From NCBI GenBank assembly GCA_903828455.1, contig CAIKMJ010000002.1, positions 1 through 64,000 of the forward strand: a DNA stretch of 64,000 bases, written 5' to 3'. Made by a program: the position numbers and the translations under genes. This DNA is from an uncultured Acidobacteriia bacterium. Its GTDB lineage: Bacteria > Acidobacteriota > Terriglobia > Bryobacterales > Bryobacteraceae. Of the stretch, positions 1 to 64,000 are shown one piece after another. Position 1 is the stretch's first letter; every line of letters starts with the position of its first letter. The notes under the pieces are model-generated. The model was given only the letters and a program-made list of their open reading frames with translations. It had not been told where the DNA came from and did no database searches.

Positions 1-2528
1 GCCTGACGTGCGCGGCCAACGGCAACTGCGAACTGCAGGATATGGCGGGCGTGGTGGGGCTGCGCGAGGTGCGTTACGGCTACGAAGGGGCGAATCACTT
101 CGATCGGCCGAAGGACGAATCGAATCCGTATTTCACGTTCGATCCGGCGAAGTGCATTGTCTGTTCGCGCTGCGTGCGGGCGTGCGCGGAGACGCAGGGG
201 ACGTTCGCGCTGACGATCGACGGGCGCGGGTTTGCGTCCATGGTGTCGGCGGGCGGCAAGCCGTTTCTGGAATCGGAATGCGTGTCTTGCGGGGCGTGCG
301 TGGAGGCGTGCCCGACGGCGACGCTGACGGAAAAATCGCTGATCGCGAAGGGCCAGGCGGAGCACAGCGTGGTGACGACGTGCGCGTACTGCGGGGTCGG
401 CTGCGCGTTCAAGGCGGAGATGAAGGGTTCGGAAGTGGTGCGCATGGTGCCGTACAAAGACGGCAAGGCGAATCACGGGCACTCTTGCGTGAAGGGCCGG
501 TTTGCGTGGGGCTACGCGACGCATGCGGACCGCATCACGAAGCCGATGATCCGGGAAAAGATTACCGATCCGTGGCGCGAGGTTTCGTGGGAAGAGGCGA
601 TCGGGCGCGGGGCGAGCGAGTTCCGGCGGATCCAGGCGAAGTACGGGACGGATTCGATCGGCGGCATTACGTCTTCGCGCTGCACGAATGAAGAAACGTT
701 TCTGGTGCAGAAGCTGATCCGCGCGGCGTTCGGCAATAACAATGTGGATACGTGTGCGCGCGTGTGCCACTCGCCAACGGGCTATGGACTGAAAGCCACG
801 CTCGGCACCTCGGCGGGAACGCAGGATTTCGATTCGGTGGAGGCGGCCGATGTGATCCTCGTGATTGGCGCGAACCCGACGGATGCGCATCCGGTGTTCG
901 CGTCGCATATGAAGCGGCGGCTGCGGGAGGGGGCGCGGCTGATCGTCATGGACCCGCGGCGGATCGATCTGGTGCGCACGCCGCACGTGGAGGCCGATTA
1001 TCATCTGCCGCTGCGGCCGGGTACGAACGTGGCGGCGATCAACGCAATCGCGCACACCATCGTGACAGAGCATCTGGCGAACGAAGCGTACGTGAAGGAA
1101 CGTTGCGAGGCGGCGAGTTTTGGGTCGTGGCGGAAATTCATTACCGAAGAGCGCAATTCGCCGGAAGCGACCGAACCGTTCACGGGCATCCCGGCGGCGC
1201 AATTGCGGGCCGCGGCGCGGCTTTACGCAACGGGCGGGAATGCGGCGATCTATTACGGGCTGGGCGTTACGGAACACAGCCAGGGCTCGACGATGGTGAT
1301 GGGGATGGCCAACCTTGCGATGCTGACCGGGAATATCGGGCGGGTCGGGGTGGGCGTGAATCCGCTGCGGGGACAGAACAACGTGCAGGGGGCGTGCGAT
1401 ATGGGGTCGTTCCCGCATGAGTTTTCCGGTTACCGGCACGTGTCGGAGACGGCGGTGCGGGAGTCCTTCGAAAAGGAGTGGGGGGTGCCGTTGCAGTCCG
1501 AACCTGGCCTGCGCATTCCGAACATGCTGGACGCGGCGGAGGACGGCACGTTCAAAGGAATCTACGTGCAGGGCGAGGATATTGCGCAGTCCGATCCGGG
1601 CACGAAACACGTGACCGCGGCGCTGGCGGCGATGGAGTGCGTGGTGGTGCAGGATCTGTTTCTCAACGAGACTGCCAGCTATGCGCATGTGTTTCTGCCG
1701 GGCTCGTCGTTCCTCGAAAAGGACGGCACCTTTACCAATGCCGAGCGGCGGATCAGCCGGGTGCGCAAGGTGATGCCGCCCGCGGCGGGGCTTGCCGACT
1801 GGGAAATCACCATGGCGCTTGCGAACGCGCTGGGTTATGCGATGCACTACACGCATCCATCGGAAATCATGGATGAGATTGCGCGTATGACGCCGACGTT
1901 CCGGGGCGTAAGTTACGGGAAGATCGAAGAACTCGGCAGCGTGCAGTGGCCGTGCAACGAGCAGGCTCCGGAAGGCACGCCGACCATGCACGTGGGCCGT
2001 TTCGTGCGCGGCGAGGGGCGATTCATGATCACTGAGTTTGTCCCGACCGAAGAGCGCACCAGCGCGCGATTCCCGCTGATTCTCACGACGGGCCGGATTC
2101 TGACGCAGTACAACGTGGGTGCGCAGACGCGGCGAACGCAGAATAACGTGTGGCATCGCGAAGATGTGCTCGACATCCACCCGTTCGACGCAGAGCATCG
2201 CGGCATCCGCGACGGCGATCTGGTGGCGGTGACGAGCCGGGCGGGCGAGACGTCGCTGCACGCGCGCATCACGGAACGCATGCAGCCGGGCGTGGTTTAT
2301 ACGACGTTCCACCATGCGGCGAGCGGCGCGAACGTGGTCACCACCGAGTTTTCCGACTGGGCGACGAGTTGCCCGGAATACAAGGTAACGGCCGTGGAAG
2401 TGCGGCCGGTGCGGAACGAATCGGAGTGGCAGGCACGGCACCGCGAGACGCGGCGGCTGACGACGCAGATTGCGGGCAGAAACGATTCCGTCTCATCCGA
2501 TGCGCTGCAGGGAACGAGCGGAGACTGA
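1..2528 (+). CDS. fdsA: Formate dehydrogenase, alpha (catalytic) subunit, 5' end missing
   Basis: Molybdopterin catalytic subunit of a cytoplasmic NAD-linked formate dehydrogenase, oxidising formate to CO2. The frame is open from the left edge and already encodes LTCAANGNCELQ, the NuoG-like cluster-binding region, so the start lies outside the window; 841 residues are visible. Counting from the first internal Met (base 42), two ferredoxin 4Fe-4S motifs lie near residues 38-48 and 80-90, the 4Fe-4S motif of the molybdopterin domain (CAYCGVGC) near 114-121, and the active-site loop RVCHSPT has Cys242 (TGC, 765-767) as the likely Mo ligand instead of selenocysteine. The C-terminal molydopterin dinucleotide-binding domain is complete. 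The stop overlaps the fdsD start (TGATG), so the two are co-translated. Beta and gamma subunits should lie upstream. FdsA is preferred over respiratory FdhA because of the long ferredoxin-rich N-terminus and the following fdsD. Confidence 0.93.
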   Translation, partial: LTCAANGNCELQDMAGVVGLREVRYGYEGANHFDRPKDESNPYFTFDPAKCIVCSRCVRACAETQGTFALTIDGRGFASMVSAGGKPFLESECVSCGACVEACPTATLTEKSLIAKGQAEHSVVTTCAYCGVGCAFKAEMKGSEVVRMVPYKDGKANHGHSCVKGRFAWGYATHADRITKPMIREKITDPWREVSWEEAIGRGASEFRRIQAKYGTDSIGGITSSRCTNEETFLVQKLIRAAFGNNNVDTCARVCHSPTGYGLKATLGTSAGTQDFDSVEAADVILVIGANPTDAHPVFASHMKRRLREGARLIVMDPRRIDLVRTPHVEADYHLPLRPGTNVAAINAIAHTIVTEHLANEAYVKERCEAASFGSWRKFITEERNSPEATEPFTGIPAAQLRAAARLYATGGNAAIYYGLGVTEHSQGSTMVMGMANLAMLTGNIGRVGVGVNPLRGQNNVQGACDMGSFPHEFSGYRHVSETAVRESFEKEWGVPLQSEPGLRIPNMLDAAEDGTFKGIYVQGEDIAQSDPGTKHVTAALAAMECVVVQDLFLNETASYAHVFLPGSSFLEKDGTFTNAERRISRVRKVMPPAAGLADWEITMALANALGYAMHYTHPSEIMDEIARMTPTFRGVSYGKIEELGSVQWPCNEQAPEGTPTMHVGRFVRGEGRFMITEFVPTEERTSARFPLILTTGRILTQYNVGAQTRRTQNNVWHREDVLDIHPFDAEHRGIRDGDLVAVTSRAGETSLHARITERMQPGVVYTTFHHAASGANVVTTEFSDWATSCPEYKVTAVEVRPVRNESEWQARHRETRRLTTQIAGRNDSVSSDALQGTSGD

Positions 2529-2734
2529 TGCAGACGGAACTGCTGATTCACAACGCGAACCAGATCGCACTGAACTTTGCCGCGTTCCCGCGCGAAGAGG
2601 CGATCGCGGGCGTGGCCGATCACATCCGGAAGTTCTGGGAGCGGCGCATGCGCCGGCAGCTCGTGGAATATACGGCTGCTGGTGGCGCGGGGCTGCACGA
2701 GCTGGTGCTTGAAGCGGTGGGTCGGCTGCAGTAG
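2528..2734 (+). CDS. fdsD: Formate dehydrogenase delta subunit (FdsD)
   Basis: A 68-residue protein of the FdsD family, a small accessory subunit of NAD-dependent formate dehydrogenases. It starts with the typical pattern of a Met, a short variable stretch and ANQIALNF, and contains the family hallmark of a helical region with HIRKFWERRMRRQL. Its ATG overlaps the TGA of the catalytic subunit by one base, which supports this start and an fds operon order with delta last. FdsD is thought to help assembly or stability of the molybdoenzyme; that role is known from the family and is not visible here. Confidence 0.88.
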   Translation: MQTELLIHNANQIALNFAAFPREEAIAGVADHIRKFWERRMRRQLVEYTAAGGAGLHELVLEAVGRLQ

Positions 2735-2942
2735 CACCGTGAGTCGCGGCGGTGCCCGGTAGTACCAGGCGGTGCAGTGCTGCCCAGACCCGGAGTCCCG
2801 GTTCCGGACTCTGCGTCTAAATCGGATGGTACTTTCACTCCCCTGCCATTTCCGGGCGAAACTACGGGTTTTTCCGATAGCAGGAGCCTCAAAAGTGCGC
2901 CAGAAGGGCGTTTTGTTATCCAAGGAGAGGGCTATCTCGGGA
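2735..2942. other. Intergenic stretch after fdsD
   Basis: No gene is supported. A 6-bp inverted repeat (GAGTCC and GGACTC around 2792-2812) has no T-run behind it, so I do not call a terminator. The right-hand end leads into the promoter of the following regulator gene. Confidence 0.4.
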
Positions 2943-2971
2943 TTGACTTCACAGTACTAGAACCATAGACT
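2943..2971 (+). promoter_or_regulatory. Putative sigma-70 promoter of the NarL-like regulator
   Basis: TTGACT at 2943-2948 and TAGACT at 2966-2971 are separated by 17 bases, a good match to the housekeeping consensus (5/6 and 4/6). Transcription would begin near 2978. That is only about 10 bases before the ATG at 2988, but about 80 bases before the TTG at 3057 preferred as the start, which gives a normal leader. Confidence 0.55.
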
Positions 2972-3056
2972 TATGAATGAGTAGTGCATGAAAGCTAATC
3001 GAGCAGCTATGTCGGTACTAACGGGCCGCAGTGAAACGCTGAGCGAGGAGTGTGCT

Positions 3057-3737
3057 TTGCCGCCGATCCGTGTCCTCGTAGTCGACGACCAGCCCCTGTT
3101 TCGGGATGGAATCTCACAATTGCTTTCGACGCAGCCGGACATGACGGTGGTGGGGGCAGCTGACAACATCGCCGACGCGATTGAGCTGCTGCGCACGACG
3201 CGGCCGGACGTTGCGCTGGTGGGGTGGCTCGCCAGTTCGGCGAATGGTCAGAAGTTCTTTGCGGCTTATCAGGACGCGAAACTGGCGACGCGGATCGTGA
3301 TGCTGGTCAACGACGAGCCGAAGGAAGATTTCGTGGATGCGGTGCGGCTCGGCTGCTGCGGTATTGTTCCGAAGCAAACTTCCACGGAATTGCTGCTGAA
3401 GAGCATTCGCAAGGTCCATGCGGGCGAGTTCTGGCTGGACCGGATTACCACGGCTGACGTGATCCGGCGGCTGGCGAAAAAGGGCGGGACGGCTCCGACG
3501 AACGCGGGTGCGCGGCTCGGCGTGCGCGATCAGGGAGCGGCGCTCAGCACACGCGAGCGGGAAATCGTGAGTCTGGTGGCGCAGGGCTTCAAGAACAAGG
3601 AAATGGCCGAGCGGATGTTCATCAGCGAGCAGACGGTGAAGAATCATCTGCACAACATCTTCGACAAGCTGGGTGTTTCGGACCGGCTCGAACTGGCGCT
3701 TTACGCGATTCACTACAACCTGCACGATCAGGCGTAG
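3057..3737 (+). CDS. NarL/LuxR-type response regulator with degenerate receiver domain
   Basis: A 226-residue DNA-binding regulator: receiver-like domain (about 1-125) and LuxR-type helix-turn-helix (about 160-226, with STREREIVSLVAQG and SEQTVKNHLHNIFDKLGV). I chose the TTG at 3057 because GAGGAG sits six bases upstream and the product then begins PPIRVLVVDD, exactly at the receiver; the in-frame ATGs at 2988 and 3009 lack a ribosome-binding site. The acidic pair D10/D11 is present. However, the phosphoacceptor position reads PDVALVGWL, with Gly56 where the Asp should be, and the usual Ser/Thr switch residue is Asn (VMLVND). The conserved Lys (VPKQ) is kept. It therefore probably works without Asp phosphorylation. 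No partner kinase is adjacent; the NtrY/NtrX pair faces it. Confidence 0.85.
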   Translation: MPPIRVLVVDDQPLFRDGISQLLSTQPDMTVVGAADNIADAIELLRTTRPDVALVGWLASSANGQKFFAAYQDAKLATRIVMLVNDEPKEDFVDAVRLGCCGIVPKQTSTELLLKSIRKVHAGEFWLDRITTADVIRRLAKKGGTAPTNAGARLGVRDQGAALSTREREIVSLVAQGFKNKEMAERMFISEQTVKNHLHNIFDKLGVSDRLELALYAIHYNLHDQA

Positions 3738-3808
3738 CGAACGCTCTCTTCATTACTTATTCCGCCGGAGCAACTGTCCCGCGGGTGCGCATTCCGGCAG
3801 TCGAGCTT

Positions 3809-5173
3809 CTATTCGCGCGGCGCGATGCCGAGCGCGCGCATCTTCCGGTACAGGTTGCTTCGTTCGAGGCCGAGCAGTTCGGCGGCGCGGCTGACGTTTC
3901 CGCCCGACTCTTCCAGCTTCTTCAGAATGTAGTCACGCTCGGCGGCTTCCCGCACATCCTGCAGGCTGCCATAACGCTGCGCTGATTTTTCGAGTGAAGC
4001 TTTTCGCGCCAACTGCAACGGAATGTGACGCGCGTCGATGCGGCTCTGCGGGTGCAGGATCACGATGCGTTCGATGAGATTGCGCAGTTCGCGCACGTTG
4101 CCGGGCCAGTGATACTCATGCAGCGTTTCGAGGGCCTGAGGGGTCAGCTCTTTGGGCTTGCGGCCGTAGGAGCGCGCGAACTCATCGAGGAAGTAACGGG
4201 CCAGCGCCGGAATGTCTTCACGGCGTTCCCGCAGCGGCGGCACGTAAAACGGGATTACATTGAGCCGGTAGAAGAGCGCTTCGCGAAAATTGCCGCGCTC
4301 GATTTCTTCTTCCAGATTCTTGTTGGTGGCGGCCACAACGCGCACATCGACCTTCACCGATTCGTGCGCGCCGACGGGCTCGAAGCGCTGCTCTTCAAGG
4401 GCGCGCAGCACCTTCGACTGCGTGAGCAGGCTCATGTCGCCGACTTCATCGAGAAACAGAGTGCCGCCGTCGGCCTTCTGGAACTTGCCCACCTTGCGCT
4501 CGTGTTCCGGCGTGAAACTGCCTTTCATGTGGCCGAACAATTCGCTTTCGATGAGGCTCTCGGGAATGGCGGCGCAATTGACCTCAACGAAGGGCTTGCG
4601 CGCGCGGGGGCTCATGGCATGGAGGGCGTGCGCCACCAGTTCCTTGCCGGTGCCGCTTTCACCGTAGATGAGAACGCGGCCGTTGGTGCCCGCCATCAGC
4701 GCCAACTGCTGGCGGAGCGCTTTCATGGGGACGCTGTCCCCGACGATGAGCGTTTCGCTGCCGGAAGAGTCGCGGAGGTTTTCGTTTTCGGTGACGAGGC
4801 GGCGGTGCTCGAGTGCGTGGCGGGCGACGAGCAGAACGCGGTCGATGGAGAGCGGCTTTTCGAGGAAGTCGTAGGCGCCGAGTTTGGTGGCGCGCACGGC
4901 AGTTTCGATGGTGCCGTGGCCGGAGATCATGACCGTCACGGGGCGGTCGGCGGCGGGAATTTTCTCGATGCGGCTGAGTGTTTCGAGGCCATCGATGCCG
5001 GGCAGCCAGATGTCGAGAATCAGCAGATCGAAGACGGAGCGGCCGAGCGTTTCGAGGCAGGCCTCGCCGCTGTCGACGGCCTGTACTTCGAAGCCTTCAT
5101 CTTCGAGAACGCCGGAGAGGGACTGCCGGATGCCGGGCTCGTCGTCCACGATTAAAACGCGGGGAGTTCTCAT
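3809..5173 (-). CDS. ntrX: NtrX-like sigma-54 response regulator with altered GAFTGA loop
   Basis: A 454-residue NtrC-family regulator: receiver (1-120, phosphoacceptor Asp54 in LLILDIW, Lys106), AAA+ domain (about 143-370, Walker A GESGTGKE at 171-178, Walker B TLFLDEVGD) and a C-terminal Fis-type helix-turn-helix (about 410-450). It overlaps the upstream kinase gene by 4 bp, the normal NtrY-NtrX arrangement. The oddity is the sigma-54 contact loop: the expected GAFTGA reads GSFTPE (residues 218-223, bases 4505-4522), with Pro and Glu replacing Gly and Ala in a domain of normal length. GAFTGA is generally needed to remodel the sigma-54 holoenzyme, so this protein may repress or activate in another way. 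Confidence 0.9.
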   Translation of the reverse strand: MRTPRVLIVDDEPGIRQSLSGVLEDEGFEVQAVDSGEACLETLGRSVFDLLILDIWLPGIDGLETLSRIEKIPAADRPVTVMISGHGTIETAVRATKLGAYDFLEKPLSIDRVLLVARHALEHRRLVTENENLRDSSGSETLIVGDSVPMKALRQQLALMAGTNGRVLIYGESGTGKELVAHALHAMSPRARKPFVEVNCAAIPESLIESELFGHMKGSFTPEHERKVGKFQKADGGTLFLDEVGDMSLLTQSKVLRALEEQRFEPVGAHESVKVDVRVVAATNKNLEEEIERGNFREALFYRLNVIPFYVPPLRERREDIPALARYFLDEFARSYGRKPKELTPQALETLHEYHWPGNVRELRNLIERIVILHPQSRIDARHIPLQLARKASLEKSAQRYGSLQDVREAAERDYILKKLEESGGNVSRAAELLGLERSNLYRKMRALGIAPRE

Positions 5174-7278
5174 GCGGGAACCGAAGCCGCCTGGCTGGCG
5201 GGCGCTTGTTCTGCCGCGCGGTCGGCGGAGGCCGCCGGAATCTCAATCGTGAAGATGGCACCGCACGGTTCGTTGTCTTCGACGCGAATGGTGGCGTTGT
5301 GTTCGGTCAGGATGTGGCTGACGATAGCGAGCCCGAGTCCGGTTCCGCGTGCTTTCGTTGAAAAGTATGGCAAAAAGAGTTTTTCCTTCTGGTCCGGCGT
5401 GATGCCGCAACCGGAATCGGCGAAGATGACTTCCACGGCGTCGATGCCGGCGCGGGTCTGAATGGAAAGCTGGCGCGACGCGGAGTCTTCCATGGCCTCG
5501 GCGGCGTTATCGACGAGATTGACGACCACGCGCTTGAACTGTTCGGGGTCAACCAAAACAGGCGGAAGACCGGGCGCAAGATCCACCGTGAGTTCGACTC
5601 CTTCGAGACGCCCTTCGAAAACGGCAAGGCCGGTGGAGACGACTTCGTTGAGATCGCACACCACGGGGTTGGCCGCGGGGAGACGCGAGAACGAGGTGAA
5701 TTCATCGACCAGCCGCTTCACGGAAGCCGTTTCTTCGAGGATGGTCTCGGCGCATTCGCGAATTACTTTGTCGACAGCAGGCGGCAACGCGGCGCGATTG
5801 GCCTGACGGAGGATGCGTTCGGCGGAAAGCGTGATGGGCGTCAGCGGATTGCGGATTTCATGCGCGACGCGGCGGGCCACTTCGCTCCACGCCGCGATCT
5901 TTTGCGCGCGCAGCAGATCGCTGGTGTCTTCGATGACAACGACAAAGCCCTCTCCGCGGCGGCCGGCGATAGCCGCAACGGTAACGGCGAGGTGCAGGGT
6001 GCGCCGCGCGGTTTTGACTTCCAGTTGCTGCGAGGCGTGGCCGGTGCGGCGGGCGCGATTCATCAGGTAGCGGATTTCGCGAGCGTCGTCGGCGGAGAAC
6101 AGGTCTTCCAGACGGGCGGCTTCGCGCGGCTGCGCATCGGGGAAGATCTCCTCCAGCGCTTTATTCACACGCTGGACGGCGCCGCCGGAATCCACGGAAA
6201 TGACGCCGGTGGGGATGCTTTCGAGAATGGCTTCGGTGAAGCGGCGGCGGGTTTCGATTTCGGCGCGGTTGGCTTCGAGGTCGCCGGTCATGCGGTTGAA
6301 GCCGCTGACGAGCCGGGCCAGCTCATCGACGGCGGTGACGCTGACGCGGTAGCTGAGATTGCCTTTGCTGACCTCCTCGGCGGCGCGCAGCAGAGCGGTG
6401 ATCGGCGAGCTGATCTGGCGTGCCATGTACTGAGCGAGCCAACTGGCGACGAAAAAGATGAAGAAGGCGATCAGCGCGAGGAGCTGAAGAAAGTGGCGGC
6501 GGATGACCTTGCGCTGTTCGCTGAGCTGGAGGAATGCGCGATCGTAGGCTTCAATTCCTTTTTGCTGAGCGACGACATCGAGCGGGGCGGCGATCGCCAG
6601 GTTCACGGTTCCGCGCGCGCCATCGGGCAGGCGCACCGGCGCGCTGCCCCGAACGACCAGAGGATCCTGCGCGGGCGGAAAGAGGCCGAACCGGGCGAGC
6701 GGCGCACCACCAGCAGCCGGCACCACGGTGGCGGCAAGAATGGAGTGCGACTGGCAGAAGCGCGCGAGCCAGCCGGCATCTTCGAGTGCAGAGTCGCCGG
6801 CGAGGCGTGCTTCGTAAAGGGTTGCAATGGATTCGGCCTGCGCGTTGGCCTTGTCCGCGGTCTGGCGGCCGAGCGCGGAGGCGATCTTCGCCATATCGAC
6901 CAGCTCATGCTCAACGGGTCGCGTGAACCATTTCTGCAGGGTGGCGTTCAGCACGTAAAAGCTGAACAGCACCATGAAGAAGACGGGCATCAGGCTGAGG
7001 GCGAGAGCGCCGAATACAAGCTTGGTGCGGATGCGCGAGCCGATGCGGTCGCTGCGCCGTTCCATCCAGAGCTTCACCACGAGCCGCACCAGCATGAAGC
7101 CGAGCGCCAGCATCAGCAGGAAGATCAGGATCGAGATGCCGTAAAAGATGAAGGTTTGCTCGGGATCGTCCGGCGCAATGGCGGCGAAGTTTCCCGCGAA
7201 CGAGCCCTGCCAGACCACTACGATCAGGCACGCAAGAAGGAGTACGGCGGCTAGGCCGTAGCGGAGGCGTTTGGGCAT
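5170..7278 (-). CDS. ntrY: NtrY-like membrane sensor histidine kinase
   Basis: A 702-residue kinase with the NtrY layout: three N-terminal membrane segments (about 7-24, 42-70, 88-112), an extracytoplasmic stretch, a fourth membrane segment (about 262-282), HAMP (about 283-340), a PAS domain (about 350-455), HisKA with the phosphoacceptor in VAHEIRNPLTP (His473), and a HATPase domain with ADSGCGI and GTGLGLAIV. The C-terminal 15 residues are Ala-rich. It overlaps ntrX by 4 bp and should phosphorylate it. A TATACT motif (minus strand, 7296-7301) lies about 18 bases before the start and could be a -10 element; no clear -35 is seen. Confidence 0.92.
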   Translation of the reverse strand: MPKRLRYGLAAVLLLACLIVVVWQGSFAGNFAAIAPDDPEQTFIFYGISILIFLLMLALGFMLVRLVVKLWMERRSDRIGSRIRTKLVFGALALSLMPVFFMVLFSFYVLNATLQKWFTRPVEHELVDMAKIASALGRQTADKANAQAESIATLYEARLAGDSALEDAGWLARFCQSHSILAATVVPAAGGAPLARFGLFPPAQDPLVVRGSAPVRLPDGARGTVNLAIAAPLDVVAQQKGIEAYDRAFLQLSEQRKVIRRHFLQLLALIAFFIFFVASWLAQYMARQISSPITALLRAAEEVSKGNLSYRVSVTAVDELARLVSGFNRMTGDLEANRAEIETRRRFTEAILESIPTGVISVDSGGAVQRVNKALEEIFPDAQPREAARLEDLFSADDAREIRYLMNRARRTGHASQQLEVKTARRTLHLAVTVAAIAGRRGEGFVVVIEDTSDLLRAQKIAAWSEVARRVAHEIRNPLTPITLSAERILRQANRAALPPAVDKVIRECAETILEETASVKRLVDEFTSFSRLPAANPVVCDLNEVVSTGLAVFEGRLEGVELTVDLAPGLPPVLVDPEQFKRVVVNLVDNAAEAMEDSASRQLSIQTRAGIDAVEVIFADSGCGITPDQKEKLFLPYFSTKARGTGLGLAIVSHILTEHNATIRVEDNEPCGAIFTIEIPAASADRAAEQAPASQAASVPA

Positions 7279-7337
7279 GACAACCGTCTAGTTTCAGTAT
7301 AGTGAGGCGCGGACGCACCGGCGGGGCGGGTCCGGTT

Positions 7338-10300
7338 TCAGAAGATCAGCCGTGCCGCGAGCTGGGCGGTGCGGGATGGCTGGCTCACGGCATTGTACTG
7401 TCCGAAGGACGAGGACGTGATGCTGGATGACGTCATGCTCAGGAAGGAGTGCGCGTTGAAGATGTTGTAATACTCGCCGCGCAGCTGCAGGTTGATCTTT
7501 TCCGTGATGTGGAAGTTCTTGTAGATATTGCAGTCGAAGTTGGTCTGTCCGTTGAGGCGCAATACGTTGCGACCGAGCGTTCCGTAGTTGCCGAGCAGGG
7601 GCTGCGCCAGACCGAGGCTCTGCGCCCAGGTGCTGATCGGAACGCCGTTCACGACGCTGGTCCCGGCGGGGGCGCTGGCCGATCCGGCGGGCTGCGGGTT
7701 GAAATTGCCGAGGGTCGCGCCGATGTTCGGGCGGTCGACGCTGTTACCGCTTCCAAGGTACTGGAGTGGATCGGTCATGCCGCCAACGGTGGATCCGGCG
7801 TAGATGTTCACGGGGAAACCGGTGCGCACGGTGCCGATACCGGCCACCGCCCAGCCACCCAGCAGAGTTCGGAGCAGATGACTGGATGAGTTCAGAAAGA
7901 ACGGCAGCTCCCAGGTGTGTGTAATGGCGAGGGTCTGGCGGACGTCGAACTGGCTTGAAGCACGGTTATTCCGGTTGCTGGCGGGATTCTGCTGGGCCGG
8001 GGTGTCATTGATCAGAACGCTGAGAACATCGGAATTGTCGTCCAGCGAGTGCGACCAGGAATAAGCGGCATTTACGAAATAGCGCTCGTGGTAGCGCTTC
8101 TGCACTTCCACCTGGAGAGCGTTGTACGAAGAATTGGCGTTGCTTTCGACGTAATTCACGGCGTTAAAGCGAGGGTCGAGGCGGTTGCTGTAGCTGCCGA
8201 CGCTGCCATTCAGGCCGGCGCTGGCGGCGGTGAACTGGCTGAGTCGTGCGAGCTCATCGGCGTAACTGGTGGCTGGAGCGGGAGGATTCGCCGACAGATT
8301 GAGGGGCTGAGTGCGGAGCAGATATGTGCCTTTCGTCCCGACGTAGGTGGCTTTGACGACGAGATTGGGGACGACTTCGCGCTCTGCTCCGAGGCTCCAC
8401 TGCTGGACCCGCGGGTTGCGCAGATTCTGCTGGATGGCGGGGTTGATGGCGCCGAAGTTCTTCGCCGTTGCGCTCAACTGGCCGACGGCGGCCGACGTCG
8501 CGAGCTGTATTGCGGCGCTTCCGGCGACCAGGTTAGCGAAGCTGTTGGCGCCCGTGAAGCTGGACGCGCCGGAAAGAGTGGCGGTGTAGCTGAGCGGCGG
8601 CAGCGAGCGCTGGTTGGTAATCGGATTGAGAAAGATGAAGTCGTACGCGATGCCGTAGCCGCCGCGAATCACCGTTTTGTTATCGCTGAAGGGCCGGAAG
8701 GCGAAGCCGAGGCGCGGCGCCCAGTTGTAGTTGCCGTGATAGGACGGCTGGCCGGTTTCCAGTTGTCCCAGCGGGCCGGCGCCGGCGGCACCAAAGGCGG
8801 CGTGCTGATCCAGATTCAGGTTCGAGATCAGGCCATGGGATTCGGTGGGGCCGCCGGAATATTCGAGGCGGGCGCCGAGGTTGACGGTCAGACGGCGGCT
8901 GATCCGCCAGTCGTCCTGCAGGAAGGCGAAGGCGTTATTTTCGCGGTTCTGGCGGTAAGTATTGCCAAAACTCTGCGTGTAACTGCTGAGCTGGCCGGCG
9001 GCGAAGGCGGCGAAACTGGCGAAGGTCAGGGTGGAGCGGACGTTGCTGTCGAGATAAGAATCGACGGCGAGGCGATACCATTCGATGCCGGACTTGAAGG
9101 TGTGGGCGCCGCGCGAATAGCTGAGATTGTCGGTGTACTGGTAAGTGCGCTGGTCGCGCCCCTGGGGCAGGATGTAGGAGAGCCCGAGGCTGGCGGTGCC
9201 ATCGCCGAAATTGATCTGCGGACCGAGCGGGTCAGGCGTCCGGATCGGAAAGGACGGATTGCTTTGTCCGAAGCCGAAGCGAAACTCGTTGACGAGGCTG
9301 CCGTGGAAGACGTGGGTTTCAGCAAGCGTCGCCTGGCGGGGGTGAACGGCGCTCGAGGCACCGAAATACGGAAGATTGCTGGTGATGAAGGTGTAGCTGG
9401 CCGACTGCGCCACGGAGTCGTAGACGGAATAGCGGGCCCACAGGGTGTCGTTGCGGCTGATCACGACGTCGCCGCGTTCGGCGACCTGCCAGGCGTTCGT
9501 CGCGTTGGGCGCGTATTCGGACAGGGTGCCGGTGGGGGACGACGGCAACTGATATTGCTTCGCGAGCGCCAGCGCCGTGGGGTCGGTAATGGAAGCAAGT
9601 TGGGCTGGCGTGGGCACCGCGGCGATGACGGGCGTGCCGAGGCCGCGCCGTTTGCCGCCTTCGGAATCCACATGCCAGAAGAGGCGGTTCCTGCCGTTGT
9701 AAAGCTTCGGGAGGTAAACGGGGCCGCCGGCTTCGAAGCCGTATACGTTCTGGCGAAGTTCGGGGACGCTGCCGGTGCGATCGAAGAATCCGCGGGCATT
9801 TAGCAGGTTATTTTGGAAATATTCGTAGAGTTCGCCGTGAAATGCATTGGCGCCGCTTTTGGTTATGTAGAGAACCTGCGAGCCGGCATTTCGGCCGTAC
9901 TCGGCGCTGAAATTGTTGGTAATGACCTGAACTTCGGCGATGGCGGAGAAGTTGAGAGGGTTGAGAACGCCGCCGGTGCCGGTTGCGGTGAGGTCGGTGG
10001 CGGTTATGCCATCGACCACGATGTTGTTGGCGCGGCCGCGGCCGCCGTTTGCGTTGAAGTTGCCGGACCCGAGGAAAGGATTATTCGGGGAGACCGGCAC
10101 GACGCCCGGGGCGGTAATTGCGAAGGCGGTGGCGTTGCGGCCGACGGGAATTTCCTGAATCGCGTGTCCCGAATATGAGGTCTGGAGCTGCGCATTTTCC
10201 GTGTCGAGGTGCGAGACAGCGTCCGTGACCTGAACGGTCTGTTCGAACGGGCCGACGCGGAGGCGCAGCGTCAGGGCGATCGTCTCGCCGGCGCGGACAT

Positions 10301-10580
10301 CGACCTCGGCCGTTCCGGGAGCGAAGCCGGGCGCATCGGCTCGTACCTGGTAGCGGCCGACGGAGAGGAGTTCGAAGACGAATTCACCGCTGCCTCCGGT
10401 GGCGCAGGCGCGGGAAGCGCGGGTGCCGAGGCTGGTGAGGGTGACCGAGGCGTTGCGTACGACGCCGCCGCTGGTGTCTTCCACCGTGCCGCGCAGCGCG
10501 CCGGTGATCTGACCGTGCAGGGCGGGAGCACCGGATAGTGCAAGAGTCGCCAGCAGGATAAAACCAAGGACGTTTTTCAT
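7338..10580 (-). CDS. Oar-like TonB-dependent receptor (carboxypeptidase-regulatory-like N-terminus)
   Basis: A 1080-residue outer-membrane protein. A signal peptide (about 1-24, ending ALHG) is followed by a carboxypeptidase-regulatory-like beta-sandwich (about 28-115, GALRGTVEDTSGGVV), a plug-like domain (about 120-250, with NFSAEYGRNAGSQV) and a long beta-barrel ending in Phe (RLIF), as usual for outer-membrane barrels. The family is strongly expanded in Acidobacteria; substrates are mostly unknown and cannot be read from the sequence. GGAGGGACAG just before the ATG is a strong ribosome-binding site. The start region (10600-10690) is AT-rich and contains the perfect palindrome GGATTAATCC (10635-10644). 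No TonB/ExbB/ExbD genes are in the window. Confidence 0.9.
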   Translation of the reverse strand: MKNVLGFILLATLALSGAPALHGQITGALRGTVEDTSGGVVRNASVTLTSLGTRASRACATGGSGEFVFELLSVGRYQVRADAPGFAPGTAEVDVRAGETIALTLRLRVGPFEQTVQVTDAVSHLDTENAQLQTSYSGHAIQEIPVGRNATAFAITAPGVVPVSPNNPFLGSGNFNANGGRGRANNIVVDGITATDLTATGTGGVLNPLNFSAIAEVQVITNNFSAEYGRNAGSQVLYITKSGANAFHGELYEYFQNNLLNARGFFDRTGSVPELRQNVYGFEAGGPVYLPKLYNGRNRLFWHVDSEGGKRRGLGTPVIAAVPTPAQLASITDPTALALAKQYQLPSSPTGTLSEYAPNATNAWQVAERGDVVISRNDTLWARYSVYDSVAQSASYTFITSNLPYFGASSAVHPRQATLAETHVFHGSLVNEFRFGFGQSNPSFPIRTPDPLGPQINFGDGTASLGLSYILPQGRDQRTYQYTDNLSYSRGAHTFKSGIEWYRLAVDSYLDSNVRSTLTFASFAAFAAGQLSSYTQSFGNTYRQNRENNAFAFLQDDWRISRRLTVNLGARLEYSGGPTESHGLISNLNLDQHAAFGAAGAGPLGQLETGQPSYHGNYNWAPRLGFAFRPFSDNKTVIRGGYGIAYDFIFLNPITNQRSLPPLSYTATLSGASSFTGANSFANLVAGSAAIQLATSAAVGQLSATAKNFGAINPAIQQNLRNPRVQQWSLGAEREVVPNLVVKATYVGTKGTYLLRTQPLNLSANPPAPATSYADELARLSQFTAASAGLNGSVGSYSNRLDPRFNAVNYVESNANSSYNALQVEVQKRYHERYFVNAAYSWSHSLDDNSDVLSVLINDTPAQQNPASNRNNRASSQFDVRQTLAITHTWELPFFLNSSSHLLRTLLGGWAVAGIGTVRTGFPVNIYAGSTVGGMTDPLQYLGSGNSVDRPNIGATLGNFNPQPAGSASAPAGTSVVNGVPISTWAQSLGLAQPLLGNYGTLGRNVLRLNGQTNFDCNIYKNFHITEKINLQLRGEYYNIFNAHSFLSMTSSSITSSSFGQYNAVSQPSRTAQLAARLIF

Positions 10581-10707
10581 CTGTCCCTCCGGTGTTTGCG
10601 GTCCCGAAAAGGAACAGTTTATCGATATATGATCGGATTAATCCATACAATTATTTAAATTTGCCCAATATTTCGGAAATTCCTGGGCAGGGCAGAGGCG
10701 AAAACGG
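10581..10707 (-). promoter_or_regulatory. AT-rich upstream region of the Oar-like receptor with a palindrome
   Basis: The stretch before the receptor start is clearly AT-richer than its surroundings and includes the 10-bp palindrome GGATTAATCC at 10635-10644 and an ATCGATATATGATC run beside it. This is where the promoter should lie. Several weak -10-like hexamers occur and I cannot choose one. The palindrome could be an operator, but that is an inference from position and symmetry only. Confidence 0.35.
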
Positions 10708-10737
10708 CGAATGGCCGGGATTGCTCCCGGCCATTCG
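10708..10737 (-). terminator. Rho-independent terminator-like hairpin after the second receptor
   Basis: A perfect 13-bp inverted repeat (CGAATGGCCGGGA and its complement) with a 4-base loop. Read on the minus strand it lies about 50 bases after the stop of the receptor gene ending at 10789 and is followed by CCGTTTTCG, a short T-run. It separates the GWxTD-receptor unit from the receptor gene at 7338-10580. Confidence 0.7.
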
Positions 10738-10788
10738 TGTACTGCGGTATGGATAGATGCGGGCGACAGGCGCCCGCGGGTTTGTGGA

Positions 10789-13785
10789 TCAGAACTCGAA
10801 GCGGACCGAGAACTGAGCCCGGAACGGCCGGTGGGCCGTCAGGGGCTTCAGGAAGTCCGGGTTGGGAGTTCCGCCGCTGAGCTGGGCGTTCTGATCGTAC
10901 AGCACGGTTGTGGTGCGGTCGAACAGATTGAACAGGTCGGCGGAGAGCTTCAGCTTCTTCATCTCTCCGATCTTCCGGTCATAGCCGGCCCGGAAGTCGA
11001 CGTAGGTACCCCAGGGCGTGCGGCCTTCGGAGCCGCGACCGCCGACCGGAATTTCGCCGGAGTTGAGATAACCCGGATGCGCGTCGAACTGCGAGACCGG
11101 TGTACCGCTCTGCGCGGTGAGACCGACGCCGAAGTTGAGGTTGCTCCGCACCATATAGTTGGCGAAGGCGTTGATGATATGGGTTCGATCGGTCGGCAGG
11201 ATGCCAACCTTGAACTGATCCGCCAGCGCCGGGCTGTTGACGAAGTCGAACAGCGAGGTGATGTTGGGATCGGACTGAGTGTTGTCATTGCGGAATGACC
11301 CTTCGTAGTTACCGAAGAGTTTCGCCACACGATAGTTGGAGGTCAGCGACCACTTATTGCTGAAGCGTTTGTCGACCGAGATCTCGAGCGCGTTATAGAC
11401 GCGGCGCATGTCCGGGAATCCATCGGCCTTCCCGTCGGCGCCGAGGGCTCCGGAATCGTCGGTGTAGCCGCTTCCGTTGGTGCAGTTCGGCTTTCCATTG
11501 GTGCAGGTAATAGCGTTGTGGAAGATGTCGAGCGCAGCATTCGGATTGGTAATCACGTACTGCTGGGGAGCGCCGGCGTTGAACTGCTCGACCGTGATCC
11601 CGGAGGTGTCTTCCAGTCCGCGCTTGAGAGTGCTGTCGGTAAAGCTGGCGCGAAGCACAACACTGTTGCTGAATTCGTGCTCGAAGCCGAACGACACCTG
11701 CTGTTCGTAGGCTGCCTTCGTGCCGCCGTAGATGATCGTCGGATCAACGCCATTGGGTGCGAAGGTGGTGCCGGGAACGGGCTGAACGCTCGTCCCGTTC
11801 GGGAGCGCGAGGAAGTAACCGTTCAGATAGCTCTGTTCGGAGGACATGGCGCGAACAGCGAGGTCCTGCGGGATTTTCTCAAAGAAGAGCCCGTAGTTGC
11901 CGTACACTTTGGTCTTGCCGTCGCGGAAGGGGTCGATGATCAGACCAATACGCGGGGCCCAGTTGCCGCCCATGGTGTACTTGTTGACGTTGCCGTTCAG
12001 GCGCTGCTGTTCCCAGCGAACGCCGGCCTTGACGGTGAGCATCTTATTCACCTGCCAGGCATCCTGCGCGAAGACATCCTGGTACTTGGTCTTGGTGGAA
12101 ACGTTCGGGCTGCTGAAGTAGCCGCGATAGAGGCGATAGACCAACGGGTAGGTGACGCCATTGACGGCGCGGTTCGCGTACTCGAAGAAGATGGCGCCGT
12201 TGACCAGCTTGCCCACATCGCCGGCCGCGATACCGTTAGCCTTCGGAAGCGCAAACTGAGGACCGGTGTATTCCTGAATGGAGCTGTAGTCGACGTTGTT
12301 ACTGCTGTAACCGACGTCGAAGGTGTGGCCGCCGAAGAAGTTGACGGTGCGGGTAGCCATCAGGTTGACCTGCTTGTTGTCGCCCTGATTGTTGTTCAGG
12401 TTGCCGACGCCGCCCTGCAACGTGTAAAGCGCAGTTGCGGTGGGCAGTGCATAGTTGCGGATCTGAAAGGTGTTGGTCGAGGGCGTTTCGGTGAAGTAGG
12501 AATGGTTCCAGCCGAACGAGGCGCTGACGATGGTGGAGGCTCCGAACGATCCGCTGTATTTCGCCGCCCAGTTGCGGGTGCCGTAGTCGAGCGAAGAGAG
12601 GGAGTCAAGATTGTTGCGCAACATTGCCGTGCCCGTAATTCCGGACGGGTCGGGACCCTGAATGGCGTTGGGGCTCTTCGAGGGATCGGCGAAAACCGTG
12701 CCTTCGAGGTGCTGCGTATCAGTGATGTTGTAGTTGATCTTGCCGACCCAGTTCAGGGAGCGATGTTCCAGATCGTAGGGGCCGTTGGCGCGGATGGAAA
12801 AGCCGGGAGCGGCATTTTCTTCCACATGGTTAAAGGTGGGATTGAATGCGCCATACCAGAAGAACTTGTCCTTCTTGAAGGGTCCGCCGACGTTCACGCC
12901 GAAGTCGTACTGGTGCTGTCCCCAGATTTCTGTCTGCGGAGAGCCGACGCGGGTCGCGTTCACCTGCCGGTAGTTCATTTCCGCCCAGCCCGGGTTCGTG
13001 TAGGCATAAGCGCTGCCGTGAACGGCATTGCTGCCGCTCTGGGTAACCACGTTGATCACGCCGCCCATGGCCTGGCCATACTGCGCGTCGAAGCCGCTGG
13101 TCTTGACCTGAACTTCCTTAATGAAGTCAAAGTTGACGCCGGAGCCAAGCGAACCGTAGTTGGTGGAATATACACCAAAGCCGCCGTAGCCGGCATCGGT
13201 GTCATTGATGCCATCGATGATGTACATGTTTTCAAGGCCGCTGGCGCCGTTGATGGACGGATTCGCCGAACCGGTCCCGCCGCCGCCCGCCACACCGGGA
13301 GCCATATAGAACAGGTTGGTGACGTTGCGGCCAATCGGCAGATTGGCGTATTCGGCCGAGTTGATGCTCGATTCCACGGTGGAGGCCGAGACGTCGATGA
13401 CGTCGGCCGCGCCCGAGACTTCAACAGTCTGGGTGATCTGGCCAACCTTCAGAGAAACCGGGACAGCGAGCTTCTGAGTGGCCTGCAGTTCGATATCGAT
13501 CACTTTGGCCGTGGAAAAACCGGTCTTCGACACGGTCACCGAATACATACCCGGCGTCAGAGCCGTAAAGTTGGCTTCTCCGCGCGTGTCGGAAGTTCCG
13601 TTGACGGCGCCGAGAGGGCCGTTCACCGTAACCTTGGCTCCCGGTACCGTGGCCATCATGGCGTCTTTAATTTCAATAGTCAGTGCGCCTTTCGATGTAT
13701 CCGTGGCACCCTGGCCAAATGCAGCCTGTTGGACGCCGAGACACACCGCGGCTGCCAGCAGCAGCTGTGCGATCACTTGCTTCAT
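10789..13785 (-). CDS. Oar-like TonB-dependent receptor, downstream of GWxTD gene
   Basis: A 998-residue outer-membrane receptor. I place the start at 13785 because AAGGAG lies 5 bases upstream and the product begins MKQVIAQLLLAAAVC, a signal peptide (about 1-26); the longer open frame to 13896 only adds sequence overlapping the upstream gene. Domains: carboxypeptidase-regulatory-like sandwich (about 35-120), plug-like domain with a Gly/Ser-rich PSINGASGLENMYIIDGI stretch and GFDAQYGQAMGGVINVVTQ, then a beta-barrel ending RFEF. The gap to the GWxTD gene is 19 bp, so they are probably one transcript that ends at the hairpin at 10708-10737. Ligand unknown. Confidence 0.9.
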   Translation of the reverse strand: MKQVIAQLLLAAAVCLGVQQAAFGQGATDTSKGALTIEIKDAMMATVPGAKVTVNGPLGAVNGTSDTRGEANFTALTPGMYSVTVSKTGFSTAKVIDIELQATQKLAVPVSLKVGQITQTVEVSGAADVIDVSASTVESSINSAEYANLPIGRNVTNLFYMAPGVAGGGGTGSANPSINGASGLENMYIIDGINDTDAGYGGFGVYSTNYGSLGSGVNFDFIKEVQVKTSGFDAQYGQAMGGVINVVTQSGSNAVHGSAYAYTNPGWAEMNYRQVNATRVGSPQTEIWGQHQYDFGVNVGGPFKKDKFFWYGAFNPTFNHVEENAAPGFSIRANGPYDLEHRSLNWVGKINYNITDTQHLEGTVFADPSKSPNAIQGPDPSGITGTAMLRNNLDSLSSLDYGTRNWAAKYSGSFGASTIVSASFGWNHSYFTETPSTNTFQIRNYALPTATALYTLQGGVGNLNNNQGDNKQVNLMATRTVNFFGGHTFDVGYSSNNVDYSSIQEYTGPQFALPKANGIAAGDVGKLVNGAIFFEYANRAVNGVTYPLVYRLYRGYFSSPNVSTKTKYQDVFAQDAWQVNKMLTVKAGVRWEQQRLNGNVNKYTMGGNWAPRIGLIIDPFRDGKTKVYGNYGLFFEKIPQDLAVRAMSSEQSYLNGYFLALPNGTSVQPVPGTTFAPNGVDPTIIYGGTKAAYEQQVSFGFEHEFSNSVVLRASFTDSTLKRGLEDTSGITVEQFNAGAPQQYVITNPNAALDIFHNAITCTNGKPNCTNGSGYTDDSGALGADGKADGFPDMRRVYNALEISVDKRFSNKWSLTSNYRVAKLFGNYEGSFRNDNTQSDPNITSLFDFVNSPALADQFKVGILPTDRTHIINAFANYMVRSNLNFGVGLTAQSGTPVSQFDAHPGYLNSGEIPVGGRGSEGRTPWGTYVDFRAGYDRKIGEMKKLKLSADLFNLFDRTTTVLYDQNAQLSGGTPNPDFLKPLTAHRPFRAQFSVRFEF

Positions 13786-13804
13786 ACGTTCTCCTTTTCT
13801 GAAT

Positions 13805-15655
13805 TTAGTTCTTAATTTCACGTGTTCCCCCTGTTTGGCCCGCAGTTCGGGAGCTGATGGCGGATAAATGATCCAGCAGACTCCTGACCGCGGCATTTCC
13901 GCTCAGTTCCCAGGACTGCCGAAGCGCTGCAACTGCTTCGGCCGGCCGATCCGTCGCCAGCAAACACAGCGCCCGCTCGTAGCGGACCGCTGCCCTGCTT
14001 TGGTCGTTATCGGCCTGTCCTTTCGCCATCACAACAGGCGGTTTACCCGTTATTTCACTCGGTACGGTAAAAGAAATCGCCGTAGCCGCAACTTTGGCCG
14101 AGGCGGGGTCTTCGACCCGGACACTCAACCGATACTGCCCCGGCCCCAGTTCTTCAATGGGCAGGGTTCTTGAGGTCAGAATGGCTCCGGCGGCATCCAG
14201 CGTCCGCAGGTCCAGCTTCTCGTCAAAAGTCTTTTTAGCCGCGGCCGATCCGGTTACCTGGCCGACGGTGTAGTGCACCACCAGTTCGGACGGACGTTTG
14301 GCTGGCAACTGCAACTGGTAGAGAATCGAAAGTCCGCGCGAGGGCACGACGTAGCCCTGCGGCGAAGGGTAGAATTCGGCTCCGCCGAACTGGAACGGGC
14401 GGCGGCGGGACTCCGGCTCATGGCGGTCGATCAGGAGAATATCGCTGAAGGCGACCGTGTCGGCGGCACCGTGGACTTCGAACTCACGACTGGCTTCATG
14501 AATGACCCCGGTCTGGGTGTTCTTCATGGACACCGACAACTGATACTTGCCGGTTTCAACCGGAATCATGTCTGCGTAGACGACGGGGCGCTTGCCCATT
14601 TCCTCCGCGACGGCGGCAGAAAGGGGAAACTCGGGCGTGTCGGATTTCTGGAGGACCAGCCGTCCTTGTGTGTAGAGGCTGGCGGAGACGGCGAACGAAG
14701 CCTTGCCCGGAGTCCACTTTTCCGCCGGGTCGAGGACCTCGATCTGCCAGTGCAGCCAGGATTCCCCGTCCTGCTCGGCGACGAATGCGGTCAAATTGAC
14801 GCTGGCCAGTTTGTATTCGATGCGCGAAGTGACGCGGGTCAGAAGCGCCGTTCTTTCGGCGATCTGCTTCACGTAGCTCGGCATCTCGCTGTAGCCCTGC
14901 ACGGCGTTGACGATGACGTTGGAAGCCATGGAGCCGGTGTAGGTATCGAGATCCGGCGGTTCGCCGGGTATGAAGGTGAGGGTTGAACTGGCGAGTTCGG
15001 GGTTAATGTTCCTCAGATACTGGTAGGCCTGCTGGTTGCTGTAGCCGCGTTCGCGCATCAGTTTTTCCGGGCCGTCAATATAGGGGCGATAGGCACGATA
15101 GCCGCTGACGCCATCACCTTCGAAGAAAAGTATATAGAAAAATGAAGGCAGTTCGGGAAGTCCGGGATTCGAATAGAACCACAACTCGGTGGCGTAAATC
15201 TCCTGGTTGCCGTGAAAGTTCGCGGTGGTCTGCGGCTTGCCAAAAAGGACGTAGGTACGACCGCGGTCGGTGCTCCAGCCCTGTTTTGTGCCGCGGTCTG
15301 CCCCGTAGTAGGCATTGGCGTAGGCAACGCGGCGGTAGAACTCTTCCTTGAAATCGTTCGCACCGAGACCCGGCGTGCGGTTGCGGACGGCCCAGAAGCG
15401 CTCGATGAAGACATCCCGGTCCAGATCGGTAGTCAAATGCGTGAAAGTGTCTTTTTCCACCTTCGTCAAAAGCAAAGACGGCGGACCGGTCAAAAAATCC
15501 GTGTACGACTGAGCCAGTTTTGGTTTGGTAGCGGCCGAAGCATGGCCGCCGCTCAGGAACAAGACCAAAAGCAGACCGAATGCAGCCAATGAGCCCAAAG
15601 GACGGCACAACCGCTTACCCGCGCCCAACAGCGTACTAGTGGTAACAAACATCAT
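13805..15655 (-). CDS. GWxTD-domain exported protein
   Basis: A 616-residue exported protein. After a basic start and a hydrophobic segment (about 22-40) ending in ASA, it has the GWxTD domain characteristic of Acidobacteria and related phyla: VFIERFWAVRNRTPG, YANAYYGADRGTKQGWSTDRG and YVLFGKP (about 75-150). The rest is a predicted beta-rich C-terminal region (bacterial Ig-like stretches near 380-560) with a helical tail. The domain has no established biochemical function. Two ATGs start the frame (15655 and 15652). It precedes the receptor at 10789-13785 by 19 bp, suggesting a joint role at the outer membrane. Confidence 0.85.
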   Translation of the reverse strand: MMFVTTSTLLGAGKRLCRPLGSLAAFGLLLVLFLSGGHASAATKPKLAQSYTDFLTGPPSLLLTKVEKDTFTHLTTDLDRDVFIERFWAVRNRTPGLGANDFKEEFYRRVAYANAYYGADRGTKQGWSTDRGRTYVLFGKPQTTANFHGNQEIYATELWFYSNPGLPELPSFFYILFFEGDGVSGYRAYRPYIDGPEKLMRERGYSNQQAYQYLRNINPELASSTLTFIPGEPPDLDTYTGSMASNVIVNAVQGYSEMPSYVKQIAERTALLTRVTSRIEYKLASVNLTAFVAEQDGESWLHWQIEVLDPAEKWTPGKASFAVSASLYTQGRLVLQKSDTPEFPLSAAVAEEMGKRPVVYADMIPVETGKYQLSVSMKNTQTGVIHEASREFEVHGAADTVAFSDILLIDRHEPESRRRPFQFGGAEFYPSPQGYVVPSRGLSILYQLQLPAKRPSELVVHYTVGQVTGSAAAKKTFDEKLDLRTLDAAGAILTSRTLPIEELGPGQYRLSVRVEDPASAKVAATAISFTVPSEITGKPPVVMAKGQADNDQSRAAVRYERALCLLATDRPAEAVAALRQSWELSGNAAVRSLLDHLSAISSRTAGQTGGTREIKN

Positions 15656-15940
15656 CTAAGAATTGTGCGGGGTATTCCTATGCACGTAAGACACCACACT
15701 CTAAGGTGGAAGTATATCTGTTTTCAGATAATTACGCCCGACTATCGCAGGATGATTCCATTTTTGGAATATTTTGTTGCAAATCTATGTCAACGCGCTA
15801 CGAAAAGCGGAATGCCTCAAATTATGCAGCAAGTACTCAGGTTTGTTCCGCGCGCACCGGATCCGCCCGGATTGGGAGATGGTTCTATTGGTCCTGGACA
15901 AACCCGATCACGGTCCCGAACGCAATAACATGGACATAAG
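15656..15940. other. Intergenic region between divergent genes
   Basis: 285 bp between the GWxTD gene (minus) and the gamma-glutamylcyclotransferase-like gene (plus). It must hold both promoters. A short palindrome (ATTCCA-TTTT-TGGAAT near 15755-15772) and AT-rich sequence are visible; I see no convincing promoter hexamer pair and no small gene. Confidence 0.4.
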
Positions 15941-16312
15941 GTGCACGAACTGCTTTTCGTTTATGGAACGCTGCGCAGCCGATACGGCATTGCGCCAGCC
16001 CGCATGCTGCGCGAGCGGGGTGAGTTGCTGGGCACAGCGACGGTGCCGGGCTCGATCTACCGGATCGGGCATTATCCCGGCTTCCGGCCCGAGCCGCATC
16101 CGGCATCGAGCGGCACTGTGCATGGCGAAGTTTTCCGGCTGGCCGATCCGGCGCCGGTGCTGGCGCAACTGGACGCCTACGAAGACGCGGAATTCACGCG
16201 CGTGCTGACGGCGGTGGAGCTGAATGGCCAGCCCGTCACGGCGTGGGTCTATCGCTTCGATGCGCCGCTGCCGCCGGATTCGCTGATCGAATCGGGAGAC
16301 TTCTGCGCATGA
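15941..16312 (+). CDS. Gamma-glutamylcyclotransferase-like (AIG2/GGCT fold) protein
   Basis: A 123-residue cytoplasmic protein with the GGCT fold signature at the N-terminus (LLFVYGTLRSR) and the conserved acidic motif LDAYED (about 77-82), whose Glu is the catalytic residue in the family. Members cyclise gamma-glutamyl-amino acids or act on related amides; the exact substrate cannot be told. GTG start at 15941. Its TGA overlaps the ATG of the aminotransferase (ATGA), so the two are translationally coupled. Confidence 0.85.
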   Translation: MHELLFVYGTLRSRYGIAPARMLRERGELLGTATVPGSIYRIGHYPGFRPEPHPASSGTVHGEVFRLADPAPVLAQLDAYEDAEFTRVLTAVELNGQPVTAWVYRFDAPLPPDSLIESGDFCA

Positions 16313-17418
16313 GGTTTTCGTCGCGGCTGCCGCATGGGCTGCAAACAAATGAACTGGCGGACCTGCTGGCGGACAAGCGCCGGGCAGGCGTGCGCCTTTT
16401 CGACCTGACCGAATCCAATCCGACGCACGCCGGCATTGCGTATCCGGCGGGATTTCTGGCGGGGCTGGCGCACGAAGATGCGACACGGTATGAGCCGGAG
16501 CCTTTCGGACTGCCCGCGGCGCGGCGTGCCATTGCGCAGGAGTACGGGGCGCCGTGCGACCGCGTGGTCCTCACGGCCAGCACCAGCGAGGCCTACGCGT
16601 GGCTGTTCAAGCTGCTGTGCGATCCGGGCGACGAGGTGCTGATCCCGCGGCCCTCTTATCCGCTGTTCGAGTATCTGGCGGCGCTGGAATCGGTGACGGT
16701 GAAGCACTACGGGCTGTTTTACGATCACGGCTGGTTTATCGACTTCCACACACTGCGGCAGGCGATCACGCCGCGCACGCGGGCGATTGTGCTGGTGAAT
16801 CCGAACAATCCCACGGGGCACTTTCTGCGACGCCATGAACTGGCGGAACTGGAGTCATTCGGACTGCCCATCATTTCCGACGAAGTGTTTCGCGATTACC
16901 TGCTGGAGCCCGAGCCGGATGGCGTGAGGACGCTGCAGGGCGCGATCGATTCCACGCTGGTTTTCACGCTGAACGGGCTTTCAAAGACGGTCGGGCTGCC
17001 GCAGATGAAGCTGGCGTGGATGATTGCCGGCGGGCCGCGCGATGAGGTGGCAGAAGCGCTGGGGCGGCTGGAACTGATCGCCGATACGTACCTTTCGGCG
17101 GGGACGCCGGTGCAGTGCGCGTTGCCGTCGCTGCTGGAACTGCGTGATTCGGTGCAGAGTCAGATTACGGAACGGACGCGGGGGAATCTGGAGTACCTGC
17201 GGGCGTCAGGGCTGCGCACGCTGCAGGTGGAAGCGGGGTGGTACGCGATAGTGGCGCGGGAAGAGGATCTTGCGCTGCATCTGCTGCGGGATCACAACGT
17301 GCTGGTGCAGCCGGGCTATTTCTACGACTTCGAGAGCCGCGGCTATCTGGTGCTCAGCCTGCTCACGCGGCCGGAAGAGTTCCGCGAAGGCGTGGAACGG
17401 ATCAAGTCAGCCGGATAA
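16309..17418 (+). CDS. Class I/II pyridoxal-phosphate aminotransferase
   Basis: A 369-residue fold-type I aminotransferase. The start at 16309 overlaps the upstream stop (ATGA), and the product begins directly with family-like sequence. Motifs: LTESNPTHAG near the N-terminus, the NPNNPTG motif (164-170), SDEVF (190-194) and the PLP-binding Lys226 in LNGLSKTVGLPQMKL. It resembles the aspartate/alanine/LL-diaminopimelate-type subfamily, but substrate specificity is open. Its 3' end overlaps the convergent P-loop kinase gene by 17 bp. Confidence 0.88.
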   Translation: MRFSSRLPHGLQTNELADLLADKRRAGVRLFDLTESNPTHAGIAYPAGFLAGLAHEDATRYEPEPFGLPAARRAIAQEYGAPCDRVVLTASTSEAYAWLFKLLCDPGDEVLIPRPSYPLFEYLAALESVTVKHYGLFYDHGWFIDFHTLRQAITPRTRAIVLVNPNNPTGHFLRRHELAELESFGLPIISDEVFRDYLLEPEPDGVRTLQGAIDSTLVFTLNGLSKTVGLPQMKLAWMIAGGPRDEVAEALGRLELIADTYLSAGTPVQCALPSLLELRDSVQSQITERTRGNLEYLRASGLRTLQVEAGWYAIVAREEDLALHLLRDHNVLVQPGYFYDFESRGYLVLSLLTRPEEFREGVERIKSAG

Positions 17419-17848
17419 CGTCGACCGTTTCGAAGCCTTCTTCCACGGAGGGCGGCTCCAGCTTCGCGGCCATGGCGCGCAGGGCTTCGACGGGAACCAC
17501 GCGGGCGCGGCCTGCGTTGCGCGATTCGCACACGTCCGGGGGCACGTCGAAAAAGAGAGCCTCGACCACGCCGCCGTGTTCATTCGCCAGTTCGATAAAC
17601 TGCCGGCGGTCGCGGCGCGTGAGATTGGTGGCGTCGATGTAAGTGACGGGGCGCCCGAGGTCCATGCGCTGACTGGCGAGAAAACGCACGGTCTCGAAGA
17701 CGCGGGCGTGGATCGACTGATCGGTTTCATCGTCCGCCAACTGCAGACGAATCGCATCGCTCGATATAGCGTTGGCGCCGATGCCCGCAAGGTACGTCGA
17801 TTTGCCCGAACCCGGCAGGCCGACAGCCACAACCAAACGGGGTCTCAC
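17402..17848 (-). CDS. Small P-loop kinase (AAA_33 / polynucleotide-kinase-like)
   Basis: A 148-residue ATP-binding protein with Walker A GLPGSGKS (10-17), a YIDATNLTRRDRR motif (about 70-82) typical of T4 polynucleotide-kinase-like and zeta-like P-loop kinases, and no further domain. Substrate unknown. The GTG start (17846-17848) follows directly on the TAA of the acyl-CoA dehydrogenase gene with no spacing, so it is the last gene of the thiolase-dehydrogenase transcript. It overlaps the convergent aminotransferase gene by 17 bp. Confidence 0.75.
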   Translation of the reverse strand: MRPRLVVAVGLPGSGKSTYLAGIGANAISSDAIRLQLADDETDQSIHARVFETVRFLASQRMDLGRPVTYIDATNLTRRDRRQFIELANEHGGVVEALFFDVPPDVCESRNAGRARVVPVEALRAMAAKLEPPSVEEGFETVDVIRLT

Positions 17849-19591
17849 TTAAACCACATACCGGCCGGCCGCGAGCAGACGGTCGGCAATCCGGCCGCGG
17901 ATGGAGATGGAATCAACGGGTTCGTATTTGGCGAAACGCCGCAGCAGCGCCATATTGGCTCGCAGCGCATCGCCTTCCGAGCAGGAGGCGAGCACGGGGC
18001 GGGCGGTCGTTTCGATATGCGCCATGGCATCGCGCAGCAGGACGGCAACCATGTCGGCGGCCTGACCATCGGGCTTGCCCGTCTTTTCCGAACGCAGCAG
18101 AGCCGATTCCATGGCGAAGAGATCCATGATGACGTCGGCAATAGCGGACAGCACTTCCTGCTGTTTCTCCAGCGCGGGGCCGAATTTTTCGAAAGAAACG
18201 GCCAGCAGCAGCAGAGCAATTTTCTTCGCGCCTTTCAGCAGGCGACGTTCCTCGCTGACGTCTTCCGCGGCTTGCGGTCCGGCCAGCACCTCGGCCATCA
18301 GAGCTTTGGCCGCCTTGACCAGGCCGAGCCTGCCCTGTTGCGCGCGCTTCAGCAGCATGCCGGTCGTCAGCAGGCGGTTGATTTCGTTGGTGCCTTCGAA
18401 GATACGGTTGATGCGCGAATCGCGATAGGCGCGCTCCACGGCGTAGTCCTGGTGATAGCCGAAGCCGCCGTGAATCTGGACGCCCTCATCGACGACGTAA
18501 TCGAGAACTTCGGAGGCGTAGACCTTGATGATGGAGCACTCGGCGGCGAACTCTTCGATGGCCTTCATCATGCGCGTGGCCGCGCCGGGCTGCGACCAGG
18601 AAAAGCCGGTCAACTGACTGGCGATCATGCCATCCACCCGCCAGGTCATGGTTTCGGCGGCATAGGTACGGATCGCCATCTCGGCGAGCTTGTGACGAAT
18701 GACACCGAACGAGGAGATCGACGTACCGAAGGCTTTGCGGTTCTGCGCGTACGCCAGTGAAATCTGCAGCGTGCTCTTGCAGCCGCCGAGCACAAATGCC
18801 CCGAGCTTGAGCCGGCCGAAGTTGAGGATATTGAACGCGATGATGTGTCCGCGACCGGCTTCGCCGAGCAGATTTTCGGCGGGCACCTTTACGTTGTCGA
18901 AGAAGACGGGCGCGGTGGAACTGCCCTTGATCCCCATCTTCTTTTCTTCGGGGCCGACATTGACGCCGGGGAAAGTTCGCTCCACGAGAAACGCGGAAAA
19001 CTGTTCGCCACCGATTTTGGCGAAGACGGTGAAGAAATCCGCCTTGCCCGCGTTGGTGATCCACATCTTCTGACCGTTCAGCACGTAGTGCGTGCCGTCT
19101 TCGGAAAGATCGGCGCGCGTTTTCGCGGCGAGCGCATCGGAACCGGCGTGCGGCTCGGTCAGGCAGTAGGAGGCGATCCATTCGCAACTGGAGAGCTTCG
19201 ACAGATACTTCTGCTTCTGCGCCTCGGTTCCGAACAACAGCAGCGGCAATGTGCCGATGCCTGCGTGCGCGCCGTGCCAGGCGGCAAACGAAGCCTCGTG
19301 GGCCAGTTGTTCGGCAACGATGAGAGAAGACGTGACGTCCATCTCCATTCCGCCATACTGTTCCGGCGTCAACACCGCTTCAAAGCCGAGGGCCGCTGCC
19401 TTGCGCATGAGGTCCACGGCCACATCGTAGTTGCCGTGCTGCATCTCATCGGAACGGGGCAGGACTTCCTTCTCGACGAACTCGCGGGACGCACGCGCCA
19501 CCGCCTGATGTTCTTCGGTCAGGTCTTCGGGAGTGAAGACATCGCCCGCCGCCGCATCTTCAATTAAAAACGCTCCGCCGAATGTCGCCAT
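17849..19591 (-). CDS. Acyl-CoA dehydrogenase (long C-terminally extended type)
   Basis: A 580-residue FAD-dependent acyl-CoA dehydrogenase, the first step of beta-oxidation. Visible: the N-terminal helical domain, the ASYCLTEPHAGSD motif (about 140-153), the WITNAGKADFF flavin region, and the C-terminal helical domain with IHGGFGYHQDYAVERAYRDS and RIFEGTNEINR. The extra ~180 residues after that place it with the VLCAD/ACAD9-like long members. The start lies 4 bp after the thiolase stop, so the pair is an operon, and the small kinase follows without a gap. Confidence 0.93.
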   Translation of the reverse strand: MATFGGAFLIEDAAAGDVFTPEDLTEEHQAVARASREFVEKEVLPRSDEMQHGNYDVAVDLMRKAAALGFEAVLTPEQYGGMEMDVTSSLIVAEQLAHEASFAAWHGAHAGIGTLPLLLFGTEAQKQKYLSKLSSCEWIASYCLTEPHAGSDALAAKTRADLSEDGTHYVLNGQKMWITNAGKADFFTVFAKIGGEQFSAFLVERTFPGVNVGPEEKKMGIKGSSTAPVFFDNVKVPAENLLGEAGRGHIIAFNILNFGRLKLGAFVLGGCKSTLQISLAYAQNRKAFGTSISSFGVIRHKLAEMAIRTYAAETMTWRVDGMIASQLTGFSWSQPGAATRMMKAIEEFAAECSIIKVYASEVLDYVVDEGVQIHGGFGYHQDYAVERAYRDSRINRIFEGTNEINRLLTTGMLLKRAQQGRLGLVKAAKALMAEVLAGPQAAEDVSEERRLLKGAKKIALLLLAVSFEKFGPALEKQQEVLSAIADVIMDLFAMESALLRSEKTGKPDGQAADMVAVLLRDAMAHIETTARPVLASCSEGDALRANMALLRRFAKYEPVDSISIRGRIADRLLAAGRYVV

Positions 19592-19595
19592 TTTT

Positions 19596-20792
19596 TCACC
19601 CGATCCGTTCGAAAATACCTGCCGCGCCCTGGCCGCCGCCGACGCACATGGTGACCATACCGTAGCGCGCGCCGCTGCGTTCCATCTCGCGAATGAGAGT
19701 AGCGGTGAGCCTGGCTCCGGTGCAGCCCAGCGGATGGCCCAGCGCCACAGCGCCGCCGTTGACGTTCACCTTCGCGGGGTCGAGTCCCGCGGCGCGGATC
19801 ACCGCCAGCGCCTGCGCCGCGAAAGCTTCATTCAGTTCGATCACGCCGATATCCTCCAGCTTCAGACCGGCCAGCGCCAGCGCTTTCGGAATCGCCACAA
19901 CGGGGCCGATGCCCATGATTTCAGGCGGCACGCCGGCTGCCGCGAAGCTGACGAAACGCAGACGAGGCTTGAGGCCGAGTTCGGCGGCGCGCGCTTCCGA
20001 CATCACAAGGGCCACAGCGGCGCCGTCGCTGGTCTGCGAGGAATTTCCCGCCGTAACGGCGCCGGAAACCTGAAATACAGGCTTCAGTTTGGCCAGTGCT
20101 TCGAGCGAAGTATCGGCGCGAGGACCTTCATCGGTATCGAAAACAGTTTCGGTGCGCGCGGGCTTTGCGTTGCCGTTTACCGACAGCACTTCCACTTTGA
20201 GCGGCACGATCTCGTCGCGAAATTTTCCCGCAGCCTGTGCCGCCAGAGCCTTCTGGTGGCTTTGATACGCGAAGGCATCGGCGTCCTCGCGAGTGATGCC
20301 GTACTTTTTTCGCACACGTTCGGCGGTGAGGCCCATATTCATGTAGACCTCCGGCCAGTGATCCACCAGCCAGGGGTTCGGCGCGGGCTTGAGGCCGGCC
20401 ATGGGAATCATACTCATGGATTCGGCGCCGCCGGCCACGACCAGGTGCGCCTCACCGAGCCGGATACGGTCCGCGGCCATTGAGATGGACTGCAGACCGG
20501 AACTGCAAAAACGGTTGATTGTCACGGCCGGCGTGGTGACAGGCAGGCCGGCGCGGAGTGACGCGATGCGGGCCATGTTCATGCCCTGCTCGCCTTCCGG
20601 CATGGCGCAGCCGAGGATCACATCGTCGGCGTCTTCCCTCGGAATCTGAGGATATTTTTCGAACAGCGCACGGATGACAGCGGCGCTGAGATCGTCGGGG
20701 CGGACATTGCGGAGCGTGCCACGACCAGCCTTTCCCACGGCAGTGCGGAGGCAATCGACAATAACGGCTTGAGGCGTTCCTGGAATAGACAT
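19596..20792 (-). CDS. fadA: Acetyl-CoA acyltransferase (thiolase)
   Basis: A 398-residue thiolase. Catalytic residues are visible: Cys96 in NRFCSSGLQ, the GHPLGCTGAR motif with its His (about 350) and the C-terminal CVGGGQG with Cys (about 383). It cleaves 3-ketoacyl-CoA, or condenses acetyl-CoA in reverse; the neighbouring acyl-CoA dehydrogenase favours the beta-oxidation role. First gene of a three-gene minus-strand unit. No hydratase/3-hydroxyacyl-CoA dehydrogenase (FadB-like) gene is in the window. Confidence 0.93.
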   Translation of the reverse strand: MSIPGTPQAVIVDCLRTAVGKAGRGTLRNVRPDDLSAAVIRALFEKYPQIPREDADDVILGCAMPEGEQGMNMARIASLRAGLPVTTPAVTINRFCSSGLQSISMAADRIRLGEAHLVVAGGAESMSMIPMAGLKPAPNPWLVDHWPEVYMNMGLTAERVRKKYGITREDADAFAYQSHQKALAAQAAGKFRDEIVPLKVEVLSVNGNAKPARTETVFDTDEGPRADTSLEALAKLKPVFQVSGAVTAGNSSQTSDGAAVALVMSEARAAELGLKPRLRFVSFAAAGVPPEIMGIGPVVAIPKALALAGLKLEDIGVIELNEAFAAQALAVIRAAGLDPAKVNVNGGAVALGHPLGCTGARLTATLIREMERSGARYGMVTMCVGGGQGAAGIFERIG

Positions 20793-20922
20793 GCGGACTC
20801 CAGATTTAATGTCTCACAAAGGGGACTGAGGAGTGACGGGCTGCCTGGGAGAAGCCGGGGAGGCCAGTGGGGAACGACTTGCGAACCGGCTGGCTTGCGG
20901 ATGTGAAATACTGAGTGACCAA

Positions 20923-21960
20923 ATGAGACGTTACAGTTCCCTCGTGCATACCGCGATCATCGGACTTGCGATTGCCACGTGCGCATTCGCGCAAACCAGC
21001 GGCGCCATCACTGGCGCCATCACCGGCACCGTTATCGACGTAGCGGACGCCGCTGTGGCAAAGGCAGAAATTCAGGCGACGAAGGCGGCGACGAAGGCGA
21101 CTTTTAAAACGACAACATCCGAACAGGGCGTGTATACGCTGGGGCAGTTGCCGGCCGGTACCTACCAGCTGTCGAGCATGACGCCGTTCTTCGATCCGTT
21201 TGTCCAGCCGGGCGTGGTGGTGTCGGCGGGCAAAACACAGACGCTGAATATTCGCCTGCAGGATGTCCAGCTGAACACGCTGGGAGACGGGCGCGAATTT
21301 TTTGCCACTTCCGCGTTTGCCGAACGCACAACGCCGCAGGGGCCGACGCCTCGTTTCGCGGACGGCAAGCCGGATCTTTCCGGGGTGTGGAGCGCCCAAC
21401 GGATTCTCGACCCGGGACAGCCCGAACTCAAGCCGGCCGCGTAAAAAATCCTGAAGGAGCGGGAGGCAAATTTTGCCAAAGACTTCCCGCAGTCCTTCTG
21501 CCTGCCGCTGGGAATCACGCTGAGCAACATGTTCACCAGTCTGTGGCGAACGGTTCACACGCCGGAATATATGGTGATGATTTCGGAGGGAGACACGCCT
21601 GGATACCGGCAGATTTACCTCGACGGACGCGGGCACCCGAAGGATTTCGGCCCGACGTGGACGGGGCATTCGATCGGCCGCTGGGAGGGGGACACGCTGG
21701 AGGTGGACACGGTCGGATTCAACGACAAGACGTGGCTGGATCCGGCGGGTCTTCCGCACACGGAGAAACTGCACGTCACCGAACGCTACCGCCGTCCCGA
21801 CCTGGGCCATCTGGAGATCGAGTTCACCATTGAGGATCCGGATACTTTCGTCAGGCCATGGATCATCAAAAGGGTGTCCGATCTGGTGCCGAACGAGGAT
21901 GTCCTCGAGAGCATCTGCACCGAGAACGAAAGGGACCGGGCTCACCTGGGCGGTAAGTAG
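20923..21960 (+). pseudogene. Secreted carboxypeptidase-regulatory-like protein broken by an in-frame TAA
   Basis: Read from 20923 the product starts with a signal peptide (MRRYSSLVHTAIIGLAIATC then FAQ), a carboxypeptidase-regulatory-like domain (about residues 25-125) and DGKPDLSGVWS. The frame then meets TAA at 21442-21444, directly after PELKPAA. The same frame continues unbroken for 172 more codons and encodes the rest of the family: SIGRWEGDTLEVDTVGFNDK, TERYRRPDLGHLEI and ICTENERD, closely matching the intact relative at 41734-42531. A single nonsense base explains it; no frameshift is needed. The 3' part could only start internally at ATG 21529, without a good ribosome-binding site. 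Readthrough or a sequencing error are the alternatives. Confidence 0.8.
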
Positions 21961-22287
21961 AGAGGAAGTCGTGCACGCTTTCGAACTGCCTGCCGTTACG
22001 TTGCGGCCATGACGGAACACGTCGCCCGCCCCGTTGAAACCCGCCGTCTGCGGGCTGGTGCCGGCCAGCGTTGATCTGGCGCGGGCGGAGATCTCCGACC
22101 GGGTTGAGTTGGCGCGCTTGCCGGGCACGGCGGTGCCCGCCAACTGGCATCCCGACAGGAACAACCGGAGGCAGACGCGATGAGAGCGTGGGGTGGAGAT
22201 TCACGGGTTCCCGCTTCATCGAAGGGGACAGCAGCGGCAAACGAAAAAAGACAGGCGGCTAACTGAGGGATAAAAAAGCAGATAAGC
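21961..22287. other. Gene-poor stretch between the broken gene and tRNA-Ser
   Basis: 327 bp with no gene I can support. Reading frames on both strands are open for up to ~60 codons, but none shows a recognisable motif or ribosome-binding site. A run of six A at 22272-22277 (T-run on the minus strand) may help terminate the tRNA transcript. Confidence 0.4.
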
Positions 22288-22377
22288 TGGCGGTGAGGGT
22301 GGGATTCGAACCCACGGAACCCGTGAAGGTTCAACGGTTTTCGAGACCGCCCGATTCAACCGCTCTCGCACCTCACC
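22288..22377 (-). tRNA. tRNA-Ser (anticodon CGA)
   Basis: The minus strand folds as a class II tRNA of 90 bases with an encoded CCA: acceptor GGTGAGG pairs with CCTCACC, the discriminator is G, and the anticodon loop CTCGAAA gives CGA, reading UCG (Ser). There is a long variable arm (GAACC paired with GGTTC) and a T-arm GTGGG-TTCGAAT-CCCAC. The long variable arm agrees with serine. No second copy of its 3' end is visible nearby, so there is no sign of an integrated element. Confidence 0.95.
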
Positions 22378-22423
22378 GCATGGGGCACTACCGGATTGAA
22401 GGGACCTTTTTATGGTACCAGAA

Positions 22424-22780
22424 TCACTTGTCTGCTCTGGCACGCGCCGCGCCGATCATCTCCGTCAGCCCGATTGCGCCAACTCCCAGAACCGCGTGCA
22501 GCACTTCGATAAGCCAGTGCATCGAACCGGGAAGCAGTTCGTTCTGGCGCAACCCCACCAGCAGCGTGACCACGGCCCAACCGATGCCTGCCGCGGCCTT
22601 CGCCGCCGGCACTTTCCCCATCGCCAGCAGCGCGCACAGCAGGAGCGACACCACCACGAGGCCTCCGAGCGTCATGTGGAGGTGAAACAGCACAGCCATC
22701 GGCATCCGGCTCAGCAGCAGCCCAATCACCAGCGCGAGTAGTCCAGAGATTCGCGCGCACCAGCGCAGGGGGGTAATCAT
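22424..22780 (-). CDS. Small four-helix membrane protein, unknown function
   Basis: A 118-residue, almost entirely hydrophobic protein with about four membrane helices (around 11-28, 33-52, 60-78 and 85-105) and a positively charged C-terminus. No family motif is recognised; pattern and size suggest a small integral membrane protein of the cytochrome-b561 or DoxX-like kind, but no haem-ligand pattern is convincing. The start lies 22 bp after the stop of the glycosyltransferase gene, so it may be its last co-transcribed gene. Confidence 0.6.
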   Translation of the reverse strand: MITPLRWCARISGLLALVIGLLLSRMPMAVLFHLHMTLGGLVVVSLLLCALLAMGKVPAAKAAAGIGWAVVTLLVGLRQNELLPGSMHWLIEVLHAVLGVGAIGLTEMIGAARARADK

Positions 22781-22802
22781 CGATTTGTCTCCATTTCCGT
22801 TT

Positions 22803-25238
22803 TCAGCTTATCTGTCGAGTCTCGACCATGCGGGCTGCCGGCCGCGACGAGGGTTCGGCCTGCCCGGCACCAGCGGACGATGCGCCACGCTTCGCGGCCA
22901 TCAGCGCGCGATAGCGACCGACCAAACGCCCGATCACCACCGCCATATCCCAGTTCGCTTCCACTTCGCGCCGCGCACGCTCCGCCATGCGGGCCGCCTT
23001 TTCCGCATCGGTCAGGAGTTCCACAACGCGAGCCGCGAAGGTCTCGGGATCGTCGGCGAGTGCGCAAAATTCCTCGTCCTCACGCGCCAGGCCTTCGGCG
23101 CCGAGTCGCGTGGAGACCACCGGGATGCCGCTGGCGAAGGCTTCGAGCAGCTTGACCCGAATCCCCGAACCCGAACGGATCGGGCAGATGAACAGCGCAC
23201 ATTCCGAAAAGAGCGGCTGAATGTCCTCCACGAAACCGAGCAGGTCAATGGCGCCCAGTGGATCGGGAAATGCGTGCCGCGGCGGCGGATCGGAGCCGGC
23301 GACCAGCAGCCTCGCGTCAGGCAGCTTTTGTACGATCAGCGGCAGCACGTGGCGTGAGAACCAGTCGAGCGCAACCTGATTCGGCGTGTGACGGAAGCTG
23401 CCGAGGAAGAGCATGGTCATGGGCCGACGCGGCCCGCCGGGAAACGGGTAACGAGCGGTTTCGATACCGGCCCGCAGGCCCGCGTCGATGCGCGGCGCCA
23501 GTTGCGGCAGGAAGGAATCCAGATACTCTTTGTTTTCGCGCGTGCAGACCTGAATGTGATCGCACAGCGGCAGCATTCTCAGCTCGAACCGGATCGCCCG
23601 CAGGTATTCGAAGCGCGCTTTCAGCCGGTCAACGCTGCTGGTCATGAACGGAATCGCGCGGCCCACCGACTGGAAGTAGACATCATGCTCGAACAAAGCG
23701 TTGACGAGCCGGTTGAATGGCCGGGCGTATTGGCCGAGCGGAGTGTATTCCAGCTGGATGACATCGATCTTGTGCAGCAGGATCTGGCGCTGAAAGAGCC
23801 ATTCCACTTCGGGGACCTGGAACTCGCTCATGGCGTGCGGTTCGATCGAGGCGAGGTGCGGGTCGCGGTCGCAGCGGCGGACGTGGAATTCCATTGTCCG
23901 GCAGTACGCACGGAGCTCTTCGTGCTGCACCTCTTCGGATGCATAGTCCAGCATGATGATGGCGTGGACGTCGCACCAGCGCGCCAGTTCCCGCAGCGCA
24001 TAGTACATGAATAAGCCGCCACCGTGCGTGGGCGGACAGATCGGATAGGGCGAGACAAACAACACGCGGGGGCGGTAGTCCGCCGCAGGCTGCGCCATTT
24101 CGTCAAAGCGGTCGCGGAAATAAGCGGGCCGGGAGCGGGCGAAGGCCTCGGCATCGTCCACGATAGCCAGGCTTCGCGCGGCCCATCGCGACTTCATTGC
24201 ACCGGCGAGTTGACCGAATGCCCGCAGAACGCCACCAGCCGACGCCCGGCCCGGCATCATGCCGGACCACGCCGTCATCAGAGACTGCGCCATCACAAAC
24301 GGGAAATGCTCTGCCAGGCGGCTCCAGCTGTGGATGTTCTTCCAGGTGAAAAGCAGGAAGTTCTTTTGCAGCACGCGCTCGATGTGTTCGCGATCGAACT
24401 TCTTTCCGATGGTGCCGCGATGTTCGTGCCACACCACGCTGGCCGGTTGATAAAGAACTTTCCAGCCGCGCTTCCAGGCGAGAAAACCGAGGTCGGTGTC
24501 TTCGAGGTAGAACGGCGCGAGGAGTTCGTCGAAGCCGCCCAGTTCCAGAAACTTCCGCCGGTCGAAGGCACAGGATCCGCCGCCGCCGTAGAAGCACGGG
24601 AAGATGGTGTCCACCTTCGCATCGTCGCGATGGCTCACCTTCAGCGCACCATCCTGCCACCAGCCTTCGGTCAGGCCGGTTTCTTCGCGACGCTTCGCCG
24701 GATCGCTCAAAAAGATCTGGCACGAGACAGCAAAGACGGCCTCGTCCGGCCGGCCGTGCGCATCGACAAATCCTGCCAGCAGCGGCGCGAGGAAGTCGGC
24801 CCGGACACGCATGTCGCTGTTGAGCAGGACCACCACATCGTTCTTCGCAGCCCGGAAGCCGCGGTTCGATCCGCCGCCGAAGCCCAGGTTTTCGGGCAAA
24901 TCCAGAACGCGAACCTCGGGATAGTGGGCGCGAATCCAGGCCGCGCTGCCGTCTTCGGAGCCGTTGTCGACGACGATCACTTCACTGCCCGGATGTTCCC
25001 GGATGGCTTCGACCCACGTGGGCAGAAACTTTTCCAGCAAATCGCGACCATTCCAGTTGGGGATCACCAGCGACGCCGCGCGCAGGTCCGGAGCCTTATC
25101 GGCGCGCGGACGACGGCGCCCGGCCAGAAACCACGCGAGGTCCGTGACGAGCAGCGCCAGCACGCTGATGGCGAGCAGCAGCGGCGCGAGCAGCAGGAGC
25201 GGCAAGGCCAGCAGGAATCTCTTCAGCGACGTCTTCAT
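22803..25238 (-). CDS. Two-module glycosyltransferase (GT2 + GT4-like)
   Basis: An 811-residue protein. An N-terminal membrane segment (about 8-38) precedes a GT2 module (about 50-320: LVIPNWNGRDLL, VIVVDNGSEDGS, NLGFGGGSNRGF, LLNSDMRV), typical of rhamnosyltransferase-like enzymes, then a linker and a GT-B/GT4 module (about 395-790: FVSPYPICPPTHGGG, LGSFRHTPNQVALDW, RSGSGIRVKLLEAFASGIPVV). It probably adds two sugars in surface-polysaccharide synthesis at the cytoplasmic face. ATG 25238 overlaps the stop of the methyltransferase gene (ATGA). Paralogous in layout to the protein at 35837-38254. Confidence 0.88.
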   Translation of the reverse strand: MKTSLKRFLLALPLLLLAPLLLAISVLALLVTDLAWFLAGRRRPRADKAPDLRAASLVIPNWNGRDLLEKFLPTWVEAIREHPGSEVIVVDNGSEDGSAAWIRAHYPEVRVLDLPENLGFGGGSNRGFRAAKNDVVVLLNSDMRVRADFLAPLLAGFVDAHGRPDEAVFAVSCQIFLSDPAKRREETGLTEGWWQDGALKVSHRDDAKVDTIFPCFYGGGGSCAFDRRKFLELGGFDELLAPFYLEDTDLGFLAWKRGWKVLYQPASVVWHEHRGTIGKKFDREHIERVLQKNFLLFTWKNIHSWSRLAEHFPFVMAQSLMTAWSGMMPGRASAGGVLRAFGQLAGAMKSRWAARSLAIVDDAEAFARSRPAYFRDRFDEMAQPAADYRPRVLFVSPYPICPPTHGGGLFMYYALRELARWCDVHAIIMLDYASEEVQHEELRAYCRTMEFHVRRCDRDPHLASIEPHAMSEFQVPEVEWLFQRQILLHKIDVIQLEYTPLGQYARPFNRLVNALFEHDVYFQSVGRAIPFMTSSVDRLKARFEYLRAIRFELRMLPLCDHIQVCTRENKEYLDSFLPQLAPRIDAGLRAGIETARYPFPGGPRRPMTMLFLGSFRHTPNQVALDWFSRHVLPLIVQKLPDARLLVAGSDPPPRHAFPDPLGAIDLLGFVEDIQPLFSECALFICPIRSGSGIRVKLLEAFASGIPVVSTRLGAEGLAREDEEFCALADDPETFAARVVELLTDAEKAARMAERARREVEANWDMAVVIGRLVGRYRALMAAKRGASSAGAGQAEPSSRPAARMVETRQIS

Positions 25239-26518
25239 TCCGGATTAATCACTGGCCCCAGGTGAATCGCCCGGCCGGCCCGGACCCACTTCGATTGAGC
25301 AACGGCCCGCAGTTGCGTCTGCGCCGCAGTCAGGCGACCGCGCACTTCTTCCAGCCGGCATTGCGTTTCGCTCAGTTCCCGCCCGAGCGATTGGGCCCAC
25401 TCGGTGCGCTCGCCGATGATGCCGGTCAGGCGCGCGTATTCCTGATTCAGCCGATCGATCTCAGCCTGCCCACCCTCAATCTGCTGACTCAACTCCCTCA
25501 CCCACGCGAGCCGAGCCGCCGCCTCCTCGTTCAGGATTCGAATGCGCTCCCGATAGCCTGCATGGACGGCCTCAAGTTCATTCTGCAGGGTAACGACTCG
25601 CGCGCCGGATTCCTCCAGACTCTTTTTCAGTCCTTCGGCCCATTGATTGGAGAGCCGCAGCTCCCGATTGGCGGACTCGTTCGCGCTCATCAGGGCCGCC
25701 TGATCCGCATGCAGTTGACGGAGAAAGTCGTCCTTGGTTTCGATTTCCCCGCACAGCAGTTTTATATGGCGTTCGCGTTCGAGCAGCAGATTGCCACTTT
25801 CCGGCAGCCAGGCAAAAGGGGAATGATCGGGAATCTCCTGCGCCCCGCAGGCTGCCAGGTAAAAGTGAGCTTCTTCCAGGGGCGGGGCGTCACCCGCAGC
25901 TTCCAGTGCTCCGGCGGCGACGGTTCTGGTGGCACTGGTTTCGAGCGGGATAAAAGCGACCGCCTCGGTCAGATCCTGACTCCATAGCCGCACGTGGGGG
26001 AATTCCGCCTGCAGCGCGTGGCGAAACTCGCTGTATTCGAATTCATGAGCGTGATACTGATTCGGGCCCGCCGTGCCGCGCAGCACGCCGTACACATCCT
26101 TGTTCGGAGTGGAAACCAGAAGGATGCCGGAAGGCTTCAGCACTCGCCGCGCCTCCTGCAGCATGTCCCGCCAGTTTTCGAGGTGCTCGATGACCTCAAA
26201 CGCCAGCACCAGATCGAAACTGCCGTCGGCGAAAGGCAGCGACTCCAGCCGGCCCCGGGCGAAGTATACGCCCGGGCGCGCGTAACTGCTCCGCGCATGA
26301 ACCAGAGCATCGTGCGCGATATCCATCCCAATGACCGATGCGGCGCCGGGGAATTCCCGTGTGCCGTACCCCGCGCCGCACCCGGCATCGAGAATCACCG
26401 CGCCACGTGCGCGAGCTGCGATAAAGCGGGCCGCAAAGCGGTAGCGGGCGAGGTGTTCGTTGAGCAGATCCGGATTCACCTGACCCGGGACCACCCGCTC
26501 TCCGGTGAATTCAAGCAA
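25235..26518 (-). CDS. SAM-dependent methyltransferase with C-terminal coiled coil
   Basis: A 427-residue protein with a class I methyltransferase domain (about 1-210; SAM motif VILDAGCGAGYG, then LVLAFEVIEHLENW and GILLVSTPN) and a long heptad-rich coiled coil (about 235-410) ending in a short tail. I prefer the TTG start at 26518: GGAG is 7 bases upstream and the product then begins LEFTGERVVPG, the usual family start; a TTG at 26539 would add seven residues. It overlaps the ABC gene by 8 bp and the glycosyltransferase gene by 4 bp. The fusion resembles O-antigen chain-terminating or chain-length proteins that pair a methyltransferase with a coiled-coil ruler (WbdD-like); that role is inference. 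Confidence 0.82.
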   Translation of the reverse strand: MLEFTGERVVPGQVNPDLLNEHLARYRFAARFIAARARGAVILDAGCGAGYGTREFPGAASVIGMDIAHDALVHARSSYARPGVYFARGRLESLPFADGSFDLVLAFEVIEHLENWRDMLQEARRVLKPSGILLVSTPNKDVYGVLRGTAGPNQYHAHEFEYSEFRHALQAEFPHVRLWSQDLTEAVAFIPLETSATRTVAAGALEAAGDAPPLEEAHFYLAACGAQEIPDHSPFAWLPESGNLLLERERHIKLLCGEIETKDDFLRQLHADQAALMSANESANRELRLSNQWAEGLKKSLEESGARVVTLQNELEAVHAGYRERIRILNEEAAARLAWVRELSQQIEGGQAEIDRLNQEYARLTGIIGERTEWAQSLGRELSETQCRLEEVRGRLTAAQTQLRAVAQSKWVRAGRAIHLGPVINPE

Positions 26519-27791
26519 GGTGAGTCTCCGCCAGAGCAATCCGGCACGGCACCCGCATGTACCCGTACAAGATGCCTTCCCCTCTGCCCATCGGCACCGT
26601 CACCGCGTTATCGATCCAGTCGCAGACTTCGCCGGAGTCGCGAACGAAGGCTGAATACGAAAACGAGTGCGGATAGAATTCCGGAATTTCGACTCGGAAA
26701 CACACCATGCAGGGCTCGCCGGCCCGCAGCGGCCCAACGGGCTTTCCTTCGGAAGCCGTGTCGCTTTCCGCAAAATCGATGCCGAGATGATTCCGCAGCA
26801 CAAATCCGGCGACGGGATCCGGCAGAACGGCGGCGGCACGGAAGCTGACGCGAACTTCCACGCGGGCTCCGGGCGTCATGTAGTGAAGCGGCTCGCCGAA
26901 TTCGTTCAACACGGCGATACCAAGGATCTCCGCCCGGCCGTTGCCATGCCGGTGATCGATATTCGGAATCGATTGCAGCAGCGGCGGAGCGGCCGCGGCG
27001 ATGCTTTCAGCCAACGCGGAAATCGCACCCGGCCCCACTGACGGCGAACCGTCCCTCTCGGCGTGAGCCATCATGGCATCGGCATATTCGGGGATCACCG
27101 CATCGGGATCGCCCAGCGCCCGGACGCGGCCGTGATCCAGCCACATCACGCGGTCGCCAATCGCCTGAACATCGGTCAGTGAGTGCGACACGAAAATGAT
27201 CGTGGTCCCGCGCGCCCTCAGTTCGTGAACCTTGCGCATGCAGCGGTGCCGGAAATAGGCGTCGCCCACCGCGAGTGCCTCGTCCACGATCAGCACCTCG
27301 GGATCGACGTGAATCGCCACGGCAAAGGCGAGGCGCATCACCATGCCGCTGGAGTAAGTCTTCACGGGCTCATCGATGAAACGGCCGATCTCGGCAAAAT
27401 CGGCGATCGCCGCGTACCGCGCATCGATTTCGCGATTGGAGAAGCCGAGGATCGAAGCGTTGAGCCAGACGTTATCCCGGCCGCTGAATTCGGGATTGAA
27501 TCCGGAGCCGAGTTCGAGCAGCGCCGATACGCGCCCGTTCACCGAAACACTGCCGGCATCGGGCTGCATGATGCCGGCCATGATCTGCAGCGTTGTGCTT
27601 TTACCGGAGCCGTTTTCTCCGATGATGCAGAAGACTTCGCCGCGCGGCACGGAGAAGCTGACGTCGGTCAGCGCCCGAAAGTCGCGATGATAGCGGCGGC
27701 GTCCGAACGTGGCCAGTTCCCGCAGACGGTCCGCGGGGGCATCGTAAATCGGATAGGACTTCGAAACGCTTTCAAACTCAACTGCCTGCAC
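26511..27791 (-). CDS. wzt: Polysaccharide ABC exporter ATPase (Wzt-like, with C-terminal sugar-binding domain)
   Basis: A 426-residue ATPase of the O-antigen/teichoic-acid exporter class. Walker A GENGSGKST (58-66), signature YSSGM (146-150), Walker B VLIVDEALAVGD (D170/E171) and a His switch VSHSL are present. Residues about 265-425 form a second beta-rich domain like Wzt_C, which binds the polysaccharide end group. The ATPase alone cannot transport: a Wzm-type permease is needed and none is in the window. It heads a three-gene coupled unit with the methyltransferase and glycosyltransferase. Confidence 0.9.
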   Translation of the reverse strand: MQAVEFESVSKSYPIYDAPADRLRELATFGRRRYHRDFRALTDVSFSVPRGEVFCIIGENGSGKSTTLQIMAGIMQPDAGSVSVNGRVSALLELGSGFNPEFSGRDNVWLNASILGFSNREIDARYAAIADFAEIGRFIDEPVKTYSSGMVMRLAFAVAIHVDPEVLIVDEALAVGDAYFRHRCMRKVHELRARGTTIIFVSHSLTDVQAIGDRVMWLDHGRVRALGDPDAVIPEYADAMMAHAERDGSPSVGPGAISALAESIAAAAPPLLQSIPNIDHRHGNGRAEILGIAVLNEFGEPLHYMTPGARVEVRVSFRAAAVLPDPVAGFVLRNHLGIDFAESDTASEGKPVGPLRAGEPCMVCFRVEIPEFYPHSFSYSAFVRDSGEVCDWIDNAVTVPMGRGEGILYGYMRVPCRIALAETHLA

Positions 27792-27828
27792 GTGATTTTC
27801 AGTTTACCCCGCGCGGGCAAAGCCGCTC

Positions 27829-28587
27829 TCACGCTGCTGCCGGAGGAAACGCCACGAAACGGTAGCCGACGCCGCGGACCGTCTGCAGGTGGCGCGGCAT
27901 TGCCGGTTCGTCTTCAATGTAGCGCCGCAGCCGCACAATGAAATTGTCGATGGCGCGCGTGTCCGTATCTTCGTGCAGCCCCCACACCTCTTCCAGCATG
28001 GCCTTGCGCGACACGGGGCGGCCCTCGTGTTCCACAAGGTAGCGCAGCAGGTTCATTTCCATGAGGGTCAGCGGGAAGATCTGATCGCGCACGCGGAGTT
28101 CCAGCAGGTCGAAATACACCGCTTTATCGCCGAAAACGAAGGGCTCGACATGGTCGCTCTTCGCCGCGGGCGGGTTTGCCGGCGGCGCCTGCGTCTGCTC
28201 ATGTGCGGCCCGCATCCATTCGCGCCTTCGCAGGAGGCCCTGAATGCGCGCCATCAGGATCGCCAGATCGAAGGGCTTGGTGAGATAGTCGTCGGCACCG
28301 GCGGCGAAACCCTGGAGAACGTCTTCCGGCTGCCCCCGCGCGGTCAGAATCAGGGTGGGCACAAACTGTCCGGCCTTGCGCATTTCGGCCACGGTTTCAA
28401 AGCCGCTGATGCCGGGCAGCATGACGTCCAGCACCACCATATCCCACACGGTGCCGGGCTCGGTCAGGAGTTTCAGCGCGGCCTCGCCTGTATCCACCAC
28501 CTGCACTTCGTAGCCCTCCACTTCGAGGTTGAAACGAAGCCCATTGGCCAGATGCTGTTCGTCTTCCACCACCAGAACGCGTGTCAT
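27829..28587 (-). CDS. OmpR-family response regulator
   Basis: A 252-residue regulator: receiver (1-122; acidic pair in VVEDE, phosphoacceptor Asp in MVVLDVMLPG, Lys in LTKPF), a ~25-residue linker, and an OmpR/PhoB winged helix (about 150-248; DNFIVRLRRYIE and RGVGYRF). All catalytic residues are intact. It lies 17 bp downstream of the histidine-kinase gene, so kinase and regulator form one unit, and it ends 37 bp before the Wzt gene. Control of the polysaccharide genes is possible but not shown. Confidence 0.93.
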   Translation of the reverse strand: MTRVLVVEDEQHLANGLRFNLEVEGYEVQVVDTGEAALKLLTEPGTVWDMVVLDVMLPGISGFETVAEMRKAGQFVPTLILTARGQPEDVLQGFAAGADDYLTKPFDLAILMARIQGLLRRREWMRAAHEQTQAPPANPPAAKSDHVEPFVFGDKAVYFDLLELRVRDQIFPLTLMEMNLLRYLVEHEGRPVSRKAMLEEVWGLHEDTDTRAIDNFIVRLRRYIEDEPAMPRHLQTVRGVGYRFVAFPPAAA

Positions 28588-28604
28588 TGTCGTCTTTCGC
28601 GATA

Positions 28605-29510
28605 TTATTTCGCGCCGGTTTTGCTGAGGGGAAACTGCAGGATAAACGTACTGCCCAGCCCCGGACCTTCGCTCTCCGCCCAGGCTCTGCCGCTGTGCCG
28701 CCGCGCCACGGAGCGAACGATGTAAAGCCCCAGTCCGGTACCCTTTACGCGCGCCGCCTCAGCGCCGCCAACGCGATAGAAGCGCCGGAATATCCGTTTG
28801 AGCTCCGGCTTGGCGATGCCTGACCCGGCGTCGCGCACCCGCACGCGCGCGAACCGGCCCTCCTCCGCCCGCGCGGTTACTTCAATCTGCACAGCCTTGC
28901 CGGAGAATTTCACCGCGTTGTCGATCAAATTGGCGACAGCTGCCCGCACTTCATCGGCGTCCGCCAGAATCTCCAGAGGCGGCCCCTCCTGATAAACCAT
29001 TTCTTCGGCCGAAAGCTTATGGAGGAAGCGCGCCCGCACGACGCATTCGGTGACCAGTTCCCGCAGATCCAGATGAGCCAGGTTAGGCTTCCGGCTCGAT
29101 GATCCGAGCCGTCCGGTCCGCAGGATCTGCTCGATGCTGCCCAGCAGGCGGTCGCAATCGGCCAGGATAATGCCGCAAAACTCCTTGCGCTTGTCGTCCG
29201 TTAAAGATCGCGCCTGCAGGGTTTCGGCATAAAGCCGGATCGACGCCACCGGAGTCTTCAGCTCATGCGTCATGGCATTGATGAACGCATCGTGCTGCTC
29301 GTTGCGCCGGATTTCACGAACAAGAAACGTGGTGTTCAGCACCACGCCGGCGATGATCACCGCCAGCAGGATGACACCGAGAAACAGCAGGATGCCGGTG
29401 CGCCAGTTCAGCAGGACCCATCCCACGTACAGCAGGATGGCGACCGAGATCATCCCTACGCCGAGGGCGATGAAGAACGCGATCGACTTCTTTCTGCCGG
29501 TCCCGACCAT
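28605..29510 (-). CDS. Membrane sensor histidine kinase
   Basis: A 301-residue kinase with two N-terminal membrane helices (about 10-32 and 38-62) and almost no extracytoplasmic loop, then HisKA with the phosphoacceptor in MTHELKTPVAS and a HATPase domain (N-box LIDNAVKFSG, G-boxes RDAGSGI and GTGLGLYIV). With no periplasmic sensor it may sense membrane or intramembrane signals, like the small BceS/YvcQ class of kinases. Adjacent OmpR-type regulator is the expected partner. Confidence 0.92.
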   Translation of the reverse strand: MVGTGRKKSIAFFIALGVGMISVAILLYVGWVLLNWRTGILLFLGVILLAVIIAGVVLNTTFLVREIRRNEQHDAFINAMTHELKTPVASIRLYAETLQARSLTDDKRKEFCGIILADCDRLLGSIEQILRTGRLGSSSRKPNLAHLDLRELVTECVVRARFLHKLSAEEMVYQEGPPLEILADADEVRAAVANLIDNAVKFSGKAVQIEVTARAEEGRFARVRVRDAGSGIAKPELKRIFRRFYRVGGAEAARVKGTGLGLYIVRSVARRHSGRAWAESEGPGLGSTFILQFPLSKTGAK

Positions 29511-29568
29511 GCCCCCAGCTTATGACAGTCGCCCGGCATTCAGCGGAACACCGGGCGACCCTGCCGCT

Positions 29569-32160
29569 TCAGAACGAATAACCAACCCCGATCTGCACCG
29601 TGCGGGGCGGATAGAAGTGCGTCCCGCTGAAGGTGGAAAGGAAGTTGTAAAGCGCGACTTTATTCGTCAGATTCGTAATGGTAAAGCGCGCCGAGACCTT
29701 TCTGGTGGTTTCGCTGTGAAAGATGTTGTCCGATCCGAGCGCCAGGTCGAACAGATCGCGCGGCTTCACTCGCGCCGGATTGCGGTCGTTGTTGGCCACG
29801 GCGGCGGGCGGCAGATTGATCAGGGTGCTGACAGGTGCGCCCGAGCAGCTCCGCAGGGGATTGGCAACGGTTGCGAACACTCCGTTGCACGACAGCCCGA
29901 TGTCGACCTGCTGATTGGCGGTCAGCAGCAGTGCGTCGGTGGCATTCGGCACGCCGGTGACCACAAGGCCGCTGTCGTAGCGCCAGATGAAATCGGCCCA
30001 CATGCCGTCCTTGCCGCGCTGGTAGCGCAGATTCACGGTCTGCTGATAAGCCTGATCGTGATCGATACGGAACACGCCGGGCAGATTGGCCGTTCCCTGG
30101 AAGATCAGTCCTCCGTTTTCGGGCGGGAAGTAGCGGGCGCGCGTGTGGCCGAAGGTCATGTAGGCCTGCAGCCCGTGAAAGCTCGTCGTACTGAGCCGGC
30201 CCGTCAGCCCGTCAACCTTCGAGTTGTGCCAGGCGATCGGGAAGGTGATGGGCGTGTTGAATAGTAAGTCGAAGTCGTACGCGTTGTGGGTGAACTTCCA
30301 GAAGTAGTCGCCGTCGAACACGAGGCGCTTCGTGATCTGCTGCTGGAATCCGCCATTAAACTGGTTGCGCGCGCCCGGTTCGAGCGGCACGCTGGCTTTG
30401 GCGCCGAACACATTTTCCGCCAGCCCTCCGTTACCGGTGGAACTCGAAAGCAGCAGATTTTCGTTGAACGGCGTCTCCATGGTCCGCGAGTAAGCCGCAC
30501 GCAGAACGGTGTGCGTTCGGTTCACGAGGTAGGAGAGGCCGAGCCGCGGTTGCGGACCGTTGCGTTTCACGATGCCGTTGTACTGGTCGTCGCGCAGACC
30601 GATATTGATCTGGAAGCCGCCGAACGTAATCTGATCGGTCACATAGAATGCGAACTGGCTGACGTTGCCCGCCCCGCGAAACTGAAACAGCGAACCGCGG
30701 CGCGTCAGGTCATATGGCACCAACCCCGGCAACAGATTGGGATTGGGAAACGCACGATTGATCGCGCACCCGGCAGTTGTGGTTACGCCGGGCAGGGCCA
30801 GCGGATTGCCGCTGGCGTCCAGACACACCGGATTAAAATTCGGATTGGTCAGCCCGAGGCTGAAATTTTCCGCCAGTCGCGTCTGCTGCAACTGCGTGCC
30901 GAATTTCAGATTGTGTTTGCCGATCACCGTCGCGTAGTCCGCCCGAACACCGAAGTTCGTCAGAAAGCGCACCTGGCTGATGGTCGCCGGAGTGTCCGCA
31001 AAGGGATTGCGGCTGCCGTAATAGTTCACCTGGTCGCGCCGCGTATACGCGTTCACGGTCAGCAGCGACGACATCCCGAACGTATGCTGATAGCCCGGCG
31101 CTACATTCCACGTCAGGACGCGCTGTTTCTGATCCTGCGACAGCTGATCGAAATCATTGGGATCCTGAAACCAGTTGCGCGCCAGATAGACATTCAGGTG
31201 GACGGCGTCGCGCCCGGTCGGCTGATAGTCAAATCGGTCGAAAATATTCTCGCTGTTGCCTTTATCGTGGATCGGCAAAAATTCGGGCGTGTCCAGAAAA
31301 TGCCCGGTTCGCAGGCCATTCAGGGCGACAAAATTACCCATCTTCGAGTTCCCCTCGGCAAAGGTGGCACCTTCCGAGTAGCTTCCGAATGTGGCCCAGG
31401 AGGCTTCGAAGCTGCCCATCGGGCGGGTCTGCCCCAGGCCCGACTTCGTGGTTGCGTTGACCACCAGGCTGGACTTATCCCCGTACTGCGCATCCGGAGC
31501 GCCGGTGATCAGATCCAGATTCTGAATCGCGTTGGCCGGCAACTGCGTGGAAAACACCTTGCTCTGCTGGTCGCTGATCGGCTGACCGTCGATTACGAAA
31601 CTCACCTGCGCGTGATCGCCCAGCGGATGAAAGAATCCGTTGGCGTCCGCCGCCGTGCCGCCCGTGCTGTTGTTAATGACATCGCTCAACCCGGCCGAAG
31701 GATCGGAGGTCGGCAGTTTCGAGAACGCCGCCGAATCGGCGTTGGTGTGAGCTGACGCGCCGGTTGAAATGAGCACCGGGGACTCTGCGACATTGACGCT
31801 GGTCGTAACCTGTTCCATCGAAAGCGAGACATTTTCGGTGATCGGAACGCTGTTCTGGATGTCCACCTGTTTGCTGACGTGGGCGAAATCGGGGGCCGTC
31901 ACATCCAGTTCGTAACGGTTGAACGGAATGTTCGTGAGGCGGAAGGCGCCTTCGGGATCCGCAGTGACCTTTTGCTCGTACCCTGTGACCGCGTTTCGCA
32001 GCGTCGCCGTCGCACCCGGGATCATGGCGCCGGACGGGTCGATCACGTTCCCGATGATCGTACCGCCGCTGATCGATTGTGCGGCAGCCGGACCAACGAG
32101 CGCGCCTCCGGCCCACGCACCCAGCAAAACGAGGCTGAGCACCACATGCTTTTTCGTCAT
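29569..32160 (-). CDS. Oar-like TonB-dependent receptor
   Basis: An 863-residue outer-membrane receptor with a signal peptide (MTKKHVVLSLVLLGAW, cleavage near AAAQ), carboxypeptidase-regulatory-like domain (about 28-110), plug (VPITENVSLSMEQ then DAQYGDKSSLVVNATTKSG) and a barrel ending IGVGYSF. I chose 32160 because GGGAG lies 10-15 bases upstream and a proper signal peptide follows; a start at 32271 would put 37 unlikely residues before it. It is shorter than the other three receptors here. Ligand unknown. Confidence 0.88.
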   Translation of the reverse strand: MTKKHVVLSLVLLGAWAGGALVGPAAAQSISGGTIIGNVIDPSGAMIPGATATLRNAVTGYEQKVTADPEGAFRLTNIPFNRYELDVTAPDFAHVSKQVDIQNSVPITENVSLSMEQVTTSVNVAESPVLISTGASAHTNADSAAFSKLPTSDPSAGLSDVINNSTGGTAADANGFFHPLGDHAQVSFVIDGQPISDQQSKVFSTQLPANAIQNLDLITGAPDAQYGDKSSLVVNATTKSGLGQTRPMGSFEASWATFGSYSEGATFAEGNSKMGNFVALNGLRTGHFLDTPEFLPIHDKGNSENIFDRFDYQPTGRDAVHLNVYLARNWFQDPNDFDQLSQDQKQRVLTWNVAPGYQHTFGMSSLLTVNAYTRRDQVNYYGSRNPFADTPATISQVRFLTNFGVRADYATVIGKHNLKFGTQLQQTRLAENFSLGLTNPNFNPVCLDASGNPLALPGVTTTAGCAINRAFPNPNLLPGLVPYDLTRRGSLFQFRGAGNVSQFAFYVTDQITFGGFQINIGLRDDQYNGIVKRNGPQPRLGLSYLVNRTHTVLRAAYSRTMETPFNENLLLSSSTGNGGLAENVFGAKASVPLEPGARNQFNGGFQQQITKRLVFDGDYFWKFTHNAYDFDLLFNTPITFPIAWHNSKVDGLTGRLSTTSFHGLQAYMTFGHTRARYFPPENGGLIFQGTANLPGVFRIDHDQAYQQTVNLRYQRGKDGMWADFIWRYDSGLVVTGVPNATDALLLTANQQVDIGLSCNGVFATVANPLRSCSGAPVSTLINLPPAAVANNDRNPARVKPRDLFDLALGSDNIFHSETTRKVSARFTITNLTNKVALYNFLSTFSGTHFYPPRTVQIGVGYSF

Positions 32161-32343
32161 AGATTTGCGTCTCCCATAGACTCGCAGAGGGAGAAGCAAC
32201 CTGACTGCCGTTATTACGAGGATGTCGTAACTCGAACAAACTGCTGCAAAATCGCGTCCCGAGGGAATCACGATCCGCGCACGCGCACGCCAACTGCGTC
32301 ATTTGGCGCAATGAATCCTGGCACCCCCTGAAGCGGCGTATGC

Positions 32344-32402
32344 AAAAGAAAAGAGCCTCGCTGCATCCGCACCGCGAACGTGGCTGGATGCGAGCGAGGC
32401 TC
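32344..32402 (-). terminator. Rho-independent terminator of the desaturase gene
   Basis: A 16-bp inverted repeat (GAGCCTCGCT-GCATCC, one bulged base in the other arm) lies at 32353-32402. On the minus strand it is followed by TTTTCTTTTG (32344-32352), just downstream of the desaturase stop at 32446. This is the strongest terminator in the window. Confidence 0.85.
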
Positions 32403-32445
32403 CTGGGTTCAGCTTGACCCGGAGGCTTCAGCTACAGGATTCCGA

Positions 32446-33327
32446 CTAGGCGGCGCGCCGCTGTACCGCGATCTCGCTGTCGAGTTTCGCCACCTTCAGA
32501 TCCCAGGCCAGCCCGAAGAACTTCAGGATGTTGACCAGATACCAGGAGTGGTCCAACTCGTACCAGGCAAGGCCGTGGCGGATCGAGGTCGGGTGGGCAT
32601 GGTGGTTGTTGTGCCAGCCTTCGCCGAACGTCACCATCGCCACCCACCAGTTGTTGCGCGACGTATCGGTCGTTTCAAAACGGCGCGGACCCCAGACGTG
32701 CGCGGCGGAGTTCACCATCCAGGTGAAGTGCAGACCAATCGTGACGCGCAGGAAGATTCCCCACAGCACCATGGAAAAGCCGCCGGTGATCCACAGGATG
32801 ATGCCCAGCACCACGGTGGGAACCCAGTGATAACTATTCAGGATGTAGTAGAACCGGTGCTTGGCAAGGTCCGGCGCATACTTGGCCATCAGCGGCGTGT
32901 TGTTGTGGTTCCCTTCGCCGAACAGGATCCAGCCGCAATGCGCCCACATGATGCCTTCCCGCGGCGAGTGAGGATCGCCCGGCTGGTCCGATTTCGCATG
33001 GTGAATCCGGTGCATCCCGACCCAGAACAGCGGTCCGCCTTCGAGCGACATGGCACCGCACAACCCGAAGAAGTATTCCAGCCAGAGCGGGCACTTATAG
33101 CCGCGATGCGTATGCAGCCGGTGGTAGCCCATGCTGATTCCAAGGCCAATCGTGATGTAGAAAAGGGCTACGGCAACGGCCAGATTGCGCCAGCTGAAAT
33201 TAAACAGCGCGGCAATGGCGCCGGCGTGAAAAATGAGCAAGACAACGACTGTGTTCCAGTTCAGTTTCTTGACGCGGGTGGGGAAGCTCAGGACATCTGC
33301 TTCTGCGGGGGTGCTTGTGATAGCCAT
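32446..33327 (-). CDS. Acyl-CoA/acyl-lipid desaturase (delta-9 type)
   Basis: A 293-residue integral membrane, di-iron fatty-acid desaturase. The three His boxes are intact: HRLHTH (69-74), HRIHH (106-110) and HNNHH (239-243), with four or so membrane helices between. It introduces a cis double bond into acyl chains and so tunes membrane fluidity. I use the ATG at 33327, which opens with MAITSTPAEADVLSFPT; the longer frame to 33534 has no good start context. No strong ribosome-binding site is seen at either. Confidence 0.93.
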   Translation of the reverse strand: MAITSTPAEADVLSFPTRVKKLNWNTVVVLLIFHAGAIAALFNFSWRNLAVAVALFYITIGLGISMGYHRLHTHRGYKCPLWLEYFFGLCGAMSLEGGPLFWVGMHRIHHAKSDQPGDPHSPREGIMWAHCGWILFGEGNHNNTPLMAKYAPDLAKHRFYYILNSYHWVPTVVLGIILWITGGFSMVLWGIFLRVTIGLHFTWMVNSAAHVWGPRRFETTDTSRNNWWVAMVTFGEGWHNNHHAHPTSIRHGLAWYELDHSWYLVNILKFFGLAWDLKVAKLDSEIAVQRRAA

Positions 33328-33442
33328 GCAATTGCAGACTATCAGGCATTTGACGGGGCGTTTGTAAGAATTCTGTCGTTTCGCCCGAGCGGGGCCGGCC
33401 GGTCCGGATCGAGGCGGCTTTGGCAGGGCAAAAGCTAACTTT

Positions 33443-33477
33443 GGATGGCGTGGCGAGGGGCAAATGCCACGCCATCC
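33443..33477 (-). terminator. Hairpin after the superoxide dismutase gene
   Basis: A perfect 12-bp stem (GGATGGCGTGGC and complement) with an 11-base loop, about 60 bases after the stop of the dismutase gene on the minus strand. The T-run behind it is weak (AAAGTTAGCTTTTG), so it is a plausible rather than certain Rho-independent terminator. Confidence 0.55.
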
Positions 33478-33534
33478 GAGCTGGAGAGATGGTGAATCTA
33501 CCGGGCGCCGATCAATCCGCGCCCGTCCCGGCAA

Positions 33535-34050
33535 TTATCGGGTGATCGTGCCGCAGGCGATCCGGTTGCCGGCGTTGCCGGTCGGATCTGTCTTCAGATC
33601 ATCGGCCTTTTCGTGAATCATCAGCGCCGTGCCACCATTCGTGAAAAGCGAATTCGGGCCGTCGGCGAGAGTCACATCCGAATTCATCACGTTCAGTTTC
33701 GCGGTGCCGTTTGCCTTCACCGTGAAATTCGGCATATCTCCGGCATGGTGGCCTTCCGGATTTTCCAGCCCGTGCTTTTTCGTGCCGGGATTGAAATGGC
33801 CGCCCGCCGTCGTGAACGCCGGGGCTTCGCATTTCGCCACGGCGTGGACGTGAACCGCGTGGTCGCCGGGCGGCAGACCCTTCAGGTTGAGTGCGATCCG
33901 GACGCCTTTACCGCCGGGGCCGTCGGTAATCTTCGCCGTGCCGACATCCTTGCCCATGCCGTCTTTCAGCGAAACCGTTACGGGCTTATTGGCCGCAAAT
34001 GCCGCCGTGCCGAGGAGTCCGGCCAGTGCCAGGACTGCAAATCTTTTCAT
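33535..34050 (-). CDS. sodC: Cu/Zn superoxide dismutase, exported
   Basis: A 171-residue periplasmic dismutase. The start at 34050 follows GGAGG by 8 bases and gives a signal peptide (MKRFAVLALAGLLGTAAFA). Metal ligands and fold marks are in place: HAVHVHAVAKCE (Cu ligands and first disulfide Cys), GGHFNPGTKKHGLENPEGHHAGDMPN (bridging His and Zn ligands), and GNAGNRIACGTI (Arg and second disulfide Cys). It removes superoxide outside the cytoplasm. Confidence 0.94.
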   Translation of the reverse strand: MKRFAVLALAGLLGTAAFAANKPVTVSLKDGMGKDVGTAKITDGPGGKGVRIALNLKGLPPGDHAVHVHAVAKCEAPAFTTAGGHFNPGTKKHGLENPEGHHAGDMPNFTVKANGTAKLNVMNSDVTLADGPNSLFTNGGTALMIHEKADDLKTDPTGNAGNRIACGTITR

Positions 34051-34137
34051 TGGTAAAGCCTCCATATCTACAAATGTCTCATGTTCGATGAGATTCCCTG
34101 CCCAAAGGGTGCACAAAATGATACACGAATCGAGCGC

Positions 34138-35112
34138 TTAGTATCCGGCCTGTTTGTCCACGATGTTCTTCAACGGCTCGCCGCGCTTCCAGCGCCCGAA
34201 CTGCCCGGCGAAGAAGCGCACCGCGTCGTCGAGCCAGTCGCGCGTATTGTCGGCGCAATGCGGTGAGAGGAAGACGTTGTCCATGCCCCACAAGGGACTA
34301 TCCGACGGCAGCGGCTCGGCTTCGAACACGTCGAGCCACGCGCCGGCAATTTGCTTGTTCCGCAGCGCTTCGATCATCGCCGCCTCGTTGATCACCGGAC
34401 CGCGCCCCACGTTCATGATGATGGCGGTCGGCTTCATCGCCGCGAATTCCGCCGGACCCATCAGGCCTTCGGTGTCCGGCGTCAGCGGTGCGGTGACCGC
34501 CACGTAGTCGCATTCCGCAAGCATGGCGTGGAGTTCGGCCGAGCCGTAAATACGATCCACGTCCTCGTCGCCGGCCCGCGCTGCGGTATTGCGGCGCAGC
34601 GCGAGCACCCGCATGCCGAATGCCTTCGCTCGCCGGGCAACGGCGCGGCCAATGTCTCCATGGCCCACGATCCCGATAGTTTCACTGCGCGCCTCCCGGA
34701 CGTCGAACACGTCCCAGCGGCGCTCCGCCTTCGCGCGCCACATGCGCGGCACGTCTTTGGCGAAATAGAGGACGCCGAGCATGACGAATTCGCCGAGCGA
34801 CTGACTGAATACGCCCTTGCCATTGGTCAAAGGGATCGGGCTTTCGATGAGTTCGGGAAACAAAACCCGGTCGAGGCCGGCAAAGCGGACGTGAATCCAC
34901 TCCAGCAGCGGGGCGGCCTTCATCACGGATGCGACATCTTCCGGAGATCCCGACCACACGAACAGAACACGGCCAGCCGCCAGATCGGCGGCTCGGAATC
35001 CGGCCGCGTTGGCGGCGCTCGCGACCCGGACCTCCGGCCCGAGTTGCTCCGGCAGCATTTCCCGCTGCCGATCCGTCGGCGTACCCATCACAAGCACAGT
35101 AATTTGCGTCAT
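34138..35112 (-). CDS. D-2-hydroxyacid dehydrogenase (NAD-binding)
   Basis: A 324-residue oxidoreductase: GIVGHGDIGRAVARR (Rossmann GxGxxG), NVGRGPVI with the catalytic Arg region, DVFEAEPLP with Glu and LSPHCAD with the catalytic His. Substrate class (glyoxylate, hydroxypyruvate or other 2-oxoacids) is not determined. The start at 35112 (MTQITVLVMGTP) is chosen from homology-like sequence; the frame is open to 35373 without a better start and would overlap the divergent gene at 35202. Confidence 0.9.
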   Translation of the reverse strand: MTQITVLVMGTPTDRQREMLPEQLGPEVRVASAANAAGFRAADLAAGRVLFVWSGSPEDVASVMKAAPLLEWIHVRFAGLDRVLFPELIESPIPLTNGKGVFSQSLGEFVMLGVLYFAKDVPRMWRAKAERRWDVFDVREARSETIGIVGHGDIGRAVARRAKAFGMRVLALRRNTAARAGDEDVDRIYGSAELHAMLAECDYVAVTAPLTPDTEGLMGPAEFAAMKPTAIIMNVGRGPVINEAAMIEALRNKQIAGAWLDVFEAEPLPSDSPLWGMDNVFLSPHCADNTRDWLDDAVRFFAGQFGRWKRGEPLKNIVDKQAGY

Positions 35113-35201
35113 CAACAAGGAAGCTACCACGACGGGCGACCGTTGCGCCAAGCCGGGCGGCTTGCTCCGCGCATCGACCCAGGGGACACTAAAAGTGCAA
35201 C

Positions 35202-35840
35202 ATGCCTGAATCCTGCACCTGCGGAGCCACCTTAGTCGAGAACGCCCGATTTTGCCATCGCTGTGGCAAGGATCAGCGCCAGCCCGAAGCACCGGCGATG
35301 GAACTTGCCGACCAGCCGGACGTCGTGGCACCGTCCGCTTCCGCGCCGGACCCGATTGCCGGCGCCGCGCCACGCATGCCCCTGCCGGTCAGCTTCGCCA
35401 ATCCGGTCGCGCTTCGCATTGCGTTTCTGATGTCTCTCGCGCTGATGGTGCTGGAAATGATCCCCGGGCTCAACCTGTTGTTCGTGGTCTGGTGGCTCGG
35501 AGCGGGCTTCGGCGCGGTATTGCTCTACCGGCGGCTGACCGGCTTGGTGCTCAGCGTTCGCGCGGGCGCGCGCCTCGGGTCGATTACCGGCATCCTGACG
35601 TTTGTCAGCATGGCCGTGATCTTCGCTCTCACCATGGTCTTCATGGGCAACGATCTGTTTCAACAGATGGTGAAGCAGGATCCGCAGATGTCGGAAGTGA
35701 TCAACAACCCGCCGGCCATGGCAGCGCTTTTTCTGCTGGTACTGGCCATTATCTTCGGGATGGTTGTGGGGACCTGTGCGGCAGGCGGAGCTCTGGGCGC
35801 ACGATTTGCGGGACGCGACTCCGGCAGCCGCCTGACTTAA
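35202..35840 (+). CDS. Zinc-ribbon membrane protein, unknown function
   Basis: A 212-residue protein: an N-terminal zinc ribbon (CTCGATLVENARFCHRCG, residues 5-22), a proline/alanine-rich linker (about 25-65) and about four membrane helices (70-92, 97-112, 125-147, 170-195). Such proteins are common in Acidobacteria and unassigned. It overlaps the convergent glycosyltransferase gene by 4 bp. Confidence 0.8.
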   Translation: MPESCTCGATLVENARFCHRCGKDQRQPEAPAMELADQPDVVAPSASAPDPIAGAAPRMPLPVSFANPVALRIAFLMSLALMVLEMIPGLNLLFVVWWLGAGFGAVLLYRRLTGLVLSVRAGARLGSITGILTFVSMAVIFALTMVFMGNDLFQQMVKQDPQMSEVINNPPAMAALFLLVLAIIFGMVVGTCAAGGALGARFAGRDSGSRLT

Positions 35841-38254
35841 CCGGCCAACGGGCTGGCCGTCACGCCAGAACGGGTCTCCAGCAGGCGCTCGTAGGAGTTC
35901 ATGGCGTCGCGCGCAATAGAGTCCCAGCCGAAACCGCGTTCCGCCGTGAGTCTTGCATCGGCGGCGATGCGGCTTCTGAGTCCCTCGTCTCGCAGCAGCG
36001 CGTTTAGCGCAAGCGCGAAATCTTCGCCGAGGTCGGCCACAAGGAGATCGTGGCCATCGGCCAGCTCCAGCCCCTGGCAGCCCACCGGAGTACTCACAAT
36101 AGCGCGACCGCAGGCCATCGCCTCCATCACTTTGATATTGGTGCCCGCCGACACCGGCAGCGGGATCGCCACAACATCGGCACCGCGGTAAGCCGGCCGC
36201 ACGTCGGTAACGAAGCCTTCCATCCGGATACGCGGGTCGGGCCGCAAGAGGTGCGACTTTTGCGCCAGTTCGGCAGCGCGCTCATGCGCCGGGCCGGCGA
36301 TCACGTGCAGAACGGCATCCGGAAATTCGCGCCATATGCCCGGCATGATGTCGTCACGCAGGGCTTCGTAAGCCATCAGATTCGGCAAATGGCGGAAGGA
36401 ACCGACAAAGAGGATCACCTTCTCGTCACCGCACTTCGGCTCGGGCTGGTAGCGCCGCAGATCCACGCCGTTCGGGACGACGGTAACACCCGCGGCGGCG
36501 GCGCCGTAGCGTATCGCTTCATAGCCGTCGTTTACCGACATGGTCCACACTGCGTTGGAACATTGCAGCGCCTCGCGCTCGAATTCAAGCCAGCGCTCAT
36601 ACTCGGCCCGGGTTTTCGCATCGCGGCGCGTATCGGCCAGCTGGCGATGGAGAGTAAACGTAATATCGTGCTCCACCAGCAGCACGGGAACTGCGCCGGT
36701 GTGATCGCGGTACTCCGCCATCTGCGTATATTCAAGCTGCACCAGATCGACGCGGCGCTCAAGACAAAAACTGCGGATCAGATCCGCCATCGCACTGTTG
36801 CGGTATTCGGCGACCTGCGCCGGCACGGCGGGATCCGGCTTCTTCTCGTCGGCATCGACGACGTAAACTTCGCGGAAAACTTCGTGCAGCTTGCCGTACT
36901 CGACCGTTTCCCCGTTTTCGCGAAAGCAGGCGAGGATGAAGTCGACGTCATCGCGCAGTTCGCGGCACAGATTGTAGATGCGCACCGCGCCGCCGTGCGA
37001 AAGCGGCCACGGCAGGTACGGCGAAACAACCAGAACGCGCGGCTTGCCGGTGCCGGCGCATGCCAGCGCGGGCATCGAAGCCACATTGCCTCGTCCGCGC
37101 GCAGGATGGACGGCGCCGAGCGCACTGAGCTCGGGCGAAAGCGCCAACCGGGCCGCAAACTCGGAATCTTCGAGCACCATGGCAGACTCATCGCTGACTT
37201 CCCCGCCCGCCCCGGCGCGGTGCGTGACCAGCGAAAGCAGGCCGGCAGCGGCCGCCTTCCAGAACAGCGTCAGAAACGCTCCGCCGGATGTCAGCGCGCG
37301 AGGGCATCCCAGCGCCAGGAACGCGTCCCGCCGAATGACCAGCAGGCTCGACCAGGGGGCGAAGACCTGCACGACCTCCCCGTCCTGAAGTTTTCGGAAC
37401 GGGTGCCTCGTGAGCACGCGCTGGCGCCAGTGCGAAAAAGCGATCTGCTTCGCGACGGCAAAGGCATTCGCGGAACGTGCCAGTTCAATGAACGGTGCCG
37501 CGTCTGCCGCTTCGCCCCGGTAACGGAAAACCACGTAGTCGGCATCCGATTGACGAAGCGTTTCGAGCACACGGCGTCGGGGCCATCCGCGGCCATCGAG
37601 GGCTACCTCGACGGACGAAACGCCCGCGCGCCCCATCTCCACAGCGAGGTGCCGTTCACCCTTCTGGCGCCGTACTATGGCCCTCGCGAGCGGTGCGGTT
37701 CCGCCAACCAGCACAGCGAGTACCGCGAGCATGACCTCGACGCAGTAATTCACGGCAGCGTCAGTGGAATCCTTTAGGATTGTGCCTATCTGGCGACGCA
37801 ACAGCGGCAACGCGCGTATCCAGTCGCTGGTTCGCCTCCCAACACCGACCGCTCCATCCCGCAGGCGTCGCCCGATGTGGCGGACCGCATGCGCGGAAAA
37901 TGCCGAAAAGAAGTCCCCGACTTCGTTCTGCACCAACACACGGCACGGTAAGCGAAAGAAAGGCACGAGCCTGAACTTCGCCGAGCCGCCCGATGCAGTC
38001 CACGCGACAACGGAAAGTGCCGGCCATACAGTTCGCAGGTCATCCGTCAGATGCGCGGCGGCACCACCGGAAACGAACCGTTCGCAACCTTCCACGGGCT
38101 CGGCGTTCTCCTCGCACCATGCCCACAGCGGAAGTTCAGGAGAACTGGCGAGGACGTGGCGGGCGGAGCGCTCCACCTCCTCGCGTGTCGCGCCAAGTAT
38201 GGCAATCACGCGCGGACGGTCGCCGCCGATCATACGGCGGATTGCGGCCTTCAC
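35837..38254 (-). CDS. Two-module glycosyltransferase with divergent N-terminal half
   Basis: An 805-residue protein. The GTG start at 38254 overlaps the TGA of the upstream gene (GTGA) and has GGAGG 7-12 bases upstream. The C-terminal half (about 410-805) is a GT-B/GT4 module: LVVSPYLPWPLSHGGAVRIY, FVGSFRHLPNLMAYE, IPLPVSAGTNIKVMEAMACGRAIVSTPVG. This pairs well with the GT4 half of the protein at 22803-25238. The N-terminal half contains a hydrophobic segment (about 180-200), and I see no clean GT2 DxD motif, so it may be a degenerate or different enzyme. Likely role: surface polysaccharide. Confidence 0.82.
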   Translation of the reverse strand: MKAAIRRMIGGDRPRVIAILGATREEVERSARHVLASSPELPLWAWCEENAEPVEGCERFVSGGAAAHLTDDLRTVWPALSVVAWTASGGSAKFRLVPFFRLPCRVLVQNEVGDFFSAFSAHAVRHIGRRLRDGAVGVGRRTSDWIRALPLLRRQIGTILKDSTDAAVNYCVEVMLAVLAVLVGGTAPLARAIVRRQKGERHLAVEMGRAGVSSVEVALDGRGWPRRRVLETLRQSDADYVVFRYRGEAADAAPFIELARSANAFAVAKQIAFSHWRQRVLTRHPFRKLQDGEVVQVFAPWSSLLVIRRDAFLALGCPRALTSGGAFLTLFWKAAAAGLLSLVTHRAGAGGEVSDESAMVLEDSEFAARLALSPELSALGAVHPARGRGNVASMPALACAGTGKPRVLVVSPYLPWPLSHGGAVRIYNLCRELRDDVDFILACFRENGETVEYGKLHEVFREVYVVDADEKKPDPAVPAQVAEYRNSAMADLIRSFCLERRVDLVQLEYTQMAEYRDHTGAVPVLLVEHDITFTLHRQLADTRRDAKTRAEYERWLEFEREALQCSNAVWTMSVNDGYEAIRYGAAAAGVTVVPNGVDLRRYQPEPKCGDEKVILFVGSFRHLPNLMAYEALRDDIMPGIWREFPDAVLHVIAGPAHERAAELAQKSHLLRPDPRIRMEGFVTDVRPAYRGADVVAIPLPVSAGTNIKVMEAMACGRAIVSTPVGCQGLELADGHDLLVADLGEDFALALNALLRDEGLRSRIAADARLTAERGFGWDSIARDAMNSYERLLETRSGVTASPLAG

Positions 38255-39993
38255 GGGAGCACCTCCAGCGCAAGCGCCTGTCCAAGCACAGCGCTGCCCG
38301 GCACGGCGTTGCCCTGCGCTTTTTGTGTCATTTCCTTTGCCGCCAGATAGGAAATTTTGACATGCCACGGCTTCGTCTGCGCACCGCAGGAGAGCGTGGC
38401 TTCGGGCTTGACCTCGAACCGGCGAGTATCCGGCACCAGCAGCGTGACCAGCTTGCCCTGCACATCTTTGAGCGTCAGGGTCAGTTTTGTCCCGCCACAT
38501 TCCACGCGCGTCAGTGTCCCTTCGAGCACCGGTGACCGCTCTGCCAGCGCCGCGTCCGTCTCGTCGTAATTCACGATATTGGACGCTTCCTCCTTCGAAA
38601 GCGGATTCGTATTGAAGCGCGCTTCAAGGCGAGCCACTTCGCTGCGCGCGTCTTGCTTCAGCCGCGCGATTTCCGCGGCCTTCTCTTCGGCGATGCGGCG
38701 CCGTTCCACGTCTTCCGCCTCAAGCCGCTGGGTCTCGATGCGGCTGCGATGTCCCAGATACTCGTCGCGCAGCGCGTCGGTGGGCGCTGCCTGCGCTGCC
38801 GCGGACCACGCCCGGCCCGCCTCGGCAAACTGCTGACGATCCAGACATAGTTGCGCGTAGCGTGCCAGCCACTCATGCTGACGCGGCGCAAGCTCCGTGG
38901 CCTGCTTCCATTCGGCGGCGCGGCGGCCGGGGTCGGTGAGCTTTTCGCCAAACACCCAGTGGGCGAGCGCGTACTTCGGGTTCGCCGTGAGCGCTTCGCG
39001 CAGCATGTCGACGGCTGTATCGGCGTCCGGTTCATGCTCCGCGCTGGCGGTCAGCATCACAAAGTTTTTTGAGCCGGCCTCTCTCGCAGCATCCACGTAG
39101 CGGCCCGCTATTGCGTAATTTCCGACCCGGAGCGAGAGCGTCGCAAGCCCCTCGTTACTGGCCGCGATCTGCTTTCCGGATTTAAGAAGCCCCTGGTAAA
39201 CAGCAGCCGATGCCGGAGTCAGAAGGTCTGCCCGGGCCAGTGCGCCTTCGTCCGAAGTCATTGCGGTTGAGTAAATGTCGCGATCCGGATTCAGCGCACG
39301 ATTCGGCGCGGCGGAGGTGCCGAACACACCGGCGGCGAAGTAACGGTCCGTGTCGGCGGCGAACTGCGCATCCTCATCGCCAAATGCATTGCGGGCGGCG
39401 GCCTTACTGTCCATGCCTGCCGCGAGATTGTGCAGATAGATCTTTGCCCGCGCGGAAAGTTCGGGCTGCGTAAGGATGCGGTGCAGCAATGCCCATTCGC
39501 GGGTCCGCTCGGCGGGCGGCGGCGGCGCGCCCCACGTCACATGAATGTTGCTGACCTGGATGGTGCTGAAAAAGGTCTCAACGGCCTGTTCGATCGGTGC
39601 CGGCATACGGGAAAAGTTTGCAGCCAGCAGGATTCGCGTAAGGCCGCGCAGCAATTCCGACGTCAGCCGGCCCTCCGGGGTTGCGCAAACCATGAGCCGC
39701 TCGCGGCCCTCGCGAAGCAAGGGTGCCGGACACTGAGCAGCAAGTTCTTTCTGATCCTTAAAAACAATGATGAGTAGTGACGAATCGAGATGCAGCTCAG
39801 GTTGACCCAGCGCGGTCCCCAGGGCAAAGCTGAACTGAGCAAACTGGTTCAGCGCCTCGACCGCAGGACGACGGCCATCGTCACTGACGGCTTCGAACGG
39901 CCCCAGTTTCGCTTTGATCCAGCGCGGTTCTGCCGTCGCGGGAGTCGGACCCAGCGCGGCGCACATGGCCAATGTATAAGCAGCAAGACGCAT
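38251..39993 (-). CDS. Exported TPR-repeat protein, unknown function
   Basis: A 580-residue protein with a signal peptide (MRLAAYTLAMCAALG, ending ATAEP), a Phe-rich N-terminal region, and TPR-like helical repeats (about 260-400, e.g. ALAHWVFGEKL), then a charged coiled coil (about 405-450, EDVERRRIAEEKAAE) and a beta-rich C-terminal domain (about 465-580). The N-terminal layout recalls DUF1570-type peptidase-like proteins but no HExxH motif is visible. It is coupled (GTGA) to the glycosyltransferase downstream. Confidence 0.75.
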   Translation of the reverse strand: MRLAAYTLAMCAALGPTPATAEPRWIKAKLGPFEAVSDDGRRPAVEALNQFAQFSFALGTALGQPELHLDSSLLIIVFKDQKELAAQCPAPLLREGRERLMVCATPEGRLTSELLRGLTRILLAANFSRMPAPIEQAVETFFSTIQVSNIHVTWGAPPPPAERTREWALLHRILTQPELSARAKIYLHNLAAGMDSKAAARNAFGDEDAQFAADTDRYFAAGVFGTSAAPNRALNPDRDIYSTAMTSDEGALARADLLTPASAAVYQGLLKSGKQIAASNEGLATLSLRVGNYAIAGRYVDAAREAGSKNFVMLTASAEHEPDADTAVDMLREALTANPKYALAHWVFGEKLTDPGRRAAEWKQATELAPRQHEWLARYAQLCLDRQQFAEAGRAWSAAAQAAPTDALRDEYLGHRSRIETQRLEAEDVERRRIAEEKAAEIARLKQDARSEVARLEARFNTNPLSKEEASNIVNYDETDAALAERSPVLEGTLTRVECGGTKLTLTLKDVQGKLVTLLVPDTRRFEVKPEATLSCGAQTKPWHVKISYLAAKEMTQKAQGNAVPGSAVLGQALALEVLP

Positions 39994-40287
39994 CCGGAAA
40001 GCCCAACCGACGGAACGCCGTCTGGCCGTCCCTCGACTTCGTTGCTCTGTCTAATGTACCTCTATTCCAGGTGCGCCGGGGGGGCAATTCTGTCATATTC
40101 CCGGACCCCGCAGATCTGGTACTCCGGATGGCGCTGCCGAACATTTGGAGCGGTCACAACAGGCAGCAGTTTTTTGAAATTTCCTTACGTTATTGGAAAC
40201 ATTAGGGAAAACAGGTGCGAAATGGCCCGCATGCTCCCCCCTGCGGGTCGTTTCCGCCGCGCCGGGATGCCTATAATGAGGCCAGCC
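39994..40287. other. Divergent intergenic region
   Basis: 294 bp separate the minus-strand TPR gene from the plus-strand ClpB-receiver gene. It should contain both promoters. An AT-rich stretch (about 40160-40215) lies closest to the ClpB-receiver gene. I see no clear hexamer pair, small gene or repeat. Confidence 0.4.
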
Positions 40288-41730
40288 ATGACAGATCGCC
40301 TGAAGAATCTGAGCGGAACGAAGTCCCGGAAGCCGGTCGACGCATCGCAGGACCTGACTTCCATCCTTTCGTCCAAAGTTGTTGGGCAACCGAATGTCAT
40401 CAATGTCATCGTTCCGTACATAGAAATGTTCCAGGCCGGCCTTGCGCCGGACAACCGGCCGGCGGGCGTTTTCCTGCTGCTCGGACCCACCGGAACAGGC
40501 AAGACCCGCACCGTGGAAGCGATCGCCGAAGCGCTGCACGGGAGCGCGAAGAACATCGTAAAGGTGGACTGCGGGGAATTCCAGATGGAGCACGAAGTGG
40601 CGAAGCTCATCGGCGCGCCCCCCGGCTACCTGGGGCACCGGGAAACCACGCCCATGCTGACGCAGCAGAAGCTGACAGCGGTAACGAGCGATCAATCGGC
40701 GCTTTCTCTGGTGCTGTTCGATGAAATCGAAAAGGCGGCCCCTTCGCTGACGCGACTGCTGCTCGGCGTGCTGGACCGGGGCGTCCTGCGGCTCGGCGAC
40801 AACACGACGGTAAATTTCGACAAGAGCCTGGTGTTCCTCACCAGCAACCTGGGCGCGAAAGAGATGATGCGCGAAATCTCGCCGGAATTCGGATTTCAGT
40901 CGGCCACGCCCGGCAAGGCGGCGGAGGATCTGACGCAGAAGCTGCAGGGCATTGCGCTGATGTCGGTGCGGAAAAAGTTTTCGCCGGAATTCGTCAACCG
41001 CATCGATCATGTCATTACCTACCAGCCGCTCGACGCGCAATCGTTCGCCGCCATTACCGATCACGAAATCGACCATCTGCAGAATCACGTCAATTCCCGG
41101 CTCGGCGGCCGCTGCTTTACGGTCGAAGTGCCGTTTGAAACACGGCAGTGGCTCATCGAGCATGGCACCAGCCCCGAGTACGGCGCGCGGGAACTGAAGC
41201 GCACCATCCACAAGTACCTCACACAGCCGCTGGCCACGCTGGTGGCGAAAAATCAGATCGAACCGGGATCGCGCGCGCGGGCGGACGTCACGCCCGATGG
41301 CTTGAAATTAATCTGGCGGGTGGTCTCGCAGGGTGAGGAGACTGCTCCATCCCACCCGACCGTGCTGCTGGTGGACGATAACCGCGACCTGCTGCAGTTT
41401 CTGGAACGGCTGATGGCGGAATCCGGCTGGGAGCTGATCGCCGCCGAGAACGCCGCGGAGGCGCGAAAACTGGCCGCAAAGCGCAAACCGAATGCGGCGC
41501 TGCTCGACTACATGCTTCCCGATGGCAATGGCGTGGAACTGGCCCAGCAACTGCGGCAGAAATTGCCGGCGATCGAAGTAATTCTGATGACGGGGTCGGT
41601 GCTGGGGCCGGAGGAAGAGGCGATCTGCGAGGAGTACGATTTTCCGGTACTGCGGAAGCCGTTTCTTGCTTCCGATGTGATGAATCAAATACGGGCGCGG
41701 CTCGCCTCGAAGACGAACCGCGCCCGGTAA
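40288..41730 (+). CDS. Single-module ClpB-type AAA+ ATPase fused to a receiver domain
   Basis: A 480-residue protein. ATG 40288 has GAGG 7 bases upstream. Residues 20-345 form one Clp-type AAA+ module like the second ATPase ring of ClpB/ClpA: Walker A GPTGTGKT (66-73), pore loop GYLGH (113-117), Walker B LVLFDEIEKA (Asp145, Glu146), sensor 1 LTSN, Arg finger R238 (FVNRID) and sensor 2 GARELKR (299-305). Residues 355-475 are a complete receiver: DD at 363-364, phosphoacceptor Asp407 in AALLDYMLPDG, Lys457. It lacks the ClpB N-domain, first ring and middle coiled coil, so it is not a disaggregase of the usual form. The fusion suggests an ATPase switched by phosphorylation; no kinase or protease partner is adjacent. 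Confidence 0.88.
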   Translation: MTDRLKNLSGTKSRKPVDASQDLTSILSSKVVGQPNVINVIVPYIEMFQAGLAPDNRPAGVFLLLGPTGTGKTRTVEAIAEALHGSAKNIVKVDCGEFQMEHEVAKLIGAPPGYLGHRETTPMLTQQKLTAVTSDQSALSLVLFDEIEKAAPSLTRLLLGVLDRGVLRLGDNTTVNFDKSLVFLTSNLGAKEMMREISPEFGFQSATPGKAAEDLTQKLQGIALMSVRKKFSPEFVNRIDHVITYQPLDAQSFAAITDHEIDHLQNHVNSRLGGRCFTVEVPFETRQWLIEHGTSPEYGARELKRTIHKYLTQPLATLVAKNQIEPGSRARADVTPDGLKLIWRVVSQGEETAPSHPTVLLVDDNRDLLQFLERLMAESGWELIAAENAAEARKLAAKRKPNAALLDYMLPDGNGVELAQQLRQKLPAIEVILMTGSVLGPEEEAICEEYDFPVLRKPFLASDVMNQIRARLASKTNRAR

Positions 41731-41733
41731 ATC

Positions 41734-42531
41734 TTACTTCACTTTCAGGTAGTGGGACTGATCGCGTTCGTTCTCGCAGATGTTCTCGATCATTTCCGTG
41801 TCGGCGTTCATACGGAACTGAATCGTAGCGGTGAACGGCTTCGTGTAGTATTTCGGATCATCGACCGTCAGGTCAATCTTCAGATGACCGAAATCGGTAC
41901 GCGTGAAACGCTCCGTTGCGTGCAGCCCTTCCGAATGCGGGTGGCCGTAGTTGTCGAGCCAGGTCTGGTCGTTGAAACCGACGGTGTCGACCACGAACGT
42001 GTCGCCATCCCACTTGCCCACCGAGTAACCGAACCAGGCAGGGTTCTGATCCTTCGGCAGCGACCGGCCATCGGTGAAGATCTGGCGGTAGTGGTTGAAT
42101 TCTTCGTACAGGATCGCCGTCATGCCGGGAGTCTGAACGATCTTGTAGTTCATAGGGATCAGCATGGCATCGGGAATCCCGTGCGGCATGCACCAGTTGG
42201 TGGGACGCTCGACGCCGAACGTATCCAGACGATGCTGATAGAGGGCCTTGCCTTCCGCATTCAGCGGGATCGTCTGTCCCTCCGGCAGATAGTTATTGAG
42301 ATCATACGAGGGATTTTCCCCGGCTTTGTCGGCGCCGCCTCGTGCAGGCCGGCTGCTCGACCAGATGCCGGAAAGATCCGGGTGACCATCGGCGAGGCGC
42401 GGCGTGGGGGCCGTCAGGTTGGGCTTTCCATCCGGGGTTCGCGGAGTGCCGGGAACCGTCACGTGGAACCACTGGGCTCCTGCGGCGGATGTCATCAAAA
42501 CGGCTAAAAATAAACTTCTCAATACCATCAT
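41734..42531 (-). CDS. Exported protein of the acidobacterial GDTFVVDTVGFND family
   Basis: A 265-residue protein with a signal peptide (MVLRSLFLAVLMTSAAGAQ), DGHPDLSGIWSSS, and GKWDGDTFVVDTVGFNDQTW, the signature shared with the broken gene at 20923-21960. This copy lacks the carboxypeptidase-regulatory-like domain of that relative. The family is abundant in Acidobacteria and has no assigned activity. AAGGAG lies a few bases before the tandem ATGs at 42531 and 42528. It converges with the AAA-receiver gene with a 3-bp gap. Confidence 0.8.
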   Translation of the reverse strand: MMVLRSLFLAVLMTSAAGAQWFHVTVPGTPRTPDGKPNLTAPTPRLADGHPDLSGIWSSSRPARGGADKAGENPSYDLNNYLPEGQTIPLNAEGKALYQHRLDTFGVERPTNWCMPHGIPDAMLIPMNYKIVQTPGMTAILYEEFNHYRQIFTDGRSLPKDQNPAWFGYSVGKWDGDTFVVDTVGFNDQTWLDNYGHPHSEGLHATERFTRTDFGHLKIDLTVDDPKYYTKPFTATIQFRMNADTEMIENICENERDQSHYLKVK

Positions 42532-42882
42532 CGGCTCCTTGTTATCCGGCGAAAGATTATCCGGTTAAAAAACCAAAGATCTCCCCGGCGACACTTGCGG
42601 GCCGCCCAAACGTGGCAGACCCTGGTTCGCGCAACGCGCAAACATCACAATTAGATCATACATAGATTACCAGCGGCGGACATTCACGATATGTAAGCTT
42701 CTGCCGCAAAACGCGGTCACACCCGCTCGGCTTGCAGGATTATGATGCCAGCTGCCATCCGCGTCCCGCCTACACCCGCGTAACTGCCCGCCAAAATGCA
42801 TATTTCACTGGGAAAACCACCAGTTTCGGCGCTCAGCCGGCAGCTCACTCCGGAACCGTTTCATTTCTCCGGACTCCAAACA
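42532..42882. other. Gene-free stretch upstream of tRNA-fMet
   Basis: 351 bp with no coding region I can support; short frames with no motif only. The right-hand end runs into the tRNA promoter. No terminator, riboswitch-like structure or repeat is apparent. Confidence 0.4.
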
Positions 42883-42912
42883 TTGACGATTCGATGAACG
42901 GCACGCTAGGAT
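42883..42912 (+). promoter_or_regulatory. Putative promoter of tRNA-fMet
   Basis: TTGACG at 42883-42888 and TAGGAT at 42907-42912 are separated by 18 bases. With the usual -10 to start spacing, transcription would begin at about 42918-42919, i.e. at the first base of the tRNA, leaving no 5' leader. The hexamers match the consensus moderately (5/6, 4/6), so the call is tentative. Confidence 0.45.
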
Positions 42913-42917
42913 AGTTG

Positions 42918-42994
<77 letters not shown>

Positions 42995-43065
42995 ATCCCT
43001 TCCAAGTACATCCAAAACTTCCCCCGGCCCGGACTCTGTTTGCGCGGTCCGCGGCAGTCCCTTTG

Positions 43066-44103
43066 TCAGTAGAAGGTCAGCGTTTCAATCCCGGTCCCGG
43101 CGTGAAAACTGTTGACGACCTTCCACTGGGCCAGATCGACCACTGAGACCGTGCCGTCGCCGTGATTCCCCACCAGCAGAGTCTTACCATCCGGCGAAAA
43201 TGCGAAACCCATGGGCGCCGAGCCGACCTTCACAACTTTCTGCTCGCCGTGGAGATTGGAAGCGGGAATCAGATTTATCAGGTCGCCGCGAATCGTCATG
43301 GTGAGAATCGCGCTCCCGTCGAGCGTGTACCTCACCTTGTAGGCGCTGGCCGTATTGTCCCGGAGCGTCACGCGGTCGATCACGGTGTCGGTCGCCGGAT
43401 CGATTACGATCATTTCCGGCGCGCTTGAATCCATCACCACAACGCGCTTGCCGTCCGGCGAAACCGCGATGCCTTCTGAGCCTCCGGGCACGGAAACGCG
43501 GGCAACGATCTTATGCGTCTTCAGGTCGATCACCGTGACGTACGGCTTATCTTTCTTGTTGGTGACGTACAGTTTGCTGCCGTCCGGCAGAATGCCCATC
43601 CAGTGACCGGTGCCTTCGTTGTCGATGGCGTCGACGACCTTGCGCGAGCGTGGATCGACCACCAGAACCTTACGGCTGATATCACAGGTGACGTAAATCA
43701 TGCCGGCGGGATCGATCTGAATTCCGTGCGGCGCCACGTAAGGCGAAAGATCGATGGTGCCCGCTAGCTTCTTTGCGGTCATATCGATCACTGCCAGTTC
43801 GTGGCCGGGGCTCGGATTGCGCCCATAAACGCCGTCGCCGTAGATCGTGACCCAGGCAGTCTTGTGATCGGCGGAGAGCGCGAAGTCATGCGGATTCCTG
43901 CCCGTTTCGAAACTGGCGATCTCTTTCCAGGTCGCCGGATCGAAAAACCGCACGTGCGCGCCGAGCTTATCGACCATCATCACGCCCGCCGCGCCGGTGG
44001 GATTGTTGAGATCGACCGTCACCGCCAGCAGCGCGCCCGCAAGACACAGGACTGACACGGCGATCAGGAGCAGATTACGGTGACGATTGGACATGCCTGC
44101 CAT
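43066..44103 (-). CDS. YncE-like seven-bladed beta-propeller protein
   Basis: A 345-residue protein with an N-terminal membrane anchor or signal segment (about 8-28) and repeating beta-propeller units of ~42 residues carrying the motif x-P-D-G-K-x-x (e.g. AVSPDGKRVVV, AFSPDGKTLLVGN) and VVDLxxxKVV pairs, as in YVTN/YncE surface-layer propellers. Start may be ATG 44103 or 44094. Such propellers bind partners or ligands; no active-site residues are visible. The receptor gene's terminator lies 45 bp upstream. Confidence 0.8.
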   Translation of the reverse strand: MAGMSNRHRNLLLIAVSVLCLAGALLAVTVDLNNPTGAAGVMMVDKLGAHVRFFDPATWKEIASFETGRNPHDFALSADHKTAWVTIYGDGVYGRNPSPGHELAVIDMTAKKLAGTIDLSPYVAPHGIQIDPAGMIYVTCDISRKVLVVDPRSRKVVDAIDNEGTGHWMGILPDGSKLYVTNKKDKPYVTVIDLKTHKIVARVSVPGGSEGIAVSPDGKRVVVMDSSAPEMIVIDPATDTVIDRVTLRDNTASAYKVRYTLDGSAILTMTIRGDLINLIPASNLHGEQKVVKVGSAPMGFAFSPDGKTLLVGNHGDGTVSVVDLAQWKVVNSFHAGTGIETLTFY

Positions 44104-44144
44104 GGTACTCCGGATTCAAGCAAAAAAACGGGCGTGTCGTCGCC

Positions 44145-44183
44145 GGCAAAAAACAGACCGCACCGGTTGCCCGATGCGGTCTG
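44145..44183 (-). terminator. Rho-independent terminator of the fourth Oar-like receptor
   Basis: A perfect 9-bp stem (CAGACCGCA and complement, 44154-44162 and 44175-44183) with a 12-base loop. On the minus strand it is followed directly by TTTTTT, 30 bases after the receptor stop at 44214. Text-book form. Confidence 0.85.
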
Positions 44184-44213
44184 CCCTGCGATGAATTTTC
44201 GGCTGCCGGATTC

Positions 44214-47200
44214 TCAGAAACCGATTCTGAGGCCGAACTGAATCTGCCGGCTGGTCCCGATAATGTTTGTGACCCGGCCGAAGTTCGGGTTGGGCGTACC
44301 GGCGCCTAGGCCATTGGTCCAAATGCTGTTGCCCGGTTGAGCCCAGTTGGGATGGTTCGGCAGATTGTAAAACTCGGCACGGAACTGCACGTTGGCGACT
44401 TCCGAAATCTTCTTCACCGGGAAGGTTCTCAGCAGCGCGCCGTCGAGCGTGGAAAGACCGGGACCCCGCACCGTGTCTCGACCGAGGTTACCGATCGTTC
44501 CAACGGATTGCAACGAATAGGCGGCAGGATTCAGGTACTGGTTCGGGCCGCCGAAAACGAGCGGACCGCTGAAGTTCGCCACGGCGTTGGGCCGGACGTC
44601 CGCCTGCCCGCCCAGTCCGGAACGGTCGAAGCCCGTCATGATGTCAATGGGGGCGCCGGTCGTGCGGGTATAGATGCCGGTGAGTCTCCATCCCTGCAGC
44701 AGCATACCGTGGCCGGGCAGTTCGTAGATTCCGCTGATACGGACGGCCTGCTTGCGATCGAAGGCCGAAAGTCCGTAGTCGGCATTGGCGTTGTACGGAT
44801 TGGTCGGGAAGTTGGCCGCATTCGGACCCGCTTCCGCGCCCTGACCGGCCGAGCCGTTGTCCAGCGACTTGGAGTACGTGTACGAAATCTGCGTCTGCCA
44901 GCGGTTGGCGAAACGGCGGTTCAGGCTCATGATCAGGCCGTTGTAATTCGAATTGCCGACCGTGTTGCGCTTCACCATACCGGCAAAATTCGCATTCAGA
45001 CGGACGTTCGGCGTTACTGTTCCCGGCTGCGGCGGAGGTCCGGGTGCGCCCGGCGTGGCGACCGCGGGGGTAGCCCAGGCGCCGTTAATCAACTGCGGCG
45101 TATTGTAGTCGCGCGCCAGCAGAAGGTGCTGGTTCGAGGAACCCGAGTATCCAACGGTAAGAATCATCCCGCGGCTCAGATCGCGCTGCACGTTCATGTT
45201 GTATTGGTACGTAGTGGGCGTGCGGTTGGCATAGTAGAACATGCCCTGCGCTTCGGAAGGCAGCGGGGCAACCGGACCTGTCCCGACAAACGGATTGGGG
45301 AAGCTGGGATTGTTGGCACTGCCGCTGACGAAGGGCGGAGAAGTCCAGTACGCAGGCATATAGTCCTTGGCCTGCAGCATCTGGTAGAACATCCCGAAGC
45401 CGCCGCGGATGGAGGTTTTGGCGTTATCGAACGGCGAGTAGGCAAAGCCGATGCGCGGCGCCCAGTTCCGGTTCGTGATATTGCTGCTGAACACGTTCGG
45501 CACCTTTTGGTAAGCCTTATCCGTGATGGCGCCGTTGGCGAAGCCCGTAATGTTGCTCAACAGATTATTGACTTCGCTCGGATTCGAGTTCCAGTCGTAA
45601 CGCAGCCCGATGTTGAGCGTCAGATGCCGGTTGACCTTCCATTCGTCCTGAATGTAGGGAGTGAATGCCCAGCTGCGAACACCGCGTTCGGCATCGGTCT
45701 GCCCAGGCAGCGGGATCGTGACCGAGTTGGGCGCACCGGTGAGAAGCCCAAGCACGCTCGCGAACGTGTAGGTTCCGCCAAGAGCACCGGCGGTGGTTTC
45801 GTTGTCGTCGATGCGGTCCAGCGTGGCGCCGATGCGAAGGCTGTGAGAGCCGTGGGTCATGATGATGTCGTCACCCTCGGTAAAGTGGGTCGGGACGAGC
45901 CAGTTCGGCACCATGCCGCCGATACCGAGCGTCGTCGCGCCCATGCCCATGCCCAGCGCTACGCGGCCGTTCGGCTGATTGGGCGCAAAGTTCAGGATCG
46001 AGAGATTCGGGTTCTGCTGCGTTTGTGTTTCCGTGGGCCGCGAGAGGGCGACACGGAACAGGTTGACCAGGTTCGGCGAGAAGATGTGACGCTCTTCGAT
46101 CGTCGCGAAATTATTCAGCGTCGTATCCAGTTCCACGAAAGGACCGAAGTTGGCCGGCGAGACGTTGGTCGCATTGTCAAAGATATAGCGGGCGAAAATC
46201 GTATCGCTCGACGAAATCGTGTAGTCAAAACGGCCGAGGAAGTAGTTTTCGTGCGTGATCGGGGTAACGACCTCGGTCAGATTGCCGGTACCGCTCGGCG
46301 AAGCCGGTACGACTGGAAAGTAAGCGAGAATCGGTGCAATGGAGGAGGCTACTCCGACATTCGCCAGACCGTTGGAGCACGGATAGCTGGGTCCCGCCAC
46401 GGTGCACGGCAACAGGCCCTGGTGAGCGTTGGCGTCGGGCAGTCCCTGGACGACGGTCGAATTGCCCGTGGCCGAACGCACGCCTTCATAGTTCGCATAG
46501 AAGAACGCCTTGTCCTTCTTAATCGGACCGCCGATGCTGCCACCGAACTGATTACGGCGGAATGCAGGGGGATGCGCCGTCGTTTTGCCCGGCAGGATTG
46601 TGGTGTCGAACGGGCTGCGCGCATCCAGTGCGCTGTTGCGGAGAAATTCAAAAACGGAGCCGTGGAAACTGTTCGTGCCGGACTTGCTGGAAGCGTTCAG
46701 CGCGCCGCCGTTGCCGCCGAACTGGGCGCTGTAGGTGCTGGTCAGCGTCTGGAACTGCGAGATGGCTTCGAGCCCGAGTGACGAGCCCGTCGCAGCCGAG
46801 CCGGTGGAATGGCCCCAGAACCCGACAATGCTCTCGTTATCCAGCATCATCGACTGGCCGAGCGGGCGCGAACCGGAAACGGAATAGTTATCCGACTTGC
46901 CATAGAACGGGCCGCCCGTGTTCGGGATCGTGATGACGCCAGGGGCAAGGCTCATCAACTGTTCGAAGTTGCGCCCGTTGAGCGGAAGATCTACCATCTG
47001 CTGCTGCTCCACCAGCGTTGCGATGGCGGTTGAGGTCGTTTCGACCTGCGAAACCTGTTCATCCACGGTGATGGTCTGCTGCGCCTGGCCCACTTTCAGA
47101 GAAATGTCCACGATGGCTTCACTGCCGACGGTGATCGTCACACCCTTGCGAAGCACGGTCTGAAAACCTGCGTGGCTGGCGTTAATTTCGTAGCTGCCAA

Positions 47201-47444
47201 CGAGCAATTCGGGCGCCCGGTAACGACCGGCGGTATCGGAAGTTGCGGTGGACACGATGTCCGTATCGACGTTTTTTACTTCCAGCTTTACGCCCGGGAC
47301 GGCTGCGCCCGAAGCGTCCGTTACCGTGCCGGAGATCGTGGCCGTGGATTGCGCCGACAAGATCCCGGCACCCAACAACCCCAGCAGCGCGACTGTTCCA
47401 ACGAGTCGCCGCGGGCCCGAAAGATTTCCGTTCAAAATTCGCAT
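44214..47444 (-). CDS. Oar-like TonB-dependent receptor
   Basis: A 1076-residue outer-membrane receptor: basic N-terminus and signal segment (about 13-31, ending LSAQ), carboxypeptidase-regulatory-like domain (about 35-115, TISGTVTDASGAAVPGVKL), plug (about 130-260, EQQQMVDLPLNGRNFEQL; SSLGLEAISQ) and a long barrel ending in LRIGF. AAGGGG is 5 bases before the ATG. It shares the QMVDLPLNGRNF motif that I recognise from many acidobacterial relatives. It ends in a strong terminator. Confidence 0.92.
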   Translation of the reverse strand: MRILNGNLSGPRRLVGTVALLGLLGAGILSAQSTATISGTVTDASGAAVPGVKLEVKNVDTDIVSTATSDTAGRYRAPELLVGSYEINASHAGFQTVLRKGVTITVGSEAIVDISLKVGQAQQTITVDEQVSQVETTSTAIATLVEQQQMVDLPLNGRNFEQLMSLAPGVITIPNTGGPFYGKSDNYSVSGSRPLGQSMMLDNESIVGFWGHSTGSAATGSSLGLEAISQFQTLTSTYSAQFGGNGGALNASSKSGTNSFHGSVFEFLRNSALDARSPFDTTILPGKTTAHPPAFRRNQFGGSIGGPIKKDKAFFYANYEGVRSATGNSTVVQGLPDANAHQGLLPCTVAGPSYPCSNGLANVGVASSIAPILAYFPVVPASPSGTGNLTEVVTPITHENYFLGRFDYTISSSDTIFARYIFDNATNVSPANFGPFVELDTTLNNFATIEERHIFSPNLVNLFRVALSRPTETQTQQNPNLSILNFAPNQPNGRVALGMGMGATTLGIGGMVPNWLVPTHFTEGDDIIMTHGSHSLRIGATLDRIDDNETTAGALGGTYTFASVLGLLTGAPNSVTIPLPGQTDAERGVRSWAFTPYIQDEWKVNRHLTLNIGLRYDWNSNPSEVNNLLSNITGFANGAITDKAYQKVPNVFSSNITNRNWAPRIGFAYSPFDNAKTSIRGGFGMFYQMLQAKDYMPAYWTSPPFVSGSANNPSFPNPFVGTGPVAPLPSEAQGMFYYANRTPTTYQYNMNVQRDLSRGMILTVGYSGSSNQHLLLARDYNTPQLINGAWATPAVATPGAPGPPPQPGTVTPNVRLNANFAGMVKRNTVGNSNYNGLIMSLNRRFANRWQTQISYTYSKSLDNGSAGQGAEAGPNAANFPTNPYNANADYGLSAFDRKQAVRISGIYELPGHGMLLQGWRLTGIYTRTTGAPIDIMTGFDRSGLGGQADVRPNAVANFSGPLVFGGPNQYLNPAAYSLQSVGTIGNLGRDTVRGPGLSTLDGALLRTFPVKKISEVANVQFRAEFYNLPNHPNWAQPGNSIWTNGLGAGTPNPNFGRVTNIIGTSRQIQFGLRIGF

Positions 47445-47599
47445 CTAAACCCCTTTTTTGCGCATGGTGAGATTGCGCTGTGTGCAAGTCTATTACAAAT
47501 CCACGCACTTGTGACTTCAGAATTGTAAAGCGGCGGGGCTAAGTGTTAAGCAGGCGTTAATGCGGCTGTGCAGGTACTAACACAGCGTCTTCGGGCAGC

Positions 47600-48172
47600 T
47601 CAAAACTGAATGGCGGGAGAGGAAGATTTGGGCGCAACCCAAACCTGACTGGGACGGTACGACACGACGAGGACGGTCTGAAACTCTTCGGGAAACTGAA
47701 TTTTTACCGTGGCGATCTCATCCCGAGCCACGGCGTCGGCGTGGATCTCGACCGGATCGCCATGTCCGTTGGGATCGACCATAGCCTGCATGATGCGGCG
47801 TTGCAGCAGCGACTGCACCTGGCTCGCGTCCGGCCAGTTCCAGTTCGTCAACGGAAGCTCCTTGCCGTCCGCCAGAGTCAACCGGATGCCGGACTGAAAC
47901 TTCGTCTGCGCGCGCTGCAATTCTTTCTGGAAGGCATCCGGCTTCATCGCCGAATACATCACAAGAAACTCAGCCGGCGGCCGCTGCGGAGCAAGAGCAA
48001 GGCGGAGCGCTTCTTCGTAAGTGACGTAGAGCGTCACGGTCAGGTGCCGACTGTCGCGCAATACGAGCGAGGCACGGTTCTCCTGCAGATCGTGCGCTCC
48101 GCCGGTATGCGCGAAGGCAAGCACCAGCAGAGCAGCAGCGATCGCTTTGACCGGGAAAGGCGATGTCTTCAT
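47600..48172 (-). CDS. Small exported protein, unknown function
   Basis: A 190-residue protein with a signal peptide (MKTSPFPVKAIAAALLVLAFAHTG, cleavage near GAHD) and a mixed alpha/beta remainder; the C-terminus is Ser-rich. I do not recognise a family. It lies 33 bp downstream of the YHYH composite gene on the same strand, so co-transcription is likely. Confidence 0.65.
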   Translation of the reverse strand: MKTSPFPVKAIAAALLVLAFAHTGGAHDLQENRASLVLRDSRHLTVTLYVTYEEALRLALAPQRPPAEFLVMYSAMKPDAFQKELQRAQTKFQSGIRLTLADGKELPLTNWNWPDASQVQSLLQRRIMQAMVDPNGHGDPVEIHADAVARDEIATVKIQFPEEFQTVLVVSYRPSQVWVAPKSSSPAIQF

Positions 48173-48205
48173 TCGCTCGACTGAAACCGATCTCCGTCCG
48201 TGTAC

Positions 48206-50953
48206 TTACCTGCAATAAGCTATCGACGGCTGCGTGGTCGCACCGGCGCTGTTCTGGAACTGGAAGTTCCAGCAGGCCGTCTTGTTCGCATTTTGCTTCT
48301 GCGCCAGAAGCGCGGCGAGCGCGCTGCCGGTCACCTGGGCATAGCGTATCTGATACGTTCCGGGAGAATTCGGATAACTGTCAGATCCGATTTCGTTGGT
48401 GGTGAACGGATTCGCCGCCGTGAACTGGAGCACCTGGTAGCCATCGGAGGCTGTGGTCAGGGTCATGTTCGAATCGGTGAACGGCGTAACGGGCGGCTGG
48501 CGGAAAGGCGCGTACTTCGGTGTGCAGGTATTGTCACCCGGGCCGCAGGTAGCATTCGGCAGGTCCGGACTGGCCACGCCACTCATACAGTTGTTCGTAA
48601 TGTAAGGGAACACGCTGATGACGTGATAGGCGTACGTGTAGGGGTAGCCGTTGGGAACCTGCGCGCCGCTGATTGCGCTGCCGCCGCAGGCGTCCCTGGT
48701 GGGCGTACTGCCATCTGCATTATTGAAGCCAAAGATTGCATAGCCGTCCAGCATCCAGCCCACAGGATTGGCGTTCCAGTAGTTCGGATTCGATTGCTCC
48801 GCCATCAGACATACCGGCGCGGCATGGTAGTGGTAATCGTCGGAACGGCCGGCGTGACCGTTGCAGGAGTCCAGCTGACCCTCTGCTTTCGTGTCGCCGC
48901 TCGTCGCCGTGCAGTTGCCGGTTTGAACGCACGGGTTAAAGATCGGCAGTCCGTTGATGGCAACACCGATCGGTCCGGATGCAACGGTTGTGTAGATGAA
49001 ACTGCCGGAGCGCCCGGTGCAGTTATAAGTGGCTCCGTTCGCCGCAAACGCAGTGGCGTTGCTGCCATTGCAGAGCTGCGGGTTTTGCGGGATCTTCCAG
49101 CCGTGCGCGCCCTGAAAGTTCTGCGGCGTCGGAATCTGCAGGTTTGTCGACGTGATTGTATTCATCGTCTGATCCGTGGTGGTGTCCAGCGACGCGATAT
49201 ACGCGTAAGTGCCGTCGCAACTGACAACCGCCGGAGTACCGCCAACATCTTTAGCCGCCTGCAAAGACTTCTTGATATAGCTGCAGAGCGTGGCCGCCGG
49301 CAGACAGGTGCCCGCAGCCATGCAGGCACCGGTGGCCGTGGCATTGGAGCGCGAATAGGTCAGGTTAAGCTGCGCCGAGCCAAGCGTCAGCGGCGCGATG
49401 GCCGTAGCGACCGCGGCTCCGGCGGACGTGCCGGCCGGTACGGTAATCGTCGGCGTCCCGGAGAGCGCGTAAATCGTGAAGGTATAGAGCTTTCCACCCG
49501 GCCCCTGGGAGCACGGCGGATCGTACACGTTCCCCGGGCCGTCGTCGCCCTGCAGAGTGGTTCCGACGAGAAAGGCATCCTGCGCCAGACTGGTGGTGGC
49601 GGCCGGAATGTTGTAAACCACCCAGTCATATTTCAGCGGCGGCGCGATTGTGCTCAGCAGAATCGCATACGATTGCGTACCGGAAGGCGGGTTCGTCCAC
49701 GCCAGCGGCAGCGTGGCGCCGGCGCCGTCGCAGGTGTAGAGCGCCGGCATAGTTCCATTATTGGCACCGGCCGAACTGGTCAGGGTGAAAGTGCCGGTAT
49801 TGCCACCACCACCGCCACCACCGCCCGCCCCTCCCGGCGTCACAACAACATTCGCGGAAGCGATGCTCGTTCCGGCCGAACTGGTGGCCGTCACCGAGCA
49901 GGTGTAAGAAGTTCCGTTCGAAAGGCCGGAAACAACAACCGGGCTCGCGCTGGCGGTGCCCGTGAAGCTCTGCCCGCCCGCAGTGCATGTGGCGGTGTAA
50001 CCGGTAATGGCGGGGCCACCGCCGGTCTGCGATGCGGCAAACGCGATGCTGACGCTTCCGTTGCCGGGTGTGACGCTGATTTTGGTCGGCGGACCGGGCA
50101 GGCCGGGTACGACCGCGCCGGCAATCGAAAGATAGAGCGTCTGCAGACTGTTTGCCGTACCGTTCAGTGAAAACTGAACAAGCTGATCACCGCCGGAAAT
50201 GTTATTGGGAACCTGCACGTTGAACTGGTAGAGGCCGACATTCCCCGGCGCGGTACCGGCATAGGTCACGCTGGCCGGCGCATTCCCGATGGTCATCGTG
50301 AACGTTGCGGAAAGCGAGGCCTGTCCGCCGGCCACCGTACCGTTTGCGACTGCCGGAGTGACCGTGCCGAAACCGGTTCCGTAAAAAGTCAGCGTGTCGC
50401 CTGGATTGGCCGGTGCGGCCGTGGTGCCCGGAATGTTCCCGTTACTCACGTAGTTGCCCGTCGCCGCATTGATCGCCACAACGTACTGCAGGCCATTCAC
50501 CGAAAACGAGGGCGGAGCCAGCAGGCCCGGCTCCTGCGCGTTGAATGTTACCTGGACCGGTGTGCTGGAATGCCCGTTATAGCTCACCACTACGGGAGAG
50601 GTGCCGCCCGTCGGTTCATTCGGAACCTGCACATTGATTTGGGTCGGGCTGACGTAACTGATATAAGCCGGATTCTTGCCAATCGTGACGGTCACGCCAT
50701 CAATGGTCGTAGGCGCCGCGGTTCCGTTATTCGTGAAGTCGGATGCAGCCCATTGCCGGGTCGTCCCGGCGAGATTCGTTCCGTAAATTTCGATCCATGA
50801 TCCGGGAGCCGCCACGCCGGCGAAACCGCCGAAACCGCTTGCGGAAATGATGTGGCTCACAGAAGGCGTGGGCGCGGTCTGGGAAAAGGCCGGCATCAGG
50901 AAGGTAAGTGCAAGTAGCGCCCGACAAGGGGCAAGTATGCGTCTCATGATCAT
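48206..50953 (-). CDS. Secreted TIGR03437-FN3-PEBP-YHYH composite protein
   Basis: A 915-residue exported protein with an unusual domain string: signal peptide (about 4-24), TIGR03437-type domain (about 45-265; IEIYGTNLA, AYISYVSPTQINVQVPN, LTFYGTGFG), a fibronectin type III domain (about 288-373), a Gly8 linker (about 377-384), a PEBP/YbhB-like domain (about 388-537; YTCDGAGATLPLAW, KYDWVVYNIPA, GPGGKLYTFTIYAL) and a YHYH domain (about 560-790; DDYHYHAAPVC, VGWMLDGYAIFGF). Start taken at ATG 50953; a second ATG lies 6 bases on. PEBP members bind phosphate-like ligands, and YHYH proteins are of uncertain function. It faces the metallophosphoesterase pair. Confidence 0.85.
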   Translation of the reverse strand: MIMRRILAPCRALLALTFLMPAFSQTAPTPSVSHIISASGFGGFAGVAAPGSWIEIYGTNLAGTTRQWAASDFTNNGTAAPTTIDGVTVTIGKNPAYISYVSPTQINVQVPNEPTGGTSPVVVSYNGHSSTPVQVTFNAQEPGLLAPPSFSVNGLQYVVAINAATGNYVSNGNIPGTTAAPANPGDTLTFYGTGFGTVTPAVANGTVAGGQASLSATFTMTIGNAPASVTYAGTAPGNVGLYQFNVQVPNNISGGDQLVQFSLNGTANSLQTLYLSIAGAVVPGLPGPPTKISVTPGNGSVSIAFAASQTGGGPAITGYTATCTAGGQSFTGTASASPVVVSGLSNGTSYTCSVTATSSAGTSIASANVVVTPGGAGGGGGGGGNTGTFTLTSSAGANNGTMPALYTCDGAGATLPLAWTNPPSGTQSYAILLSTIAPPLKYDWVVYNIPAATTSLAQDAFLVGTTLQGDDGPGNVYDPPCSQGPGGKLYTFTIYALSGTPTITVPAGTSAGAAVATAIAPLTLGSAQLNLTYSRSNATATGACMAAGTCLPAATLCSYIKKSLQAAKDVGGTPAVVSCDGTYAYIASLDTTTDQTMNTITSTNLQIPTPQNFQGAHGWKIPQNPQLCNGSNATAFAANGATYNCTGRSGSFIYTTVASGPIGVAINGLPIFNPCVQTGNCTATSGDTKAEGQLDSCNGHAGRSDDYHYHAAPVCLMAEQSNPNYWNANPVGWMLDGYAIFGFNNADGSTPTRDACGGSAISGAQVPNGYPYTYAYHVISVFPYITNNCMSGVASPDLPNATCGPGDNTCTPKYAPFRQPPVTPFTDSNMTLTTASDGYQVLQFTAANPFTTNEIGSDSYPNSPGTYQIRYAQVTGSALAALLAQKQNANKTACWNFQFQNSAGATTQPSIAYCR
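49803..49825. repeat. CCA/CCG trinucleotide run encoding the Gly linker
   Basis: A short run of CCA and CCG triplets (plus strand) encodes the polyglycine hinge between the FN3 and PEBP domains of the composite gene. Triplet slippage here would change linker length without breaking the frame. Confidence 0.6.
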
Positions 50954-51304
50954 TCGATGTAGTTGCCGAGGGCTGGCTGGCCACTCCGGTGGCAAAGATC
51001 CAGGCGGACCTGGATACCATGCTATTCACAATTTATTAAGATTGCGTGATCGGAAGCGGATGACGCCCACATAAATCCTCTTTGATTGAAACCTGGCGGC
51101 CTGAACAGAGTTCTAATAATTTTGAGATATGTTTGTCCTGTATCATTGGCCTGCGACGGCCCAGCGGCGACCCGAATCGACCCGAAAACCGCGCACGGCT
51201 CCACGTTAATCTATGAAGGTATTCGTCTCCAAAGGAAGGCTTTGCATGCGATTCCGCTGTCTGGCCGGGTGGAGCCCGCAGGACGCGCGACCGTTATTGG
51301 ATCC
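50954..51304. other. Divergent intergenic region of the secreted-protein island
   Basis: 351 bp between the composite gene (minus) and the first metallophosphoesterase (plus). An AT-rich patch (51024-51130) lies centrally. The plus-strand frame is open through part of it, but no start has a ribosome-binding site until ATG 51305, where a signal peptide begins. I cannot assign a promoter with confidence. Confidence 0.4.
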
Positions 51305-53647
51305 ATGCGAATCATGCAGATGAAGTGCCGCCTGATGCCGACGGCGCTGTTGCTTGTGCTCGCCGGGATGGCTCCCGCCCAAACCGGCCCCTGCAATGCG
51401 GAAACCTTCCCTTCCATTAACAGTTCTCCGTGGCTGGGACAGGAGATGCTGGGCCGCGTGGAGGCCAATTCCATCAACGTCAACGTGGTTTTCAGCCAGG
51501 ATGCGAAAGCTTACGTTCAGTACGGAACCGCCAGCGGCGCCTACACGTCGTCGACACCTGTGCAGACGGCCCCTGCTGCAGTCCCGCTGAACATCACTCT
51601 GAGCGGGCTTACGCCCAATACCCGCTACTACTACCGACTGCAGTATGCAGTTGCCCCCGGCACCACCTTTACCGCTCGTCCGGAGCATAGTTTCATAACG
51701 GCTCGTCCCGCGGGGACGCCCTTCACTTTTGTGGTCCAGGCGGATCCGCACCTGGACAATAATTCCGATCCCAGTGTCTATGCGCTGACGCTCAGGAACG
51801 AACTGCAGGACAATCCCGATTTCCTGATCGATCTGGGCGATACGATGCTGACCGACAAGCTCAATACGTCAGGTGAGCCGATCGGCTCCGGTGGACCGAA
51901 TTGCGGCGGCGGTCCCACCGCGGCCGGGGTGCTGGCGCGAGCCCAGTTGCACAGATCTTACTACGATCTGATTACCGGATCGGTGCCACTGTTTCTCGCA
52001 CTCGGCAATCACGAAGGGGAGTGGGGAGCCGATCTGAATGGCACCTCGCAGAACTATGCGATCTGGGATACGGTAGACCGCAATCTGTATTTCCCGGATC
52101 CCGCGCCCGACAGCTTCTTTTCCGGCGACACGCAGCAATACGATCTCACCGGCAGTCCGTGTACGCCAGGCCAGAACGCCAACTGTGGACTCGGCCTGCG
52201 AAAAAGCTACTATTCCTGGGGCTGGGGCGATGCCCTGTTCATTGTGCTGGATCCCTTCTGGAACCAGACGCCGGCGACGAACGCGTCATCGCCGGGGAGC
52301 GGTGTAGACTGCTGCCGAACAGGAACCACGCAATCGACAAATGCACCGAGCATTCAGACAGACTGGTCGCTGACGCTGGGGGATGCGCAATACAACTGGC
52401 TGCAATCGACGCTGGCGAACAGCACGGCGAAGTTCAAGTTTGTGTTCGCCCACAACCTGATCGGCGGATGGAACTACAACGGCACCGGAATCATGCGCGG
52501 CGGAATCGAGGCGGCGAAATACTCGGAATGGGGCGGCTACAACCTGGACGGCACATACGGGTTCACGAAGTATCGCCCGAGCATGGCCATGCCGATCCAT
52601 CAGTTACTGCTTAAGTACAACGTGACGGCCTTCTTCCACGGCCACGATCATTTTTACGGGCATCAGCAACTGGATGGCATTCACTACCAGGAAGTACCGC
52701 AGCCGAGCGCGGCGCACGGGACCAACGAAGCGGGGATCGGCGCATCGGACGGCTATACCCACGGCACCATCCTCAATGGCAGAGGATATGTTCGGGTAAC
52801 GGTGGATCCGGCTAAGGGCACAACTGTTCAGTATGTGCAAACCTGGCTGCCGACGGAAGTGACCGCCAACGTCACCAATCGCATGGTGGCGGATACGTGG
52901 GTCGCGGCGCCCGCGGCTGCGGGCTTGCCCCCTACAGCGCCGACGGTATCGTCCGTTACCAACGCCGCCAGCGGCCATTTGGCAATCGCGCCCAACACCT
53001 GGACCTCAATCAAAGGAACCAACCTCGCGCCCGCCGGAGACTCCCGCACCTGGAGCAGCGCAGACTTCCTGAACGGCACTCTGCCGACGAACCTCGACGG
53101 CGTCAGCGTTACGGTCAACGGCAAAGCGGCTTACGTGTACTACATCAGCCCGACGCAGGTCAACGTCCTGACGCCGCCGGGCGCATTGTCCGGTTCGGTC
53201 CCCGTTCAGGTCACCGTCAATGGAATTGCGAGCCCGTCGTTCAACGTGAACGCACAGGCCGCCGACCCGGCATTCTTTCTGTGGAGCAATTACGCCGTCG
53301 CGACCCATGCCGATTTCAGTCTGGTTGGCCCGGCAACGCTGTATCCGGGACAGACCACTCCGGCTAAGCGCGGCGAGACGATCACACTCTGGGGGACTGG
53401 CTTTGGCGCAACTTCGGCGCCGGTTGTCGCCGGCGCGACAACGCAATCCGGCACGCTGACCCCACCACCAGCCGTTTCGATCGGCGGGCTGCAGGCGCCG
53501 GTCTCCTTTGCCGGCCTCGTTTCCGACGGCCTGTTTCAATTGAATGTGACGGTCCCCCCGGCCACGCCGGCCGGGGATCAATCGATCGCCGCGACATATA
53601 ACGGAGCTGCAACGCAGTCCGGTACATTACTAAACGTATCTGAATGA
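51305..53647 (+). CDS. Secreted metallophosphoesterase with TIGR03437 C-terminus (copy 1)
   Basis: A 780-residue exported phosphoesterase. Signal peptide (about 8-26, ending PAQ), an N-terminal FN3-like domain like that of purple acid phosphatases (about 45-135; YVQYGTASGAYTSST, LTPNTRYYYRLQY) and a calcineurin-type phosphoesterase domain (about 140-530) with the five motifs: ADPHL (D147, H149), LIDLGD (D179), GNHE (235-237), FAHN (H383) and GHDH (446-449). A TIGR03437-type domain closes the protein (about 560-780; WTSIKGTNLAPAG, YYISPTQVNVLTP). Copy 2 overlaps its stop by 4 bp. Substrate not visible. Confidence 0.88.
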   Translation: MRIMQMKCRLMPTALLLVLAGMAPAQTGPCNAETFPSINSSPWLGQEMLGRVEANSINVNVVFSQDAKAYVQYGTASGAYTSSTPVQTAPAAVPLNITLSGLTPNTRYYYRLQYAVAPGTTFTARPEHSFITARPAGTPFTFVVQADPHLDNNSDPSVYALTLRNELQDNPDFLIDLGDTMLTDKLNTSGEPIGSGGPNCGGGPTAAGVLARAQLHRSYYDLITGSVPLFLALGNHEGEWGADLNGTSQNYAIWDTVDRNLYFPDPAPDSFFSGDTQQYDLTGSPCTPGQNANCGLGLRKSYYSWGWGDALFIVLDPFWNQTPATNASSPGSGVDCCRTGTTQSTNAPSIQTDWSLTLGDAQYNWLQSTLANSTAKFKFVFAHNLIGGWNYNGTGIMRGGIEAAKYSEWGGYNLDGTYGFTKYRPSMAMPIHQLLLKYNVTAFFHGHDHFYGHQQLDGIHYQEVPQPSAAHGTNEAGIGASDGYTHGTILNGRGYVRVTVDPAKGTTVQYVQTWLPTEVTANVTNRMVADTWVAAPAAAGLPPTAPTVSSVTNAASGHLAIAPNTWTSIKGTNLAPAGDSRTWSSADFLNGTLPTNLDGVSVTVNGKAAYVYYISPTQVNVLTPPGALSGSVPVQVTVNGIASPSFNVNAQAADPAFFLWSNYAVATHADFSLVGPATLYPGQTTPAKRGETITLWGTGFGATSAPVVAGATTQSGTLTPPPAVSIGGLQAPVSFAGLVSDGLFQLNVTVPPATPAGDQSIAATYNGAATQSGTLLNVSE
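51419..51489 (+). repeat. Paralogue repeat, copy 1 (segment A)
   Basis: 71 bp matching 53770-53840 with three mismatches, much closer than the surrounding sequence. It encodes the fold-start of the N-terminal domain. The ~2.35 kb spacing equals the gene length, as in a tandem duplication. Confidence 0.85.
51800..51865 (+). repeat. Paralogue repeat, copy 1 (segment B)
   Basis: 66 bp matching 54151-54216 with three mismatches. It encodes the metal-binding LIDLGDTMLTDKLN region of the metallophosphoesterase. Confidence 0.85.
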
Positions 53648-55992
53648 GACTAATTCGAATGAGCAGAGTGGAATCGAAATACTTACTTACTCTGGCGACG
53701 CTGCTTGCCCTCGCCAGCGGACCTGCCATGGCGCAGACGAACTGCGGAGCGCAGACCTTTCCGTCAATCAACAGTTCTCCGTGGCTGGGCCAGGAGATGC
53801 TGGGCCGCGTGGAAGCCAACTCCATCAACGTCAACGTGGTGTTCGACCAGGCCATGCAGGTTTACGCACAGTACGGCACGGCGTCGGGAGCCTATACGGG
53901 GTCGACCCCGGTGCAGACAGCCGCGGCCGGAGTGCCGGTGAATATCACGCTGCCCAATCTGAATCCAAACACGCGGTATTACTACCGCCTGCAGTATGCG
54001 CTGCCCTCTGTCACCACCTTCACCGCACGACCGGAGCACACCTTCGTTACGGCGCGGCCAAGGGGGACACCGTTCACGTTTTTGATCCAGGCCGATCCGC
54101 ACCTCGATAACAATTCCTCTACCGACGTCTATAAGCTGACGCTTGCCAATGAACTGCAGGACAACCCCGATTTTCTGATCGATCTGGGCGACACGATGCT
54201 GACCGACAAGCTCAATGCACTGGGTCAGCCCAACGACTGCGGCGCCAGCCCTACGGCTGCGGGCGTATTGGCACGCACTCAGCTCCATCGTTCGTTTTAT
54301 GACCTGGCCACCCATTCCATACCGCTGTTTGTTGCGGTCGGCAATCACGAAGGCGAGTGGAGCGCCAATCTCTCCTCCGCCGCCTACCCGCCCCCCAACA
54401 ACTACGCCATCTGGGACACACTGGATCGAACCGGCTATTTTTCCAACCCGGCGCCGGATGGTTTTTTTTCGGGCGACAAACAGTTCTATGACCTCAGCGG
54501 CAATGTCTGCGTACCCGGTCAGTCCGTGACATGCGGTTTGGGACAGCGCCGGTCTTATTACTCGTGGGAATGGGGCGACGCACTGTTCATTGTGCTGGAC
54601 CCGTTCTGGAACCAGACGGACTCACGGAGCACGACCGGAAGCGGCCAGACCTGCTGTCAAAAAGGCACCGGGACCGGTGCGGCCTGGAACCTGACTCTGG
54701 GCTCGACGCAGTACAACTGGCTGCAGCAAACCCTGCAGAACAGCACCGCGACCTACAAATTCGTGTTTTCCCACAATCTGGTGGGCGGGCTGGATCCCGT
54801 CTACCAGGGCGCCTCACAGGGACCGATGCGCGGCGGCGTGGAAGCGGCCCCCTATTTGGAGTGGGGCGGGCTGAATCTGGACGGCACGTATGGCTTCGGC
54901 ACATATCGGCCGGGCTGGCCCATGCCGATTCACAACATGCTGGTAGCCAACCACGTCACCGCCTACTTCCACGGGCACGATCACCTTTACGCCCACCAGA
55001 CACTCGACGGCATACAGTATCAGGAAGTACCGCAGCCGAGTGCGTCCAACGGAAGAAACACCACGATCGGCCCGAGCTATGGCTATAAGCAGGGCACGAT
55101 TCTTCCGGGCCGCGGATATGTGCGCGTCCAGGTATCGCCCACGACGGGCGTGACCGTGCAGTTCGTTGAAACCTGGCTGCCCAGCGAGGCAACCGGCAAC
55201 CTCAAAAACGGGATGGTGGCCGATTCCTACGTCGTTCCCTCACCCTCTTCCACCGGCCCGGGCGCGGCGCCCACGGTTTCGCCAGGCGGGATCGTTCCCG
55301 TTTACAGCTCTGTCTCGACAATTCAGTCAGGATCCTGGATCTCGATTTACGGCACCAATCTGGCCAGCAGCACAGCCACGTGGACGGGCAATTTCCCGCA
55401 GTCTCTGGGCGGCACGAGCGTGACCATCAACGGGAAGCCGGCGTACCTCTGGTACGTCAGCCCCACGCAGATCAATCTGCAGGCTCCGAGCGACACAGCG
55501 ACGGGCCCCGTTCCCGTGGTGATCACGACGCCGACCGGCACGGTTTCTTCCACTGTGACGCTGGCGCCGTCAGCGCCGTCGTTCAGCCTGCTCGACAGCA
55601 AGCACGTGGCCGGGATCATTCTCCGCTCCAACGGCGCCGGCGCGTATGGCGGCGGAACCTACGACATCATCGGGCCCACCGGAAACTCGCTGGGTTACGC
55701 CACCGTCGCCGCAAAGGCTGGCGACACCGTTGAATTGTTCGCCGTCGGACTTGGCCCGACCACGCCCGCGGTCGCCGCGGGGCAGCCGTTCTCCGGGTCC
55801 GCGCCGACCACCAATCCCGTGACCCTGTCCATCAATAACGTGAAGGTCACGCCGACATACGCGGGCATGACCAGCGCCGGGCTTTATCAGATCAACCTGA
55901 CGATTCCGGCCGGACTCGGCACCGGCGATGTCTCGCTGACAGCTTCGACCAGCGGAGCGCTGACGCCGACAGCGACCATCTCGCTGCAGTAA
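53644..55992 (+). CDS. Secreted metallophosphoesterase with TIGR03437 C-terminus (copy 2)
   Basis: A 782-residue paralogue of the previous gene in the same order: signal peptide (about 13-31, ending AMAQ), FN3-like domain, phosphoesterase domain (ADPHL, LIDLGD, GNHE, FSHN, GHDH), C-terminal TIGR03437-type domain (WISIYGTNLAS, LWYVSPTQINLQAPS). ATG 53644 overlaps the stop of copy 1 (ATGA); ATG 53659 is an alternative. The two copies are diverged overall but share near-identical DNA blocks. The duplication gives a coupled pair that may act on related substrates or form a complex. Confidence 0.88.
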   Translation: MRLIRMSRVESKYLLTLATLLALASGPAMAQTNCGAQTFPSINSSPWLGQEMLGRVEANSINVNVVFDQAMQVYAQYGTASGAYTGSTPVQTAAAGVPVNITLPNLNPNTRYYYRLQYALPSVTTFTARPEHTFVTARPRGTPFTFLIQADPHLDNNSSTDVYKLTLANELQDNPDFLIDLGDTMLTDKLNALGQPNDCGASPTAAGVLARTQLHRSFYDLATHSIPLFVAVGNHEGEWSANLSSAAYPPPNNYAIWDTLDRTGYFSNPAPDGFFSGDKQFYDLSGNVCVPGQSVTCGLGQRRSYYSWEWGDALFIVLDPFWNQTDSRSTTGSGQTCCQKGTGTGAAWNLTLGSTQYNWLQQTLQNSTATYKFVFSHNLVGGLDPVYQGASQGPMRGGVEAAPYLEWGGLNLDGTYGFGTYRPGWPMPIHNMLVANHVTAYFHGHDHLYAHQTLDGIQYQEVPQPSASNGRNTTIGPSYGYKQGTILPGRGYVRVQVSPTTGVTVQFVETWLPSEATGNLKNGMVADSYVVPSPSSTGPGAAPTVSPGGIVPVYSSVSTIQSGSWISIYGTNLASSTATWTGNFPQSLGGTSVTINGKPAYLWYVSPTQINLQAPSDTATGPVPVVITTPTGTVSSTVTLAPSAPSFSLLDSKHVAGIILRSNGAGAYGGGTYDIIGPTGNSLGYATVAAKAGDTVELFAVGLGPTTPAVAAGQPFSGSAPTTNPVTLSINNVKVTPTYAGMTSAGLYQINLTIPAGLGTGDVSLTASTSGALTPTATISLQ
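53770..53840 (+). repeat. Paralogue repeat, copy 2 (segment A)
   Basis: 71 bp; partner of 51419-51489, three mismatches. It encodes the same SINSSPWLGQEMLGRVEAN stretch in copy 2. Confidence 0.85.
54151..54216 (+). repeat. Paralogue repeat, copy 2 (segment B)
   Basis: 66 bp; partner of 51800-51865, three mismatches, covering the DLGDT metal-ligand region. Confidence 0.85.
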
Positions 55993-56079
55993 ACCGGCTC
56001 CCCGCTTTTAGGATGCCAGGTTCCGGGCCGTTGCCAAAGCGCCGGCTTCGGCCCGAGCGGCGCGCAGTACATTAGATCA

Positions 56080-57087
56080 ATGGAGCGAACACTCACCCGA
56101 CGCGTCGCCGCGATTGCAGGGCTGGTGTTGCTCACCATTATTTTCGGCACGATCGGCTTCGTCCTGTTCGCGGACTACACGGTCTTCGATGCCTTTTACA
56201 TGACCCTGATCACCATCTCGACGGTGGGTTATCAGGAAGTCCGCCCGCTCACACTGGGTGGACGCGTGTTTAATTCCATCCTGATCCTCGTCGGGGTGAC
56301 GGTGATGTTCTTTGCGGTCGGGATCATCACGCAGACCATCATCGAACTGGGACTGCAGGACCGCTTTGGACGCCGCAGGAGAAAACGCATGATCGACCAA
56401 TTGCACGACCATTTCATCGTCTGTGGCTACGGACGCGTGGGGCGCAATGCCGCGCAGGAAATTCTTCGCGCCGGCGCGCCGCTGGTGGTAATCGACCGGT
56501 CGGAGGCCCGCACCGAGCAGGCGCAACTATCCGGCGCCCTCGCCCTGATGGCCGATTCGACGCGGGACGAGACGCTGCGCGCCGCCGGCATCGCGCGCGC
56601 CCGCGGGCTGGTCTCCGCGCTCGCCACCGACGCCGACAACCTGTTCGTCATCCTGTCCGCCAAGACGCTGAACCCGAAGCTGACCGTGGTCACGCGTGCG
56701 AGTGAAGAAGAGGCGCAGGAAAAGCTGCGGCGGGCCGGAGCGGAAACGGTTTTTGCCCCCTTCAGCATGACGGGGCATCGCCTTGCCAATGCGTTGCTGC
56801 GTCCGCATGTTTCAACTTTTCTCGATTCGGCGACAATGACAATGGGCCTTGATGTTGCCATCGAGCAGGTACAGGTGAGGAGCAGCGCCGTGCGCTCAAA
56901 GAGCCTCAAGGATCTGCACCTGAACCGCGACCTCGGCGTAATCGTGCTGGCCATCCGCAGCGCAGACGGGCAGATGATGTTCAACCCGGTCGCCGAGACG
57001 GTGCTGGCGGAAGGCGACTATCTGATTGCGATGGGTGCCATGCCAAATCTGCAGAAGCTGGAAAAGCTGGTTGCCGGTTCGCGCTGA
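56080..57087 (+). CDS. Two-helix potassium channel with RCK (TrkA-N/TrkA-C) domains
   Basis: A 335-residue K+ channel of the MthK/GsuK-like kind. Two membrane helices (about 9-30 and 62-90) frame the pore with the filter TVGYQE (48-53). An RCK domain follows (about 108-230; IVCGYGRVGRNAAQE Rossmann GxGxxG, VIDRSEA), then a TrkA-C domain (about 245-335). It gates K+ flux on cytoplasmic ligands (NAD(H), Ca2+ or nucleotides in relatives). Tetramer expected. It stands alone in orientation with the next genes; no TrkH partner is needed for this class. Confidence 0.93.
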   Translation: MERTLTRRVAAIAGLVLLTIIFGTIGFVLFADYTVFDAFYMTLITISTVGYQEVRPLTLGGRVFNSILILVGVTVMFFAVGIITQTIIELGLQDRFGRRRRKRMIDQLHDHFIVCGYGRVGRNAAQEILRAGAPLVVIDRSEARTEQAQLSGALALMADSTRDETLRAAGIARARGLVSALATDADNLFVILSAKTLNPKLTVVTRASEEEAQEKLRRAGAETVFAPFSMTGHRLANALLRPHVSTFLDSATMTMGLDVAIEQVQVRSSAVRSKSLKDLHLNRDLGVIVLAIRSADGQMMFNPVAETVLAEGDYLIAMGAMPNLQKLEKLVAGSR

Positions 57088-57170
57088 GCATGCGCGCGGA
57101 CGAGAAGACGGCGGAGAGAATGGATCGAAACGACATGTTGAACATGCGGTATCCCGGGACGGGAGCGTAG

Positions 57171-58271
57171 ATGCAGGTTCCCTTACTGGACTTGAAGGCG
57201 CAGTTTGCGCCGCTGAAAGATGAGACGCTGCGGGTCGTGGCGGAAGTGCTGGAGTCGCAGGCCTGCATCGGCGGTCCGCGCGTTGCCGAACTGGAGAGGA
57301 AGATCGCCGAATTGTCGGGCGCACGCTTCGGCATCGGCGTATCGAGCGGAACCGATGCGATTCTGGCCGCGCTGATGGCGCTCGGCATCGGGCCGGGCGA
57401 TGAAGTCATCACGACGCCGTTCACCTTTTTCGCCACCGCGGGGTGCATCGTACGCACGGGCGCGACGCCGGTCTTCGTCGACATCGACGAACGCACGTAC
57501 AACATGGATCCGGCGCTGATCGAAGACGCCATCACTCCGCGGACGAAAGCGATCGTCCCGGTGCATCTCTACGGCCAGTGCTGTCAGATGGACCCGATCC
57601 TCACCATCGCCGACGTGCACGGGCTGGCGGTCATCGAAGACGCGGCGCAGGCCATCGGCGCGACCTACAAAGGGCGGGCGGCCGGCAGCATGGGCGCGAT
57701 GGGATGCTTCAGCTTCTATCCGACCAAGAACCTCGGCGGGGCTGGCGACGGCGGCATGATCGTCACCGGGGACGAGACGCTGAAGGAAGTGCTCATGGTC
57801 CTGCGCGATCACGGCGCGCGGCCGAAGTATTATCACAGCCTGATCGGCGGAAACTTCCGGCTCGACGCGCTGCAGGCGGCAGTGCTGCTGGTGAAACTGC
57901 CGCATCTGGAAGCGTGGTCGGCGGCGCGGCGGCGCAACGCAGCGTTTTACGACAAAGCCTTCGCGGGTTCGAACGTGGTCACGCCGCGGATCGATGAACG
58001 CTGCGTCAGCATTTATAACCAATACGTGATCCGCGTGCCGCGCCGGGATGAAGCGATCGCGCACCTGAAAGCGGCAGGCGTGGGGACTGAGGTCTACTAC
58101 CCGGTGCCTCTGCATCTGCAAAAATGTTTTGCCGGCCTCGGCTATGAAGAGGGCGCGTTCCCGGTCTCGGAAAAGGCGGCGCGGGAAGTGCTGGCGCTTC
58201 CGATCTATCCGGAACTGACCGAAGAGATGCTGGGCTACGTGGCGGAGCAAGTGCGGGCGGTCGCGGAATAG
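57171..58271 (+). CDS. DegT/DnrJ/EryC1/StrS-family sugar aminotransferase
   Basis: A 366-residue PLP-dependent enzyme that aminates keto-sugars for cell-surface glycans or antibiotics. PLP Lys186 lies in [19 protein letters not shown] (158-165) and the sugar-binding ISSGTDAI-like N-terminal stretch fit. GGGAG sits 8 bases before the ATG. It may supply an amino-sugar for the polysaccharide genes elsewhere in the window; that link is inference. Confidence 0.93.
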
Positions 58272-58352
58272 CGCCGCAAGCGTTTCGCCACTCGAGCCCG
58301 CTACCCGGCTCTGCGCCGACTGCATTCCGCCCCTCGCTAAGATAGATATTTC

Positions 58353-60008
58353 ATGCGGATTGCCCTCGGGCAGATCAACCCCACGGTTGGCGACTTCAGC
58401 GGCAACCTCGCGCTGATGATTCGCCGCGCGCGCGAGGCAGCGGAGCGGGGCGCGCAGATCGTCGCATTTCCGGAGCTTTCGATAACCGGCTATCCTCCGC
58501 GGGATCTTGTCGAAAAGCCCAGCTTTATCGACCGTTCGGAAGCCGCGGTGGAAGAACTGGCGCGGGCAACGGCCGATCTTCCGCTTTCTCTGATCACCGG
58601 CTACGTGGGACATCCGGCAGCGCCTTGCGGCAAGCCGGCGACGAATTCCGCGGCAGTGCTGCAGGGCGGGCGCGTCGTCATGCGGCAGACCAAGATGCTG
58701 CTGCCGAACTACGACGTATTTGACGAGGCGCGCAACTTCACGCCGGCTTCGACGCAGTCGTTGTGGGAACGCGGCGCCGGCCGCATCGCGCTCACCATCT
58801 GCGAAGACGCCTGGAATGACATGCAGTTCTGGCCGCATCCCCTGTACGGGCGGGATCCGGTGCACGAACTGGTGCAACGCGGCGCAACCGCGCTGATCAG
58901 CATCAACGGCTCGCCGTTTCACATGGGCAAGCGCCGTTTGCGCGAGGAAATGTTCCGCGCCATGGTGAAGCGGCATAAGATCCCCGCTGTGATGGTCAAT
59001 CAGGTGGGAGGCAACGATCAGGTGATCTTCGACGGCACCAGCTTCGCGATGGATGCGCAGGGCAACGTGATCGCCAGCGCGGCATCGTTCGCCGAAGATC
59101 TGGTGCTGGTGGATCTTGACGCCGGCACGGGTGAACAGCACGGGTCGGTGGCCGATGAGTGTGAGGCCGTTTACGAGGCCCTCGTCACCGGGACTCGCGA
59201 TTATCTGCGCAAGTGCGGCTTCCGGAAAGTGCTGATCGGCCTGAGCGGCGGTATTGACTCCTCGCTGACGGCCGCTGTCGCGGTGGAAGCGGTGGGGCGC
59301 GAAAACGTTCGCGGCGTGGCGATGCCCGGCCCGTTCTCCTCGGAACACAGCGTGGCGGACGCCCGCGCGATGGCCGAAGCGCTCGGCATCGCGTTCGACA
59401 TCATTCCGATCACGCCGGCGTACAACGAAATAATGCGCACGCTGGGTGGAGTATTTGAGGGCCGCGCGCCCGATGCCACGGAGGAGAACATCCAGGCGCG
59501 CCTCCGCGGCCTCACGCTCATGTCGCTGTCGAACAAGTTCGGCGCTCTGGTACTCACTACGGGCAACAAGAGCGAACTCGCGGTCGGCTACTGCACGCTT
59601 TACGGCGATATGTGCGGCGGGCTGGCGGTGATCAGCGACGTGCCGAAAACGCTGGTCTATGAGCTGTCACGGATCGCCAACCGCCGAAACAACAATGCGA
59701 TCCCGGAGAACGTCTTCATCAAGCCGCCTTCAGCGGAACTGCGTCCCGACCAGAAGGACAGCGACTCGCTTCCGCCATACGATATTCTCGACGCGATTCT
59801 GCGTCTGTACGTGGAAGAGTTCCGCAGCGTCGCTGATGTGGCGCGTGAACTGAAACTGCCCGTGGCGCTCGTGCGCGATGTCGCCGGCAAGGTGGATCGC
59901 AACGAATACAAGCGCCAGCAGGCAGCACCGGGCCTCAAGGTCACCTCGAAGGCCTTTGGAATTGGCCGGCGCTTCCCCATCGCGCAACGCTTTTCGGAGA
60001 CCGGATGA
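58353..60008 (+). CDS. nadE: Glutamine-dependent NAD+ synthetase
   Basis: A 551-residue enzyme for the last step of NAD+ synthesis. The N-terminal nitrilase-type glutaminase domain has the Glu41-Lys114-Cys150 triad (FPELSITGYP, RQTKMLLPN, LTICEDAW); the C-terminal synthetase has the PP-loop SGGIDSS (298-304) and GNKSELAVGYCTLYGD. Domains and length are normal for the bacterial two-domain form. Its TGA overlaps the start of the next gene (ATGA). Confidence 0.96.
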   Translation: MRIALGQINPTVGDFSGNLALMIRRAREAAERGAQIVAFPELSITGYPPRDLVEKPSFIDRSEAAVEELARATADLPLSLITGYVGHPAAPCGKPATNSAAVLQGGRVVMRQTKMLLPNYDVFDEARNFTPASTQSLWERGAGRIALTICEDAWNDMQFWPHPLYGRDPVHELVQRGATALISINGSPFHMGKRRLREEMFRAMVKRHKIPAVMVNQVGGNDQVIFDGTSFAMDAQGNVIASAASFAEDLVLVDLDAGTGEQHGSVADECEAVYEALVTGTRDYLRKCGFRKVLIGLSGGIDSSLTAAVAVEAVGRENVRGVAMPGPFSSEHSVADARAMAEALGIAFDIIPITPAYNEIMRTLGGVFEGRAPDATEENIQARLRGLTLMSLSNKFGALVLTTGNKSELAVGYCTLYGDMCGGLAVISDVPKTLVYELSRIANRRNNNAIPENVFIKPPSAELRPDQKDSDSLPPYDILDAILRLYVEEFRSVADVARELKLPVALVRDVAGKVDRNEYKRQQAAPGLKVTSKAFGIGRRFPIAQRFSETG

Positions 60009-62464
60009 AAGTCGTACGCTCACTCGCCTCGATTGCCCTCGCCGCTGCAGCACTGCTGTCTCAGGACGGCCAGCGGGAAATCGTCGGCCCTCTCGCGGAC
60101 GGCGCTTATCTGCTCAGCAGCGGGTGGCGGATTAAAGCCGCCGGCACGCAGATCCCGGTCGATACCTTGCCGCTGGGCGGAGTTGTCACGCCCGATAAGA
60201 AATTCCTGCTGGTTGTTCATGGCGGTTTCAATCCGCCGAGCGTGAGCGTGATCGATCTCGCGGCCGGCAAGGAAACCAGCCGCGCCGCAGTGCCCGACGC
60301 CTGGATGGGCATCGCGATCAACAAGGCCGGGGATAAGGTTTACGTCGCAGGCGCAAGCAAAGCGGGGATCTACGAATTTTCCTTCACCGGCGGAGTTCTG
60401 ACGCCGGCCCGCTTCTTCCCCGTCGCGCCGGAGAAGGACCGCAAGACTGAACTCTTCATCGGCGACCTGCAGTTTTCGCCGGACGGGCATCTGCTGTATG
60501 CCGCCGATTTGTATGGCGACGCCGTCGTGGTGGTGAATCCGCAATCCGGCTTCATTGTTTCGCGGGTCAAGACCGTCCATCGTCCTTTCCGCATTTTGTT
60601 TCCCCCTGCCGGCAAGAGCTTTTTTGCATCCAGCTGGTCCGATGGTCTGGTGGGCCAGTACGACACCGCTTCCGGCCAGGCGCTTGCCACCCTGCGCGTC
60701 GGCCCCCACAGCACGGACATGGCGTGGCGCGAAGGCGAGTTGGAAGATCAGCCCGGCGTGAAGGCGCGGTTGTTTGTGGCGGCCGCCAATACCAATAACG
60801 TGTACGTGTTCGGCGCATCGGAATCCGGCACGCTGACGCGCCTCGAAACAATCAACCTCGCGCTGACGCCGCGCCAGCCGCTGGGCACAACGCCGGGCGG
60901 ACTCAGCTTCAGCGCGGACGGAACGAAGCTCTTCGTAGCCTGCGCCGATATCAACGCCGCCGCGGTGGTCGATATCTCCGGCGCGCGCAGCCGAGTGGCC
61001 GGCTTCATTCCGACCGGCTGGTATCCCACTGCAACGATCGGCCTGCCGGACGGGCGTCTTGCCGTACTGAATGGCAAAGGCGCTCGCTCGTATCCCAATC
61101 CTCTCGGTCCCACTCCGTTCCGCGGATCGGCGGCCTCCCTTCCCGATGGCAGCCTGACTCACTACGTCGCGCGCATTCAGCGCGGCAGCGTTCAACTGGT
61201 CGATGTGGATGAGGCGAAACTGCCAGGCTACACACAGGAAGTGCTCGGTAACTCGCCCTATCGCGACGAGAAGCTCACCGACCCGGGCACGCCGCCGGGC
61301 AACCCTGTGCATGGCGGCGGACCGATCAAACACGTGATCTACATCGTCAAGGAAAATCGTACTTACGATCAGGTGCTCGGCGATATCAAGGAAGGCAACG
61401 GCGATCCTTCGCTGGTGCTGTTCGGCGAAAACGTGACGCCGAATCAGCACAAGCTGGCCCGTGAGTTCGTACTGCTGGATAATTTCTACGAAAATTCCGA
61501 CGTCAGTGCCGACGGCCACAACTGGGCCACGGCCGCGATAGCGCCCGACTACACCCAGCGCACGTGGCCTTCAACCTACGCGGGCCGCCGCGACACTTAT
61601 GATTTCAACGGCACCGGCGATGCAAACCTGCCGCCCGCCGGCTACATCTGGACCGCCGTGGCGCAGGCGGGATTGACACTGCGCAACTACGGCTACTGGG
61701 TGGAAAATCGCGAAACCGCTGCTCCCGACGGCACGCAGATCGAGGCGGTGCTGGACCCCGTACTCGCCGAACGTACCAACTGGAATTTCCGGTCCTTCGA
61801 CATGGACTACACGGACGTTGCGCGCGCCGGCGTGTTCATCGAAGATCTGAAGGGCTTTGAGAAGTCCGGGGCGATGCCCAATTTCATGATCATGCGGCTG
61901 GGCAACGATCATACGTCTTACAATTCGCCCGGCAAGATCGCTCCACTGGCGGCGGCGGCAGACAACGATCAGGCCGTCGGTATGGTCGTGGAGGCCGTGT
62001 CGAAGAGCCGCTTCTGGAACGAGACGGCGATTTTTGTCATTGAAGACGACGCGCAGAACGGGCCGGACCATGTGGATTCGCATCGTTCGAGCTGTTACGT
62101 CATCTCTCCCTGGGTCAAGCGTCACAGCGTGAACAGCACCATGTACAACCAGGCCAGCGTCCTGCGCACCATGGAACTCATTCTCGGACTCCGGCCGCTC
62201 ACCACGTTTGACGCCGGCGCGCGGCCCATGTTCAGCGTGTTTGCCAACGCGATTTCGCCCGGCCCATATACGCTGGAAAGGCCGCGTATTCCTCTCGACA
62301 CGCGCAATCCGTCAGGCGGTCCGGAAGCCGCCCGGGCAGCGCATCTGCGCCTCGACGAGGCCGACGATGTGGACGACGAAGAGGGCAACGCTATTCTATG
62401 GGCAGCTATTAAAGGCAACGGGGCCACGGCGCCCACGCCCGTGAGGAGCCGCTTCGCGCACTGA
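60005..62464 (+). CDS. Secreted YncE-type propeller fused to a phosphoesterase domain
   Basis: An 819-residue exported protein: signal peptide (about 1-20), a beta-propeller with PDGHLLYA- and ADGTKLFVA-type repeats (about 50-420) and a C-terminal phosphoesterase-type domain (about 435-770; HVIYIVKENRTYDQVLGD, DNFYENSDVSADGHNW, FVIEDDAQNGPDHVDSHRS) like PF04185 acid phosphatase/phospholipase C enzymes. This propeller-phosphoesterase architecture recurs in Acidobacteria. It is coupled to nadE (4-bp overlap), which may just be local packing. Substrate unknown. Confidence 0.85.
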   Translation: MKVVRSLASIALAAAALLSQDGQREIVGPLADGAYLLSSGWRIKAAGTQIPVDTLPLGGVVTPDKKFLLVVHGGFNPPSVSVIDLAAGKETSRAAVPDAWMGIAINKAGDKVYVAGASKAGIYEFSFTGGVLTPARFFPVAPEKDRKTELFIGDLQFSPDGHLLYAADLYGDAVVVVNPQSGFIVSRVKTVHRPFRILFPPAGKSFFASSWSDGLVGQYDTASGQALATLRVGPHSTDMAWREGELEDQPGVKARLFVAAANTNNVYVFGASESGTLTRLETINLALTPRQPLGTTPGGLSFSADGTKLFVACADINAAAVVDISGARSRVAGFIPTGWYPTATIGLPDGRLAVLNGKGARSYPNPLGPTPFRGSAASLPDGSLTHYVARIQRGSVQLVDVDEAKLPGYTQEVLGNSPYRDEKLTDPGTPPGNPVHGGGPIKHVIYIVKENRTYDQVLGDIKEGNGDPSLVLFGENVTPNQHKLAREFVLLDNFYENSDVSADGHNWATAAIAPDYTQRTWPSTYAGRRDTYDFNGTGDANLPPAGYIWTAVAQAGLTLRNYGYWVENRETAAPDGTQIEAVLDPVLAERTNWNFRSFDMDYTDVARAGVFIEDLKGFEKSGAMPNFMIMRLGNDHTSYNSPGKIAPLAAAADNDQAVGMVVEAVSKSRFWNETAIFVIEDDAQNGPDHVDSHRSSCYVISPWVKRHSVNSTMYNQASVLRTMELILGLRPLTTFDAGARPMFSVFANAISPGPYTLERPRIPLDTRNPSGGPEAARAAHLRLDEADDVDDEEGNAILWAAIKGNGATAPTPVRSRFAH

Positions 62465-62485
62465 AGCGCCCGAAAGAGTCTCATC

Positions 62486-64000
62486 ATGCCTCGCATCTAT
62501 TTGTGCTTTCTTTGGCACATGCATCAGCCGTTCTATAAGGACCTCGTGACGGGCCAATACCGTCTGCCGTGGACGCGCATGCACGCGCTGAAGGACTACT
62601 ACGGCATGGTGAAGATCCTCGAAGAGTTTCCGCAGGTCCGCCAGACATTTAATCTGGTGCCGTCCATGGTGGTTCAGGTGGAGGAGTACGCCCGCGGAGA
62701 GGCACGCGATCCGTTTCTGGAATGCGCGCTGAAGCCCGCAGAGTCACTTACGCCTGACGAGCAGACTTTTATCCTGCGCAATTTCTTCATGGCGCATCCG
62801 GAGCGGCTGATCCGTCGCTACCCTCGTTACGGCGAACTGTATGACGCTAATCGCGCGCAGCGTTCTCCTCAGGATGGGCGCGGAGTTTTCGGTGCGCAGG
62901 AGTTTCGCGACCTGCAGGTTCTGTCCCAGCTCGCATGGTTCGACGAGGAGTACCAGGATCACGATCCGGAGGTACGGGCGCTGGTGGCCAGGGGACGCAA
63001 CTTCAGCACGGAAGATCAGGCGCTGATCGGCCGTAAGGAGCGCGAGATCTGCGCGGCGGTGATTCCGCAATACCGCAAACTGGCGGCATCGGGACAGATT
63101 GAAATTTCCACGACGCCGTTTTACCATCCGATTCTGCCGCTGCTCTGCGACAGCGACATTGCGTCGGTCTCGCACCCGGGCGTACCGCTGCCTCCGCGCT
63201 TCTGTTATCCGGAAGACGCTCGTCTGCAACTGCAGATGGCGCGCGATTACGTGGAAAGGACATTTGGCGTTGCGCCGGTCGGGCTGTGGCCGTCGGAAGG
63301 ATCGGTATCCGATCATGTACTCGACATCGCGGCGTCGATCGGCTTTCAGTGGGCCGCGACCGACAACGGCGTTCTTGACCGCACGTTGCGTCGATCCGCG
63401 GGGCCCGATGTAACTTACCGGCCCTACTGCTGGTCACAACAGGGCCGCGAGATGCGGATGATTTTCCGCGACCACCTGATGAGCGACCTGATTGGCTTCG
63501 TTTATTCGGGGATGGGCGCCGCCGATGCCGCCGGTGATTTCGTCGGGCGCATTCACGACAACTGCCGCGGCATTCTGAACAGCGGGCGCGATGCGCTCGT
63601 CCCCATCATTCTGGACGGCGAAAACGCATGGGAGTATTACGAACGGAACGGCCGCCCGTTCTTCCGCGAACTCTACCGGCGCATTCAGGACGATCCGGCG
63701 ATGGAAGCCGTCACCGTTCGCGAGGCCTTCGAACGCATGCCGGCCGAGCCGCTGGCGCACATTTTCCCCGGCTCGTGGATCAACGCGAATTTCGACGTGT
63801 GGCTCGGCGCGGAGGAGGACAACAAATCGTGGCGGCTGCTGCTCGACGCGCGCAAAGCCTTCGACGAAGCGAAGAACGTTCCGGAAGACAAGCGCGCACT
63901 GGCGCGCGAGGAACTTTTCATTGCCGAAGGCAGCGACTGGAACTGGTGGTACGGTCCGGAGCACGAGACAGCGAATGCAGTTGAGTTCGACCAGATTTAT
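62486..64000 (+). CDS. GH57-family glycoside hydrolase, 3' end outside the window
   Basis: 505 codons are visible from ATG 62486 and the frame is open at the window edge. Family marks: HMHQPFY (11-17), the nucleophile Glu271 in LWPSEGSVSD, and the proposed acid/base Asp377 in LDGENAWEYY. GH57 enzymes act on alpha-glucans (alpha-amylase, branching enzyme, amylopullulanase). The protein begins 21 bp after the phosphoesterase stop and lacks a signal peptide, so a cytoplasmic glycogen/trehalose role is likely. The gene is incomplete, so full domain layout is unknown. Confidence 0.93.
   Translation, partial: MPRIYLCFLWHMHQPFYKDLVTGQYRLPWTRMHALKDYYGMVKILEEFPQVRQTFNLVPSMVVQVEEYARGEARDPFLECALKPAESLTPDEQTFILRNFFMAHPERLIRRYPRYGELYDANRAQRSPQDGRGVFGAQEFRDLQVLSQLAWFDEEYQDHDPEVRALVARGRNFSTEDQALIGRKEREICAAVIPQYRKLAASGQIEISTTPFYHPILPLLCDSDIASVSHPGVPLPPRFCYPEDARLQLQMARDYVERTFGVAPVGLWPSEGSVSDHVLDIAASIGFQWAATDNGVLDRTLRRSAGPDVTYRPYCWSQQGREMRMIFRDHLMSDLIGFVYSGMGAADAAGDFVGRIHDNCRGILNSGRDALVPIILDGENAWEYYERNGRPFFRELYRRIQDDPAMEAVTVREAFERMPAEPLAHIFPGSWINANFDVWLGAEEDNKSWRLLLDARKAFDEAKNVPEDKRALAREELFIAEGSDWNWWYGPEHETANAVEFDQIY

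Follow-up and report, generated by a model that had tools for sequence, protein, structure and literature searches.

Do the three consecutive genes that carry a TIGR03437 domain in the window, i.e. the whole stretch of 64,000 nucleotides analysed here, have a joint extracellular function, and if so, which one? The original prediction proposed such a function for a PEBP-YHYH composite protein and two tandem metallophosphoesterases (MPEs), reasoning from the shared domain and from a phosphate-like ligand that both folds would have in common.

Gene arrangement and the shared TIGR03437 domain

The composite gene (48206..50953, minus strand) encodes a predicted secreted protein in which profile matches identify TIGR03437 (residues 59-282; 50150..50821, minus strand), fn3 (residues 302-384, minus strand), PEBP (residues 416-547; 49355..49750, minus strand; 53.9 bits, cut-off 24) and the Pfam YHYH domain (residues 668-758; 48722..48994, minus strand; 41.3 bits, cut-off 25). 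Its open reading frame of 929 aa opens at the TTG at 50995, and the likelier start, picked by eye, is the ATG at 50953. The likelier start of MPE1 (51305..53647, plus strand) is, also by eye, the ATG at 51305; the intergenic region between it and the divergent composite gene (50954..51304) is then about 350 bp long. MPE1 overlaps its tandem partner MPE2 (53644..55992, plus strand) by 4 bp, and the profiles place TIGR03437 at the C-terminus of both (52955-53638 and 55315-55989). The original prediction was therefore right about the arrangement: three consecutive genes have the domain, N-terminally in the composite and C-terminally in both MPEs, and the composite diverges from the MPE pair across a common intergenic region. 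All three proteins have an N-terminal hydrophobic stretch by a crude hydropathy rule, which is not a dedicated signal peptide predictor.

A small predicted exported protein of 190 aa, p190 (47600..48172, minus strand), starts 33 bp downstream of the composite. On the same strand and 155 bp downstream of p190 lies an Oar-like outer-membrane receptor with CarboxypepD_reg and OMP_b-brl_4 profile matches (44214..47444, minus strand). This receptor and a YVTN/YncE-like beta-propeller protein (43066..44103, minus strand) are at most possible members of the island. Homologues of the propeller and outer-membrane proteins related to the receptor adjoin YHYH genes on two other contigs of the same genome (C12 and C6); the receptor's two nearest paralogues in this genome (68% on C80, 61% on C34) are both on contigs with no YHYH match.

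The presence of TIGR03437 (Soli_cterm) was confirmed by profile search, with 180.9 bits for the composite, 192.7 for MPE1 and 172.8 for MPE2 against the curated cut-off of 29.05 bits. The domain is common in this genome, which has 61 matches, 59 of them above the cut-off, in about 56 genes. Under random placement and an assumed gene length of 1,150 bp, about 0.012 runs of three TIGR03437 genes would be expected. The triple counts for less than this implies, because MPE1 and MPE2 stand in tandem and close spacing is also seen among other genes with the domain (on C12, C46, C48 and C22). Furthermore, the MPE2 copy is of another lineage and is nearest to the copies in two other MPE genes. Sharing TIGR03437 is therefore weak evidence for a joint function, and we rejected the domain as the mark of a special island. 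A literature search on TIGR03437 found nothing.

Conserved residues and predicted folds

The PEBP domain (Pfam: PF01161) is identified by its profile and by the predicted model, which aligns with YbhB (PDB: 1fjj) at Z 13.1 and RMSD 3.0 over 134 residues and also matches YbcL (PDB: 1fux) at Z 12.9. The YHYH domain (Pfam: PF14240) scores above the gathering cut-off and has D709, H714, the YHYH motif at 721-724 and D750. An alignment of 26 YHYH proteins has ten invariant columns, including D, three His and D; D709, H714, Y721, H722, H724 and D750 are invariant and Y723 is nearly so. Searching PDB sequences with the YHYH part of the composite gave nothing at E 1. Fold searching with a 530-aa PEBP-YHYH model (pLDDT 67.5 overall, 81-93 in the YHYH blocks at 321-390) returned PEBP and then fn3-like chains, and this search did not resolve the YHYH fold.

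PMC7824862 predicts that YHYH proteins have a Zn2+ site made up of three His and one Asp, and that they are tail-associated hydrolases in phages; elsewhere YHYH was predicted to be a host-recognition domain. One alternative, fairly unlikely in our judgement, is that YHYH is a metal-dependent hydrolase with a Zn2+ site or a surface-recognition domain. The composite and the MPEs would then be secreted proteins that act on polymers of surfaces or of the environment, and PEBP and TIGR03437 would be their binding modules. Among 50,697 phage records, 436 are matched by a canonical YHYH protein, and metal scavenging would make little sense there; in Vibrio, a relative of the DNW family matches a sugar-binding domain weakly (21.2 bits, under the cut-off of 28). 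Both fit this alternative. For the composite's YHYH part no match was found among phages, and a scan of viral contigs for PEBP-YHYH gave 0 loci.

The p190 model resembles a metal-binding rather than a catalytic protein, which argues against a hydrolase. By sequence, p190 belongs to no Pfam family (best E 0.14 to RcpC, under the cut-off), no DUF6702 (Pfam: PF20420) match was detected in the window p190 or in that of the G058 locus (L033), and a PDB sequence search with a p190 profile gave one match, at E 0.33. The predicted model (pLDDT 77) has copper-bound Ang-1 (PDB: 9gce) as its best Foldseek match in the PDB (E 2.8e-8), with Z 11.3, RMSD 3.8, 144 aligned residues and 12% identity; the next match has Z 7.8. 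The Ang-1 fold is thus found on the predicted model. We call p190 Ang-1-like only, because it has no match to HupE and so no fused C-terminal HupE/UreJ-2 permease. In 5 of 5 homologues a permitted cleavage site directly precedes an invariant His. The rule applied is crude: it allows other sites too, gives two His-start sites in the window p190 and places an implausible site in the composite. Judged from the sequence, the conserved His27 could be the mature N-terminus. The fold is not specific for copper: DUF6702 preferred Ni according to PMC12537917, and the entries of the next structural matches of p190, ZrgA and PA4063, include zinc-bound forms, which weakens the case for copper.

MPE1 (27.8 bits) and MPE2 (26.2 bits) are calcineurin-like metallophosphoesterases (Pfam: PF00149, gathering cut-off 21.5 bits). 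Among eight MPE proteins D145, H147, D177, H234, H381, H445 and H447, which we take to be metal ligands, are invariant, and the N of the GNH motif is substituted in one. They are not assigned to the purple acid phosphatases, as Pur_ac_phosph_N reaches 29.0 and 21.3 bits (MPE1 and MPE2) against a cut-off of 30; PhoD matches are also under the cut-off, and the best PDB match, 6gja, has only 6.7e-5.

Composite and YHYH loci in relatives

Full composites are rare, with four in the 121 genomes of the family plus one further relative (L044). p190 is found in exactly the same four genomes, adjacent to the composite in each, and also in L044. A TIGR03437-PEBP piece in G024 has neither YHYH nor p190 and was not counted, and a second composite in the window's own genome has no p190 and no MPE nearby. 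In G058 (L033) the gene order is MPE, DNW-TIG, TIG-fn3-multicopper oxidase, MbnP, MbnH with a CusF domain, composite and p190, all on one strand with 4 bp overlaps or gaps of 2-107 bp. G041 (L034) has composite, p190, oxidase, MbnP and an MbnH homologue next to a divergent two-component system. In both genomes the composite is apparently co-operonic with multicopper oxidase, MbnP and MbnH. These two are the only ones among nine MbnP-bearing family genomes with a composite nearby, and the only ones in which MbnP and MbnH were found beside it. In the window no MbnP, MbnH, oxidase or SCO1 lies beside the composite; the genome's own MbnP/MbnH/SCO1 set is at C25, where the 16 kb that were read contain no match to YHYH.

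Beyond the family, 5 of the 16 phylum genomes examined have SCO1 at most 2 kb from YHYH (G443, G490 and G227 by profile, G332 and G509 by similarity). They cover 3 of 10 families, for which the rough chance by family is 3e-6, a post hoc value. Within the window's family this holds for none of the four composite genomes. YHYH adjoins HupE in Deinococcus and a di-haem oxidoreductase in Antarctobacter, and a YHYH neighbour in G317 matches DUF6702 (28.2 bits, cut-off 24). Such metal-binding or copper/haem redox proteins in several bacterial neighbourhoods speak against YHYH as a hydrolase. A metal or haem-copper neighbour is present at only three of the 11 distinct plasmid YHYH loci with annotation, and four of the 11 have nothing informative. 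An RND pump near YHYH in Acaryochloris was not counted as a copper case, since its best NCBIfam models are multidrug pumps. A literature search for YHYH with copper gave no relevant title, and one for HupE returned only unrelated papers. No result supported the phosphate-like common ligand, which we rejected. The neighbours (MbnP, MbnH with CusF, multicopper oxidase, SCO1 and the Ang-1-like protein) speak for a transition metal instead, so the common theme looks like metal rather than phosphate.

A link to the phosphoesterases is the L044 frame of 1228 aa, in which MPE, TIG, PEBP and YHYH are fused. Its Metallophos match is below the cut-off (19.8 against 21.5 bits), yet it has 64% identity to MPE2; it is a single MAG case. 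The fusion would also suit the alternative of YHYH as a hydrolase or recognition domain. G041 and G058 likewise have MPEs where their composites lie, although these genomes have few MPE clusters (two and four, giving a rough chance at the composite locus of 0.8% and 0.5%). With these loci the proposed joint function gains a basis that its original reasons, the shared domain and the phosphate-like ligand, did not provide. The expected conservation of the neighbourhood in relatives is likewise borne out in part: it recurs, but full composites are few and the G041 MPEs nearest to those of the window sit elsewhere, with no YHYH match in the 20 kb read.

A second alternative, which we consider unlikely, is that the composite and p190 are metallochaperones loading the secreted dinuclear MPEs with Fe, Zn or Mn, with phosphate acquisition as the product. 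The single L044 frame would agree with this, metallophosphatases are among the frequent Ang-2 neighbours according to PMC12537917, and 5 of 8 YHYH loci in the window's genome have an MPE within 10 kb, but only one of the eight has it within 2 kb (P 0.17). In G013 the composite and p190 occur with no MPE match, and the MbnP, CusF and multicopper oxidase domains of G058 are those of copper proteins, not phosphatase partners. A chance adjacency of three genes from a large pool of secreted TIGR03437 paralogues, with no joint function, would fit the roughly 56 such genes and 26 MPE loci of this genome, the patchy conservation and the position of the nearest G041 MPEs away from YHYH. It is very unlikely given the L044 frame, the MPEs at the G041 and G058 loci and the occurrence of full composites and p190 in exactly the same family genomes.

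Proposed function and closest known systems

The reading that we favour, tentatively and at slightly less than even odds, is a secreted transition-metal capture module, most likely for copper, with an attached facultative phosphoesterase. Extracellular capture of a metal such as copper is possible because some relatives keep the composite beside copper-handling genes and one fuses it to a phosphoesterase. The composite and p190 would be exported together. p190, an Ang-1-like beta-sandwich with a candidate mature N-terminal histidine, would bind the metal, and the conserved His3/Asp site of the YHYH domain may receive, store or relay it. Outside the cell, the TIGR03437 and fn3 modules could act as spacers or in retention. 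The tandem MPEs would be functional partners, either as metal clients or by freeing phosphate or metal from extracellular complexes. From the observed domains, gene order, fused frame, conserved residues, recurring neighbours and predicted p190 fold we infer export, metal binding, the identity of the metal, the direction of its flow and the roles of PEBP and the MPEs.

More broadly, it is conceivable, if rather doubtful, that bacterial YHYH proteins are an unrecognised extracytoplasmic copper (transition-metal) class that works with PEBP, Ang-1/DUF6702-type binders, DNW proteins, SCO1 or MbnP/MbnH, and that in Bryobacterales TIGR03437 presents this module, which is coupled to secreted phosphoesterases and so connects the capture of metal with the release of phosphate. 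For YHYH, a domain of unclear role, the recurrent association with SCO1, MbnP/MbnH and putative N-terminal-histidine metal binders offers a specific testable function. The same association does so for stand-alone Ang-1-like proteins and suggests a partner with which bacterial PEBP proteins may act, and the fused L044 frame makes the link between metal capture and phosphoesterase directly testable.

Among known systems, the purple-acid-phosphatase-like and PhoD-like MPEs share with the window MPEs the Metallophos domain, the conserved metal-ligand columns and a PAP N-terminal-like domain; the window proteins differ in their sub-threshold Pur_ac_phosph_N and PhoD matches and in the C-terminal TIGR03437. 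The YHYH proteins of phage tails (PF14240; PMC7824862) have the His/Asp motif in common with the composite, whose YHYH domain is instead fused to PEBP, fn3 and TIGR03437. In all 7 PEBP-linked rows the second YHYH motif is YAYH or YSYH. p190 is free-standing, with neither a HupE/UreJ membrane domain nor a Pfam family and with 12% identity to 9GCE, unlike the Ang-1 anglerases and DUF6702 proteins (PMC12537917; PDB: 9GCE), which it resembles in its model fold, its conserved candidate mature N-terminal His and the metal-related neighbours in relatives. Finally, although the window locus has no MbnP or MbnH, the G058 and G041 composites share an apparent operon with both, which relates them to the MbnP/MbnH copper pair (PMC3621798) and the MopE/CorA surface copper proteins (PMC3912023).

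Gene content of the window locus

The three proteins of the original prediction were confirmed in their existence and placement by open reading frames and domain profiles. The composite (48206-50995, minus strand, 929 aa) has the domain order TIGR03437, fn3, PEBP and YHYH (Pfam: PF14240). The metallophosphoesterases MPE1 (51305-53647) and MPE2 (53644-55992) on the plus strand overlap by 4 bp, and each carries TIGR03437 after the metallophosphoesterase part. Translation suggests ATG 50953 as start of the composite and ATG 51305 as start of MPE1, both ahead of hydrophobic stretches. In addition, a small exported-looking protein of 190 aa, p190 (47600-48172, minus strand), which was absent from the prediction, lies 33 bp behind the composite on the same strand. 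Beyond p190, still on this strand, come an Oar-like outer-membrane receptor, then a YVTN-type propeller and then one unassigned protein. Judged by sequence similarity, the receptor is only a possible member of the set, because its closest paralogues in the same genome are on contigs without YHYH matches.

The window also encodes a 265-aa protein (41734-42531) that matches neither Pfam nor NCBIfam at E 0.01 and whose homologues are found near YHYH genes on contigs C12 and C6 of the same genome. An 819-aa protein with a phosphoesterase domain (Pfam: PF04185; 60005-62464) lies 4 kb downstream of MPE2 and groups by similarity with YVTN propeller proteins.

As a sign of joint function, the shared TIGR03437 domain is weakened by its abundance and mobility. 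There are 61 TIGR03437 matches in this genome, 59 of which are above the cut-off. MPE2 has a mosaic structure. The closest match to its catalytic half is MPE1, at 70% amino acid identity, and its TIGR03437 half shares 78-80% DNA identity with the same domain in two contig C12 MPE genes; the catalytic halves of these two share only 40-41% protein identity with that of MPE2. Going by these identities, TIGR03437 moves between paralogues, and therefore its sharing alone is no argument for one function.

Composite loci in related genomes

The PEBP-YHYH part of the composite was searched against 121 genomes of the family Bryobacteraceae. The neighbourhood is partly conserved: composite, MPE and p190 recur in some relatives, and full composites are limited to four family genomes (the window's own genome, G041, G058 and G013), in which PEBP and YHYH occur together, plus L044, a locus in a named Bryobacterales MAG and the sole relative that one further scan yielded. 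p190 was detected in exactly these four of the 121 genomes. G024 has a TIGR03437-PEBP piece only. Two composite loci each are present in the own genome and in G041, where the second one lacks TIGR03437.

The gene order on one strand in G058 is MPE, a TIGR03437 protein of the DNW family (so named here for the D-N-W start that its members share), TIGR03437-fn3-multicopper oxidase, MbnP, MbnH, composite and p190. The oxidase scores 354.6 bits to CueO, below that model's cut-off of 525, with Pfam copper-oxidase domains above theirs; MbnP and MbnH are above their cut-offs, the latter with an extra cytochrome c and CusF domain. In G041 the first composite is followed in turn by p190, the oxidase, MbnP and an MbnH homologue; the second composite faces this set and has two MPE genes about 5 kb past it. 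A two-component system is divergent from the first composite. In L044, MPE, TIGR03437, PEBP and YHYH are joined in one 1228-aa open reading frame, with another MPE before and p190 after it; its Metallophos score of 19.8 is below the Pfam cut-off and its MPE part is 64% identical to MPE2. Composite and p190 in G013 sit close to the end of a contig, and the frame there is broken; the G013 genome gave no MPE match. The second composite of the own genome (G000:C46:297917-300394) has neither p190 nor MPE nearby; one intervening gene away are what we take to be an FTR1-type permease and a MacB-like ABC set.

Several results limit the coupling between these genes. MPEs at the G041 and G058 composite loci are only 38-49% identical to MPE2, and MPEs on other contigs of these genomes are 67-68% identical; no YHYH was present within the 20 kb read around the latter in G041, and the G058 contig, at 5.1 kb, is too short to show a YHYH neighbourhood. 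An MPE lies within 10 kb of five out of eight own-genome YHYH loci (binomial P 8e-5; three of the five share one contig, and a tandem YHYH pair on C45 is counted as one locus), within 5 kb of two (P 0.04) and within 2 kb of one (P 0.17). MbnP is found in nine of the 121 family genomes and near a composite in two, and SCO1 is near YHYH in none of the four composite genomes.

Four own-genome YHYH loci (one on C12, three on C6) lie among MPE, Oar-like outer-membrane protein, YVTN propeller and 265-aa family genes, resembling the set in the window, one C6 locus (L038) with an additional HupE gene.

YHYH proteins in the phylum, on plasmids and in phages

PF14240 is present in 18 of 396 phylum genomes, and neighbourhoods were read in 16 of the 17 besides the own genome (all except G024). 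SCO1/SenC is found within 2 kb of YHYH in five of the 16 genomes, by profile in G443, G490 and G227 and by similarity to the G443 protein in G332 and G509. These represent 3 of 10 families, with a rough chance probability of 3e-6 (45 SCO1 matches in 13 genomes); the test was picked post hoc, once two loci had shown SCO1. A DUF6702 protein is directly behind YHYH in G317, and a MauG-type di-haem peroxidase, below the MbnH cut-off, is about 2.6 kb from YHYH in G227. Two-component genes flank several phylum YHYH loci.

Eleven annotated and distinct plasmid loci were counted, with two Loktanella and four Bradyrhizobium plasmids merged (one of the four viewed) and three unannotated records, UR115 and two Persicobacter (one of these unviewed), left out. 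Metal or haem-copper neighbours occur at three of these loci: HupE 4 bp behind YHYH in Deinococcus, a di-haem oxidoreductase beside YHYH in Antarctobacter and a convergent cytochrome oxidase cluster with CtaG in Pseudooceanicola. PEBP or DNW occurs at two, as YHYH-PEBP-DNW-YHYH in Loktanella and DNW-YHYH in strain SC52. The Bradyrhizobium plasmid has a metallophosphoesterase 0.8 kb from YHYH, and the Acaryochloris plasmid carries a two-component system together with a multidrug-type RND pump; the Limimaricola, Tsukamurella, Marinovum and Pacificitalea loci showed no informative neighbour.

DNW adjoins YHYH or lies close to it in two phyla. The cases are the composite operon of G058, then G088, G310, Loktanella and SC52; no YHYH is annotated in the vicinity of its two Vibrio relatives. 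The DNW members are L080:9295-9942, L082:7031-7672, L036:8619-9344, L033:8198-9190 and L090:6138-7184. DNW is annotated as PEBP in plasmids, yet the L080 and L082 members have no Pfam match. Behind the second Loktanella YHYH gene lies a 172-aa Met- and His-rich exported-looking protein (L080:11120-11638), also without Pfam match.

Across 26 YHYH proteins, ten alignment columns are invariant, including composite D709, H714, H722, H724 and D750. For phage YHYH proteins, one study describes three histidines and one aspartate as a likely zinc site and proposes a hydrolase (PMC7824862). In the seven PEBP-linked rows the first YHYH is kept and the second is always YAYH or YSYH; the remaining 19 rows retain a second YHYH in 14 cases.

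Among 50,697 phage records, 436 match a canonical YHYH protein (L086:6746-7771); going by their names, these are Synechococcus, Prochlorococcus, cyanophage or marine phages. A tandem pair of YHYH proteins, each of about 660 aa (G000:C45:47136-49790), has a TIGR03437 match lying between its two YHYH matches; at least two YHYH matches close together also occur in G041, G058, G003, G111, G118, G072, G023 and G071. These clustered matches are a separate YHYH subfamily.

A putative secreted metal-binding module

On the combined evidence we favour a secreted metal-binding module, with copper as first candidate and the phosphoesterase as a genuine though facultative partner. For the window locus we infer the metal from the relatives. 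Our search, with most subscription papers outside its scope, found no literature link between YHYH and copper. The composite could be a surface protein that would pass metal to p190 or to the receptor, and the MPE may be a client of the module. Work on CorA (PMC3912023) and MbnP/MbnH (PMC3621798) shows or suggests that bacteria have copper proteins at the surface that pair with a di-haem partner.

The predicted p190 model (pLDDT 77) has 9gce as best PDB match (Foldseek E 2.8e-8; VIA Z 11.3, rmsd 3.8, 144 aligned), followed by ZrgA (7.8) and PA4063 (7.6). A permitted cleavage site directly ahead of an invariant histidine is present in all five p190 homologues under a crude rule, which also allows other sites, gives two His-start sites in the window p190 and an implausible site in the composite, and lets 9 of 22 YHYH-only proteins start with histidine. 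The 9gce entry is the copper-bound Ang-1 domain of a HupE/UreJ-2 protein. According to its source paper (PMC12537917), Ang-1, Ang-2 and DUF6702 proteins bind copper or nickel via an N-terminal histidine, and frequent Ang-2 neighbours include metallophosphatases. Unlike the HupE/UreJ-2 protein, p190 has no permease domain, and no Pfam family was found for it; we therefore describe p190 as Ang-1-like rather than as a member of Ang-1.
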